Shown: positions 1 through 64,000 of the stretch, piece after piece
Position numbering within the stretch: position 1 is the first letter of the stretch
How the letters are laid out: each line of letters begins with the position of its first letter
Origin: Ulota crispa
Taxonomy: Eukaryota; Streptophyta; Bryopsida; Orthotrichales; Orthotrichaceae
Assembly: GCA_963920765.1 (NCBI GenBank)
Contig: OY987243.1
Location: 5,952,001 to 6,016,000 of the forward strand
Length of the DNA: 64,000 nucleotides
Direction of reading: 5' to 3'
Position numbers and translations under genes: made by a program
Notes under the pieces: generated by a model
What the model was told of the DNA's origin: nothing
The model's input: the letters and a program-made list of their open reading frames with translations, nothing else
The model's database searches: none

Positions 1-303
1 TTATGGGGACACTAACGCTTATGGGTGTTCCTACCTTATACATTTTCAATTTGAAAAATCTTTGTGAACAAATGTTTGCACTTGGAACTTTCAAATTGAT
101 ACCATTGTTTTTAATTTCTTCTTCCTAATTTAACAATGTTTTTTTCAAAGTTCATCAACTAGTTTTCCTACTTCAAATCTTTAGTTCCATGCTTATGAGT
201 GTTCCTACCTTACCCATCATTTAAAGAAAATTAGTGATAAATATAAAATACATACAATCAAGACATGGGATCCATAAAGAATTCAATGCATTCAAAATAT
301 GTG

Positions 304-1234
304 TTGACCCCCTAAAGCACCAAACACCCTTTTTTTGGCAACATAGCAATTTTGCGCAATTCACTACCAATGGAGTTTTCATTTTTTTTCTTTGAAAATT
401 TCACACATGATGTGTCCAAGGAGTAGCTTTAAGGCCCAACAATTTTCATAACTTTTAACTTCATGGTTCAAAAGTTATTACATGATATACATTTTTCTTT
501 GCGCATTGGGCATCCAAAAAACTTTTTTGAAAATTACATTTTTTGAATTTTGTTTTTTGAAATTGGTTCTTTAGATCTATATGTACTTGGGAAGCTTTGA
601 ATCATTCCATTTTGATCAATGAGATGAAAGTTATGAGGAGATTTTGTTTGCAGGCAGTTATGGATTCTCTACTTTGAAATAAACTTTGAAGTCCATTGAT
701 TTACTCAAGTTTCAATATTTTAGAAAAAAAGAAAAACCAAAAGATGTAGATTGTTTATGATAACGTTACGACCATTGGGATTGGAATTTTTCATTTCCAT
801 AAGTAAGTTCTTAACAATTTAGTGGTTTGAATCATTCTCTACTTCTTTTTATTTACTATTTTTTTCCATGTGTTTTACAGTTCCAAATGATTTGAAACTT
901 TTTAAAAGTGTACCCAACTTGCTTTGAAGAACGAATCCAAAACATCACAACTATTTTAGAATTTTTTTTCATACAAATATGACCTTGTGAAGTGCAGCTT
1001 CTTGGATTTTTGGAGAGACAAGAAATGGCTTTTTGTTTGTACAAACCCAAATATCTAACAATTTACATGGTGAAAACTTCTAAATTTTTTTCCACATCTT
1101 TGGATACTAGTGTAGTACAATATCTTATGGCCACATTTGTCAAAAAAAAAAATCTAAAATTTGGTACTTGTACTAGAAATGGCAGTTTTGGAGCAGCATT
1201 GGTGAAAATTTGAGCTTAGTGCTTTAGGGGTTAA
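304..1234 (+). mobile_element. TTAA-flanked miniature transposon, family B copy 1
   Basis: The left end reads TTGACCCCCTAAAGCAC and the right end GTGCTTTAGGGGTTAA, giving inverted ends of about 16 bases inside a TTAA (left copy mutated to TTGA). The interior shares long stretches with the copies at 1355-2211, 9026-9400 and 19383-20554, for example the run around 'ggttctttagat' and 'gaagctttgaatcatt'. It has no long reading frame, so it is a non-autonomous element. TTAA target duplication with CCC/GGG ends is the signature of the piggyBac superfamily; that assignment is inferred from the ends only. Confidence 0.7.
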
Positions 1235-1354
1235 TCGAATCAAGTTTTCAATTCAGCCATTGGCTAGTGTCAAGTGAATTCTGATTTTGATTTTCAAATG
1301 TTTGGTAAGATGTGTGTTGCACAAAAAAGATCTTAATGATTAAGTCTAGACGTC

Positions 1355-2211
1355 TTAACCCCAAAATCCCTGAGTGTCCCCTCGGGGGACAAATGGGATT
1401 TCGGGCAGGTACCTACAACCTCAATTTTTGCTTTGATTTTTTGAAACTTTTTTGAATATAGGGAAACACATTAGCTTTTGGGGAATATAATTTTTATTCC
1501 AATCAATGCCCAAAAGTAAAAGTTATGCCTAGATAAGCAAAAATTTATGCAAATTGGGTAGCAAAAAAGCTTTGATCCATTCCATTTGGACTAGTTATGA
1601 GAAAGTTATGGACAATCTTGTTTTTTGGGCACCTCAATCATTTTCTTGAAAAAATAACTTATAAACTTCATTTTTGAATGCAATTTTAACATCTTTTCAA
1701 AAAAATTGTTGGAGGTGGTGAAATTTTCTTGCTAGAACAATCTCACCATTGGGATTATTGAATTTCAATTCCATTGTAAGGTTATTAACAATTTAAGTTT
1801 TTGTTCAATCTCATACTTTCTTCTACCTAATTCTTTTTTTAAGAATGAAAATTAAGTATTTTTTATTTTGAATTTTTCCAAAGATTCTCAACTCAATTTC
1901 CCATCATACAAAAATAAACCTCAAAACTCTATGGTGCAAAAATTTTAAGTTAAAAAGTTCAAAGTCAAATAATCTAATCTTGCGAGGTGCAATTAAGTCT
2001 ATTTTTTACACTTTGAATGCAAATATCTTGCAATCTGTTGAGTCAAAGCTTTTGAATTTTTGTTTCCACATTCTTATACTAGTCTCATACAAGATCCTAC
2101 AGTTAGATATGCAAAAAGATCAATTTTCAAAAAAATTTACTCTTTGCAATAAAAATGGCAATTTTGAATGTCTTTTTGACAAAATAAAGGCCCCAGGGAT
2201 TTAGGGGTTAA
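1355..2211 (+). mobile_element. TTAA-flanked miniature transposon, family B copy 2
   Basis: Starts TTAACCCCAAAATCCCTG and ends CAGGGATTTAGGGGTTAA, so both TTAA sites and inverted ends are intact. Just inside the left end is a small hairpin (GTCCCCTCGGGGGAC), which recurs in diverged form at 9050 and 19410. The right end lies about 420 bases before the uL13 start codon, so the element is part of that gene's upstream region. No coding capacity is seen. Confidence 0.75.
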
Positions 2212-2567
2212 AAGTCTCAATTACAAAAAGGACAAAAATAGAAAATGTTAAGGAGGCGAAAGAGATCTGAGAGGCCCAAAAAAAACATGTTTAAACCAAA
2301 AATATACTCTTAATCTTGCCTCTCTTACATGAATTTTGAATTTTTTTATTGTTAATTTATATAAATTCAAATAGCAAGGTGCACCTAAATGAGCCCATTT
2401 TTCATCTCTTGTGTTGGTAACGGACAGGCCACGGGCGGCCACTGGACACCGGTATGTCAACCGGGGATAGTGGGAACTCCAGCTCCCAACATTGGGTACG
2501 ATCGTTCTCGTCACGGGAACCAGCTAACCCCAAGGTCGAGTCACACTTCGTCTCTCTAGAATGTCGA

Positions 2568-2580
2568 GGGTTTAGGGTTT
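2568..2580 (+). promoter_or_regulatory. telo-box just upstream of uL13 gene
   Basis: The string GGGTTTAGGGTTT lies 55 to 67 bases before the start codon of the mitochondrial uL13 gene. In plants, telo-boxes (AAACCCTA or its complement) close to the transcription start are common in ribosomal-protein and other translation genes. Placement and gene type fit; activity is inferred. Confidence 0.5.
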
Positions 2581-2634
2581 TGCTCCGCAGGCATTCACGT
2601 CCTTGCAGGTTCCGTGTACTCTCGAGGAGCTGCG

Positions 2635-4906
2635 ATGTCGCGGTTCTATCTTCGCGTAAGTGGATTTTCTCTAAACCTCTTAGGTTTTTTATTCCCTTCA
2701 AGCTTTAAATTTTAAAATTTGGTCGAGTTATGAACAAGTTTGAAATAAAATCGTCCCTGTTGCTTGTGCGCGGGCGAGGGTGGCTTTCAATCGAACCTCT
2801 GGAAGTATAACCGGCTGTAAAATTCCGAGTTTGATTTTTCCTTCATCAGTTGATAGATCTCGAAATTTGAGCTCGAATAGAATTCAAATGATGGTGTCGT
2901 GTTCGAAAATTTATACACCGAGAAGTGATAAATGTTGGCTGCGTGTTTTGTTACATGGCTCTTGCTTTGGAGCCTCCGATAATGAGCGTTCTTAAACGTT
3001 CGAATACTCGGTTACGAGAAAATTCGCATGCTAGTTATTTTGCGAAATATCGTTGAACTATGAGGAGTTACTGGTCTTTTAGGGTTTCTTTTTTCTCTAT
3101 TGTTGCAATTTGAGTTTAAGATAAAGCCCGTTTTGGAATGGTGCAGAAACCATTAGCTGGACTAACTTCATCAGTTACTCAAGGCCTCCGATGGCGTCTC
3201 TTTGATTGCAAGGGAGAGGTATGGTTCTCGTACACATCTTCAAGGGTTTATTGTAATGTTGAAGTCATTGATTGCAAGGGTGCTGTACTTTGAGTAAGGT
3301 AGCAGCACCCATAACCGTCAAATTAAGGTTTTTGAGCATGATGATAATTAATAAACATCTAGCAAATTATAGAATCCTGTTAGCAAGAAAAAAATGACAA
3401 GTTGGCACTTTCGAATGTATTATTTGGATACTCTGAGAATAAGTTGTGAATTTTTAAAGAGCCGACTGCAATTGCACCTAATACTAACACCAAGGTTTCA
3501 TGTTCACATGTTGTACATCCTTGCAATTACATCTATTCACTTCCATGGATTTTCCAAGATTTTCGATGTGATGGTTATGGGTACAGTGATGGTTGTGGGT
3601 GTTGGTACCTTACTTATAATTTATCTGTGATTGTCGAAGATATTTTTTTCGTGTGGAAATGGCCTTATGTCTTGCTGTAGTGACGTGGAGGTACTCTGCA
3701 GGTCCTAGGGAGGTTGGCGTCGAGGATAGCCGTGGTGCTACAGGGCAAAGACAAGCCCACTTACAGTCCCAACGAAGACAGGGGTGACATTTGTGTTGTT
3801 GTGAATGCGAAAAACATCACACTTACTGGAAATAAACTTACTGATAAAACGTATTATTGGCACACAGGGTACGCAGATGCATGTCCATCTTTCTTTCTAT
3901 CTTTACATTCAATCTGAAGCCTTTATAAAAGTAAATTTTTGACAGGTTATTAATGCTTTGCAGGCTTTTTAGGGGATATTTGCTTATTGAGAATATGCTG
4001 TGTCTGTGTTTGTTTCTGCGCAGCTACATAGGTCATCTTAAAGAGAGGACTGTTAAGGAACAAATGGTACGCGATTCGACTGAAGTGCTTCGTAAGGCTG
4101 TCCACCGAATGCTTCCTCGCAACAAGCTGCGTGATGTAAGTGTTTTCTTGAACTTGCTTGTTTGCTAAGGTAGATCAAACTATTATCAATTTGTCTGAGT
4201 GGACCACTATATGTAACGACAAAATCCTCCATTCTTCTTCAAAGATCTGTGACCTTAGACATTTAGCCAAGCTATGCTTACACTAATAATGTCAAAGCTA
4301 ACCAAATGTATGAATAGAAGAGTTGCTGTTGGTAACAGGGGTGAGTATAGGAGACGGGATCAAGCCCCGAAACGGTTTTAGTATCCTCAAATTAATTTAG
4401 AAATCCTGTGTTGCTGTGCACTCTGGCATTCTCATGATTCATAATCTGTAAAATTGAGTGGCTGTCAAGTCTTTATTTGGCATTATAGACCAGGTAATGG
4501 CCAAGACGTGAGCCCACGTGGCGATTCATCATGTCAATCCAGACTAGGACTATTTGTGTGCACGGCTGGAGCGAATCTAAGCAAGCCACGTTGTCAAAAT
4601 TTGTGCTGTTGACCTTTACGGCTTCTTCTGTCATTTTGGGTTCTTCACTCTTTCATGAATAGTTTTGTTTTGTTGAGAATTCCTTTTTTTGAAGAATTCA
4701 TATATTTATATTTTACTGTTTTGGTTACGCAGGATCGTATGTTGAAGTTACGTATTTTTCCAGAAGAAGAGCATCCGTTTCCTCCTGAGAAAATGGACAA
4801 ATTCGAGATGCCTCCACGCAAAGTGCGTGAGATGCGTCCTCGAGCTCGACGAGCAGCTCTCCGTGCTCAACCAACCTCCACTTTTCAGAAGGCCCAAGTC
4901 AGTTGA
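2635..4906 (+). CDS. mitochondrial ribosomal protein uL13 (L13), five exons
   Basis: Large-subunit ribosomal protein, predicted to work in the mitochondrial ribosome. Exons 2635-2655, 3147-3218, 3702-3868, 4024-4135 and 4733-4906 join in frame at GT-AG sites to give 181 residues. The protein carries the family run [18 protein letters not shown] (residues about 22-38), [31 protein letters not shown] and [15 protein letters not shown], and ends with the basic [15 protein letters not shown] typical of plant organellar L13. Length and ending match the plant mitochondrial form better than the plastid form, which has a long transit peptide. The seven-residue first exon starts at an ATG 11 bases past an in-context 'gaggagctgcg'; a short arginine-bearing N-terminus could act as targeting signal. 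A telo-box sits just upstream. The first exon is the least certain part. Confidence 0.93.
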
Positions 4907-5504
4907 TTGGTAGCTCCATAATATCTTTAGCCTTCAACAGGGGTGCGTGGTACTCAGTTTTTGGGAAGTCTAGCTCAAGTGCGCTGTGTCTAAAGCTCTT
5001 GCAGGATGACCACATGTTGCGTTCAGGCTCTCAATCCGAATTCACAAAATGTTGGGGAGGATGCTGAGATTAGTAACGGCCGTCTGATTTATATGGAGCT
5101 TCTTTGGCAGAAACGCCAATACTCTCTAAAAGATGAACGAGCCCTTTTGGGTATCAGATGAATTGGAGGTTTGATGCCGAAACCTTTGAGAGCACCAGTT
5201 TTACTTTTAAGTCCTGCAACCATCTGCAGTTTTTTCATAATCGCAGATATGTTTGATTGCTTGAAGAAGTGTATCCTTGTGATTATTGTACTTGGAATTA
5301 TGCTATTTGTTAGTTTTAAGTATAACTTTCTCACCATGTCACAGCTATGAGAATACATCCGCTTTTCTTAATAGAAATCGTCTTTTTTTAGTCACCGACA
5401 GTGCACTATTGCATTCATAGCGCTGCTCACGTAAGAGCTGGAAGTTCCGGCGCATGTTATCTAACAAGTATTCGTCTCATGTGAAAGCGTGTTATTATTC
5501 TTAG
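4907..5504. other. 3' flank of uL13 gene
   Basis: About 600 bases between the uL13 stop and the next repeat. It probably holds the 3' untranslated region. I see no convincing reading frame; the frames present on the minus strand lack any family signature. Confidence 0.4.
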
Positions 5505-5505
5505 G

Positions 5506-5800
5506 GAAATTTTCATGGATACCCCTGAAGTTTGCAATATTTTCATAGATGCCCCTGAAATTTGCAATATTTTCATAGATGCCCCTGAAATTTGCAATAT
5601 TTTCATAGATACCCCTGCTTTTTCAGAAATATCACAAATTCCCTTGGACCAAAGTTTGCAAGTTCTTGCTACAAATATCAAACATATAGAGTTGGTGATC
5701 TCAAATCTAATTCGGGTGCTCATTGTTGCGGCCACACTACTACCTTCTTCACACTTACTGTAGTTGCAAAACCTATACTTTGTTGCACAAAGCATTATGT
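5506..5800 (+). repeat. left-end fragment of GGGAAA-ended element with internal triplication
   Basis: Starts AGGGAAATTTTCATGGATA and matches the left half of the complete element at 57672-57982. A unit of about 33 bases containing 'GCAATATTTTCATAGATGC' is present three times in tandem here but once in the complete copy. I find no matching right end nearby, so the copy is truncated. It yields reading frames on both strands that are products of the repeat, not genes. Confidence 0.7.
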
Positions 5801-6154
5801 AAGAGACATGAATTGTGTTCACTTTTATTAAAATTAAAAAAAACAATACATTAAAACATTACTTATTGGTTCAAAAAAGATTCAAAAACAAAGAAAACAA
5901 AAAAATACAATCACTATGGCGTTGAGAGTAATGGTTTCACAAATTATGTTAATACTTAAAAAGATAATTAGATGAACTATATCAAAATTAACTATCTTCT
6001 AATCAAATCATATTCAAAAAAATACTATTCATTAATAGTGAACCTTGTACTAACTCTAGAATGAATAACAAAATTAAATAAATTACTTTTTGTAAAAATC
6101 GTGGAATAAACTTTATATGTGAATTATTCCTTTTATCATTATTAATAAGAAAAG

Positions 6155-6977
6155 TATGAAAATTACCCCTCAATCCCTTTTAAATATCAAATATACTCCT
6201 CAAAGATTTGTAATATGAAAAATGTCTTTGCTTTTGCGTAAGGATGTCAAATATTTCTTTGGTTATTCTTGAGAATATCATTAATATCTCTAGTTTTTTG
6301 GAAAATATCAAAAATATCTATCAATTATTTGAAATACCAAATGTGTCCCTTTTTTGTTTGAAATATATAAAATGTCTTTGGCTTTGTGTAAGAATATCAA
6401 ATTGACTATACCCTTGGTTACCTTGAGAATATCACAAGTACTTGTAGTTTTCTTGTGCCTTTTTAAAGTGATCTTTTGTGAACATTGGAATGATTATAGC
6501 AATTATTATGTAGTTAATGCAACGACTTTGGCCACAACAAACTCACATGCAAAACCATCTATAGAGCTTGAAGAACTTGTGTCCAAAATTTAGCTTGCAT
6601 TTACCTTCTATTTATTTTTAATAATTTCCATTCTTATACTAATATTTACAAAAAATTGCAATAAGGATCATTAGAGAATTAGGAGTTTTTATGATATTAT
6701 CAAAGATAATCAAGGGTATAATTTAATGGATATTTTGTAAAAAATCAAAGATATTTTTTATATCTCAAATACAAAAGGGGCGTATTTGATATTTCAAATA
6801 AATGAGGATTTTTTTTATGTTTTCTAAAAAACCAGGAATATTAATGATATATATAAAAAAATAAAGGATATAGTTGACATTCCTACATAAAGCTAGAGGT
6901 GTTCTTAATATTCAAAATTTTGAGGGATATATTTGATATTTTGAAAGAATTAATGAGTACTTTTGTTATTTTTCCAT
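6155..6977. mobile_element. foldback element with arms of about 290 bases
   Basis: The left arm (about 6155-6440) and the right arm (about 6690-6977) are imperfect reverse complements over nearly their full length; for example 'caaatgtgtcccttttt' on the left pairs with 'aaaaggggcgtatttg' on the right. The centre (6470-6600) is unrelated to the arms and less AT-biased. No transposase is visible. This is a long-armed foldback or MITE-type element, moderately decayed. Its superfamily cannot be told because I do not see a clear target duplication. Confidence 0.65.
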
Positions 6978-7559
6978 ATCAATATCACAATTGATTTATG
7001 TTGTATAATTTACATATTTCATACATAGATGGAGTACTACCTTGTTGTAGGAAAGATACTCTAATTTTAAAATCACATTATTCTAAAAGATATTCTACTT
7101 TAAAAAACACTCTAATTTTACAAAAAATTTAATTTTGATTATTTATTTATTTTATCAATACTTTTCATTGATTATAATATTCAAAGTATTAAAAGAAATT
7201 GGAAATTTTGTTTGCTTTTTGTAATTGGTGTACATTTTTTTACAATTTTGTTAAAAACTCGTAGCAAATTTCAAAAAATTACTAAATCTTAATGATTCAT
7301 TAGTAAATATTGTCCTCATATATTACAACTATAATTTTTTATACTCATTTTGTGTAAAGTATTCAAAGAACACTTCATTTCTATAAATAATTCATATTTA
7401 GCACCTTGAAGGAATATAAATAATAGCAACATTGTGGTATATGTAATATTCACAATAATGATGCATGCATTAAATTCAATATTTTGAAACTCAATTATAT
7501 GGATGCTTTAAAATATGCTTATAACTCTATTGTTTCTAGTACTAAAAATGTATAAAATT

Positions 7560-7750
7560 GGATGTTAAAACAAACATAAGATTTGATTTGATTTTCAAGT
7601 AAATATAAGATTGGGTCTTATGGTAGACATAAAATTGAGTTTTATGGTAAATATAAAACTGAATCTTACAATAAACATAAGATTGAAACATCAAGATTAG
7701 ATCTCATAACAAACATAAGATTGTATCATAAAAAAGATGTAAAATGTATT
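7560..7750. repeat. degenerate short tandem repeats (ATAAGATTG-type)
   Basis: A unit of roughly 30-40 bases built around 'aacataagattg...tctta' is repeated five to six times with heavy drift. Very AT-rich; no coding capacity. The surrounding 7000-7810 holds nothing else that I recognise. Confidence 0.5.
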
Positions 7751-9025
7751 TTAAAAAATAAAAAAATATTTAACTTTATCACAATATAGAATTAAACATA
7801 CATTTGTATTAAATGCTAGTATGGAAGAAAAAGCGGTATAACTTGAATTTGGCATGTAAGTTTTCTACAATGATTAATAGTTTTAATGCTAAATTTACAT
7901 AAAGGTAACTATAATAGCAATGATTGATCATATTTGAGTATGTGTATATTCTCTCTTTCAGATCCTTTTCAATATGAGGTTTTAGTTCAATCTAGTTATC
8001 TGTCATGGTATCAAAGCAGTGGTGTGATCCTTGTGTTTAGTTTATGTAGTGTTTCTTAAGATAACTTTGTTGGTTTACTTTGTTACGTTCAATTACTCAG
8101 GCACCTAGATAGATAGAAAATCATTCAGTTTACACTCACTTGCTACCATGTCAAAATACAATATTGTTCCAGACGAGGCCAAACTTATAGGGTCCTCCAA
8201 CTTCCACTTGTGGAAGTATATGATAACCCAAATAGCCAAGAAAAAAAAACTTTGGTCTATCTTGCATCTACTTCCTAGCTCATCTTCAAAACATCTGGTA
8301 GATTCAGGAGACTTCAATAACTTTGACTCTGATTCTGACTAAGAGAGAGTAGAAAGACTCATGTATATCATGAGTATGTCAATCAAGCCATCACTCCTTG
8401 CACAACTTACGGAATATGAGGAGTCGAGATCGTTGTGGACATTTCTCTGCCAATCCTTCAAAGTAGATAATGACAGTAGAAAATTTGATCTTAAAAACAG
8501 TCTCTCATTCCTGTCTTTCTTTGAAAGTTAAGGAGTAGAAGCCTACATCACTCGATTTCAACAAACCTTAACGCAATTATCTGCAATAGGAGTAAAGATT
8601 GACAACACAGATCTCATTCAAATTGTTATGAAAGCACTCCCTAGTAGTTTTGACTACTTACAAAAATTCACTAGTTCTAACAGGTTCCCAACTCTTAATT
8701 AGCTCCAGACTCGACTGATGCACAAAGAGAGTTGTTGACAGTCAAAGTTAGGAGGCAAGCACGCACAAGGGGCTTATTTGAATCCCGCGGAATGCTCATA
8801 GGGGAATTGAGTGATTTTGTTGTGATGTTTACAACTCTCAACGCAAACGACTTTTTTTCCCGTCTCCCTGCCCAATAGCCTAAGTTTTCTTGCCCAGAGT
8901 TTGAGTTTTCTTGCCTAGAGTCTAAGTTTTCTTGGCCTAAGCTGAGTTTCTTCCTCGCACCCTCTGTATCATCTATTACACACATTGGGGCAAGTTCAAA
9001 TCCCTACAACAAGACTTAAGTTACT

Positions 9026-9400
9026 TTAACCCCTAAAGGATTGCTTGTCCCTACTGGGACATATGGGATTTTGGACATGTACTTATGGCTAAACTACTTT
9101 GTGTAATTTTTTGAAAATTTTATGGAAGATGGGGAATTCAAAGATCTATGAGGGCATCTAATTTTTTCCTCATTCCAACATTTATGGAAGAAGTTAAACA
9201 TGAGTTTATAAAAATTCTTATTTGGCGGGCAATCCAAAAACTTCTTTAAAAATTGCATATTTTTGAAGTAAAAATTTGATGTTAGTTCTTTAGACTTACG
9301 TATATGCGAGAAGCTTTGAGTCATTCAGTTCTAATTGATGAGATGAAAGTTATGAGAAATTTTTGTTTGCAACACGTTTATAGATATTAAGCATATTATT
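9026..9400 (+). mobile_element. TTAA-element family B, truncated copy inside copia fossil
   Basis: Begins TTAACCCCTAAAGGATTG and carries the hairpin GTCCCTACTGGGAC plus 'gggattttggacatgtac', as in the copies at 1355 and 19383. Homology continues to about 9370 ('gatgagatgaaagttatgag') and then fades; no right end is found. It sits inside the copia element and so is younger than it. Confidence 0.65.
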
Positions 9401-11120
9401 GTCTTCAAAACCCTAATTTGTTAAATTGTATAAGTGACTAGGTGGTTTGTTTGTTTGTACCTACCAATGCATGTCCAATTACCTCAACCCACCTAACATG
9501 ACAATCATGCTTAAATTGTGTGTCAGTAACTTATAGCAGCGTTTTTTCTATTAATGCACTTACGCATCATGGTTTTTTTTGGAAGGAAATGGAAAGGGCT
9601 TGGTGAGAATAGCAACAATGTTTATTTGGCTATGCAGCTTGTGGTTGCAACGGAATCTGTCAATTCATTAGCGTTTGTGTTTGATGGTCTTAATTATTGA
9701 GCACTAGACTTTGCTTTTGCAGCTTACTCAATGGTGAGCTTTTTGTTCTGCATGTGAGTGCACATTTTAATTTTGTAAGTAAATCCACACTAATCTTTAA
9801 GAGTGGAGACTAGTACTAATAAACCATGTTAGGGGACTTGCTACGCAACTTTTGGTTGCAGTCCCTTCCGTTGCATTGCTCTTCACTATGTATTAGGATT
9901 GGGACCTGGTGGGGGCTTGAGTGGGATTAACCCTCCTCAAGAGTTTACAATTGAGTGTTGGGTTGTAGAGGTAATTTTTTATTCCCAATTTTGTCTTGAA
10001 GGCAAATTGTATGTTTTATCTTTCATTGTCAAAATTGGTTTGCCATAGACTAAGTAGCTTACTGAATTGGCGTAATGTACTTGGACATGAATTGAAGCAT
10101 TATATGCCATAACCCTCTTTTTAGTTGATCCTTTTGTACTCATTTCCTTTTAAGACTTGAAATATTTGATAATGTATTGCGTGTATCATGTATATTGTCT
10201 GATTTTATAAAGTGATACATTTGTGTTATTTATTCATTTCCTTGCAATAAGAAAGTTTTATGAGCACATTTGATTTATCATGTAAATCATATATTGTTCT
10301 ATGGATAGTTGAAGGCTAGGTACTCGAGATTATTAGATATGTGCTAACATCTTTTGGGATAGTTTATGTAAGTGAGTGTTGTCCTTAGCCACATTCTTGA
10401 TAATTTTATACTACTATAATAAGTTGCTTGATATTTTGTTTTTTTCATTCAAGACTTCACAGGTTCAACTGTTGAAGCCAAAATTTCTTCCTCAATGATT
10501 GGTAGAACTAGATTTACTTAGGCCTGACGCTTAAACTACTGTACCAATGTATTTTCCAATATTTTGCATTAGTGACAAGACGGGGTTTGATGAGAAGCTG
10601 CAAGTAAATACATCGTGTATTTTTCAAAATAAAGAATCATATTATTCATCCAGCTAGAAGTTTATTTTTGTTCATTTGAGAGCTTAGATTTTGTTCATCC
10701 GTCATCTTTTTTTCTGTTCATCCGCAATCTTTTATTCTATTCATCCAAAAATAATAATTTCATTAATCTAAAATATTGGTTTTTGTTCATTTGAAATTGT
10801 GTTTTTCATTCATCCTTTATCATAATTTTCATCCAATAATTTCATCCAAAATCTTCATCCAATATTTGAAATTTCTCATCCATTGTTTTATGTTTCATCT
10901 ACATTTTTGATATTTTTCATCCATTTCTTGATACTTTTCATCCACACGTCTATTTTTCATTCATTGACATTCTAAGATTTCATCTTTGTGGACAAACTTC
11001 ATCACTTGCAAATTCTACCCGGACCTCAAACAAAGTTGAATATGTCATGGAAGAAAGTATGGAAATTCCCTCCTAGTCTCACTTTCTTCGATGTTGGTTA
11101 AACTTTCTCCATGTTGTTCA
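9400..11120. other. non-coding insert within copia fossil, with TTCATCC-rich tract
   Basis: About 1.7 kb that does not match copia proteins and probably arrived by insertion. From about 10660 to 10960 the text repeats variants of 'ttttgttcatccaaaatct' every 25-35 bases, a degenerate tandem array. No gene is recognised. Confidence 0.45.
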
Positions 11121-11867
11121 AAATGCACTAGCGATCATAGAAGAAACGTCTTCTTTTTTCCATGGAAGACTTGTATGAGCCCCTTGTGACGAGATTGAAT
11201 TGGAAGCAGTGTAATTTTGGGGAGGCCAGTAGTCTCGATATGGCCAACACTAGCGCTCTCAAGGACCACATAACTTCCAAGGCGGGCAACCAAGTCAACA
11301 ACAGCCATATCAAAGCAAGTTGCAAGGTAACCAACAATTTTTTTAGTGGGTTTCAAAATTGAGAGATTAGATATTTTTACTATGGTTGTATGGGACACAC
11401 TAAAGACATGTGCCCAAAATGCTTAGTCAATATATGTAAATTGGAAGCAGATAGGCGTATTAAACTTGGCATAGGTCAAATTTTGGCAAATATTTCTCAG
11501 GAGGAACTGTGGTCAAATCAAGAGAGCTGCTTAGTCACTGATGATGAGGACTAGCCTAATGACAATAGCTGTGAGATGTTCAAGGTAGCCATCTCCTCAC
11601 TAGACATTCACAATTTTGATTTAGGTTGGTATCTCGATTCAGGTGCGACAACGCACGATAGTGGAGATTGCAGTAGTTTTTCAAATTGAGACCAATGTAA
11701 TGGCAGTGTTAAAATTGCAGGTGGCTAAGGTCACTAGATTACAAGAAATGGGTCCATGCATTTCACTCTCCCTTCTAGAGAAATAAAAGATATTCCTGGT
11801 ATTCTTTATGCTCCTGGCTTGAGAATTTTTTTATTGTCTATTGGTTCATTAACAAACAAAGGCAGAA

Positions 11868-12119
11868 ACACAATATTCATTAATTTGGGAATTCCATCAC
11901 ATTTTGGGACTTTTGGCCACATTTTCATTTCTTGCCACTCCCATTTTATTTTCATTTTTTCATGACTAATTTGGATTTAGACATCTGTCATCTGTAAAGT
12001 ATCTGTAAAGTATTTGTTGTTTTCTCACAGGTGTGCCAAACAAGATTAAGATGAGAGTTTCAGATTAAGGAGACATACAGATTGAGAATTGCCGTTTCCC
12101 AAATTAATGAATATCATGT
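11868..12119. mobile_element. family C MITE (TTCATTAATTTGGGAA ends), copy 1
   Basis: A 252-bp element whose ends are inverted copies of about 24 bases: left ACACAATATTCATTAATTTG, right the complement of ACATGATATTCATTAATTTG. It has no coding capacity. It lies inside the copia fossil between its protease-like and integrase parts, so it is younger. Related copies are at 21561, 49186 and 53837. Confidence 0.75.
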
Positions 12120-14082
12120 TCATAATAGCATGTTTTGATGACCACCAATGCATACTTTACAGTCGAGGCAACAAAAAATCATAACAGAAGGTCTACGAAA
12201 TAACAAGAATGGTCTATATCAATTGTCAACGTTGAACTTAGATATCACAACAAATCTGACCCAGACAGATTTATTAGTGGTATGACTATGGCACCATATG
12301 CTAGGACATATTGTTTATCATAGGCTTCATAAATTAATGGCAAAAGGTATGGCCACTAGGATACCATATATACTAATACTAAACAAAATCTATGAGCATT
12401 GCCAAGTCAGAAAACAAGTAAGAGAATGTTTTTGAAACACAGTCAAAACAAAGCTTTAGAGCCTCGCAAAATGCTTCACATTGACCTTTGTGGTTCTCTT
12501 CCAGTCACTTCTCTTGGAGGCTCCAATTATTTCCTAGTAGTTGTTGATGATTATAGCATGTATATATGGGTCTGCTTTTTATGTCAAATATCAAAAGCAT
12601 TTGAAAAAGTCAAGGTATTTAGGTCCATGATTGAATTACAAACAAGAAAGTACATACGTATTATACACAGCAATTGAGGTGGTGAGTTCATGTCCAAAGA
12701 TTTTTTGAAATTCTGCAAAAAAAGCTGGTACAGCACAACATGTGACAAACGCTAATATATCAGAGCAGAATGGAGTAGCCAAAAGGGCCAATCGCAAACT
12801 TCTTGAAACAGCCAAGAGCATGACATTATTATCATCAACTCCGCGCTATTTATGGACAAAATCAATTAACACCGACACCATCACCAATCATTCCCCAACT
12901 ATAGCAAATCTAGAGGTAATTCTGATTCTGCATTTTTTTGGCAAAGTTCCTGATATTTTGTTTTTACGTATCTTTGGATCCAAAGTCTATGTATGGGTAG
13001 AGAAGAGAGCGAGACAAACTGGACGCCAAAGCAAAACTTGAAATATTTGTAGGGATATGATGAGTTTATGAAAGGCTATAGAATATGGATTCCCATAGAT
13101 CATAGGCTTATCTTATCCCATAATGTTTGCTTTGATGAATTAAATATTCTAGATAATAGAAATTCTTTACCTACCCTTCCCATGAGACCTACACAGTCAA
13201 ACACAAATAAACAAGAAATTACAAGCTCAATATTGTCAAATTTGTTTTATTTGCCGTTTGACAGCTTATTAAGACAACAACCTCTACCCACCTTAAGGTA
13301 GGTTCACACTGGTTGTTAGAAGACATGCAATAGAACTGCGTAAGTGAGGATTAGGGATATGTTATTAGGTTTTTACACGTGCTGAAAATAGCCAAATGGT
13401 TTTATTGGATAGGGTTTAATAGCTCAGGGGGGTTATTCAAATAGATGGTTTTAATATTCCCCAAGACTTGCTTCATGACATAGAAATATCCGTCCACCTT
13501 CAAGTTGTGGAGTATGTTTTTCAACTTAGCCCTTTGAAGATGCCATCAAATGTTGAACAAATATTGGTTGTTCTCATCGGCTAACTCTGTGATACATCAA
13601 AGAGAGGGCCCTAAGAATTTGATCAAAGATCCGCTGAAATCTGAAGTATCACCACAATGAGAGCCAACAACAAGAGTTCAAGCCTGAAACATCACAAGTA
13701 CACTAGTGAGCAAAAAACATTAATTTGCTTATCAAGCCACTATAAATTCATCTCAACAAAAGTTCAGCAAGGACGTCTTACCATTGACATGTTTGAAAGC
13801 CTTTTTAGACAACCCCTACTTTCTTCACAAAAAGATTTGAACTTGGTACAAAAATTAAAGACATTTGGAAACCCCAGTATCTTGGTGCGGGAGGGTGTCA
13901 AGGACAATTATCTGTCCATCCACCTCAATACTTATCATTCATCTATAATACATCTTAGTGTATATATGTTTGCACCCCTTTTACTTGTAGTATTGAAGTA
14001 TTGAACATATTCAGGTATGTGTGTATTCATTCTTTCAAATTCTTCTTAGTATGAGGTTTTAGTTTAATCTAGTTATCTGTCA

Positions 14083-15090
14083 GATAAGAGACAGTTGAAG
14101 GAAGTTATTAATATTAATCCCTTTTTTTTTCTTTAAATATGTTTTCTTGCTTCAAAGTTTATGGATTTTGATGTAAAGATGGTAATTTAGATATAAAAAA
14201 AAACTTTCATTAATATTGCAAGCAACAAATAATTATTAATAGTTTAGTGTTCAAATCTTCACTTGCGTACAATATTCCTACAACTTGCATACAAAAAAAT
14301 CCCAAATTATATAAATGGTATGTACTTAAAGCATTAAACAAATAAATTGTTATATACATTCTTGTAATAATATCAAGCAAATATGCAAAGTTCGGGAACA
14401 TGAGGTCATCGTTGGCTTGTAAGGTTAGATTTTCATCTTCCAACATGGTCTCAAAATAAATTTGCAAAGTCTTGGTCTCTATTAAGCAATGCCGATGATG
14501 AGTCAACTTCAAGTCAAAAACTCACTAGAGCGTGTGAACATAACTTTGCGAATCCTAACCTTTTTTTGAACAAGCTATGTACAAGATGCATTGTTTGACA
14601 TTGGATTGCCATGTGCATTTGAAACTATTTACCACAACTCAAGCATTTGAAACAAGATTGCAACATAAAACCATTGTTATTGTATTTAAATGCTACCTAA
14701 TTGGTCACTTGATAGTGGAGCATTGTCTCGGCAAACCGCAAATATAGATTAATTTTTAGCATTCTTTTTATGGTAGGTTTTACCATGAGTACAAGCATAA
14801 AAATCTAGTGTAAATAACTTTGCGCAGTTTGGGCATTTACACCAAGGTTGATAGTGCTTCTTGTTGTTGTAATACTTCAGCTTGCAATCACTAGACTCAA
14901 AGTTGCAATGATAGAAACATTTGGCTGTTGCCACTTGAGCAAACATTGCAGTTGATGCCATATTTTCTTCCATCTGACGAAAATGTTGATAATGTAATTT
15001 TGTGTGAAGCCAATTCTTGATGGAAATGCTTCCATTATATAGATATACATTTATTCCCTAGATTTAATTGAATTTTAATAAATGAAGAGT
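14083..15090. other. AT-rich intergenic stretch
   Basis: About 1 kb with no recognised gene. On the minus strand at 14749-14973 a 74-codon frame has seven cysteines and several histidines in pairs reminiscent of a zinc-binding fold, but I find no family match and no neighbouring exon, so I do not call it a gene. Confidence 0.4.
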
Positions 15091-17165
15091 TGAACCAAAA
15101 ATGGTTAGTTGTAATTAAAACTACGGTTTAATGGCAACGCAATGTCCATTGATATGTGGACGTTACGTTGTTTTGACACATGTACAGCTCCTGGGATTAG
15201 GTCGTTGGCTGGTCTAATGTTCTGTTTCACTAGTATGCTAAGTTGTAGGCCGCTTTCACTGCTCGACTAGTCCAATTAGATTTGGATTTAGATCTGCGGG
15301 CGGCCAATGGCCGCCGCTTCTTCAGTCAATCAATTCTACAATTTAGAGGCTGGAGATAAGTATCCAACATCTTATACGCATAAAAGAGCACATGGCTATC
15401 TTTTAGTAGTATTTGTTTTATATTTGTTCTTATAATTTTAATTATCCAGATGTTTTAAAAGACTCATGTATTTGCATTACATTTAAATAAATATACTAAG
15501 GAATTAGTTGGATTTGAAAAATAAAAATGGAAATAAGTTAAAGTATCTTTGGTGCAATAGTGGTACTAGGAATATGGGTTGATGTACTACATGCTATTAC
15601 CTTCTTACCTTATGAAGGAAAAAAGTAGAAAAGAAGATTAAATAATATGTTAGAGTATATGTGAGAGTGGGGGTATGCAGAAGAAGAAAAATTTGCAACT
15701 CTATGGAGATACAATATTTGGATATGAAATATTTTTTATTGAAATTTGAAAAAATTATTTTTTGTGCAATAGATTTTTTTAATAAATTTGCAAGTTTGAT
15801 TTAGAATTATGATGCAAAAGTTATGTGTGCTTGAATTTAAGAGTCTAAAGTTAATTTATGAAGAAAAGCAAAGACTTCAACAAGCCATAGTTTACAATCC
15901 GCTTATTATTTTGCAACAAGATTTAGAAGGAATGTTTATCTTTATCTTAGTTTTTTTAGTACTATTAAATTCAATATTTAGAGTTTTGAGCAAGAATTTA
16001 TAGAAGTGTGAGGATTGAAGGTGGCTGTCATTTTGTTAGTAGAAAACTAAAATTTTGAAGAGCTATAACTTTTTGACAATTCAAAGGTTTCTTTTTCAGA
16101 TTTTAAAAATAATAGATAGTTGTATGTGATTTCTATTTTGTTATCATTCATTGTATTTGAAGTTTTATTACAAGAGTTATAGTGTGTAGAAGTTGTGAGG
16201 TTGGGTACTTTCTAAATAATTGAGATCCAAACTTTGATTGATTATAATTTATAGAACGAGTTTTATTTTGTAGTGAAATTTTTATATGTTATATATGATT
16301 GCGTTAGCTTTCCAAATTAATATTATATTTGTAGAAAAAATTGCAAATAAAAAGTTATAGAAGTTTGAAAAGGCAATAATTAGTTTATAAAAAAGGAGAA
16401 AAATCTCTACTTTAAATCCAAAATAACATTTGCACATTAGTTTGGATTGAGCCAAGATTTGGACAAATGTTAGGTGATTAAAAGGGCTTTTCAAAATATT
16501 ATTATATTTAACATTTGAATTTTTGAATCATTTGTGACATTTGGTAAAAATTGCAGCCTTTTGGATTTGTTGTTTGTAACATTTTCTGTTGTTTTTTATA
16601 AAAACTTGAAGACTTGAAGACTTGAAGATTCCAAAATGAATGTTTTGGGTTTATTTTTTATGTATATATGAGATGTGACTTTGTTATTTTTAGCTGGATT
16701 TGGAAGCTAGTTGTTAATTTTTTTTTTTTTTGTAAACATTATTATAAGCAGTGTAGCTTAAATTTAATTCAACCTCATTTGTTGTTGCTATGACAAAGTG
16801 AGATTGATCATCCAAACAATTGAGATTTACTATGTTATCACAATCTGAAGGTTTGGCCAGTAGATTGTGAATTTTTTGTTTAAAATCTCATCATTCAGAT
16901 GGCAATTTGTGCATGTTGTCCCGTTCTACCTATCTCGTGTCCCGAGAATTTTTATCCATACATTATCCTTATATCTTAAGAGTCAACCACATGATAGGTC
17001 AACAAAAGACAGAAGATTAAAAATAAAAAACTAAAAAAAGAAAACTTACAAGAATATCAAGTTTACAACGCAAAATTGCAGCTAAATACTTAGCATGTTT
17101 TCTAGACGTGCTCCTCTCTACCTGACACCAAGTTGACAGAAAATATCAACCTCACTCTCCGCGTT
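15090..17165 (+). repeat. 2-kb dispersed repeat, copy 1 (inverted relative to 32945-35060)
   Basis: Aligns as reverse complement with 32945-35060 over about 2 kb. Anchors seen by eye include 'TGTAGGCC...CTGCTCGAC' near 15250, 'ATTTTGAAGAGCTATAAC' near 16050, 'AAGTTATAGAAGTTT' near 16350 and 'GTGCTCCTCTC' near 17110. Identity looks like 60-70 percent, so the copies are old. No protein family is recognisable in either. The family is unassigned. Confidence 0.6.
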
Positions 17166-19382
17166 GAGCGTACCATTGATAATTATGTGAAATTCCTTGA
17201 AGCCGACTTGTTTCAAGGCAGAAAGATTGGAAATGACGGCAATCAACTACAACCACAATAATAACATGATCAAACAATGATACTATTGTAGTTTTGAAAA
17301 CACGGCATCTAAACCAAAGTATTTCAATATCAAAAAGCTTTGATTCTTTTTTTGACTTCTTTTCCTATTTTGTTGAGTTGCGAAACCTCTTGAGCAATTT
17401 TTGCACCATGGGCATTGTCCATTGCGCAAGGCTTGGAGGGCCGGAGAGAAACAGAGTGGAGAGAGAAGGAGCAAGGAGGGCATAGAGGAACTAGTACATA
17501 GAACAAAAAATGAGATAAAGCACAAAAAGACGCATATGAATACAACATGGCTAATAAAGCAATGACTCTAGATCAGAGTTTGCATTGGGGAAGTGACGAG
17601 CAGCATTTGCACATGCGCATAGTGCAATACATTGCATAGACAGTTGTTGCCAATCTGGGATTTTTGCCATAAAAGCTGCGTAGACAATAAAAGCTATGCA
17701 AACGCTCAACGTTGGACATTGAGTCTGATATTCTTGTGGATAAGCCATTTAAATCTTTTTTTTCTCAAGCATTAATGGCCGCTTTATACATAAGGAATCA
17801 AAATCTCCAAACCATTTGAACGTTAAGAAATTGTTCCAAATGGTCCCAAACTTGGTTTATATACCAAATAATGCATTTAGGTTGTCTAATACTAATTTCT
17901 ATGTGTTTCACACTATTTAAATATTTATCAAGACTATAATTACTTTTGTTAGTAATTATTGTGATAAACAATGAAGTAAACAAGTAGAGATTAGGTGCAA
18001 CAACAAGCATCAAAATCAAAGAGTAGAGAAATTGAAACTTGAGACAAAATTAAGAATTATTGCAGCATAAAGAGAGTTGCATGTCCCTCCAAGTGACCAA
18101 GGGTGAGTGACAAGATAACTTTGCCAAGGTAAGGCAACCTAATTGTTAAAGCAACCTAAATGCACTATTTGATGCAGTTAGTATGGGCAAGGCAAAAATT
18201 AATTCTTGATAAAGTATCAAAACTACTTACATAATTTGCAAACATGAATGCCATGTGCAAGGTGTAGATGAAAAAGCATTAGCCATATGCAATGTGTGGA
18301 TGAAAAATCATCATCCGCGGACATGGATGCCATATGCAAGATGTGGATGAAAATTAATTTCTTCATTAAAATTAATCCTTGTTTATCCAAAAAAAACAAT
18401 ATCAACTTGAGATCATGGAGCAATTCAGCAATTTTGTCCATGGCTAAGTATTTTCTTAAAATAAATTTGAGTTGTTTAGTAGCAACATTTAGCTCAAAAA
18501 ATATATTGGTTCCAAGAATTGACTTGAGCATTGGTTATTATAAGAGTACAACATGGATGTTTTTTCACATGTCTTGAGGTCAAAAAGTGGAGACCAAAAT
18601 TATAGAACTTCGAACCTTTTTAAAAGAGAAGGCTCTCAATTTCCTAGAGAGTTTACTAAAGTGTCTTCTTGTTCTTGTCATCTTCCCAAATCCTAAGTTA
18701 GCAATATCTCAATTACACACTCAAAGTTCTAAACTCATTGCTAAAATTGCCAGTTGTATTAAAATTCTCTCTTTACATTGGCATTGCAGAACGATTGGAC
18801 TTTGCAAACTTGGTAATTCTTACAATCTCACACAACTTTTTCTCTATCCAAATGATATAATGATCCTTTGTATATAGCATAGACATTATTCATGCATACT
18901 CACAATCCAATGATGCTACCTTGTAAATCCGTAAGTTACCCCTTAGAGATTAGATGACCATCTAGTTTTAATAAATCAAATGCATGAATTTTAGCAAAAC
19001 AAGATATCGAATAGACGGGTAGAAAGTGAGTAGCAATTTTCACGATTAAGGCTTTTACGTGTTTTTTTATATAGTATTTCATCAAAACAAGTGATTGAGT
19101 TAGTTAGAAATAAAAACTGCGTGCTGATTCATATTTGAATGGGCCGGATGTTCTAACTTTGGTAGCTGATTTTATAAAATGCTAAAACATAATGATCTCA
19201 AAAATGAAAACAAGAGCATCCAGATGAATGTCACCAATGCAAAGATGGGCTCTTTGCTTGCAATTTAAATGTGTGCATGAGTTCAAGATTTGGATCAAAA
19301 TAAAATAAAGGCCAACTAAAGCAAAGACTTGATGATTTCAAGGATATTTAATATATTGTGAAGATTTTGCAATACTTATTCG
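17165..19382. other. gene-poor stretch with short degenerate repeats
   Basis: No gene is recognised. From about 18240 to 18355 a unit containing 'atgccatatgcaagatgtggatga' (shown in parts: ATGCCATATGCAA, GATGTGGATGA) occurs three times in diverged form. Reading frames here, such as those at 17283-17548 and 18223-18577, overlap on both strands and show no domain. Confidence 0.4.
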
Positions 19383-20554
19383 TTTGACCTCTAAAGGACC
19401 ACTGTCCCTTTGAGGGACAAAAGGGATTTTGGGCATGTACCTATGGCTAAATTATTTTGTGTGATTTTTTGAAACTTTTATTAAAAGAGTGGAATTCAAA
19501 AATCTATTTGGGCATCTAGTTGTTTTTCATTCCGACATTCATTGAAAAAGTTATGCATGGATTTCTTGAAAGCAGAGCAGGCAGCCCAAAAACTTTTTTG
19601 AAGTTTTCATTTTTTTAAATATAAATCTGAAATTGGTTCTTTAGATTTATGTCTATGGGGGAAGCTTTGAATCATTTATTTTTGATTGATGAGTGAGAAG
19701 TTTTAGTTTGTGAGTAGGTATGGGACTCCCAACCCTCCATTCCTTTTGCCACTTATAAAACTTTGTACTTTCATTTTTTAAGTGGTTTGTGTATTTATTT
19801 TTGATTTGTTTTTTTCCCCAATTGTAGTGGGCTAGGAGCCCTTGCCTTCTGCCATTTAGATTGGTGTAATTCAAAAATCTGAATTTTACATAAATTCTTC
19901 AATTTTACCTAGTGTACTTGCAAATTTTAGGACCATTTGATATTCAAAGATTTTTTGATGTATGTTTCACACCTACAATTCATTTGAAAATTCTCCTACA
20001 CATACCTAACTTGGTCTTCTACAAGTTAAAAAAATTAACTTGAACTTTGCATAAAGCAATTTTTTTTCCATGAGAGAGGTCAAAGGCTTCTAAAAAATTT
20101 GGGCAGCAAGGAAAGTTTTTTTTTTCTTCACTTCAAATGTTGATATCTCTCTCTTCACCATCTGATATGAGTTTAAAAAAATTCCAACAAGCACCTCCCA
20201 TAATTTAGCCCTTAAATGTCCAAATGGCCCTTTGCAACCAATACAATACAAGGTATTTTTCTTATGTTTGGAATGGATCCACACCTCTACTACATTTGAG
20301 ATCAACAAGGAAGTTGAAATATGAATAAACGCGGTTCTAGTGAGCTATTTGAGATCTCAAGTTAAAATTTCTTGTTAGTAGCAAATGCCAAATAGATGGC
20401 AACATATCTATCATACCCTTGAGATGTTGAAGGATTAGGGCAAGATCTACGGTTGGATTTTCAAAAAAAATTCCTCACTTTCTATTCATTACCTCAAAAA
20501 TGGCAATTTTTAGTGATTTTCACATTAAAAAGGGCTTGGTCCCATAGAGGTTAA
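19383..20554 (+). mobile_element. TTAA-flanked miniature transposon, family B copy 4
   Basis: Left end TTGACCTCTAAAGGACCA, right end TTGGTCCCATAGAGGTTAA, giving inverted ends inside a TTAA (left mutated). The subterminal hairpin GTCCCTTTGAGGGAC and the interior 'ggttctttagattta' block match the other family B copies. At about 1.17 kb it is the longest copy here. No transposase frame is seen. Confidence 0.7.
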
Positions 20555-21560
20555 AGTTTGCTGAGAGTAATGACAAATAGATATAAGCTGCAAATAATGT
20601 GGTTGTATGAAATTTTAAAATGAATAATTTTAGCTGACTAATCTTGAGGAACACTCAATTATTTCGTATAAAGATTCAAAAACCTAAATGTAGATGTTGA
20701 TTTGGATGCAAAAATATATAGATAAAATTGTCGGATAGATTTTCAAGGTCCCATCCAAAGGAGGAGTTGAAATTCAAATTAAAACTTCAAATTTGAATGA
20801 ACGTTTTTAAAGTATTTGATGAAAATTTAGATACTTCATCAATCCAAAGATAATAGCTTTAGATCAAAATAATTTCTTTATGTATGGATTTGATATGCAA
20901 ACTAGATTAAATATCTTGGTTTTTGAAATAAGTAGAATTGTATAAACTTTAAGATTGTGCGATTTTTATAACTTTGTTCAATTTAATAAATAAAAAGTAT
21001 ACTAAAGAAAATGTGAATCCTCTATTCATAGTTTGTTTTGTTTCATAGGATCTTAGATCTTTTGATTCTACGAACAAAAGCCATGAAGACTTAAAGATTT
21101 CTTTTCTACAAATCTTAATGATTTACCAACTTTGACAAACAGAAGTAGAAGGTGGTTTTGAATATATACCCCTGGTAGGAATTGAACCTTCAAAATGATA
21201 AAAAAGAAAAGGAAGAAGCATGAAACTTGTATGTTTCTTGAAAAGCTAAGACACAATCATTTTGAAACATTCATGCTTTTTTTAATTTCAAACAGAACTC
21301 AAGAATCTAGGTGTGAGCACTTGATTCTAAAACAAGAAGGGGGAATTACAACTTTTATAAAATAATGCTAATGTAAGGAAATTGCTATTTGAAATTTACC
21401 AAATGTAGCGAATCAGTCATTCATTCAATTGAATGTATGGCACGTTTATTTTAATAGGGAACATTTAGAATCCACACGTAATAATCCAAAAATTACCTTA
21501 GTTTACAAAACGGTGGAAAATACTTGCAAGACGTCAGAAAATATTGGGAAACATTTCAAT
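20555..21560. other. AT-rich stretch without recognised gene
   Basis: About 1 kb between two miniature elements. I see no domain-bearing frame, RNA gene or clear repeat structure. Confidence 0.4.
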
Positions 21561-21810
21561 GCGATATTCATTAATTTGGGAAAAAACTCGAATTTTGGGA
21601 TCTTCTGAATTTCTCATTTCTTAAAATTTTCAGGTGATTTAGAGTGAATTTTATGATGATTAATCTATGGCCTTACATCAATTATGAAAAATCTTGAAGG
21701 AAATATAAAAAAGCTCACTCTAAATCATCACAATATTCTCACAAATGCAAAATTCAATATCACCAAAATCTGTTTGGGGAAAGTGCTTTTCTCAAATTAA
21801 CAAATATAGC
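21561..21810. mobile_element. family C MITE, copy 2
   Basis: A 250-bp element: left end GCGATATTCATTAATTTGGG, right end the complement of GCTATATTTGTTAATTTGAG. Length and ends match the copies at 11868 and 49186. Non-coding. Confidence 0.7.
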
Positions 21811-22189
21811 GATTTATGTTATATGTCCAAATAAAAAAACATTCAAATTTTTTGAAATAAAATTTACAAAATGTTGCAAAATCTTCAATGTTCAAGGAAG
21901 TAGAAAATCCATGTGTACTTTGGTAGATTATCACAATGCCTGCTGATGTGCAATTCCACGGTGTGCAATTTGAGAGGGATGAGCTTATTTCATCAAATTT
22001 TCCTCAATAAAACATTCGTCGTGGTGATCATACAAAGCGTTCATCGTATCTCCAACGCATCCACATCTGATGAACATATATTATCCAAATTCGACAAACA
22101 GATATCATCTACATTTTACAAATGGATATCATCCAAAGTCGGCGAATAGATCTCAACCGTTCGATATACGATGATCTAAGATTCTCGCC

Positions 22190-23048
22190 CCTTGAAATAC
22201 ACTCCGCACCACCTGCCTTGGTTGTCGCCCCCAGGGGCCAGGCCCAAGTCCCCGCTGGACGTCGCGGACGACGCCGCGGGAGTCGCGAAGATGCGGATAT
22301 GCCAATTTCGAAGCCATGACCACGCTGCAGCAGCCTCGCAAGGCGCAAGCTCATCCGGATCCCCTTCGGCATCAGCTCGCCCAGTCCGATTTTGCTGCTG
22401 CCGATGCCCGGTTTCATTTGTAAGTGTTTTTGCTGAAAATTCTGATGGATAATCCCGTCCTGAATTCTGCTGCGGTCATGCTTCAGTTTCTTACGCGCTA
22501 GGGCTTCGTATGCACAACGCGCTACCCGGTGTGGAGGTTTTTATTGTTCTAATAAAGCACCAATGTTGCTATCATTGTTTGCAGAGCTGGATTTCTATGC
22601 GGGTTACCGTAAAGTGAAGAGAAAGCTAATCGAAGGTATTGAGCAAGTTAGCATTCGGCCTTACGTTTGAATTAAAGGTGAGATTTGCACTAATATTGGT
22701 TGTGATGCTGCAATTTCTGGTTTTTTGATTTGATTGTATACTCTTTCCCTATAAATCACCTTTGTAGCCTACCTTTGCATTTTCCTGGTAACCTGAGATT
22801 GCACTGGTGACTTTTGGATAAACAATGCAAAGTACAGTACGTTCTCGTGGCAGGGATACAATGATACTGTATATTGGTGCTTTTAGGGTTTAGGGTTTGC
22901 CGTGGAGATATTGATTAGTAATTACATTTCAGTAGAGGATATTAGCATCTTCATCAAGGTTAGGGTACTTTGCGTTTGAAATATCAGTGTCTGGTTAGGG
23001 TTTAGGGTCTGTATTCTGATTATTTTGGTGTAATTGTTGGTGATGCAG
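22190..23048 (+). promoter_or_regulatory. probable promoter, 5' exon(s) and leader intron of the small membrane protein gene
   Basis: 22190-22419 is strikingly GC-rich against its AT-rich surroundings and stops at a consensus donor (GTAAGT at 22420). The remainder to the acceptor at 23048 reads as intron and contains two TTTAGGGTTTAGGG-type telomere-like motifs (about 22882-22898 and 22998-23008). The frames within 22109-22452 run on both strands and I do not credit them as proteins. Confidence 0.4.
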
Positions 23049-23067
23049 GGACCGAGTACAAAGAGCT

Positions 23068-23343
23068 ATGGAGGAGAATTTTATAGAACATGAACGTCAC
23101 ACAGACCACCATGATATGGAATGGGGGAGCATGAAGGAGGTTGCGTTTTGGTCGATTGCACTTCTGGTGAACATTGGTTTTATCATTTATGCAGCTTGGA
23201 GGTTGGCAGTGCGACACACAGATGCCACTGGAAGCTCTGTTGTGGTTCCTGTGAGGGTTGCTGTGGACGATGACTCTGCTGGTCAATCCACAGCTGTGCT
23301 GAATGCTCGAAGACGTGGTGGCAAGCAGGATCTTCCTCAGTAA
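23068..23343 (+). CDS. small single-pass membrane protein, unknown function
   Basis: Ninety-one residues: an acidic, histidine-rich N-terminus (MEENFIEHERHTDHHDMEW), one clear hydrophobic segment at about residues 25-46 (VAFWSIALLVNIGFIIYAAW), then a polar tail ending in a basic ARRRGGK stretch. The coding exon begins at an acceptor near 23048 (tgatgcag). Upstream, 22190-22419 is GC-rich and ends at a GTAAGT donor, and 22590-22640 could be a further exon, so one or two 5' exons are likely. The reading frame is open from the acceptor to the ATG, so a longer N-terminus is possible; I chose the first ATG. I do not recognise the family. Codon use and the flanking GC-rich promoter-like zone argue that it is a real gene. 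Confidence 0.6.
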   Translation: MEENFIEHERHTDHHDMEWGSMKEVAFWSIALLVNIGFIIYAAWRLAVRHTDATGSSVVVPVRVAVDDDSAGQSTAVLNARRRGGKQDLPQ

Positions 23344-23600
23344 ACAACATCTCCAGCTTGAGGATTTTGATTTCTACTCTGTTATTCTAGGGTTTTTAGA
23401 GCGGATGCTGTTTGAAGTTAGCATGTAAAAGTTCGATACTCTGGCTCACGTATCTGTTCTATTGCATGCGCTTATGTATCAATTCATTTGTCATGGGGGG
23501 ATGGGGATTTATGCAAAGGCATTTTTAGTTGTTTGTGGCTTAATTTCATTTGTTTGCAGTAAGATGTGAATGATAAAGATTTCACACTGTGATCTTGCAA

Positions 23601-24167
23601 TACTCCCTCTGTCCCTCTGAAAACGTCCAAAGAGCTTCCTTGCGAAGGATTAACTGTATTTTTAGTCTTTGTGCTAATGACACATGCATTCTAGAATCAA
23701 TATACCACCTACCAAATGTATGCAAAATCTTCAGCTTTGATGTCGCCGTTTGGGCACCCAAATTCCATGCAAAAGGTATCATATTTGTGCATAGTTTGTG
23801 AATGTTGCCAGATACACGCATCTTAGCATCAAGACACTATCTACCAAATGTATACAAAATCTCTAGCTTCTATGTCGTTTGAGCACCCAAATTCCATGCA
23901 AAATGTACCATATTTGTGCATGTTGTGAGCTACTCATTATTGGTGATTTAAATTATTGGTGATTTAAAGATTAGTAGCAACAATGATATCTCATATGGGC
24001 AAAGTCAAGCTTCCTCCGAGAGGAATGCTCCCTAATCTCTTAACTTACCCCATGAGATCATTGGACATGACCAACGCTTTTTCAACATTTGAAATCAACT
24101 AAAGGGGGCTTTTAGTGGTACAAAAAATGTGTCTGATTCGGACGTTTTTAGAAAGACAGAGATAGTA
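23601..24167. mobile_element. Stowaway-like MITE (Tc1/mariner type)
   Basis: Left end TACTCCCTCTGTCCCTCTGA and right end complementary to TACTATCTCTGTCTTTCTA, each followed by AAAACGTCC. CTCCCTC(C/T)GT-type ends with a TA target site are the hallmark of plant Stowaway elements. Inside is a tandem duplication: a block of roughly 130 bases with 'CACCCAAATTCCATGCAAAA' occurs at about 23690-23800 and again at 23835-23935. It lies about 260 bases past the stop of the membrane protein gene, so it may be in its 3' region. Confidence 0.75.
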
Positions 24168-25851
24168 CTGTTTTCAAGTTTTACTGATCATGTGAGAACG
24201 TGTCTGCTTACCAGCTTCGGCTTCAACCCTTCAAGGCTAGAAGGCCCAATGTTGTTTATAGTTTGTGTTTACTTTTCACTTTTGAATGGGTCACACGGGA
24301 CCTTCTTTTGTTCAGATTTAGCCAATCCAATTTTCTAAATAAGTAACATATTTTTGGTGAATGCTTAAAACCAATTTCCTTTTAGCGGATTTGGTAAACA
24401 TCTAACACTACATTACAACGTAAGTGAAGACATTTTCCACAACTAATGGTTAGAGGTAGAACGTTTTCATTTTGTTCAATTTTCACATATAAGGTCTAGT
24501 AAGTTGCGTCTATCTTAGCTGCACTATTCAACAAACAAATCAAACACATTCTATTTGCATGGGTCAATGATGCTTTTGTACAGTTTTTTGAACCGTGGCT
24601 CCAATTATAGATGACTTGCAAATATTGTATTTGGCTAATCTCTCTTGATGTAAAATTCAAAAAGTTGACAAAGCATCACATTTTGAGACGCACCTTAGGG
24701 CAAACTTCCATGCATGTCAAAAGTTGGTGTACTAAAAAAAGATAAAAACATTGATGCATAGAAGTGTAGCTTACTAAACAAAAGAAAAATGGTAAATTTG
24801 GCTGGCATGATACTAGAAGGGAGTTTGATTTCTTAAGAGTTTGTGTTAATAGTGAACCTTAGCCAAAGTCAGTAATTGACCTTCCCATCCATTAGAAGGT
24901 TGTTGTATTTTTGTGACATGATATAGCGCATACTAAAAACAATATATTTTTTCAATAGGAGGATGTAATATACTATTGGAAAGGTGTTGTTGAGATTGTT
25001 TTGATGGTGTGTTATACATCAAATTCAACCCTAAATGCCCAAGGCATCATATTTTGGTGTTCAAAATGTTTTAGAATACTTTGAAACCCTGTTGAAGATA
25101 CAAATTTGACTATTTTTAGGTTTTTTTGGGATAAGTTGCGGGTTGAAGTTAGCTTCATTGTTCAATTTTAGTTTCCTCCATATCTTATTCCAATTGTTTT
25201 TGGTGCAAGTTAAACTGCAAGCATGCATTTTGTGTCATGAAAAATATCTTGAATAGTGTCGTGAATAGTGTCACAAAGCCTATGACAAGTTGCCACATTG
25301 AAAAGATGGGCATCGAGCTAGGAAAAAATGAAGATCTCCCTCAAGCACTCCCTTGGGCAGTATAGGCCCTTTTACTAAAATTTTGTCACCTAACACAATC
25401 TAAAAGTGCTTCTAGACTAATTTCAATTGGAATGTTGTTGTTACAATTTTTTTGATTCTATCAGCGTGGAATTTTCTCATATTCACAATGATTTTTGGTC
25501 TACAATTGAAGCTAAAAAAATTCTTTGTAGTGAGGGGTTGCGCTTTGAAAGTTGCATTGCAGGCTCATTTGTGGAAATGTGATCATGGATTTGGAAGGGG
25601 GTCATTAGTGTTCAAGTTGTAACAATAAACATTAAAGCATCCAAAGTGGCTATTTCTAATTTTGTATCCAAAAGTTGCCAATTTGCATAAGAAGTTTTGG
25701 ATAGTTTAAAAAAAAGCAAAAAAATCTATACTCATCCACATTCAACCACAAATATCTTCGGATTTGTGTGGCCATTTTGGAATTTTTATTGTTAGCACCA
25801 TTTAGAGATTTTGAAGTTCAAGATTCTAAATTTACAATTTTGTTTTAATGT
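24168..25851. other. gene-free stretch
   Basis: About 1.7 kb of AT-rich sequence. I see no recognised gene, RNA or well-defined element. Confidence 0.4.
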
Positions 25852-26191
25852 TTAACTCTTAAACACCAGGTTGGTCACGGTAACCAACCTAGCTATAGTG
25901 TTCCTACAATATTTGGAGTGCCCAGCAATTATAATAATGTTTCCTAAAGTTGCAAAAGTCAACAATGCATGGTACTCTCATGAAAATTGCGAGAAGAATA
26001 GCTTGGGACCTAAACCGTGTCTCTCAACCTTCTCACAATGTGGGTTATCTAAAAATATGAGTACATTTAATAAGATAGATTTTTATCTTCCATGACCATG
26101 TGTTTATGATCACTTCTGGAAAAAAATCAAATGATAGAATTTTTTTCAGAGCTGGAGGACTTTTTCGTCCTCCTTAACGTTTAGGGGTTAA
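25852..26191 (+). mobile_element. TTAA-flanked MITE, family A copy 1
   Basis: Starts TTAACTCTTAAACACC and ends AACGTTTAGGGGTTAA. Just inside the left end is the near-palindrome GGTTGGTCACGGTAACCAAC. The middle ('catggtactctcatgaaaat') is shared with the copies at 29487, 30909 (reversed) and 58054 (reversed). It is 340 bases long, non-coding, and ends about 510 bases before the LEA gene start codon. Confidence 0.75.
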
Positions 26192-26306
26192 GGGTTAATA
26201 CGATCACACAAGCACATCTCAAATATTCAAAACTGCCTTACAAAAACGAGAAAAACACCCTTGGGCATCGGTTGAGGAGTCCTAAAACCGTCCAGTTTCA
26301 ACCGTT

Positions 26307-26588
26307 TCAACAAACGTGGAGATGAGATCGAATGCTACCCTGAAACAGGCATTGCCGAACCCCAACACAAACTTCCCCCCACAGAGCGCCGCGTGGCACC
26401 TGGCGCCCCTCAAATAGGCCACAACCCACATCGTCAGCCGTGGTCTCACTAGCCGACACGTGGTAAAACTCTCTCATGAGCGCCACTTGTCCTTCATAAT
26501 GCGCTCGGCAGACCTGCTCTAATGTGCCAGCGCTTGACCTCAAATGCTCCGCCTCCCTCTCTATCTTGTGCATTCGATTCATCGCCAT
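26307..26588 (-). CDS. possible divergent small protein opposite the LEA gene
   Basis: A 93-codon frame on the minus strand starts at a true ATG only 113 bases from the LEA start codon, in the opposite direction. The first half (HKIEREAEHLRSSAGTLEQV) looks like an amphipathic helix. GC content is higher than in the flanks. I recognise no family, and the same DNA contains likely promoter motifs for the LEA gene, so it may be chance. Low confidence. Confidence 0.2.
   Translation of the reverse strand: MAMNRMHKIEREAEHLRSSAGTLEQVCRAHYEGQVALMREFYHVSASETTADDVGCGLFEGRQVPRGALWGEVCVGVRQCLFQGSIRSHLHVC
26453..26463 (+). promoter_or_regulatory. overlapping DRE core and ABRE upstream of LEA gene
   Basis: The string CCGACACGTGG combines the DRE/CRT core CCGAC with an ABRE/G-box ACACGTGG, sharing three bases. 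It lies about 240 bases before the LEA start codon. In plants these sites bind DREB/CBF and ABF/AREB factors and drive drought- and ABA-induced LEA genes. The sequence is seen directly; function is inferred. Confidence 0.5.
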
Positions 26589-26701
26589 TTTGTTGTAAGA
26601 GATCTCTCACTTTTTTACTTCATCTTTTTCCAAGGTTTCGTATTCATAGTCGACTTCGACGATATCACACTTGTCTTATTTAGGGTTTGTGGGTTGGAGC
26701 T

Positions 26702-27776
26702 ATGGCGGGCGCAAAAGGAACCAGCTTGTTGAGGCTTCTTCACCAGAGCGCCGTTGCGCAGGTAACAATCATACTTATAGGTCGAAATGCACCGATATGT
26801 GTACGGCAACGGCCATATGCTGAATGGCTTGGATTCAACATTAAAAACCTTGGTGCAATTCGTTTTGTTGTGTGAGCGCCATTTGTGCGCAACTAGGGTT
26901 TGAAGAATCTTCCAGATAATCGACGTTCTTGAGGCGTCTTTCTTGTGTCTTCCCGTTTTTTAGTGATCATTTAATCATGTTATGTATTATGTGATCATCC
27001 CCATGTAACAGCTTGCTTAAATCTCCTAAGCCCTGCCTAATCCTATCGAGTGCAAACTTTTCTGTGCTGTATTGAGTGCTCTTACCTAATTAGGTCATGT
27101 TGTGTTTCAGGCGGCCAGGTATCCGTCTGCAAGACCTCAGCTTTCGGCTCCGGCATTTGCAGCGTCACCTGCCCAGAGCATTCTGCGACGGTTTTTCGCT
27201 GATGGAACGCAGACCATCGACAGGAACTCAGTTGAAGCAGGTGACGTGGCGCAGAAGGGCAAGGAGTATGCTGAGGAGAAGACAGAGCAGGCCAGTGCTG
27301 CTGCTGGGGAGTTCAAGGAGAGTGCCAAGGATACCGCGGATAATGTAGCAGACAAGGCCAGTGACGCAACTGATAAGGCTAAGGATACTGCCAGTGATAT
27401 GACTGATAAGGCTAAGGACACTGCCAGTGATATGACTGATAAGGCTAAGGATACCGCTAGCAGTGTGACTGATAAGGTTAAGGACGTAGCCAGCAGCGCA
27501 ACCGACAAGACAAAGGACACTGCCCGGTCTGCATCATCCAAGGCTCAAGACGCAGCAGGTGATGCTAAGGAGGAGGGTGCCAATGTGGTGGACAAGGTGA
27601 AGGATCAGGCCAGCAAAGAATTTGGCACGGCGCAAGATATGGTGAAAGATATGCCAGAGAAGACGAAGGAAACAGCTCAAAGTATTAAGGAGGTCGGAAT
27701 CGAAGCTGCTAAGGCTGTGAAGCGGGATGCTGCTAAGATTGCCGAGAAAATTGGTTTGAAGACTCCTTCCAAGTAG
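26702..27776 (+). CDS. mitochondrial LEA protein (group 3 / LEA_4 type), two exons
   Basis: Exons 26702-26761 and 27111-27776 join in phase 0 to give 241 residues. The first 50 or so residues look like a mitochondrial presequence: no acids, many Ala, Ser and Arg, and RRFFAD as a plausible cleavage zone. The rest (about 60-241) is hydrophilic, without Cys or Trp, and built from 11-residue repeats of the type TDKAKDTASDM, DKVKDVASSAT and KDTARSASSKA, the LEA group 3 pattern that is disordered in water and folds to amphipathic helices on drying. Such proteins protect inner mitochondrial membranes and enzymes during desiccation (pea LEAM is the known case). DNA repeats at 27370-27540 follow the peptide repeat. 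A combined DRE/ABRE sits 240 bases upstream, in keeping with stress induction. Confidence 0.87.
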
Positions 27777-29169
27777 AGTGAATGAGATGTCACCTCTTCT
27801 TTTTTTCTGGCTGAGAATCTTTGTCTTTAGTTATAATGTACTTTCAATGACAGTAGTTTGCTAGGCGTAGATGGGTAGTTCATCTTGACATAATATTCTG
27901 GTGCAATTAGCTGCAGATTGTAGATGCGGCTATGGTTGCTCATCTTCTCATGGTGAATTTGTGGAGCTTTTAATACCTCCCACCCCCTCAGCTGGGATCA
28001 AGTCTGTGAGTGAGGATTAGGTCTTCTGTAGATTCCTTTTCCGGCATTGGCAATGAAACTTGAATTCCTCTCTTGAATATCAATTCTGCACAAATCCTCA
28101 TCTTTGTCATGATTCTAGAAATTTGCATGTATCATAAGAGAGGAGGAAGCGACTATTTTCTGCTTCTCTGGACAACGGTACAAGTAAATGTTTCGATCAC
28201 AACCCATTGCATGGGCAAGGAAAAGCAAAAAATTACGAGTCCGCATCCTGAACACGGTCTTTTATGTCTATCATATGCAACCAGAATGTGCGTATACAGC
28301 ATGATAGATTTTTTTTTCATGTATAGAGAACGTTTCCCGTTGTGGGCAAACAGAGAGGGTTGAACACGGCGTTGACCCAAAGGATCGGTATCATATTCGC
28401 AAAGGGCAAATGCGAAGATTCGATACATGTTGTCTACTTACAAAATGTGCAGTGGACGACGCAGTTTTTCCGTATCTTTGTTGTTTCTAAATAATGTGGT
28501 GTATTTGAACGGGAAATTTTGGTTTTTACAAGCAGCGCTTTGATGATAATTTCTGCAGCCGCTGATGGGCAGCAATTTTGTGCACTGTATGAGAGTACTC
28601 TGAATATGCAGCTCTAATTATTTTTCCCGAGTCTTTGATGATGCATCTGTTTATGGAATTTGACACCCTTGTAGAGTTTTAGGGTAGAACACCTGGGTTT
28701 GGGATTTTAAACACTTTTCACAAGATGATCGTAAAATGTAAGGCAATGTACATTGTAATCGATTGCATGATTATCGGAATTTACATGATCTTCTTAATTC
28801 TTCAGAAAGTGCACTATATATTTTCCCCTTCTGGTCCAGATAGGACACTGAAGATTTTCAAAAGCGTAGAAATTCATTTCATAGTGTAATCTCGAGGTAT
28901 TTTTATTACGCTCACTTTTTATAATCGTGGTAAGATCTTTCTGAATAGAAAGTGAGTTTTGAATTGATACATGTGTATCTTTTGAAATACCTGATTTATA
29001 TAATGTTTACAAAATAAAAAAGCTTTGGAAGCCGTTCTTTCTTTGCAGAGGTGTTTTTATTTTGAATGTCTAAATTTTAATGTTTTGGTGACTTTTTGTG
29101 GTTGTTTTCACCACTACTAATTAAAATGCTGTCTTATTCTAAATCTACGTCAATCTAAGGTATTGCAAA
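27777..29169. other. 3' flank of LEA gene and intergenic DNA
   Basis: The first few hundred bases are likely the LEA 3' untranslated region. Beyond that I see no supported gene; the frames at 28073-28428 overlap on opposite strands without domain content. Confidence 0.4.
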
Positions 29170-29484
29170 GGTAGAGCGATATCAATGTAAGGTAGAGCGA
29201 TATCAATGTAAGGTAGAGCGATATCAATGTAAGGTAGAGCGATGTCAATGTAAGGTAGAGCGATGTCAATGTAAGGTAGAGCGATGTCAATGTAAGGTAG
29301 AGCGATGTCAATGTAAGGTAGAGCGATGTCAATGTAAGGTAGAGCGATGTCAATGTAAGGTAGAGCGATGTCAATGTAAGGTAGAGCGATGTCAATGGGA
29401 GGTAGAGCGATGTCAATGTAAGGTAGAGCGATATCAATGTAAGGTAGAGCGATATCGATGTAAGGTAGAGCGATATCAATGTAA
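29170..29484. repeat. 21-bp minisatellite, 15 copies
   Basis: Fifteen head-to-tail units of 21 bases starting GGTAGAGCGAT. Copies 1-3 and 13-15 carry ATATC at the variable position, copies 4-12 carry ATGTC, so variant types are arranged 3-9-3. Only two other substitutions were noticed (unit at 29380 ending GGGA; unit at 29443 with CGATG), so the array is young. Because 21 is divisible by three, the minus strand is an open frame of repeated heptapeptides; I regard this as a by-product. Confidence 0.95.
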
Positions 29485-29486
29485 GG

Positions 29487-29843
29487 TTAACCCTTAAACA
29501 ACAGATGTATCACCGTGGCTTGCCCTATTTGTAGCATTCTACAATGTTTTTGCACATGGGCACCAGTAGTATTGCTTCAAAAAGCTGGAAAAGTCAACAG
29601 TGCATGGTACCCTCATGAAAATTGCAAGAAGGGCAGCTGGGGAGCTAACACCATGTATCACAATTTGGATTATAAAATAAAATGAATGTATCTCAAGAGG
29701 AATTTTTTTGCCTTCCATGATGCACTACGCTTTTATGATTACTTTTGAAAAAAATCAAATCAAAATTGGTCTTTTTCTAGGATACAGAGTTTTTTTTTGG
29801 AGGCAACGGATGTTTTTTGTCCGTGTCAACGTTTAGGGGTTAA
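29487..29843 (+). mobile_element. TTAA-flanked MITE, family A copy 2
   Basis: Starts TTAACCCTTAAACAACAG and ends AACGTTTAGGGGTTAA, directly abutting the minisatellite. The host text before the array (ctacgtcaatctaagg) and after this element (ctacatcaatttaagg) is nearly the same, suggesting that array and element grew or landed within one local repeat. The interior matches copy 1. Non-coding. Confidence 0.75.
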
Positions 29844-30908
29844 TCTACATCAATTTAAGGTTTTTTATTGAAGTGCATTTGTATTGGTGATGCTCACTTA
29901 TGAACAACTTTTACTTCAAAAGTACTCATACAATAGAATTTAAATAATTGGATGGCATAGCACAAGTAAGTACTTTCTATACTCATTGTTTAGTTAAAAA
30001 AGTATTAAGAAGTTTTAAAGTGCTAAGGTTAAGATTGGATGACTCTTCAACCAATGATGTTCTCCAAAGAATGTCTAACAAATTTGGATGATAATGGCAC
30101 TAATTGCACACTTATGAACAATAAGATTGAAATTAGGATAAGATTTGAAATAAATTTAACATTGTCCTTTTATAGCTTTCACACATAATGTTCAAGTGCC
30201 ATGTAAGACTTCTTCTTATTTTATGTGCAACTTGCGCCAGTATGACAAAGTAATTAGACCTCATTAGTACACGTTGTTGGTAAGAAAAATTGTGTTTGGT
30301 TAAAGTTGATTGAAGTTTTTTTTACTAGTTAGAGCCAACTTTTTTTATTAGCTTTAGATAATAGAAAAAGAGGCTCTGTGTTAAAATAGACTGTTTTGAC
30401 TATGGTTGTGAAGTAGTTTTGTGTGAGTTCTTGTTCAAAAACTCATGCTAGTGGTATGGACCACAAATGAATGCCAATGTATAGTGGTGTTTGGTTAGCG
30501 TCAACGTTTGTAAGAGCAATAATTGGATAAGATCATAGTTCCACTCCCCTTTTTGCTCAAAAGCATGTATTATGAATTTGGTTAAGGTCAAGTGTTGGTC
30601 AACATTTTCTTTTCATCAATGCCCATTTTGACTCATTAGTTAGAAAGGCGTTTGGTTAGTGTACCAAAAACATGGGTGGGAAAGTACCTCCAAAGTTGTA
30701 ACCCCTAGAATTAGGGAAAGTAACACAAATGGAGGGTTTGTTTATGATCAATGCTTGGATAAGGTCAACACTTTCTACAAGCCCAAAGTGTTGACTCTAA
30801 CCAAGCACCATTGTAGTTTGTTTATTGCAGAATTGCATGCATTAAGCTCTTATCTCTAAAGGACATTGGATATTACTTTTGAAAGGGTATACCACCAAAA
30901 TTCAATCA
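29844..30908. other. gene-free stretch
   Basis: About 1 kb between two family A elements. No gene recognised. Confidence 0.4.
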
Positions 30909-31257
30909 TTAACCCCTAAACACCAAGGAGTACATTTTTTGTTGTCTAACTCCAAAAAAAGATTATTTATTTAAAAAAATAATTTTTTTTGTGTGATCAT
31001 AAACATATGATTTAGCATGGAAGGCAAAATAATACCTCATTACATACACTCATATTTTTAGATAACCCAAATTGTGATAAGATTCAAAAACATGGTGTTA
31101 GATCTTTGCAATTTTCATGAGGGTACCATGCACTGTTGACTTCTACTATTTTAGGAAATGATATTATAATTGCTGGGCACCGGCAGTGTTCAAATGAATA
31201 GCGTAGAGTACTGTAGTCAGGTTGGTCACATTTACCAACTTGGAGTGTAAGGGTTAA
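30909..31257 (-). mobile_element. TTAA-flanked MITE, family A copy 3 (reversed)
   Basis: Bounded by TTAACCCCTAAACACCAAGG on the left and GTGTAAGGGTTAA on the right. The subterminal 'CAGGTTGGTCACATTTACC' and the block 'GGGTACCATGCACTGTTGAC' are the reverse complement of copies 1 and 2. 349 bases, non-coding. Confidence 0.75.
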
Positions 31258-32944
31258 ACAATACCATATGGTGTGCAATTGCTCAATTCAATGGAATACA
31301 ATTGTTCTCCAAAATTGTCATGTGCATGAAAAATATACTTGCTTTATTCTTGAGGGATTTATTTCAAACTCAAGTAGCAAATTTGAAACAAAACTTACCA
31401 CCTTATATCACAAAGATTGGAATAGTCTTTGGTCACTAGTGAAAAGATCCCTTGATTTTCAATCAACATGTGTCTTGCTTTCATGGGTTGAGTACATATA
31501 ATCTCTAAACTTTAAATAAAATTGGTTTTAAAATTACACTATCTACTATTGAGGTATGAATTCTTCTATATGATTTTGCATGATATCCTTGATTTTGTAC
31601 ACTTGCACTCAAACTCTTCACGTCACGCTTTAAGGGACCAAGGTGCCTTTGGTTTTATAATAAGGAATTTAATTTGTTGTATTGTAGATATTAGGTTAAA
31701 TTATAAACCCTATTTTAGAAATCTAACGTTTTTATTAATGATACAATATAAAAACACTAAATCCTAAGATTCTGTGTTTACATTTACCTAAAACACTCCA
31801 AAGTTGTTGTTTTGAGGGAAAATGTCACAGGTAAGATTTTTGTTTTTAGTGGGTTTTTTAACACATGCATTCTATTTTAGACTAGAACAAATTTTGTCAA
31901 AAGGTTATTTACTTTTTTTTTGTGAATTGCAACATATTAATTTTCAAGTGAAGAGTTTTTTTCACATGTTCTATCTAAATAGTTTAATGACTTTGACTAC
32001 CCATGATCTTAAGTTTTGGGCTATACTAATTTGAAATCCTCAACTCATGTCAAACCCTTCATGTTAGATAATTTTTTATTAATAGTCATGAGTAAATGAA
32101 AGGAACAACATATTCAAAATCATCTTGCAAAGAAAAAAATTGCAAGAATTGTCAAGATATTGTCATTTTTTTGGTGATTTTTGATAACCTAGAATTTCTA
32201 AATCATAGATATAGAAAAATTGTTTTTTTCTAAAAAGCAGGCTAGAATGTTTTATTGAAACATTGCAATCAAAAATTTGTGTAAAACATTGTACTTTTAG
32301 TTCACAAATGAGTCCTACAAGAGATATGTAGTGAATTAGTTTCATTAATCTTTATTGCTTTGGAAATTGTCATTCCCTTTGATGTCCTTATAATTATTTA
32401 GGATGCTTAAAATCAACTCTTGAACCTAAAGTTTGTTTACATTGGATGTTAAGTGGCAATTGGCATTGGTCTTACATGGTAGGAGTTGATCACTTGTTCA
32501 CACAAAACCATAGCTTTAGCTCATGAACCAACGTAGAAGGGAAGATAAGACCGTTCTTTTCTCCAAGTGTAACGCTGAACTAGCTCAAATTTTGGAAAAT
32601 AGTCAGCTTTTATGAAATCTAAAATCTTCCAAAAACAATGATTTGAGGTTTGTATAGATGGTGTTTTGTAGTGACCTAGATTCACAAAATTTAAAAAACA
32701 ATGGTGCCTATAGTTTCAATAGCGGCAATGAAATTTTTTTGGCGTTGCTTGCTTTTGCCTACCTTTGTTTGCATTTTTCAACTAGAGAGAGCAATGCATT
32801 GTTTCTTGAGTGTTTGCTGCTTAATAGTTTCAGGTGAAATTTCCTCATTCTCCTTATATTTACATTTTCATGATTTTTCTTTGCAATTTGTTGCATGTCA
32901 TTCTTGACTCAACCTGTAATGATTTGTGAACAATAGCTCTCAAT
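31258..32944. other. AT-rich gene-free stretch
   Basis: About 1.7 kb with no recognised gene or bounded element. Short frames present have no domain signature. Confidence 0.4.
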
Positions 32945-35060
32945 GTTTAATTAGAGGCTGAGGTAACATTAGATTTTGGTTGGTTTACAAGAGTTTGTAA
33001 AGATGGAGAACCAATTGACATTATCGGGTTGAGAGGAGCGCGCTTTGGGAACACGCAGGATATCTTGCTGCAATTATGCGTCGCTAACTAAAATTGTTGT
33101 TGGTCTTGATCTTTACTCTTCAAATTTTCAATTTTCAATCTTTCGTTGGCTTATCTTGTGGCTAGTTTTAGGGGTATAAAAGCTAAAGTAAGGATAAAAT
33201 TCCACTGAATATAAGATGAGTAGATTGGGACAGCTGACACGAGCTGCCGTCCGTACGACAAGATTATAAAATCAATTTCACGATCTGTTGGCTAAAACTC
33301 CAGATTGTAAAATTAGAGCAAGTCTCGACCATGTGGGTGATTAATCTCACCTTGTCACTACGATAATAAATGGGATTAAGTTTGATTTAATTCAAATTGT
33401 CCGCAACAAGGTTTACAAAACAGAATGGAAATAAATAAATAAACGAGCCTTTAAAATTGGCTAGAAATAATAAAACCACATTCCACACATATATAAAAAT
33501 TAAACTCAAAATATTCATCTAGAAGTCTTTATATCTTCAGATCTTCAAGTCTTCATGTTTTAATAAAAATAATGGAGAAAATCACAAATAACAAGTCTTA
33601 GAAAGGTTGCAACTTTCTATCTAGTGCCACAGATGGTTCAAAGATCTAAATGCTAAGTATAATAGCAATTTGGAAAGTTCTTCTAACTTTCTAACACCTT
33701 TCTAAATTTCAACTCAATTTTAGATATTGTCCAAAAGTTATACGGGTTCAAAGTAAAGGCTCTTCTTCCTCCTTGCAAACTAAATACTGCTTCTAGAAAA
33801 CTTCTATAACTTTTGTTTTACACATCATTCATAAAAACATAAAATCAATTTAAAAAGATAATACTATTGGCTACAATCTATAAAAATTTTATTTTAAAAT
33901 AAAACTATATTCAAAAGTTCTAATTAATCAAAGTGTAGGTCTCAACTTTTTAAAGAGCACCTAAACTTCTAACTTCTACCACTATAACTTCTTCAATAAG
34001 ATTCTAAATGAAATGATTAAAGACAATTTAGAAAGCTACGACAACAAAATATCACTTTTAAAAGTTAAAAAAAAAAATTAATATTCTCTAAAAGTTATAG
34101 CTCTTCAAAATTTTGGCCTTCTCTTAACAAAATGGTAGCCATTCGAATTTTTTACACCTTCATAATTTTCTTTTCCAAGCTTCAAATCTTGAGTTTAAGG
34201 ATTTTCTAAAAAGTTAAAACTAAGATCAACACTCTTTCTAAATCTTATTGCAAAATGATATACAAATCATAAGTTATGGCTTGTCAAAGTCTCGGCCTTC
34301 TTTCATAGTTTGGCTTTTTGACTCCAAAATTCAAACACTCATAATGTTTGCATCATAATTCCAAATCAAATTTGCAAACTCATTTTAAAAATATAATAAC
34401 ACAAGGAGAAATTCCTCTGAATTTCAGTTTAAAATCATATATACACAAAAAGTTCTCTTACATCAAAGTTTTAAGATTTCTTCCATTTTCTCACCAACAC
34501 TTATACGCTAACTTTCAACAATTAAGAAATCTCTCCTCTTTAATTTTGATCCTATCTAAAGCAGGGAGGTGAGGTGCATCAGCTCATGCTCCTCTTTAAT
34601 CTAATCTCATCATAAATGCCAAAATCCCTTTCTTTTCACATCTTTCCCATTCACATCTAAATTTTTAGTATTTTTTATTCAAATAAAGGCAAAATATATG
34701 AACCTTCCAAAACATCTAGATAAATATATAAGAAGATTAAATTACAAAATAAACACCACCGTAAAGTGGCCACATGCTATTGAAAGCATATAATAGTGTC
34801 AAAAGCTTATTTTCAGTCGCCAAGTAGTAAACTTTGTTGGTTGGAAAAGTGGTCGTCTCTCGCTGCTTGCCGGTTTGAGTTCAAATTCCATCGGATTTGT
34901 CGAGCGGTGATGGTGGCCTACAGCTTGGCAGCTAATGAAGTAGGAAATTGGCCTAGTCAATCCGTTACCTATTTCCTTGAGCTATGCATGTGACAAGACG
35001 GCGCAATGCATTAGAATCTATGGCCGCTGCTCTATCATCAAACTGTGATTTTCACTACGA
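32945..35060 (-). repeat. 2-kb dispersed repeat, copy 2 (reverse of 15090-17165)
   Basis: Reverse-complement partner of 15090-17165. Shared anchors are 'GTTATAGCTCTTCAAAATTTT' in part (34090-34115), 'AAAACTTCTATAACTTTTG' (33800-33820) and 'GGTGGCCTACAGCTTGGC' (34915-34930). At 34830-34900, 'AAAAGTGG' followed about 35 bases later by 'GAGTTCAAATTCC' faintly resembles pol III A and B boxes of a tRNA-derived element, but spacing and sequence are loose. No coding capacity is recognised. Confidence 0.6.
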
Positions 35061-36371
35061 CCATCTCTTTTGCCTCAATTGTTGATTTATTGAAATCAAT
35101 ACAAACATAAATAAATAACAAGTATCTACATGATGGAGGAATCTCTATCAGGGCAACTTGAGCAAATACGCTTTTATGAGCTGCCTGCAATAATGCACAA
35201 CAACAATAACAAATAATTCCATAAATGTACTAACCTCATTTAAGATTGTCCAAATGCAATATTTAAAAATACAATAAATCTAAAAGAACAACACTATAGA
35301 GACCATCTCATTGCAGCCACAATGCAATTAAGATCTCGGGCCAAAGACTTTAAACGTTTCTTTCTTCATGTGAATACCGCACTTCGGTATTGTAAGATCT
35401 TTGCCAAATATAATCTATGAAGATAGATTAACGTCTTGTGTGAACAAGTTTTGAAAAATTTGTATCTCACTTTCTATTATCTAGCTGCATTTTAGTAATA
35501 ATTGAGAAAAATGTCCTCTTATTTGCTGACATTTTTCTTACTATTTTTTGGGCCGTTATTATAACACCTTGTATGAACTAAACTCCATTTCAAAAGCTAA
35601 TATATGCTCAACAGAGAGGTTATTTTAAAGATGAGAATGTCTATCTGTAGTCAATTTTTCATACAAAAGATTCAAAATTGTTTAATAGATACAAGAATGA
35701 AAGAACTTTGCAAGTTGTAAAAACTATTTCAATTGATTTGAAGAAGTAAGATTCCTTAATTTTAAAATGATGTATATTTTTCTTTGGACCAACAACATTA
35801 CAAGAGCCACAAAGATATACCATACTTGAATGATTGTTAAAAAATCAGTGTTTTTGTTACACAATGCCATCTATTGATCAAATTTTCTATAAATTTTTCT
35901 TGTAGTTAGTTATTAGACATTTTCACAACATAAAAAGCCAAATTTCTTGATAAACTCATTCTAGATTCAACACACTTCAAAGCTTGATTTTTACAATACA
36001 AACATGGGTTTGTCACAACCAAAGAAATGGTTTATTATTTTATTCTATATTTTCACTACAAGAACAAACTGGCTCGTCCAAATTAACTAAACTTGTCCAA
36101 ATTGACAAAAAATATCCAAATTAACAGAAGAAAAAAAAAACCCAATTGACATGTCGCAATCTACAAAAAAATATAATGACCAAATTGATAGCATTTTCTT
36201 GTAGTGTTTGTTGATGTTTTTTTGAAATGACAATACTTATAATACATAGATTAATTGACGTATCCAATCTATATGAATGGGACTCTAAATATGATTAATG
36301 TCCAAGATAATTTGCATGTTTGACATATATGCACAATTTGTAATCCCATATCTGAATGTTGCTTCAAAAAA
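35060..36371. other. AT-rich gene-free stretch
   Basis: About 1.3 kb. A degenerate short repeat 'gtccaaattgac' / 'atccaaattaac' recurs at 36078-36165. No gene recognised. Confidence 0.4.
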
Positions 36372-36590
36372 GGTAAAATTAGAAAGGTCTCAGGGCTCCA
36401 CAAATCGGTAAACGACAGCTGGCATCCAAGAGACGTCACCAAAACCAGCTCTCAACGATGAAACCGAGCCGTTTCAACAATGAATATCATCCACGGAAGT
36501 TAGAACTACGAATGGATGAAAAATGGAATTCTCATCTATTCCCCCTCGGCACGCCACAACTTGTGTAAGTTATACTAGGGATAGTCACGA
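36372..36590 (+). repeat. upstream copy of duplicated promoter-like segment
   Basis: Matches 37019-37235 at an offset of 648 bases over about 210 bases, roughly 80 percent identical. Shared pieces include ACGACAGCTGGCATCC, GAGACGTCACCAA and GTAAGTTATACT. Between the two copies lies about 430 bases with no recognised gene. Confidence 0.7.
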
Positions 36591-37018
36591 CACTTTCTTG
36601 CGCTGGTCTGGAGAACGAGAACTCAGTGGTGGCGCGTTGCTAGTGGCTGTGGGAGCTTTGGCCAAGATTAGCGTGTGAAACTTCCCAGCCTCCCATTCTT
36701 CTCCTCCGGAGGTGAAGAATGCAGTGGAGAATGACTTAGCGTGTGAACTTCTTACCATGATCTACTCGTTTCCCCGTTGGTGAATCACTTTTCATGCTAG
36801 CTATTTCTGCTCCTCCAATTGTTGACCGTGCTACGTTTCTCTAAGTAAACCATTCTCCATTCTCATTTTCCAAAACACACAAATAAGGATATCACATAAT
36901 CTTCATAAAGAATGAGCTTCTATTGGCTCCTCCTTTCTCTCCACAACTTCTCAATCTCCATTCTCGAAAGCGCTGTGACTACCCCTACTGTTTTCTCATT
37001 CCCGAATGTCATCAGAGA

Positions 37019-37235
37019 AGGTCAAATCAGAAATGTCTCAGCGCTCCACGAATCAATGAACGACAGCTGGCATCCGAGAGACATCACCAACTAGGTCCCA
37101 GTGACGAAACCGAGCCGCTTCAATAACGAATGTCGTTTCTGGATGTGGACCTACGGATGGATGAAACATGGATGTTTCATCTATTCCTCCTCGGCACGTC
37201 ACAGGCTTGTGTAAGTTATACTGTTGTCTCGTGCA
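37019..37235 (+). promoter_or_regulatory. downstream copy of duplicated segment, probable TMEM135-like promoter
   Basis: Second copy of the segment at 36372-36590. It precedes a GC-rich zone (37240-37505) that reads as the 5' exon of the TMEM135-like gene and ends at a GTGAGG donor (37506). Shared palindromic bits such as GACGTCA/GACATCA and the CCTCGGCACG stretch could be regulatory. Promoter role is inferred from position. Confidence 0.4.
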
Positions 37236-37440
37236 CTTGTCTCACTGCCCTGCTGCTTCTCTTCTCGCCTCGCGACAATGCTTCCCGGCCCTCACACGAA
37301 ATTCGCGCTCATTTCCAAACCGTCCCGAGCATCGCCGTGCACGATCAGACACCGCGTTCGTTCTCATAATATTTTCCTCATGCTCGCACACCGTGTGCGC
37401 GACATGCGGGGTTCCGTTTCCGTGGCACCGACCTCTGAAA

Positions 37441-38768
37441 ATGACTGAACGGCGTTGGTTCGTGCTGCTGGTTTTCATTTTCATCGTCACGCTTCATATC
37501 CGGAGGTGAGGTGTTGAACTCGTCCTGCACTTTTTCACATTTGTTGCGAATTAAACCTCGCAATTGAGCCTATTGGATTTGGTTCTGGAATTGAACTCTG
37601 CGTTCGTTCCAATGTCTTTTCGGTTCCAAGTTTTAGGGCTTGTTGTATGTTCCGTCTGGCACTACATTTTCTCGATCATTTCTATGAGTTCGGATATTAG
37701 TTAGTCCGGTGTTTAGATCTTTTCGTAACGGCTACCTGTAAAGAAAAGGCTTAATTTTGATTTGATCTCATAAATTTTGTGAGAAGCCGTGACATTTTAA
37801 TTCATTGCATGAGGAAATAGCAAAAATCAGCAGGAACGATGTGTAGCAATAAAAACCTGGTTCTTACTTCTTTAGGACGGTTTCTGAACTATTTGTTTAG
37901 TTTTTTTGGTTCCTAATAATACGCTCTACAGAAGTGATTGCTCTGTTCTTTCTATTGACTTTTTGTTAAGAAATGGACTGGTTTTTTTAATTTAAGAGTG
38001 CTGCACTGCTCACTCGTGATTTTGAACTCCGCGATTGAGTCCGTTGGACTTGGTTTTGGAATTGGCGTCGTTACTCTAATTTCTTGAATTTCAAGGTTCT
38101 TTCTTTGCATTTGTATTCCGTTCGACGTGTTTCGACGATTTCAATGAAATGATTGTTGGAGTCTGGTTCTTAAATTTTAGTGTAATGGTTACCTGAATAG
38201 TATTTTTCTGCGTATATTTAAATTTCATAGAACAGTATTAACATTATGGCATTTTGCACGAGGAAATTTTGATTACGGTTCGTGAGTTGAGGCGCATATC
38301 AATCTTACTGGTATTGATTCTTGTTTGTTAGGATGGTGTCCTGAAATTATACCAAGTCTTTTGTGTTTTTTCATACAATATTCCGTGCAACAATTATCTG
38401 TGTTTCTTGTTTTATTTCTGTTTTAAGATCTTGGATTGCTTTTCAAAATGTGCTGGAGATGAATCCGTTCATTCTAGAGATGGAGGTTTTGTGTTCTTTT
38501 CAAGTACAGAAACTCTCAATTTGAAAAATTCAAACACGATCCTCCGTGATGGGTACAAGGTTTAGACTTTTATGTGGACTGGTAATAAGAATGGTTGGAG
38601 AAGGGGTGTCGTAATCCCTACTAGTACTGAGCTTGGGATTGCCTTCATTCGCCTTTTACATGCTTTGGTTTTGCGGCACAGTTAAAATCCGGAATACTTC
38701 AATTCGTCTTTCTCACGAAATGCTCTATTTGATGACCATATTACTTTAGCAGGAAGGTACAAGATTGA
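37441..38768 (+). promoter_or_regulatory. leader intron and hydrophobic upstream ORF of TMEM135-like mRNA
   Basis: If the leader is spliced from the donor at 37506 to the acceptor at 38752, an ATG at 37441 opens a 26-codon frame (starting MTERRWFVLLVFIFIVTLHI) that stops at 38766-38768, 11 bases before the main ATG. Its sequence resembles a signal anchor. It could lower translation of the main frame or, with other splicing, supply an alternative N-terminus. Both the exon and the frame are inferred. Confidence 0.35.
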
Positions 38769-38779
38769 AGCATTGAGCT

Positions 38780-41700
38780 ATGGATGATAACTTGCGACCG
38801 GAGGAGTCGGCCTTAACTATTGGAGAGGGGCTGAGAATAGAGCAGCATGAGAGGGATGGAACAACTAGTTTAGTGCCTTTGCTGGTGAAGAAGATGGTCA
38901 GTCCGAAGGATTTTGGAATAAGCTCGTTGCAGAATGCCCCTGTGTTGGTGAATGGAAGAATGATACACTCCAGGAGTATGGGAGCTTTGGCGAGACTGAC
39001 GAATGGCATAGAGAAGATTAGTATTTTTGAAACAGTAGGAGGTCCTCCGAAGGATGAATGTTCTACTTCTGGGCATGATGATGGAAGGAACAGTTGGAGA
39101 GCCATAGAGCGGTGCGTTGCAGCTTCCATCAAAGGATTTGTAATTGGAGGTGGTCTTCGAGGGGGTCTCTCGCTGTTTGCAGTCCTCGCGAGTCTGAGGA
39201 AGAGATCGTCTGCCAGGTAGATACGTTGTGCCATCCTTTGGTGATCATTTTCTTTGTGGTAGCAACACAAGTTTTTTCACGATGTCCTCTGGATTGTATT
39301 TGTGCATGATTTTTGCTGATGCTGCAATAGTAAATACAGTACTACAAAAATTGTAGTCATTGTGGGCCATACTAATCCTAGTCAGTTATTTTAAGCTATA
39401 AATTGAAATTAGGAGTATTAGTTTTTACTTACTTTAAAAATTGGGCTAGTAGGCATGGACAGTTTAGTACGTGAGAAAAGTTGTCGCGGATGAACGTTAC
39501 ACCAAGATATGAACATGATGTAAATTTTAGTATGGCTCACAGTGAATGCATTTTTTAGTGTACTAGTTCAATGTAGTGTTCTATATGTGCCGATGATGTA
39601 GTATTTTTAGTGTCAAAGTACTCATTTGTTTCCTGTGTAGCAGCGAGAAGGCTTTGAAAGTTGAAAAGACAAACAACCAAGCAATTTTGGCTGCACTAAG
39701 AGAGACTCTTCGATATGGTTTATTCTTGGGAACCTTCGCAGGAGGTTTCTGTACTGTTGAAGAGACCATTGCAGCGTTAGGAGGCTCGCGAAGGTTGGAT
39801 TTTTATTCTATGTACAGGCAGAAGTACTCGTGGTTCAGGACTATGTTTGTAACGTGCAAGATGTCCTGTTTCTACTATTTAGCCGGTTTGGGTGCCGTCG
39901 CAAGTTAATGGTGAAATGGTTTAGTTTTAAATTTTTTATACTTTAAGAATTACATAGAACCACAGTATTAACATGTCATGTATGCAATGTGCAGTTATGG
40001 TATGATTTTATTTGTGATGTTATTATGTAATGTGTTGAATTTCATTTATAGTTGACCTGCCTTCTGCTTTTCTACTTTAAAATAGTTTCTCTCATTTGGG
40101 TTTCTTATTAGGACTGCGAGGTGGCGATCTCTAGCTGCTGGAGCAATTGTTGGTCCGTCACTGCTGTTGACTGGGCACAAGGTGCGGCATACGAGTATGG
40201 CTATTTATATACTTCTGCGTGCAACTGTATTAGCTGCTCGTTGTGGATTGAAGAGCGAGCGCGCAGGTTGGCTCTTTCGGCCACTCGCTTGGAAGCATGG
40301 CGATACGTTTCTCATGTGCCTGTCATCATGCCAGATCTTGTAGGTTCTGATTATCCCATTTTTAAAGGCTCCCTTCTACGTGGTTTGATTATTGCAACAA
40401 ACGTTTCTGTAGATTTTGTATTACTTTCGATCTTATCGCTGGTTAAATTTGGTCATCTTGTGCTACGAAGGTAAACTTATTCTGTGTTGTTTCCTTGTAG
40501 ATCGGCCTGGATTTTGAAGCCGTCTAGCTTACCAAAGACTTACGTCTCTTTTCTTAATAAGCATGGAGGTAAAGATGTCTCAATCATCAAGGGCCTCAAT
40601 CAGTTAGCATTTGATACGAAGCCTCTCACTGCCTTGAAACACATCGAGAATCACTATAGGTCAACGGGTGTTGACATTAAACTGGACCCGGAGATGTCCA
40701 TACCCTGCACAGTGAGCATCTCTGAACCATGTTAAAACAATTCAGCTTTTGATGGTACATTATCTGTTGAGTGGCGTTGTATACTCGTGACATTCTTGAG
40801 AACTTTATGTTAATTTACATAAAAGTCAGGAAGTACCACCACATTGAGTGCTAGAGATTGGCAAAAATGGTGTTTGTGATGTTTGTGCAGATGATACATG
40901 GAGAGCAAGGTTGTGTGCCCCATGTGTTCTCCTTCTGGGCACAAGCATATCTACGGTCGTTGCCAGTATATATACCTGTATACCTAGTTCCTGCACTTCT
41001 TGTCCATCGGCAGGATCTCTTTGCAAGGTACGCACATTTCAGTCAATTATGATGCAACTTGCAACCATTTCGACCTTGGGAATTTTTATTTAAGTATGGT
41101 AGAAGTTTTCGCCAAGCGTGGATGACAGTGATATGTCTTAAAGTATGTTTCTGTTTTTTTATAATGGTAACATTGTTGTTTTCTTGGCTAGTGCAGGCCT
41201 TCACCCATTTTATGGAAATCAGTACTGGGAATTGCCAGATCTAGCCTTTTCCTCTCCGTGTATACTTCTTCTGCTTGGTAAGCACGTACGATTCTCATGT
41301 AGTTTTGCAAAACTTACTAGGTTGGATCTTCCATAAACGGACTTGCTGTAGTATGCAGCCAAGTTGACTTAAACTTAGCTAGGGGCTTTGGTTTTTGGTC
41401 TTTGTTTCTACTCTTCGGTTAAACGCTGTTGAAACAAGTTTACTGATCATTCTACGGTGCCTCTGGTTACAGGGCCTGGACATGTCTTCTTTTTAGAACT
41501 ACAGGAACTTGTGTACCGCTTCTTCTTTCCACAGCAGCTGTACGGATTCTTTGCTCTTGCACATTCATGGTAGTTTTTTTCTGGCAATTGTATGTGGAGT
41601 TACTATGTTTATAAATATATACAGATATGTGCATGTCCTTGCATGCGCCAAAAGCTTATAACTAACATTGCATTAACCCCTAAAGGACCAAGATACCCAC

Positions 41701-42397
41701 GTCGGGCCTCATGTTTATTAGCTGTTTTGAGTATGTCATGCGGGATCTTCCGTTCGTCCAATTTTATTTGGTTTTGACCAATACATGCAATTTTCTTTAC
41801 TGATTCTGGCGATATAAAATTTTGGCCTCATCTAGATTATGTTTTTTGCTAATATTATCAAGAAAATTGGTCATTTTCTGTCGTGGATCCTTGGTCGTAC
41901 AAGGATAATATCTTAGTTCATGCTTTGAGTTTCATTCTCTCTGGTCATTTTGCGCTGCTTGTGTCCTGATCCTGCTGATAGTGCTTCTGTTTTGTCAACA
42001 GTTTCCAGTTGGGTTCTCTGTGATGATTGAGAAGAAATCACGGCGCATGGAACTTGCTCTCTACTGCTTGGCAAGGGCCATTGAAAGCTTTGCGATTTGT
42101 GTGGCCGATTGGGGAGTGTTGGAGCGCTACAACTTGATTCCTCCTAAACGATTAGACGTCTTCCTTTTCAGTGCAGCAACTGCTATTATCATGCATTGCT
42201 ATGCCCAAGAACGGGATGTTTTCCGGTCCAAGTATCTCAACGTTCTCGACTGGGTATTTGGTCTCCCGGACGGAGCTACGAAGTATACCCCTCCAGCTCG
42301 CACCTCATCTAATACAAGAGTATTATTACCAAAATCGAAATCAACCGTGGAGCTTTCCGACACGAAAGCAAGGGGCGGAATGGCTTCAGGAGTATGA
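38780..42397 (+). CDS. TMEM135-like membrane protein, eight exons
   Basis: Exons 38780-39216, 39641-39793, 40112-40339, 40501-40711, 40891-41027, 41197-41277, 41473-41539 and 42002-42397 join in phase to give 569 residues. The middle has a glycine-rich membrane region of the Tim17/TMEM135 kind (residues about 115-220). Next come QILSAWILKPSSLPKTYVSF and FLNKHGGKDV, and then the TMEM135 hallmark: a Cys/His region (IPCTMIHGEQGCVPH), a 'LPVYIPVYLVPALLVHR' helix, a hydrophobic block, and IEKKSRRMELALYCLARAIE at about 447-466. Human TMEM135 has the same order (HP..C, YAPLYLIAAILRKRK, IERKSRR). TMEM135 is a peroxisomal and mitochondrial membrane protein linked to lipid handling and organelle dynamics; its molecular activity is not settled. 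This protein is longer than the human one (458), with an extra polar N-terminus of about 110 residues. A partial TTAA element lies in intron 7. Confidence 0.85.
41673..41720 (+). mobile_element. left end of a TTAA element in TMEM135-like intron 7
   Basis: TTAACCCCTAAAGGACCAAG is the family B left end, located in intron 7 (41540-42001). No matching right end is found in the intron, so it is a fragment. Confidence 0.55.
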
Positions 42398-44880
42398 CTC
42401 ATCAACCGTTGTAATTCTTTTAGAATTTGTATGTGGCTATAGGGCGGTAAAAGTCTTTGCTGCATTACAAAGCATTACTTTATTTCAAGATTTTGGTGCC
42501 AGAGAAACCTCAATTTTATGCTCACCACGAGTTTGCAGTTATTGCTTGTACTCTCCATGATTCTAGATCCAGGTGTGCTGGATCGATTGATATGGTATTC
42601 TCGTGCTGTCCAGCGGTGTGTAGATTTGCAGTTGCCCTTTATTTTCACTTTACTCGGAGAGAATAACTTTGGTTTCAGTGCATAAGTTGAATGGTTTCAA
42701 TTTGATGTTTCCTATATGGTTCGAGTTCATGATCTTGCTTCTATGTCCTTGGGCCTCGTGCATGCTGACAGTCCGTCTCCGTATTGAGGTGAATGAATTG
42801 CTTCGTTTTGACTTAGCATATCCTGGTTTCTGTTTGTGTCGAAGTTCTGAACATGTGATCTTTTATTTCCCTGTTTTGGCATCAATCCAAACTGAGCCCG
42901 TAACACGGCACTGCAGATCTGGAGATCTGGTGAAGATGGTGATTCAAGAAAAGGTGAGACCCAATACATCTCTCCAAGCACATGCAATCTTCCGTTTGTC
43001 TGTTAATGGGGTACCTGCAATTGCTATCTTAATTTCAACCTCGCCGTGATAATAGAATTCCGTTTGGTATAATACGTTTTTGCATTTGGTTCATAACGTT
43101 CTTGTGAACCTGCCCTAACTCTATTGGAAAGGAATCCGACCATTCTTATAGTGCGCAGTCTTGAGGTCACGTCAGCCGGGACTAAAGCTGTCGGAGGAGG
43201 ATAGGTACGGGCCCCTCATTGAGCGCCATGCATGCTTCCTGCAGGGAATGTCAATATTATCTTTTTTTCCGGTTGCTATACAAATTTTGAATGGAAAAGG
43301 ACTCACAACCTCCAAGAAATAGTTCTTATACGATGTCGCTTTTTACAAGTCTTGGGACCTTAACCCCTTGCAAAAATTGTTCATTCTCGAAATTCGTAGA
43401 TGGCTAGGGTTTGACTAGTCGTGATCGAAACGGCTTTAGCTGAGCAGTGAGAATTTGTGGGAGGGCTTTGGGGCCTACCTTGACTTGGTACACGACTGGC
43501 GCCACGCTACTAACTAGGTCGTACAGCAGGACTATTCGCTGGGGATTCAAGCGGCAGAGTCGATCAGAACAGCCATCTGTCACGACGATTGGCACTGTCA
43601 AGGATTGATCTAGAACTCATGGATTCAGACGACGCCGGACACGAAACGTTACAGAGAGACCTGTCAATGAGCCTCGACGTCACAAGGACGCAGTACTTGA
43701 ATGCTATTGCCGCAAAAATGGGACGAAGTAGTGGACATCATCCTGAAACCGTGACCGTTTCATTATCGCAGCCTTAAGTTGTCACCTCCTGCTTAGGACA
43801 CTTCCTTGAGAGAAATTTGCGAACTTCAATGCAAGAAGCAAAAGTGTTCTACATCAGTTTCTAGACCTAGATGTACTGATGCTGGTGCATGGTCTGAGAC
43901 TTTTTGCGGGTCGATTTCGGTGGTGAAATCTGTGACCTAGTACCGTACAGATTCTAGCACTGTAAGCGAATATTGTTGGTATCATTAATTGGACGGCAAA
44001 TCGTGATTACACTCGACAGCCTTTCGTACAGGTGCTACTAGATGGTGCATCAGTAGCACTGCAAACTGAACGGTGTGCTTGTCCCAACTCAGAAGGCAAT
44101 GGCGACGTGAGAGGTTGCTTTAATCTGCCAGAGTTCATTGTGCAGGGGATCATCGTCACAATATCCGGGAGGATGGTGCTCTCATCGAGTAGGCAAGACG
44201 TACTGATCTGATGCTCTAGCTCATATCTCTTGCGAGAAACGTCCTTGCCATCGACAGTGGCTGTATTCAGCTGGACAGGGCTGGACTTGGCGGAGCAGAA
44301 GAGCTGGTGTAGGTGTTCTTTGCAACCTGGTCACCGCTGTATGCATGAGAGTGAGTTTTCGCCAAGTTCACCGTGCCGATCTCATTGACCTTGTGCTATT
44401 CTGAGGGCCTGCAAAACCAAGAAAATCCGTACAATCCGCAAGTATTATTCTGGGCGGCAGTTTATTTTGTTTTGATTTGTTTGTCTTGATTATGGGCACG
44501 TGACGATCAGGAAAGATCTAAGCAAAGACAGGTGCGTGGGCTTGGATTCGCAGTATTTGAACTTATAGCTGACAAGTTATTGAATTTCAAAGTTGCTCTG
44601 CGTAGTTGTGCTTACGGTCACCACCTTGCTATTCTCTTCCGCAGATTTTACAAGTGCAGACTTGGAACGCAAGCATTTTCCATCGCTCTTATTCTGGCGT
44701 TTGGTTGCAACTGATTAATACAGAGGAGGTTTTTGGAGTTAGGGTGCATGCCGATGCTTGGGGATGCAAAGGCAAAGGGTCTGATATAGCAGGAGGATTA
44801 AGCATCCGCCAATTTGAGGCAACCATGGCGAGAGGCTTGTAAATCCAACCAATAGTGTGTGTTGTTCGTACTGCTCTGAA
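42398..44880. other. intergenic region between TMEM135-like and SDP1-like genes
   Basis: About 2.5 kb with base composition close to the neighbouring genes and few simple repeats. It presumably holds the TMEM135-like 3' end and the SDP1-like promoter and leader. Frames at 42669-43049, 43589-43777 and 44606-44842 have no recognisable domain, although undetected 5' exons of the downstream gene could lie here. Confidence 0.4.
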
Positions 44881-47800
44881 ATGAGCACGATGTCTAACAT
44901 TTTGGAGTTACCTGGAACTAGGAACACAACTTCAGCTATGAGCGTTGTGGTACAGTTTGTGAGCCAGCACCTAGAGGTGGCCAATCTGGGATGGGACGTG
45001 GCAACTGGCATCTACCACGCCCTTCTCGTGTACGCACTAAACAAGTATGGCTTGCACATTTGGCTTCGTATTTGCAGTCGGTCGGACGTAAGCATTCCAT
45101 GGTGGAAGAGCCTGGGTACAAATCAAGCTACTCGCCCTACAGAGGGGGACGAGGTGCTGCTTCGGAAGCTTGAATTCTTGGCTCAGAAAGGTTGGCTTGG
45201 AACTGGAGATGCAACCCCAGCTCCAGCTCCGGTGATGGCTCGGGCGATGGCAGACGGTGACGATGAGGGTTTTCCGCGAGGGATGCCCATCAGCCATTCC
45301 CTTTCCTGTTCCATGGTGCTCGCCTTCCAATATGTGCTTTCAGATGAGCAGATCTACCATTGGGCTGATAAAATGCGCACGGTGTTTGGGTCGACGCCAC
45401 GAGTCGAGAGGTTTGAGCGCTCTACCGTTGTGCAGACACGCGCTTGGACTCACGAAGGCCTGTTGCACAACGCTGCAGCTCTGTTACGGCAAGTGTGTGA
45501 GGAAAATCCTTGGTGTACGTTGCAGGTGGCCTCATGGGCCGTCTTCCTTTGCGAAGTCACAGGTATACATTCTTTAAAAAATCGCCGTTATGTTTTTGTT
45601 TTTGGCAGTCCTGAGTATGTCACATCGGGACTGTTTTTTGTTTTTCTATTAATTAAAGTTTTTGGAATTGGTCATTTTTATACCATGAATCCATATCGAA
45701 GCTCATTCGGAGTCTTGAATTCAAGTACTAAATCCCATAGATGGGGCTTTGTCAAAATTAAGTAACGCTTGGGATGTAGGCGGCATTTTACAAATGGCTG
45801 AACTTTCTGGACATGTTGCCTAGATCACTCTTGGAAAGTCTGATGGATCAAAGCGCAGGGACTTCAACAGGAGAAGTGAAGCTTGTTAAGCTTCAGGACC
45901 TGCATGTACCAGTCATCAAGAGCGCCAGCCAATCTTCAGCTGGTAATTGCTTGATTCTCGGTTGTACGCATTGTGATTCCAGCGCTGGCTTTCTTCAGCT
46001 AAGCCCTGATAAATCTGTCCGTGCTGTTCTCCACCTCAGAGTCCTTGCTGGTACTGATCTACTCGTGCTCCAGTTGACATGCTGGATATTAGGGGACGTC
46101 ACCTGGCTGCCACAGATCTGATTGCGCAAACTTGTGACCAAAGTATGAGACTCTTGTCTAAATCAAAATTATCTCGGGTGAGCCTTTGCAAAACACTTTA
46201 CCCACAGTCTTCACTTCCTGATTAGAGATAAAGGAATTTTGAAAGACGAAGTTTAGAACGAGGAGTACTGGATTTACTAGAACACAAGCTGGGGTATGTT
46301 CAAGTGAAGTTAACTCGAATGCTTTAGGCTGATAAACTTCGACAAGCTGGAACTGAAGAGTCTTGAATCGTAGTGCCGCGGGTTAAGCCTCGAATTGAAA
46401 GCTGTTGTGTCCGTGAACAGGATTCAGAAGGACTGGAAGCGCTCTCTGTAGCATGCCCTCCAAATGCAATTCATCAAGGTTTGCACGTGTATGCTTCGAA
46501 GACAGTTGTAGTCAATGGCTTCTTGATGTCTGTTCAATGTGAACGTATCAAAGTATTCTCCACGAGTGACGATTCCTCTGCTACCGGTAATACTGCCGCA
46601 ACCCAGAATGAATCACGCAGCAGTTTCAAGTGATCAAATTGAAGTAAACCTCTTCCTTGCTGCTAGTTTGTTACGTAGACCTAGTTAAAAACTTACTCCT
46701 CGATGTTACAATTGAGAATTGTTATTTAAAAGGCAAAATTTGTTCAGTCCCACTTGCGAGGATGTTTTGAGATGCCTGTCTCCTGTAACATTCCTTGAAT
46801 GCTTGATGAGCGTGGAGATTATAGTCAATTTTCTTCTGTTCTGAGGACTCGTCTTCTGCTTGTCCAAAGTGGACATAAAAAATCCAGTATTGAAGCTTAT
46901 ATTCGAGTATAGTAACTTCCAAAACACAGTATTTCATCGTTAAAAATCTAATTTATGATTTCTCCTTTCTATCAGTACATTTAACTTTTGTCTTTCGGTC
47001 CTCCTTCGGGATTAATGGAAAGAGATGTTGCTGACCTTATATCGTTTTTGTTCACAGATTCGATAACCTGGATTTTGGCATCACTTATTATGGCAGTACC
47101 TGTTACTCAAATTGCATTGGTATTGCTGTATCCATCGTCCGGGTCCATTCTATCAATCCTAGTAGGCCAAGGCGTTGGTTGGATGTTGGTTTGGTGCATG
47201 CGGCGATTGCTTACATCCAGGTGTGTGTCGAGTTTCAAACTTCTAAAAAGATCGAAATTTTATTGTTTTGAAGTAACCAATTTTTATTGATCAAAGAAAT
47301 TAAAAAATATTATTATCCAAATGAAGCCCAATTTAGTATCACCAGAAGTCAGCGAAAGCCATTGCATGCGTTGGTCACTACATAAACCAAGTTGGACAAA
47401 GCAAAGTCCTTCGCAAAACTGCTAAAAAACGTGAGGCTCAATTCTGATTCTTTTGCCCTTCTGCAGTTCTACATAGGACCAGTATACCAGGATGAGGTTT
47501 TTGATGCGCCGCAGATTGCATGATAAGCTCAAGTATTGTACATGTGCTAACACCACAATTCGTGTATAATTTTGACTTGCAAGAGGGGAGTAGGGGCTAT
47601 ATTAGCTGGACACAAAGTTAATTAATTTGGAAGTTCTCAGCGACTTCGGCATGGTCTTCAGCAGTTAGCAAAACCAAATTCTAAATTAATCCTAGTTTTG
47701 GAGTTATACAGATGAACTGCCAGTTTAATAACTTTTTCAGCGCTAAGAATAATCTGAGTGTCGCTATTTTGCTCTATTCTTACTGACTAAGCTAGCTTTA

Positions 47801-50800
47801 ATACCATATAGGAACGCAAGAAATCAACGAAAGGCGCCAAAACCAAGTGAGAAGGATCTCTCTAAGGTGAGATGCTAGTTTACCATTCAATTTGGAGAAT
47901 GCGAGTCATTGAACGATTGCTCTGTCTAGTTTTTATGATCAGTCTTAAAATAATAAGATTTAATGCACCCAAATATGTATTTTTTTCATTTCTACATCTG
48001 GTTATTTTGCTCCTACCGAAAGAGTGGGTCTCAAAAACGGATTTGTTGCTCTCACTTGTATAAAATGTTATGTAATTTTTTGGTTTGCAGAAACTGGAAA
48101 TAAGATCGAGTTGGAATTGGAAGCCTTACCTTCAATATCTTCGGCGAGGGAGCTGGTTGACACTACTAGTCCTTTTGATAGCACTGTCTCATTGGCTGTG
48201 GATTCACACGGAGCGAGTTCAGAAGAAATGGCTACTCGTGGGGGCAACGGCAGCCATAAGTTTTGTTACAATCTTAAAGCTGCGAGCGAAATGGCGAAAA
48301 ACCAAAGAGGCAGGCACAGTGTCTCGCTGCAGATACTGGAGGGGTTTAATGAGCACGGCAACTACGTACAACGATTGGTCTCATGCAGCCAGCATGCTGT
48401 TGCTCGAGAGGGGTGTTCATGAAACAAAGCTTTACGATGAGGCATACGTCCGGAGAAAACTCCGGGACCTGCAACAGCGGCGCAAGAAAGGGACTACTGA
48501 TGATATTCTCTTCTGCTCGCGCGCTGACCTCATCCGGCACCTCGGACACATGGGTAATCCCGACCTTCACAAGCACAGGGGTTCAGTTCCAGTGATCATT
48601 CGGGACTACATCAACGAAGTCAGGTGTGCTATAAAATAAATGGTGCCTTTCTCATGCAAATGTTTGATATTCAGCATGTGTTTTCTTCGACTTTGATCGT
48701 TTTTCAACATAAAGTTTTGGTCTTTGGAATAATATTTTTTATCAAAATGAACTCAACAACCGATTGTTCTTCTCTGTTGCTTCAACTCTAATCATGCGAC
48801 ATTGCGAAGTAAGTTGTCAAAACTGCAATCTATGTTAAACTGGATTTCCCATATTTTTTTGTACCTTTTGATGAAAATGTAAGTTGAAAACTGTATAATG
48901 TGTCTTGAAAACATATATCTGAAAAATTCTAAACAAAAAATCATGATTGAATAAGATTCACGAGGAATAGGTTTGTTGACTTCATTAATGGACTTGTTAT
49001 TAAAGTACTTGTCACTAGAATATAATCGAATCTCTTTCTTTCTAACTCCAAATCCATTGAAACAAAGTGCCTTAGAAAGTCAACTTGAAGTTATATGTTT
49101 CTACAGGCTGTACTTTCGAAGTCTTCTATTTTGTATCTATTTTAAACTCAAATTCTCGTCGGAGATTCTCGATTTGGGCTCCTAAAACGCGTTATTCGTT
49201 AAATTGGGAAACACGGGTGTCCCATTTTGTACCCACCTTAAACCCAAAAAGTTACCTTAAACCAGATTCGAAGGTATCAAATTCTGTCTGAGCCACTAAG
49301 ATTTTTTCCCTCGCAAATTCCTCCTCTCAGGTGAGGCCAGGCCACGTGGACCGGTTTTAGGAGTACTCCTGAAAGTTAACTAAAATCTTCAAAAATCCAA
49401 GAGTCCCACTTTGTAAGCAAATTCCCAAATTAACGAATAACGCGTTCTAACCTCCTAGGACTCTGGTTAATTACGGTCTCTATGGATACTTTCCGATCAT
49501 GGATGTAATGGTAAGTATGAACGGATCTGTTCTGGTGGTCAATGCACTGCTATTTCTATGAGCTCAGGCTAAATTGTTTTTTTGACATTGCAGAACCCAA
49601 ATTCAAGCAGTATGCGAAATGGATGCAGAAGAATTCAGTCTAGAAGAGAAGCTAACCTTTTTAACCGAGACACGGCAAAGGTTTGGAAGGACAGCCCTGG
49701 TGTTCAGTGGCCATGTTGCGCTGGGAGCATTTCACTCATCCGTGTTTCGGACTCTAGTGGAGCACCAGGTGCTTCCCAGTGTGATCGTGGGCGCAAGCCT
49801 GGGTGCAATTGTGGCCTCGTTTGCAACGTCTCGGACTGCCTCCGAGCTTTTACACTTCTTCGACGATCCGTCACTCCCAACGGACTTCTACGCGAAGCTG
49901 AGCTCAGTTTACGTGGCAGCGTATCGGTTACGAACGCAAAATGCTAGCCTGTATGAAATTGAGAAGCTTGAGCAAAGCATGCAGGAGCTCTTGGGAGATC
50001 TTACTTTCGAAGAGGCTTACGACTTGTCTAATCGCGTCTTGGGAATTTCAGTTCCTGCGTGCCCTCTCGGTCACCAGCCCGCCCAATTTTTGAACTATTT
50101 GGCGACTCCTCATGTTGTAATCTGGAGTGCTGTCGCTGTCTCGTGTGTGCCACCTTCTGGCCTTCTTCACCGACCTGAGATCATGATCAAGGATCGCTAC
50201 GACCGGATTGTTCCGCACGTTCCACCGACAAAAGTGAGTCTTCTTATCAGGCATTTTCGTTGATATGAAAGCAAATTCATTGTTAAAGCATAAGTCTCAA
50301 GATGTTGCATAAGCGGTTTAGCCAATATGTCGGTATATGTGCTTGCATCGGGACATCACCATAGAGCTTACTGTAGATACCAGTTTTAGTATAAGAACGA
50401 AGTTTTCTCTGATCAAATTGTCTTATCACTCAATATATGATAAGTGCTTACGTGCAATCCTTCATTGTCGGAGGTTGTACACCATTTCTGAGTACTTAAC
50501 ATAGTGTTTACTAATGGTTCTAGTATCCTCTTCAATCTTTATGACCCGGTAGTAGAACCGGGTTTTGGTAATTTCATGTTTCAGGGCATCGTAACACTAT
50601 TTCTTCTTTTGAGGAGCATTTTCTATGTTCATTGCGAACGCAGATGAGCTTTGGGAAGGCAGGAAGCGAAACAAGCTTAGAAACGGAGATCCCCTTTCAA
50701 CAGATTCGGGAGCTTTTTAATGTCAACCATTTCATCGTCAGTCAGGCCAGTTCTTATATAGCGCCGTGGTTGCATTTCAAGGAGTCAATTCAAGACCGCT

Positions 50801-52322
50801 CGTCTCTCTCTGCCAGGGTTAGAACCCGCCGCCCACGCTTTTCATGCACGTATTCATTTACTCGTAGAAACTCCCTTCGCTGCAAAAATCTAATTGCATC
50901 AAACCCTTCTAAATATAAATCAGTTGCCAACGTAAATCTTGTCCATTGTCTTCAGGCTACGTTCTAGAACACCTCCGTGGGTTGAGTTCTCTTTCTTGCT
51001 CCCGGACCTTCGCCAAAGTCAGGTTTGTAATGAATACTGTACGGGCTACTGTAGGGTTCCCTTCTGCACCAAGTTAAGGTTGTGGCTCCACATTTACTAA
51101 CTTTGATCGCCGTTGGATGAAATGAGTGCCGACAGCTTCTGAGTTTGATGGAGGCGGAAGTTAGACATCGTTGCGCTCAACTGTTAGAAATGGGAGTCAG
51201 GCTGCGAGGATTTACAAGCCTCTGTTCTCAGAAGTGGGAAGGGGATGTCAATATTATCTTGCCAATCACGTTTTCTCAGGTGGTGCATTAATGCTACGAT
51301 TGCAAGCTGGTTACAAGTCATGTCTTAAACCGTATTTGCAAATAGAAAGCCAACCAAGTGTATTGGAAGAGATAAGTTGCTGCTGGTAATGTATCCTCTA
51401 CCTTATGATTGGCACGCTCGAGGGATGTGAAACCGGCTATTCCACTACTCTATCAACTCTTCTTGCTGAACATGCACTTACCAGTGTTGTTATTTGTATG
51501 TAGGCCATCTTCACCTTCCGTGAGAACCATTCAGCGAGTGAGCTAAGGAAGACCGCCATGGCAGGGCGTCGCTGCACATGGGCCAAATTGTCAGCCGTTC
51601 ACGCAAGCTGTGGAATAGAGCTCATGCTGGACGAATATATCAACGAGCTTCAACGACGAAAACATCACGCTTTTCAACAGGAACACGATTCCCACGGCCA
51701 TGCTTCGCTGCAAAGAACCACCACAAACCGGTCAATATCCGCTGCGGGACACGGCACTTGCACCACAGGTGAGCTTCCATTTGAACAAATTACTCCAGGA
51801 TATGGCGTACCAAGCGAAGCCGAGACTGAGGATTACTTGCTTGACCACCTCTGTTCCTGCACAAGCAATAGCACCCCGGAGTCTCGCCGATATAATGTAG
51901 CCCACGTTGTCTCCCATCAAGTTCAGCTTGTGGAAGAATGTGACACCATAGATGATATCCATGGAGCGGTATTGTCGTCACCGTTCGATGACACAGCTTG
52001 GCCAGGCGAGTGGGGAGATTTTCAAGCAGTCGAGGAGCAGGAGGCTCCGAGTTCGCCAATACTTGGTGCTGAAAGCGTCTGTGAACAGTTATATAGGCTA
52101 CACAGTAAAGAACTGCAGGTGGACTGGGACATAGGGTGTGAAGATCATACAGAGAGCTATGGCTCGCCGACCACGGTGATTGATGGTCCCAGTGGGCAGA
52201 CCCCTTCGCATTCCAGGAAGAATAGTGACCGAGTCTCTCATCCAGGTTGTACGTTACAAAGCTATTTTGAGGAAATTTCCAACTCTTCGTACAATCTAGA
52301 TGAGCGAGACGATGATATTTAG
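44881..52322 (+). CDS. SDP1-like patatin protein with unfamiliar N-terminal extension, eight exons
   Basis: Exons 44881-45562, 47058-47220, 47812-47866, 48091-48623, 49594-50233, 50644-50817, 51136-51279 and 51504-52322 join in phase to 1069 residues. Residues 1-227 are unrecognised; 229-280 and 322-364 hold about four membrane helices. From about 380 it follows plant SUGAR-DEPENDENT1, the oil-body triacylglycerol lipase: the DUF3336-type region (STATTYNDWSHAA, YDEAYVRRKLRDL, ADLIRHLGHMGNPDLHKHRG), then the patatin core (LEEKLTFLTETRQRFGRTAL), TPHVVIWSAV, ELFNVNHFIVSQ, EVRHRC, GRRCTW and CGIEL. The nucleophile elbow GASLG is present (Ser546). The oxyanion stretch reads SGHVALGAF where SDP1 has a second glycine, and the expected catalytic Asp (RDGSLE in SDP1) aligns with ETSLE (Glu700). 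It may be a weak or inactive lipase. Exon 1 is joined by phase only; an alternative is two separate genes. Confidence 0.78.
49186..49446. mobile_element. family C MITE, copy 3, in SDP1-like intron 4
   Basis: A 261-bp element with ends AACGCGTTATTCGTTAAATT and the complement of AACGCGTTATTCGTTAATTT. It lies wholly within the intron 48624-49593. Non-coding; related to the copies at 11868, 21561 and 53837. Confidence 0.8.
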
Positions 52323-53113
52323 ACTACGCCCGGCTGGTTGCAGTCACGTCAACAGAATCCTACGAAGAAATACTCTGCAGGTTTGGTCCCTGAGTTCCCC
52401 AAGTTCTGTACCATCCACTTGCCAGAAAATCTTTCATTTATCCGGATTCAGAGTCTCGGCAACAAGATCTTCCAAATCAAGCAGAACTTGGAGTCTTGGA
52501 GGCCAAATCAGTATGAAGTTTTTGCTGATATGGAGAATGTGGAAGGTCAACACTCAACAGTTCTCGAGAAACCCGGCGTCAAGGATGTTGAGCTTTCTAA
52601 ATACGAACCGATCGGTCTATCATGAGTATAACACGAAACACCGAACGCATCAAAACGAAGACATCCCACCTCTAAGGCAATATTCCATATCCTCCACCGA
52701 GGACTTATACGGAGGGTCACCACCGAGGCTGGATTTGAACGATGCAAGGACTATAAAAGCACCACGGCTCTGATGCCACAAACATTGCTTGTCAGTGTAC
52801 CAGCGGTTTGAGTTTGTGTGAGAGCAAAAGAAGCGGAGCTACAGTGATTCACACTGGAAGGGGCACCAAATGCTTTGTACCAAGGTAGGCTGGATTTCCC
52901 CGTCCTCACCAGGGCTTGCAAGGATTCACTGTGGTTACGAAAATCGTATACCTCTGTTGCTAGTTAAGATTCCTTTACGCTGCTCTAGATTGTCCATTAC
53001 CGATTTACCGTGTGCATGCTTGCTACTACTATTGCAGTGGTTCCTTTATCAGGTTGATTATTGCGAAGTTATCAAAACTCTCAGGGACCATCATTTCAGG
53101 CAGATATCGTAGC

Positions 53114-53566
53114 ATGGACGAAAGTTTGAAGTCGACCTGGTCAGAAGTCCCTGGAGCTCAGTCGGAGATGCCGGTGCCGATGCCGGCGTTGGCATGCCTC
53201 ATCTGCTTGAGACGCATCCCCACCCATCCTGTTTTAACTGTCTGTGGACACGTCTTCTGTTGGCCGTGCCTGTATCGATCATGGCCGCAGGAGGGGCTCG
53301 AAATCACACAACCATGCCCGGCTTGTGGAACTGTTTTAGCGGAAGGGGTCGACATCGATCCCCTCTTCGGCATCGAAGGCTCATCGCCGAGTTCGCCGAG
53401 ATCTGGAACTGAAGGGTCAATCACTGGCCATGCAACGGCTGCGTCCGACATCGCCATTCCTCCCCGTCCCAGTCCTGGACCACTACGGATTGGTCGGGGG
53501 CCCACACATCGTAACCCGTCTCCTGCTCGTAATGTGAGGCCACGATCCGCCCACTCGGCATCCTGA
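53114..53566 (+). CDS. RING-HC finger protein (RMA/RNF5-like E3 ligase domain)
   Basis: A single-exon frame of 150 residues. A C3HC4 RING occupies residues 28-71: C28LIC31, C44GH46VFC49WPC52, C68PAC71, with the LTVCGHVFCWPCLY signature shared by plant RMA and animal RNF5/RNF185 ligases, which act with E2 enzymes in ubiquitin transfer. Those relatives end in a membrane anchor for the endoplasmic reticulum. Here the tail (72-150) is Pro/Ser/Arg-rich with no hydrophobic segment, so either the protein is soluble or a further exon exists. The ATG follows an acceptor-like CAG, so a leader intron is possible. A 15-bp repeat downstream (53723-53783) begins right after 'cctttcag', which could be a distal exon. 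Confidence 0.78.
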   Translation: MDESLKSTWSEVPGAQSEMPVPMPALACLICLRRIPTHPVLTVCGHVFCWPCLYRSWPQEGLEITQPCPACGTVLAEGVDIDPLFGIEGSSPSSPRSGTEGSITGHATAASDIAIPPRPSPGPLRIGRGPTHRNPSPARNVRPRSAHSAS

Positions 53567-53722
53567 CTCCCTCGCCCGGCCCAGCCATTTTATCTCTACG
53601 CATGCTGCACTACAGTACATCACGGAAGATTCAAGCACCATGGATGAGTCAAGCCTGGCTGGTATCTTACGTGAGGTGCTTGTCACAGTCGCGGAGATCA
53701 ACTTCCTCCTCTCCTTTCAGAT

Positions 53723-53783
53723 TTGAGACTTTCGAAGTTGGGACTTTCGGAGTTGAGACTTTCGGAGTTCAGACCTTCGGAGT
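53723..53783 (+). repeat. four-copy 15-bp tandem repeat
   Basis: Four units of the form TTGAGACTTTCGGAG with small changes, in a frame that would read as ETFGV-type pentapeptides. It follows an acceptor-like 'cctttcag'. Coding status is unknown. Confidence 0.6.
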
Positions 53784-53836
53784 TGATAATGAAATCAAAA
53801 TCCTTTGTCCTTCTTGTGACATATGTAACTAGTTTT

Positions 53837-54892
53837 AACGCGTTATTATAAAATTTGGGAAAAAGCGTACAAAATGGGTCTTCTGGGTTTTTTTTTTTTT
53901 TTTTTTCCAGAGAATGCCATATTTTTTGAATTGGGAATCTTTTGACTGTTTTCCAATGAAATGAGATATATATCTTCCAGAAATACGTTCATTTTGGACA
54001 GAAAGTTCATTAGTTTTTGAAATTTTGGACACAACAGAAGTTCATTAACTAGGTTTAAGGTGACTTCCTAAATTTAGTGAGTATGGTTCCATGTGGTTTG
54101 TTGACATAAATTAAGGTGGATATTTTGGAGGTGAGCCTTTTTTTTTGTCAAAATCACTGAAAACTCCCACTTCTAGGGGATGAGTTAGAAGGTAGGTTCT
54201 TTCTTCTTTCTTGGGAAATCCAACTATAGGATCTTGCCTTAGACTAGAAGAGGTACTTGTGGGAAAAAATTAGATCATTCTAGATATAGATGAGGGAGAT
54301 ACTTACATCTGAAGTGAAAATTAAGGTTTTTTTATGTGTTGTCCAAAAAATTTAGAAGCTTTTGAGCACTCTTACATGAAAAAAATTGCTCTACACAAAG
54401 TTAAGGTTTACATTTTCCTTGTAGAAGACCAAGTTAAGCATGTGTGGGAGAATTTTCAAATCAATTGGAACTATACAACACATGGGGAAAAAATAGTAAG
54501 TAAAAAGTAGAGAATGAGTCAAATCACTAAATTGTTAAGAATTTAATTATTGAAATGAAAAATGCAAATCCTCACAGTTATAATGTTGTAATAAACAATC
54601 TACTTCTTTTGGTTTAGTTTTTTTTCCAAAATATTGAAAACTCTGGACTTCAAAGTTTATATTAGAGTACAGGATCCGTAACTACCCACAAACTATCATA
54701 ACTTTCATCTCATTGCCTGGATTGCCCTCCCACCCTAGGGCAGCAGAAATTCTTTGTTGGATGTCAAAATGAGGAAAAAATCCCCATTGTCCCCCAAAGG
54801 GACAACAGTCCTTTATGGTACCTATTGTTTTCCCAAATTAATGACATACAAAATGGTACCCATTTTTTTCCCAAATTAATGAATAACACGTT
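53837..54892. mobile_element. family C element, copy 4, enlarged by a nested TTAA element
   Basis: Outer ends are AACGCGTTATTATAAAATTT and the complement of AACACGTTATTCATTAATTT, both running on into GGGAAAAA. At about 1.06 kb it is four times longer than its relatives; most of the excess is a reversed family B element at about 54110-54822. A second internal copy of the 'TTTTCCCAAATTAATGA' end lies at 54828. Confidence 0.7.
54110..54822 (-). mobile_element. TTAA-element family B, copy 5 (reversed), nested in a family C element
   Basis: The right end GGGACAACAGTCCTTTATGG is the reverse complement of the family B left end with decay of the TTAA. The interior 'aaactatcataactttcatctcat' (in part) and 'AAAATCACTGAAAACTCCCA' match the reverse of the copies at 304 and 19383. 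The left boundary (TTAAGGTGG at 54112) is less sure. Confidence 0.6.
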
Positions 54893-55274
54893 TTTTGGAC
54901 TATACATGTAATTGTGAACTTTTTGTGTCTTTGAACAATGAAGATTTCCCAATATTTTGCATATATTATTCCCAAAGTTTTGCATGTCTTCTCATTTTGG
55001 AAATGTCTCCCAATATTTTGTAGATAAAAGCAATTACAAAACTATCACTTCTAGATTTTGGATAGTCCATATGTAATCTAATGTGAGATTTTTTGTAATT
55101 CACTATTGTCTTGGTTGTTTCTTGTAAAGAGGTTTTAGTATCAAGTCCTTGAGTTTATGATTCTTATCACTAACCACAAAATCCCAAACAATCAATTGTA
55201 AGAATAAATTATCCATCATCTAAAAAAGTATTAATTAACTAACAAGGTGTTCATGAGATAAATACAACAAATTA

Positions 55275-55396
55275 TATGCTACTAGAAGCTTGTAGAAGCA
55301 AAGTGATGCTCCACTCTAATAAAGTAGTAATAAAGTATGCTACTAGAAGCTTGTAGAAGCAAAGTGACGCTCCACTATAATAAAGTAGTTTGCATA
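55275..55396. repeat. 61-bp tandem duplication
   Basis: Two head-to-tail copies of 61 bases starting TATGCTACTAGAAGCTTG, nearly identical. No function is suggested. Confidence 0.85.
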
Positions 55397-55443
55397 TGGA
55401 TAATTTCAATTTCTAACACCACGCATAAAAGCTTTTACTTCTT

Positions 55444-55850
55444 TGTTTAATAGAATTTCTTTTAATTGCTTATGTATTTTGTTATTATTTTAAATATGAT
55501 AATCCATTTATTCCACTAAAAGAAGACTATAATTGGATTACTTTTTTTTAAATTTTCATTGGAGAATAGGAGTTGATGGTCTTTCAATTGGACATATTTT
55601 TTTTAACAAGTTTTATTTCTACTCTAGCTAAAAATTACTACTTTAGCTATTTTAGCTGCTTGGCTTGTTACTCAAAATCTATGATTATTCTACTTTTTAA
55701 TGCTTGCAATGTATAGTAGTCAAGTACGATTATTTGCTTCTCAAGATATTCTACTTTTATTTTTCATGTGGGAATTGGAATTAATTCCAATTTATTTAAT
55801 TTACTTCTTTTGTCTCTGTTTGTCTAGTAAGTTTCTCAATCAAGCATGCA
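55444..55850 (+). pseudogene. ndhD: nuclear insertion of plastid ndhD (NUPT), decayed fragment
   Basis: Conceptual translation gives stretches close to plastid NdhD, subunit 4 of the NADH dehydrogenase-like complex: LIEFLLIAYVFCYYFKYDN, PFIPLKEDYNWITFF, FHWRIGVDGLSIG, and [12 protein letters not shown]-type text to [19 protein letters not shown]. The pieces fall in different frames and the C-terminal two thirds are missing, so it is a pseudogene. Low GC fits plastid origin. It shows that the host line has, or had, a plastid ndhD. I could not recognise further plastid genes in the following 600 bases, although their composition is similar. Confidence 0.88.
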
Positions 55851-57045
55851 TTTTTATCATTACGCTCTACAACTATCATAATATTAGCTCAAACCTACCT
55901 TTGCACACCTCTGTTACTCTTTGAGCAATTATGTTAATTCACTTTGCAACATACTTGTTGTTGTGTTTGATTCAATTGAAATGCTCACTTTAGAATTTCT
56001 ATTTTTTTCTTCTCGAGTCTTTTAGTTTATTTTTTCATGCATGCTATAAATTCTATTCTTCTTTATAGATCATTACAACTTCAACGCTCGTACAAATCTA
56101 TTGATGGTTCCATTACCAAGGTCTAAACATTACTTTGTAAGTTGAATTGAATTTTCTTTTGCCAATTAGGTCCTATCCCCAATGTGAGTGAAACTAGTAA
56201 CAAGACTTGATCCTTGCTCGCCTATAAACATCCTACACGTTGGATATTACAAAAATAATTTTCAACAAGCATGGCCCTTATAAAGGAAGGGATATGTTTT
56301 TGTGCGAGTCAATTTCAATTAAAGTAGTTGAACAATTGAGTACGGGATTTTCATCCACGTAAAAAGGCAATTATTGTTTGTAGCTCTTTCCATTCATGTT
56401 AGTATATCTTAAAATCGTCCAGCTTGCATACGTAATTGATACTTGATGAGAGGTTTCATAGAAATTTAACTTCTCCCTAAATAATCACCTCAGTCTACAG
56501 TACAAAGGCCAAAGTCAACTGTAAAGTTGATTAATAATTTTGCATGATTTGATGACAATCTAAAAATAGGAAAACAGTGGTAGCAAACTAAAAAACAAAA
56601 ATTGTAAAAAGTAAAAGAACTTTGCAACGTTGGATCCGTGTGGGAAGGTTTTAATCCTTTGGGATCAGTCTTTGAGGAGTTTTTAAACAAACGCATAATT
56701 TCTCATTTAATCTTTGAGAAAATGAGCTAGTGTTCATTCTCTATATGTTACAAAATCACAATAATCTTATTATTTCACAAAACAGTTCAGAAAGTGAAAG
56801 ACTGAAATTTAATTATTCATGTTAGTAAGAGGTTTTTATCAATTGATCAATTATATTATGGCTTAATTTTATGTTGGGTTGATGATTTGACCTAGAACTC
56901 ATTGACACAAATTTTAAGTCTATAAAAGTCAAATTCATTCCTCAATATTCTTTTCATTGTCCCTGCACTTTCTAAAGAAACTATCACTTTTATTGCATTT
57001 CTTATTTTAACATTGGTTATGAAAGTAGTAGTGTGCATGATAAAA
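55850..57045. other. AT-rich stretch, possibly more organelle-derived DNA
   Basis: About 1.2 kb with composition like the ndhD insert but no gene that I recognise. Confidence 0.35.
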
Positions 57046-57049
57046 CAAA

Positions 57050-57156
57050 CCCCTGAAAATTATGGGCCTAGGGTATTTGTGTAATTTCTGAAAAAGCAAG
57101 GGTTTCCCTATGGCAAATTTCAAGGATATCCATGAAATTTTGCACTTACATAAACG
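57050..57156 (-). repeat. right-half fragment of the GGGAAA-ended element
   Basis: 'CCCCTGAAAATTATGGGCC', 'TTTCTGAAAAAGCAAGGG' and 'ATATCCATGAAATTTTG' match the right arm of the complete element at 57672-57982. It is truncated at both ends. Confidence 0.6.
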
Positions 57157-57261
57157 CATAGCCACATTTGAGGATGCAATGTGGATTTTAAGAGTACACT
57201 AAGGGTTCTTTTTTCAAGCAAAAATTTGCCAAAACCTTATCTCAAATTGTCACTGGTGATC

Positions 57262-57499
57262 TTAATCCTTGAGCGCCCAGAGTTATTTTAGGATTTAGGA
57301 GGAAATGGGGGGTTTAATGGCCACCACAACTTGAAAAATTACATCCAGAAAAAATGATTGTAGGATTTGAAAGAGGACTACCTTCTCTACTGACGAAAAC
57401 CAGCCATGACTATTTTCACGTTACAAATTAAGAGAAAAAAAGAGATAAAGTTGTGGGCCCCAACAACAAGATCCTATTGTTGGGGTGCCTAAGGGTTAA
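57262..57499. mobile_element. TTAA-flanked short element (family D)
   Basis: Left TTAATCCTTGAGCGCCC, right complementary to TTAACCCTTAGGCACCCC, 238 bases. The interior is unrelated to families A and B, but the CCCTTA-type ends and TTAA site are shared. A related left end occurs at 63801. Confidence 0.65.
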
Positions 57500-57671
57500 C
57501 ACTGAAAAAACTTAGTGAAAAAATGAACGAAACTGCCAAATCCTTCTCCAAGCAAATATCAAATTTTCCAATTTTTGGATGAAATTTACTACTATAGTAT
57601 AGTTTATGGATGAACATCCACATGTTGACAATTCTATCCAATTCTGTCCATTTTTCCCTTACTTGTTTATA

Positions 57672-57982
57672 GGGAAAGTTCCATGGATGCCCCTAAAGTT
57701 TGCAATATTTACAGAGATGCCCCTACTATTTCAGAAATTTCACAAATACCCTTGAACCAAAATTTTCAAGTGTTTATTTTGTTGTGCATGTCACTTTCTT
57801 CTTCCTTTGTGCGCACGCTACTTCTTTCATGTTATGTGTGTGCACAAAGAAGAACGGAAGTGGCATGTACAACAAAATAAACACTTGAAAATTATGGTCC
57901 AAGGATATTTGTGAAATTTTTGAAAAAGCGGGGCTATCTATGAAAAAATTGCAAACTTCAAGGGTATCCATGAAATTTTCCC
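57672..57982. mobile_element. complete GGGAAA-ended MITE with 9-bp target duplication (Mutator-like)
   Basis: A 311-bp element with long inverted arms: GGGAAAGTTCCATGGATG against the complement of GGGAAAATTTCATGGATA, extending through the 'AAGTTTGCAAT' and 'AAATATCCTTGG' blocks. It is flanked by perfect direct repeats TTGTTTATA at 57663-57671 and 57983-57991. A 9-bp target duplication and G-rich ends fit the Mutator superfamily. The centre carries 'TTTGTGCGCAC' and 'GTGTGCACAAAG', so nearly the whole element is a palindrome. Non-coding. Confidence 0.85.
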
Positions 57983-58337
57983 TTGTTTATATTGATGGGT
58001 ACTGGTCGCTCTACCAATGGAAAAAAAAAAAAAAAAAACCCTTGGGTACACGTTTAATCCTTAAAAGTTGAAGTGGACAACTTCCGTCCACTCACTGAGA
58101 AAAAAACACTTTCAGGGTTGTAAAAAAAACTTTTTTATTCTTTTTTTTCTTTCAAAAGTAGTCATGGAGATGTGCTCCATTATGAAATGTCAAAAGTAGA
58201 CTTATAGATTACCCCCACATTTTATAAACTCTAGTTTGTGACAAGATTGACAACCATGGTTGAAGGTCCCTGCTGCCCTAGTTACAATTTTTGTGAGGGC
58301 AATTAGCACTATTGACTTTTGAAACTTTCAAAAATAA

Positions 58338-58843
58338 CACTCCCTCCGTCCCAAAATGATCTTCCTATTACACACAATGTTATAGATTAAGCTTGAAAAG
58401 AACCATTTTTCAAATTTTTTGAACTATGAATAGAGTTTGATGTCCTCCTATTGTTCTAAAATCTTGAGTTTCAAATTAGTCTTCAAAGTGTGGTTTCAAA
58501 GTGCTTGAAAATTGAATTTCTGAGGCATTTATGAAGAGCACCAGTGGACACTCACTTGATGGCATGGGATTGGTTAGCATTAGGGCATTTTTTTTTGTTT
58601 GCCTGGTTCCAATTGTCAAGAGGACATTTGATAATAAATGGAGGGATCGACATGGATTGGTGTGATTCTATCAGTTTTTTGCCAATCTAGCTCTTGCTCG
58701 CCAGAAAAAAATGCGCTGGTTAGCATGCCCATGCTTTTGGACTATGTGCAAGTGTCACTAGCTCCCTTCCTCCTACAACAAGAAGATCATTTTTGAACAT
58801 TAAATAAAGGTCAACAGGAAGTTCATTTTGAGATGGAGGAACT
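58338..58843. mobile_element. Stowaway-like MITE nested in a family A element
   Basis: Left CTCCCTCCGTCCCAAAATGA, right complementary to GTTCCTCCATCTCAAAATGA. About 506 bases. CTCCCTCCGT ends are the Stowaway (Tc1/mariner) hallmark. The TA target is kept on the right (ggaacTA). Confidence 0.8.
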
Positions 58844-59111
58844 AAGGAGTCTTATACTATGTGGGCAGTACTGTAGAATCACTGTTCACGCAAAAACACT
58901 GTTCTCGTCAGAAAAAAATGCGCTGGTTAGCATGCCCATGCTTTTAGACTATGTGCAAGTGTCACTAGCTCCCTTCCTCCTACAACAAGAAGATCATTTT
59001 TGAACATTAAATAAAGGTCAACAGGAAGTTCATTTTGAGATGGAGGAACTAAGGAGTCTTATACTATGTGGGCAGTACTGGAGAATCACTGTTCACGCAA
59101 AAACACTGTTC
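58702..59111. repeat. 207-bp tandem duplication covering a Stowaway right end
   Basis: 58702-58904 recurs at 58909-59111 with only a few differences (for example GCTTTTGG against GCTTTTAG, and CTGTAG against CTGGAG). The unit includes the right end of the Stowaway-like element and about 60 bases beyond, so the duplication came after that insertion. Confidence 0.93.
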
Positions 59112-59326
59112 CAGGGCAGGCACGGTGACCACCCGGCGTTTAGGGGTTAAACTTGTGACAAAAAAAACTCAGTTACTGACCAATACTGGTCGATGTAAAC
59201 GAGGCACACCACCACCCCAGACCTCGTTCACATCGCCGGTGCCTCTGGCGCTTATCGTCTCCTCCGCACTGGAATGCCTGCATTTCTTCCCAACTTGTGC
59301 TCCACCGGCCTTCGCTTTCGTCCGCG

Positions 59327-62300
59327 ATGGCGACCTCCTTGCATCTCTCCTTGGCTGCTGCCGCGCCCACCTCGGCCTCCACCTTGAGGAGCGCTTCGGC
59401 GTTCGGTGGAGGCGCTGCTGGTAGTTTGGCGCGCCCAATGTCAACCGGAGCAAGACACAGGCGGAGTGTGAACCTGGTAGTGCAAGCGAAGATCCGGGAG
59501 ATTTTCATGCCGGCATTGAGCTCAACAATGACGGAGGGCAAGATCGTGTCGTGGGTCAAAAATGAGGGCGACAAGCTTAACAAAGGTACTGGCATTGCCC
59601 CTAGGGTTTAACTAAGTCCTGTCTTGAGTTCGTCGCATTGGGACTGGCCTTTGGTTGCTTGATACGGATTCAGTGCTGTTAGGGTTCATTGCATTGGAAA
59701 TGGAGTTGGGTTGCATTGGAAATGGAGTTGGGTTGCATTGGAAATGGAGTTGGGTTGCATTGGAAATGGAGTTGGGTTGCATTGGAAATGGAGTTGGGTT
59801 GCCTTGGAAATGGAGTTTGGTTGCATTGGAATTGGAGTTCGGTTGCATTAGAAATGGAGTTGGGTTGCCTTGGGAATGGAGTTCAGTTGCCTTGGAAATG
59901 GAGTTCAGTTGCATTGGGGTTTAGTACTGCTGAGCTCGTTGCGAAGATGATGATCAGGGGTGATTGGATTGAAGAGGAATGGGGAGCTGAGGTGGAGTGT
60001 TAACGAGCGAGGTTGTGGTTTTCAGGTGAGAGCGTGGTGGTGGTGGAATCCGACAAGGCCGACATGGACGTGGAGACATTCTACGACGGGTTCCTGGCCA
60101 AGATTGTGATTCCCGAGGGCGAGACAGCACCTGTTGGAGCTGCCATTGGATTGCTGGCGGAAACGGAGGAAGAGATTGCAGAAGCCAAGGCCAAAGGTGG
60201 AGCCCCTGCTGCTGCTGCTGCAAAACCTTCCTCTCCCGTGGAGGAGAAGGCTGTTGCTCCTCCTGCTGCACCTGCCACTCCCTCTCCTGTTGCGTCTGTT
60301 GTGATCGCTCCTGAGCCGGTTTCAAGGTCCGGCAGGATTGTTGCTACACCGTATGCGAAGAAGCTTGCGAAGCAGTTCAACGTCGATCTCGGCACTGTCG
60401 ATGGCTCTGGACCCTCCGGTCGCATCACTGCCACCGATGTCGAATCTGCTGCTGGCAAGACCCCCGCTCCAGCCGCTGCATCAGTTGCTGCTCCGGTTCC
60501 TGTACCGGCTGCCGCTGCTGCTGCCGCCCCTGCACCTGCCCCTGTACCTGCCTCGGTTCCTGCTCCTGCTGGCTCCGTGGCGTTCACGTCGATGCAGGCT
60601 GGAGTTGCTCGCAACATGGTCGACAGTTTGACCGTTCCCACGTTCCATGTTGGTTATACCATTACTACTGACGCACTTGACGCCTTGTACAAGAAGGTCT
60701 GTCATTCTTCTCCCTCTGTCTTCTTTTCTGGACGACGCTATTTCGTGATCGTAAAATAGTGAGCGGTGAGCCAAGATTTGGTGAGCAAGAATCAATTTTG
60801 AGCTCAAAAGAGTAATTTTTTCAAAAGATAAAAGTTTAAAATGCACAATTATAGGGTCCTATGTATACGGTTATACTTGAAATTGAGTATTTTGACAAAA
60901 AATCTAGGCTCACGGCTCACGAATCCCCGCTCACGATATAGCATTCCCCGTCTTCTTCTTCCTTTTTGATCTTTCAGTACTTTCTCAATAAATTTCCGTT
61001 GCTCATTAATCACAGGTTACGTTCACTAACTGTATTTTTGAGTCAGGGATTTCGAAAGTTTCATCTTTATCTTGCTGACTTGCTATTTAGGGTGTGCAGC
61101 TAATTTTTATTCTGATTAGCTATCAACACCTAACATTGAGAGGTTATGACGATGTTTAGTAATAGTACTTGCTGGAATTATCCTTTGGCAACGACTTGTA
61201 CCACACTGACTTGTTGCGTGGCGGTTTTGTTGTGAAAAACAGATCAAGCCGAAGGGCGTGACAATGACAGCGCTTTTAGCGAAGGCTTGTGCTCTCGCTT
61301 TGGCCAAGCATCCTGTTGTGAATGCGTCCTGCAAGGATGGGAAGAGTTTTAGCTACAACGAATATATCAACGTTGCTGTTGCCGTTGCAATGGACGGTGG
61401 TTTGCTCACACCAGTTTTGAAGAATGCCGATAAGGTACATGTTTTTGTGTCCATCAACATTCTGATGTATTCTAAGCTTTTCCATATTCAGTAATGACAT
61501 CTGCTAGTATTTAGCCAATGTTGTTTGCAATGTTTTTTGAAGTTCTGGATGGTAGATTCCTGGACGACGTATTGATCTTTTAATGATTTAGCCGTTGAAG
61601 TTGCACGTTTTCAGACGAGTTAACGTTGTGTTTCGGCTACTTTTTATCATTTCGCAGGTGGATATTTACTCTTTGTCTCGCAACTGGAAGGGTCTTGTTG
61701 ACAAGGCCCGCGCAAAGCAACTTTCACCAGCGGATTATAATACAGGTTTGACATCTACACCATGTTTTTTATTAGCTATTTTCTTGTGAATGCAGCCCAT
61801 TCCTGTTGTCAGGATGCTTGAATGTGAGTGACATTACCGTGCAGGAATTCTGGTCTAGTGTCTACAAAACAAATCATCTTTTGAAGCACCTAGAGTGAAG
61901 TTTTCATGTTTTTCTTGAGGTTCACTGAGTTAGTTCACGTAAATGTCTTGCCTCTGATTCTGAATCGTTGATGCATTTGGTTGCAGGCACATTTGTATTG
62001 TCTAACCTTGGAATGTTTGGCGTGGACCGATTTGATGCCATTCTGCCCAATGGCATTGTAAGTAAATCCTCTGGCATCGTTTTGTGTTATAGCGTAGCCT
62101 TGAAATCTCCGTTCCTCCTTGCCTTTGTCTAATCTTTGGAGGAAGAATTCATAGCAGATATGGAACTGAGGTGTATTAGACGAGTGCTTAAATATCAGTT
62201 CCTAAAATTGTGTCAGAGGGGTTTGTATTCATATTGAGATGATTTTTCACATGCTGTACTTTGAACAGGGTGCCATCATGGCAGTCGGAGCATCTACTCC

Positions 62301-62683
62301 TACGGTGGTTGCAACAGGAAATGGCTTGTTTGGTGTGAAGAACAGGATGACGGTAATGTTTCTCCTCTAGGTCGTCTTTGTTTTAAATCCTTGTACTGTA
62401 CTTGTTGTGGACCTAGTACTGCTCCACTTTCAGGTCCTCCGGGGCTTTTAGTAATGTGTTCTTTATCATATTTGTATTTTCTGGCCTGTTACATGGTTAG
62501 ATTAGTAAAGCCTGGAGTCCAATTCCAGTTGACAGTTGCACACTGACGAAAACTGACATATTTGAGCTCATGAAACAGGTAAATGTTACCGCAGACCACA
62601 GAATCATCTACGGTGGGGATCTGGCTGTATTTTTGCAAACATTGGCAGCTATCATTGAAGACCCCAAGGATCTAACCTTGTAA
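59327..62683 (+). CDS. plastidial dihydrolipoamide acetyltransferase (pyruvate dehydrogenase E2), seven exons
   Basis: E2 of the plastid pyruvate dehydrogenase complex; it moves acetyl groups from E1 to coenzyme A, feeding fatty-acid synthesis. Exons 59327-59585, 60026-60696, 61243-61434, 61658-61745, 61987-62057, 62269-62352 and 62579-62683 join in phase to 489 residues, the usual length for plant plastid E2. Residues 1-53 are a Ser/Ala/Arg-rich transit peptide. One lipoyl domain follows (54-128) with the lipoylated lysine in ESDKADMD (Lys97). After an Ala/Pro linker comes the E1/E3-binding domain (about 190-226, RIVATPYAKKLAKQF), a second very Ala/Pro-rich linker, then the catalytic domain from about 265. 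The catalytic motif ADHRIIYGGD is in the last exon (His462), and the protein ends EDPKDLTL as in plants. Intron 1 holds a 22-bp minisatellite, and a transposon end lies in the promoter. Confidence 0.96.
59691..59922. repeat. 22-bp minisatellite in E2 intron 1, about 10.5 copies
   Basis: Units of 22 bases beginning GCATTGGAAATGGAGTTG occur at 59691 and every 22 bases to 59911. The first five are identical; later ones carry scattered changes, so the 5' part is the youngest. Because 22 is not a multiple of three, yet no stop occurs in several frames on either strand, the array gives long spurious frames. Confidence 0.94.
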
Positions 62684-62910
62684 TTCTAGTGTAGGAAATT
62701 CAACGTCCTGAGTTTTGGTAGCCACGGCGTGTACCCGTCATGCATACTCTCAGCATATTTTGTAAAGAATATTTTTCAGTTGCGGAGATATATAGAACAC
62801 TTGGTTGGCTCTCTGGAGTGGTTTGGGTACTCAATCAATCATTGACTCTGAGCACACAGAAAGTGTTGCTCTCGGGCATACCACAGCTGGCATTAACCTT
62901 AATCGTGCAA
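62684..62910 (+). other. 3' flank of the E2 gene
   Basis: About 230 bases from the stop to the next element, presumably the 3' untranslated region. Nothing else is seen. Confidence 0.4.
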
Positions 62911-62918
62911 TTAAATTA

Positions 62919-63385
62919 GGGAATTGATATGTGCACACCGGGGGGTTGATATTTGCACACCCCCTGCGAGGTAAATTGTAGATTTCTACCATCCCAAATT
63001 TTAATTTGAGAATTTTGAATTCAAATTTGGACTAAGAGACCATGGTTTACTCTACAACCATAGAAAAGTTTGCATTTGAACAACAACCAATGAAAAAGTT
63101 TATCTTTTTTACAAACAAAAGTAAAAATAACACTTTTTCCACTAACTAAGCTTTTTCACTAAGTGATATTTAATTACAACTTTTTTTAATGATTTTGGAG
63201 TAACACATGGTTTCTAAATCCAAACCTAAGTTCAAAATTCTCAAATTCAGATTTTTGGTGGTTTAAATCTATAATTTATCTCCAAGGGGTGTGCAAATAT
63301 TAACCCCTGGTGTGCAAATATCAACCCCGGTGTGCAAATACCCCGGTGTGCAAATATCAACCCCGGTGTGCACATATTAATTCCC
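62919..63385. mobile_element. MITE with long inverted ends and perfect 8-bp target duplication (hAT-like)
   Basis: A 467-bp element bounded by GGGAATT and AATTCCC and flanked by TTAAATTA at 62911-62918 and 63386-63393. Inverted ends run about 120 bases, through 'GATATGTGCACACCGGGG' and the 'TAAATTGTAGATTT' block. The right arm carries extra tandem copies of 'CCCCGGTGTGCAAATATCAA'. An 8-bp duplication points to the hAT superfamily; the ends are not a classic hAT start, so this is tentative. It lies about 230 bases past the E2 stop. Confidence 0.85.
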
Positions 63386-63800
63386 TTAAATTATATGTTT
63401 GTAGAAGAGCTATGTTACTTCATGCAGTCTAATCTCCAAATTCAGAAACCCTAGTCTCCACGTTTGTAGAACAGGACTAAAATTTGCAAAAATGATAAGT
63501 CCCAGTAGTGAATAAATTTCTGGTTATATCACAAATCCTACGCTTAAGTTTTGTTTTGCAATGTAATTAAGATAAGCAATAAGAGCTGACACTGAAGTGT
63601 GAAAATGCTTTATTTTAGACTGAAAACCATCCTCTCACTTTCTTTTTGGTCTGGAACAGATGTGCAAATCTCTTTTGAAATGACTAAAATTGGCTAAAGA
63701 AAATTAATGAACAGGTCAATCACTGGTGACGTGGTCTTCAAGAGCAAATCCTCATCTCCACTATGTTTCTTTTCCACCGCATCCATTGAAGGTACAAGAG

Positions 63801-64000
63801 TTAACCCATTAGCCCCTCACCGCCCATGGTATTTTTGAGTATCTCAGAATTTGCTTGAAAGAGAACAAAATGTTGGAATGCTGGCATTTTGATCAATCTT
63901 ATTAATTTTTTCTGAAGCGCAACCGTACAAATTCAAAGTAGACATGCTATAGATCACATAGGAAAGGAAATCACAACAATATCACTTATGGATTGAAAGA
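63801..64000 (+). mobile_element. left part of a family D-like TTAA element, cut by the window end
   Basis: TTAACCCATTAGCCCCTCACC resembles the left end of the element at 57262 (TTAATCCTTGAGCGCCC). In shorter form: TTAACCC followed by CACCGCCCATGG. The right end would lie beyond the window. Confidence 0.45.

Follow-up and report, generated by a model that had tools for sequence, protein, structure and literature searches.

The SDP1-type gene and its surroundings

The window analysed here is a stretch of 64,000 nucleotides (C2:5952001-6016000, contig OY987243.1) in the 275-Mb genome of Ulota crispa. On its forward strand lies a multi-exon gene of the SDP1 (SUGAR-DEPENDENT1) type, with a DUF3336 and a patatin domain (Table 1). 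SDP1 is the main lipase starting oil breakdown in plants. Both domains score over the cut-off: DUF3336 (PF11815) reaches 54.9 bits (E 9.9e-15) in the open reading frame (ORF) 48076-48636, and patatin (PF01734) 46.7 bits (E 5.4e-12) in the spliced core, while a Pfam search with exon 7 returned no match. The region 49594-50817, on which the first-pass annotation had centred, consists of two complete exons and the intron between them, with AG/GT borders.

Table 1. Features of the SDP1-type gene in the window
Feature	Position	Strand	Evidence
Candidate exon 1	47015..47220	+	ATG start, hydrophobic N-terminus MERDVADLISFLFTDSITWIL, GT donor, phase fits next exon; provisional
Candidate exon 2	47812..47866	+	AG/GT borders, phase fits; provisional
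Exon 3, hydrophobic segments and DUF3336	48091..48623	+	PF11815; position and phase of downstream intron as in paralogue
Exon 4, patatin, altered oxyanion loop and nucleophile Ser	49594..50233	+	PF01734 in spliced core; paralogue alignment
Oxyanion-loop stretch SGHVALGAF (paralogue SGGAALGAF)	49706..49732	+	Codon-by-codon comparison
Nucleophile Ser codon AGC in GASLG	49796..49798	+	Codon-by-codon comparison
Exon 5, segment expected to bear the catalytic Asp: KAGSETSLETEIP, then ELFNVNHFIVSQ	50644..50817	+	Paralogue alignment
Glu-Thr codons replacing catalytic Asp-Gly	50668..50673	+	Codon pairs against paralogue; Glu codon GAA at 50668-50670, in SETSLETEIP
Exon 6, conserved C-terminal part EAEVRHRC...KWEGDV	51136..51279	+	144 bases and phase equal to paralogue exon
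Exon 7, GRRCTWAKLSA...CGIELMLDE, then diverged C-terminal tail and stop codon	51504..52322	+	Paralogue alignment

The complete gene model encodes 856 residues, with no stop, no frame break and AG/GT borders throughout. Exons 3 to 7 are backed by homology with a paralogue described below and have compatible phases; only the 5' border of exon 3 is without a counterpart, the corresponding part of the paralogue sitting in its start exon. Concerning the two upstream exons, which bear little likeness to the paralogue N-terminus, we consider it likely that they belong to the gene and keep them as provisional. As a control, devised once the chain had been noticed, 46900-48090 was resampled 200 times with a Markov model, and two of these copies yielded a two-exon chain of at least 80 codons. 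A hydropathy scan of the N-terminus gave four hydrophobic segments (8-30, 32-51, 107-125 and 135-153), the first two of which depend on a provisional exon, versus a single one (75-94) in the paralogue, and the window protein is possibly membrane-anchored. At the other end, alignment showed that the paralogue tail motifs RRIPSWNxxARENS and SWTRxGGPLMRT, both conserved in Arabidopsis, are absent from the window tail.

Several other features were recorded in the neighbourhood. A RING finger ORF lies directly 3' of the gene (52964-53566, forward strand; PF14634, E 8.7e-7), and lipoyl and E3-binding domains of a 2-oxoacid dehydrogenase E2 are found at 60004-60759 (forward strand; PF00364, PF02817). 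A short ORF at 55685-55924 (forward strand) matches the ndhD-like NAD(P)H-quinone oxidoreductase subunit 4 over 41 residues (NF002713, E 7.5e-14), far under the whole-protein family cut-off, and may be plastid DNA that has entered the nuclear genome. The ORFs upstream of the SDP1-type gene (41909-45765, forward strand) are what we take to be reminiscent of TMEM135; two of them were tested and had no Pfam or NCBIfam match.

A canonical paralogue and the altered active site

The first-pass annotation had suggested looking for a second, canonical SDP1 gene, and one is indeed present on the minus strand of the same contig (C2:23719125-23723979). It has five exons and an intact site: SGGAALGAF, GASVGS and RRWRDGSLESDLP (RRWRDG). 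Four introns are common to the two genes, at equal positions and phases, and for this reason a retrocopy origin of the window gene was rejected; the window gene has in addition introns in its N-terminal part that the paralogue lacks. We regard the window gene as an SDP1 paralogue by descent, derived from an old duplication at the DNA level. It resembles SDP1 and SDP1-like proteins in its DUF3336 and patatin domains, its GRRCTWxKLSA block, its GxSxG serine and the four introns in common with the canonical copy of its own genome, and it differs from them in having neither Asp-Gly nor RRWR, in reading SGH for SGG, in a tail that cannot be aligned and in its more numerous hydrophobic N-terminal segments.

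A search of the whole genome, in which counts for large families are lower bounds, found DUF3336 at two places, and all eight protein matches fell within those two; among the matches listed there is one SDP1-type gene besides the window copy. Manual grouping of the patatin matches, at least 14, gave 11 gene places. The exon carrying the catalytic Asp was seen in 10 of these, and D-G is kept in nine (seven DGG, one DGR and one DGS, the last being canonical SDP1), the window gene being the sole exception; the eleventh place (L005) is matched in its N-terminal part only.

We compared the two copies codon by codon. The nucleophile serine is kept in GASLG, as had been claimed from the sequence, but the number 546 given to it was not reproduced, and in the 856-residue model it is Ser333. 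The SGHVALGAF reading of the oxyanion stretch also held: the glycine-rich loop SGGxxLG is replaced by SGHVALG, with Gly to His (GGA to CAT) and Ala to Val. The proposed change of the dyad Asp to Glu was confirmed (GAC to GAA, one base) and turned out to be part of a wider one, since the following Gly has become Thr (GGC to ACA) and the RRWRDG block of the paralogue is wholly replaced by KAGSET, with KAGS standing for RRWR. In the alignment, KAGSETSLETEIP of the window protein faces RRWRDGSLESDLP, and close behind the acid position all 12 residues of ELFNVNHFIVSQ are identical between the copies. A sequencing error is unlikely, because several of the replacements involve more than one base.

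The relevant passages of PMC12871566 describe the patatin mechanism as a combination of a glycine-rich loop, GxSxG and DGA/G. Two catalytic features of Ser-Asp patatin lipases are thus lacking in the window protein, and, judging from this mechanism, ordinary Ser-Asp hydrolysis of oil should have been lost. It could be argued that the gene encodes an ordinary lipase whose true D-G exon was overlooked, as exon 5 has 10 fewer residues before the acid than the corresponding paralogue exon (Glu is residue 9, Asp residue 19). However, the alternative exon that the first-pass annotation had proposed to look for between 50234 and 50643 was not found: the stretch of the exon 4-exon 5 intron scanned from 50234 holds no D-G in its three forward frames, and a hidden exon was rejected on this ground. 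Moreover the exon with the Glu is in the correct phase, and SLExxxP follows this residue without a gap. This explanation we hold to be scarcely credible.

Another explanation is that the protein is a working enzyme of changed chemistry, in which Ser333 is activated by Glu487 or by another acid, giving a slow hydrolase or an acyltransferase that acts on another lipid. The kept GxSxG serine is in line with it, and so is the fact that Asp has given way to Glu, the closest acidic residue, in a position aligned without gaps; as for precedents, the part of PMC10211241 considered here reports migrated catalytic residues in some proteins scored as pseudoenzymes. Against it stands the replacement of the Gly after the acid, of the RRWR block and of the second oxyanion Gly, together with the retention of D-G in all nine other patatin genes whose Asp exon was seen. 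The string HX4D is an acyltransferase motif from the yeast TGL literature. It occurs once in the window protein (HMGNPD) and never in the paralogue, but as an acyltransferase motif this single occurrence was judged a matter of chance. We therefore rate changed chemistry as rather improbable. Structural data add little here, AlphaFold giving for the window protein alone a model of no use (mean pLDDT 39) and the search of solved structures matching PlpD (5fqu) as its single distinct sequence, with 54 query residues aligned (E 7.9e-4).

Age of the pair, past selection and relaxation

The two copies form an old pair, as estimated from their divergence. Over the core, 253 of 481 codon pairs encode the same residue, and the differences at codon positions 1, 2 and 3 number 176, 132 and 285; of 117 fourfold sites, 72 differ, a distance of 1.28 (about 1.3). 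The statement that the protein follows SDP1 closely around the active site is accordingly generous. Since synonymous change is saturated over the core and several segments, the pairwise omega of the codon model was set aside, even if on the core a free omega beats an omega of 1 (2dlnL 180.7, dS saturated), and the estimate was based instead on fourfold and second positions, bootstrapped. Half of the fourfold distance (0.64) was assigned to the window branch, as both copies share one genome, which holds if both mutate alike and gene conversion is absent. With all of the second-position change (0.34) put on that branch, the ratio is 0.53, a conservative upper bound; its bootstrap 95% interval is 0.32-0.79 and none of 2000 replicates reaches 1 (the fourfold distance was infinite in 2 of the 2000). 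By part, the upper bound is 0.47 for the patatin exons, 0.24 for the C-terminal block and 0.99 for DUF3336, so that for DUF3336 alone constraint is not demonstrated.

We also simulated neutral evolution of the frame. At 10% substitutions the probability of finding no stop over the core is 0.006-0.013, with substitutions only and no indels, and over 769 codons the frame stayed free of stops in 6.5% of runs at 3% and in 1.4% at 5% substitutions. The third-position GC of the window copy is 0.52 versus 0.36-0.46 in four introns. Because the branch ratio stays below 1 even at its upper bound, and because a frame that had long been neutral would hardly have stayed open, we conclude that purifying selection kept the window frame for most of its history. 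This agrees with the earlier observation that the exons are open, all of them being free of stops. Function may nevertheless have been lost very recently, at a time corresponding to about the final few percent of neutral divergence.

To place the changes, a provisional Arabidopsis SDP1 sequence was used as outgroup. Over the 467 columns aligned free of gaps, the window copy carries 130 changes found in neither other sequence, against 26 for the paralogue. To read this as a fivefold higher rate, one has to assume that the copies duplicated after the divergence from Arabidopsis, and three sequences do not suffice to decide this. Of the 337 sites common to the paralogue and this outgroup, the window copy has lost 134 (four of them as gaps): 7 of 12 in the active site and 127 of the 325 conserved sites elsewhere, a difference short of significance (p=0.23). 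As the losses are spread over the whole protein and the active site is not singled out, the window copy is relaxed throughout, with the catalytic loss as one part of this general relaxation. The genome profile search, which is independent of this outgroup, agrees with relaxation, the window copy scoring lower than the paralogue for both DUF3336 (56.7 versus 82.6 bits) and patatin (47.7 versus 78.3 bits).

These data bear on the possibility that we are looking at a dying gene: a duplicate on which selection has been strongly relaxed and whose function was recently lost altogether, the catalytic changes being part of general decay. The asymmetry of unique changes, the even spread of losses and the weaker profile scores all speak for it, as do the lower third-position GC (0.52 versus 0.67 in the paralogue) and the start exons that scarcely resemble the paralogue. 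On the other hand, the 856-codon model is intact, including its splice borders, stop-free frames were infrequent in the neutral simulations, the branch ratio bound is below 1, and the multi-base changes of the active site suggest that they are not recent. Weighing both sides, we consider decay unlikely. The first-pass idea of a retained role rather than decay is thus supported in part, by the open frame and by past selection, and weakened by the excess of changes and by active-site losses that do not stand out.

A possible non-catalytic role beside SDP1

The explanation that we somewhat favour is that the window gene is a retained SDP1 pseudoenzyme, acting by binding and not by hydrolysis. In its favour, the replacements take in Asp-Gly, RRWR and the second oxyanion Gly and yet leave the neighbouring ELFNVNHFIVSQ intact. 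An old SDP1 duplicate would have kept its domains and the nucleophile serine, but not its oxyanion loop or the Asp that serves as base. The protein is probably still made, since selection preserved the reading frame and the splice sites, both undamaged, for most of the history of the gene. The genome retains an intact canonical SDP1, and therefore the lipase activity of the window copy can, as far as gene content indicates, be spared. Such a pseudoenzyme could still dock at the membranes or partners used by SDP1, perhaps held at the membrane by its extra hydrophobic N-terminal segments, and could tune lipolysis by competing or pairing with active SDP1.

We propose this regulatory step, as the likeliest mechanism, by analogy with PNPLA3 (adiponutrin), a patatin paralogue that stands beside the main oil lipase ATGL and that, in the portion of PMC8907745 on which we rely, competes with ATGL for the co-activator CGI-58 in animals. 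The function is reported for PNPLA3 and only inferred for the window protein. PNPLA3 belongs to another patatin subfamily than SDP1. Plants also have lipase-like proteins that work without hydrolysis, EDS1 and PAD4, to which the window protein can be likened in being lipase-like and proposedly non-hydrolytic; these have an alpha/beta-hydrolase fold, whereas the window protein is a patatin. A further-reaching version, a lineage-wide, membrane-anchored regulatory SDP1 pseudolipase (the plant counterpart of PNPLA3), or else a Ser-Glu patatin with new acyl-transfer chemistry, is doubtful.

No SDP1 pseudoenzyme was found among the top-ranked papers. The SDP1 passages considered here describe catalytic members only; one such member, from an alga and equipped with both Ser and Asp, is reported to have made the Arabidopsis sdp1 sdp1-L mutant grow better (PMC5461629). 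If true, a kept and catalytically altered SDP1 copy would point to a non-catalytic control layer in plant lipolysis; a merely fading duplicate would be ordinary.

In the search for outgroups, none of 8 pattern stretches was confirmed in viral contigs and none of 34 in prokaryotic genome contigs. As regards the canonical gene, one of its introns (L019, about 3750-3900, minus strand) carries repeated units gatacccctgaagtttgcaa, spotted by eye, and an ORF on the minus strand of the window (5457-5858) translates a repeat that looks similar.
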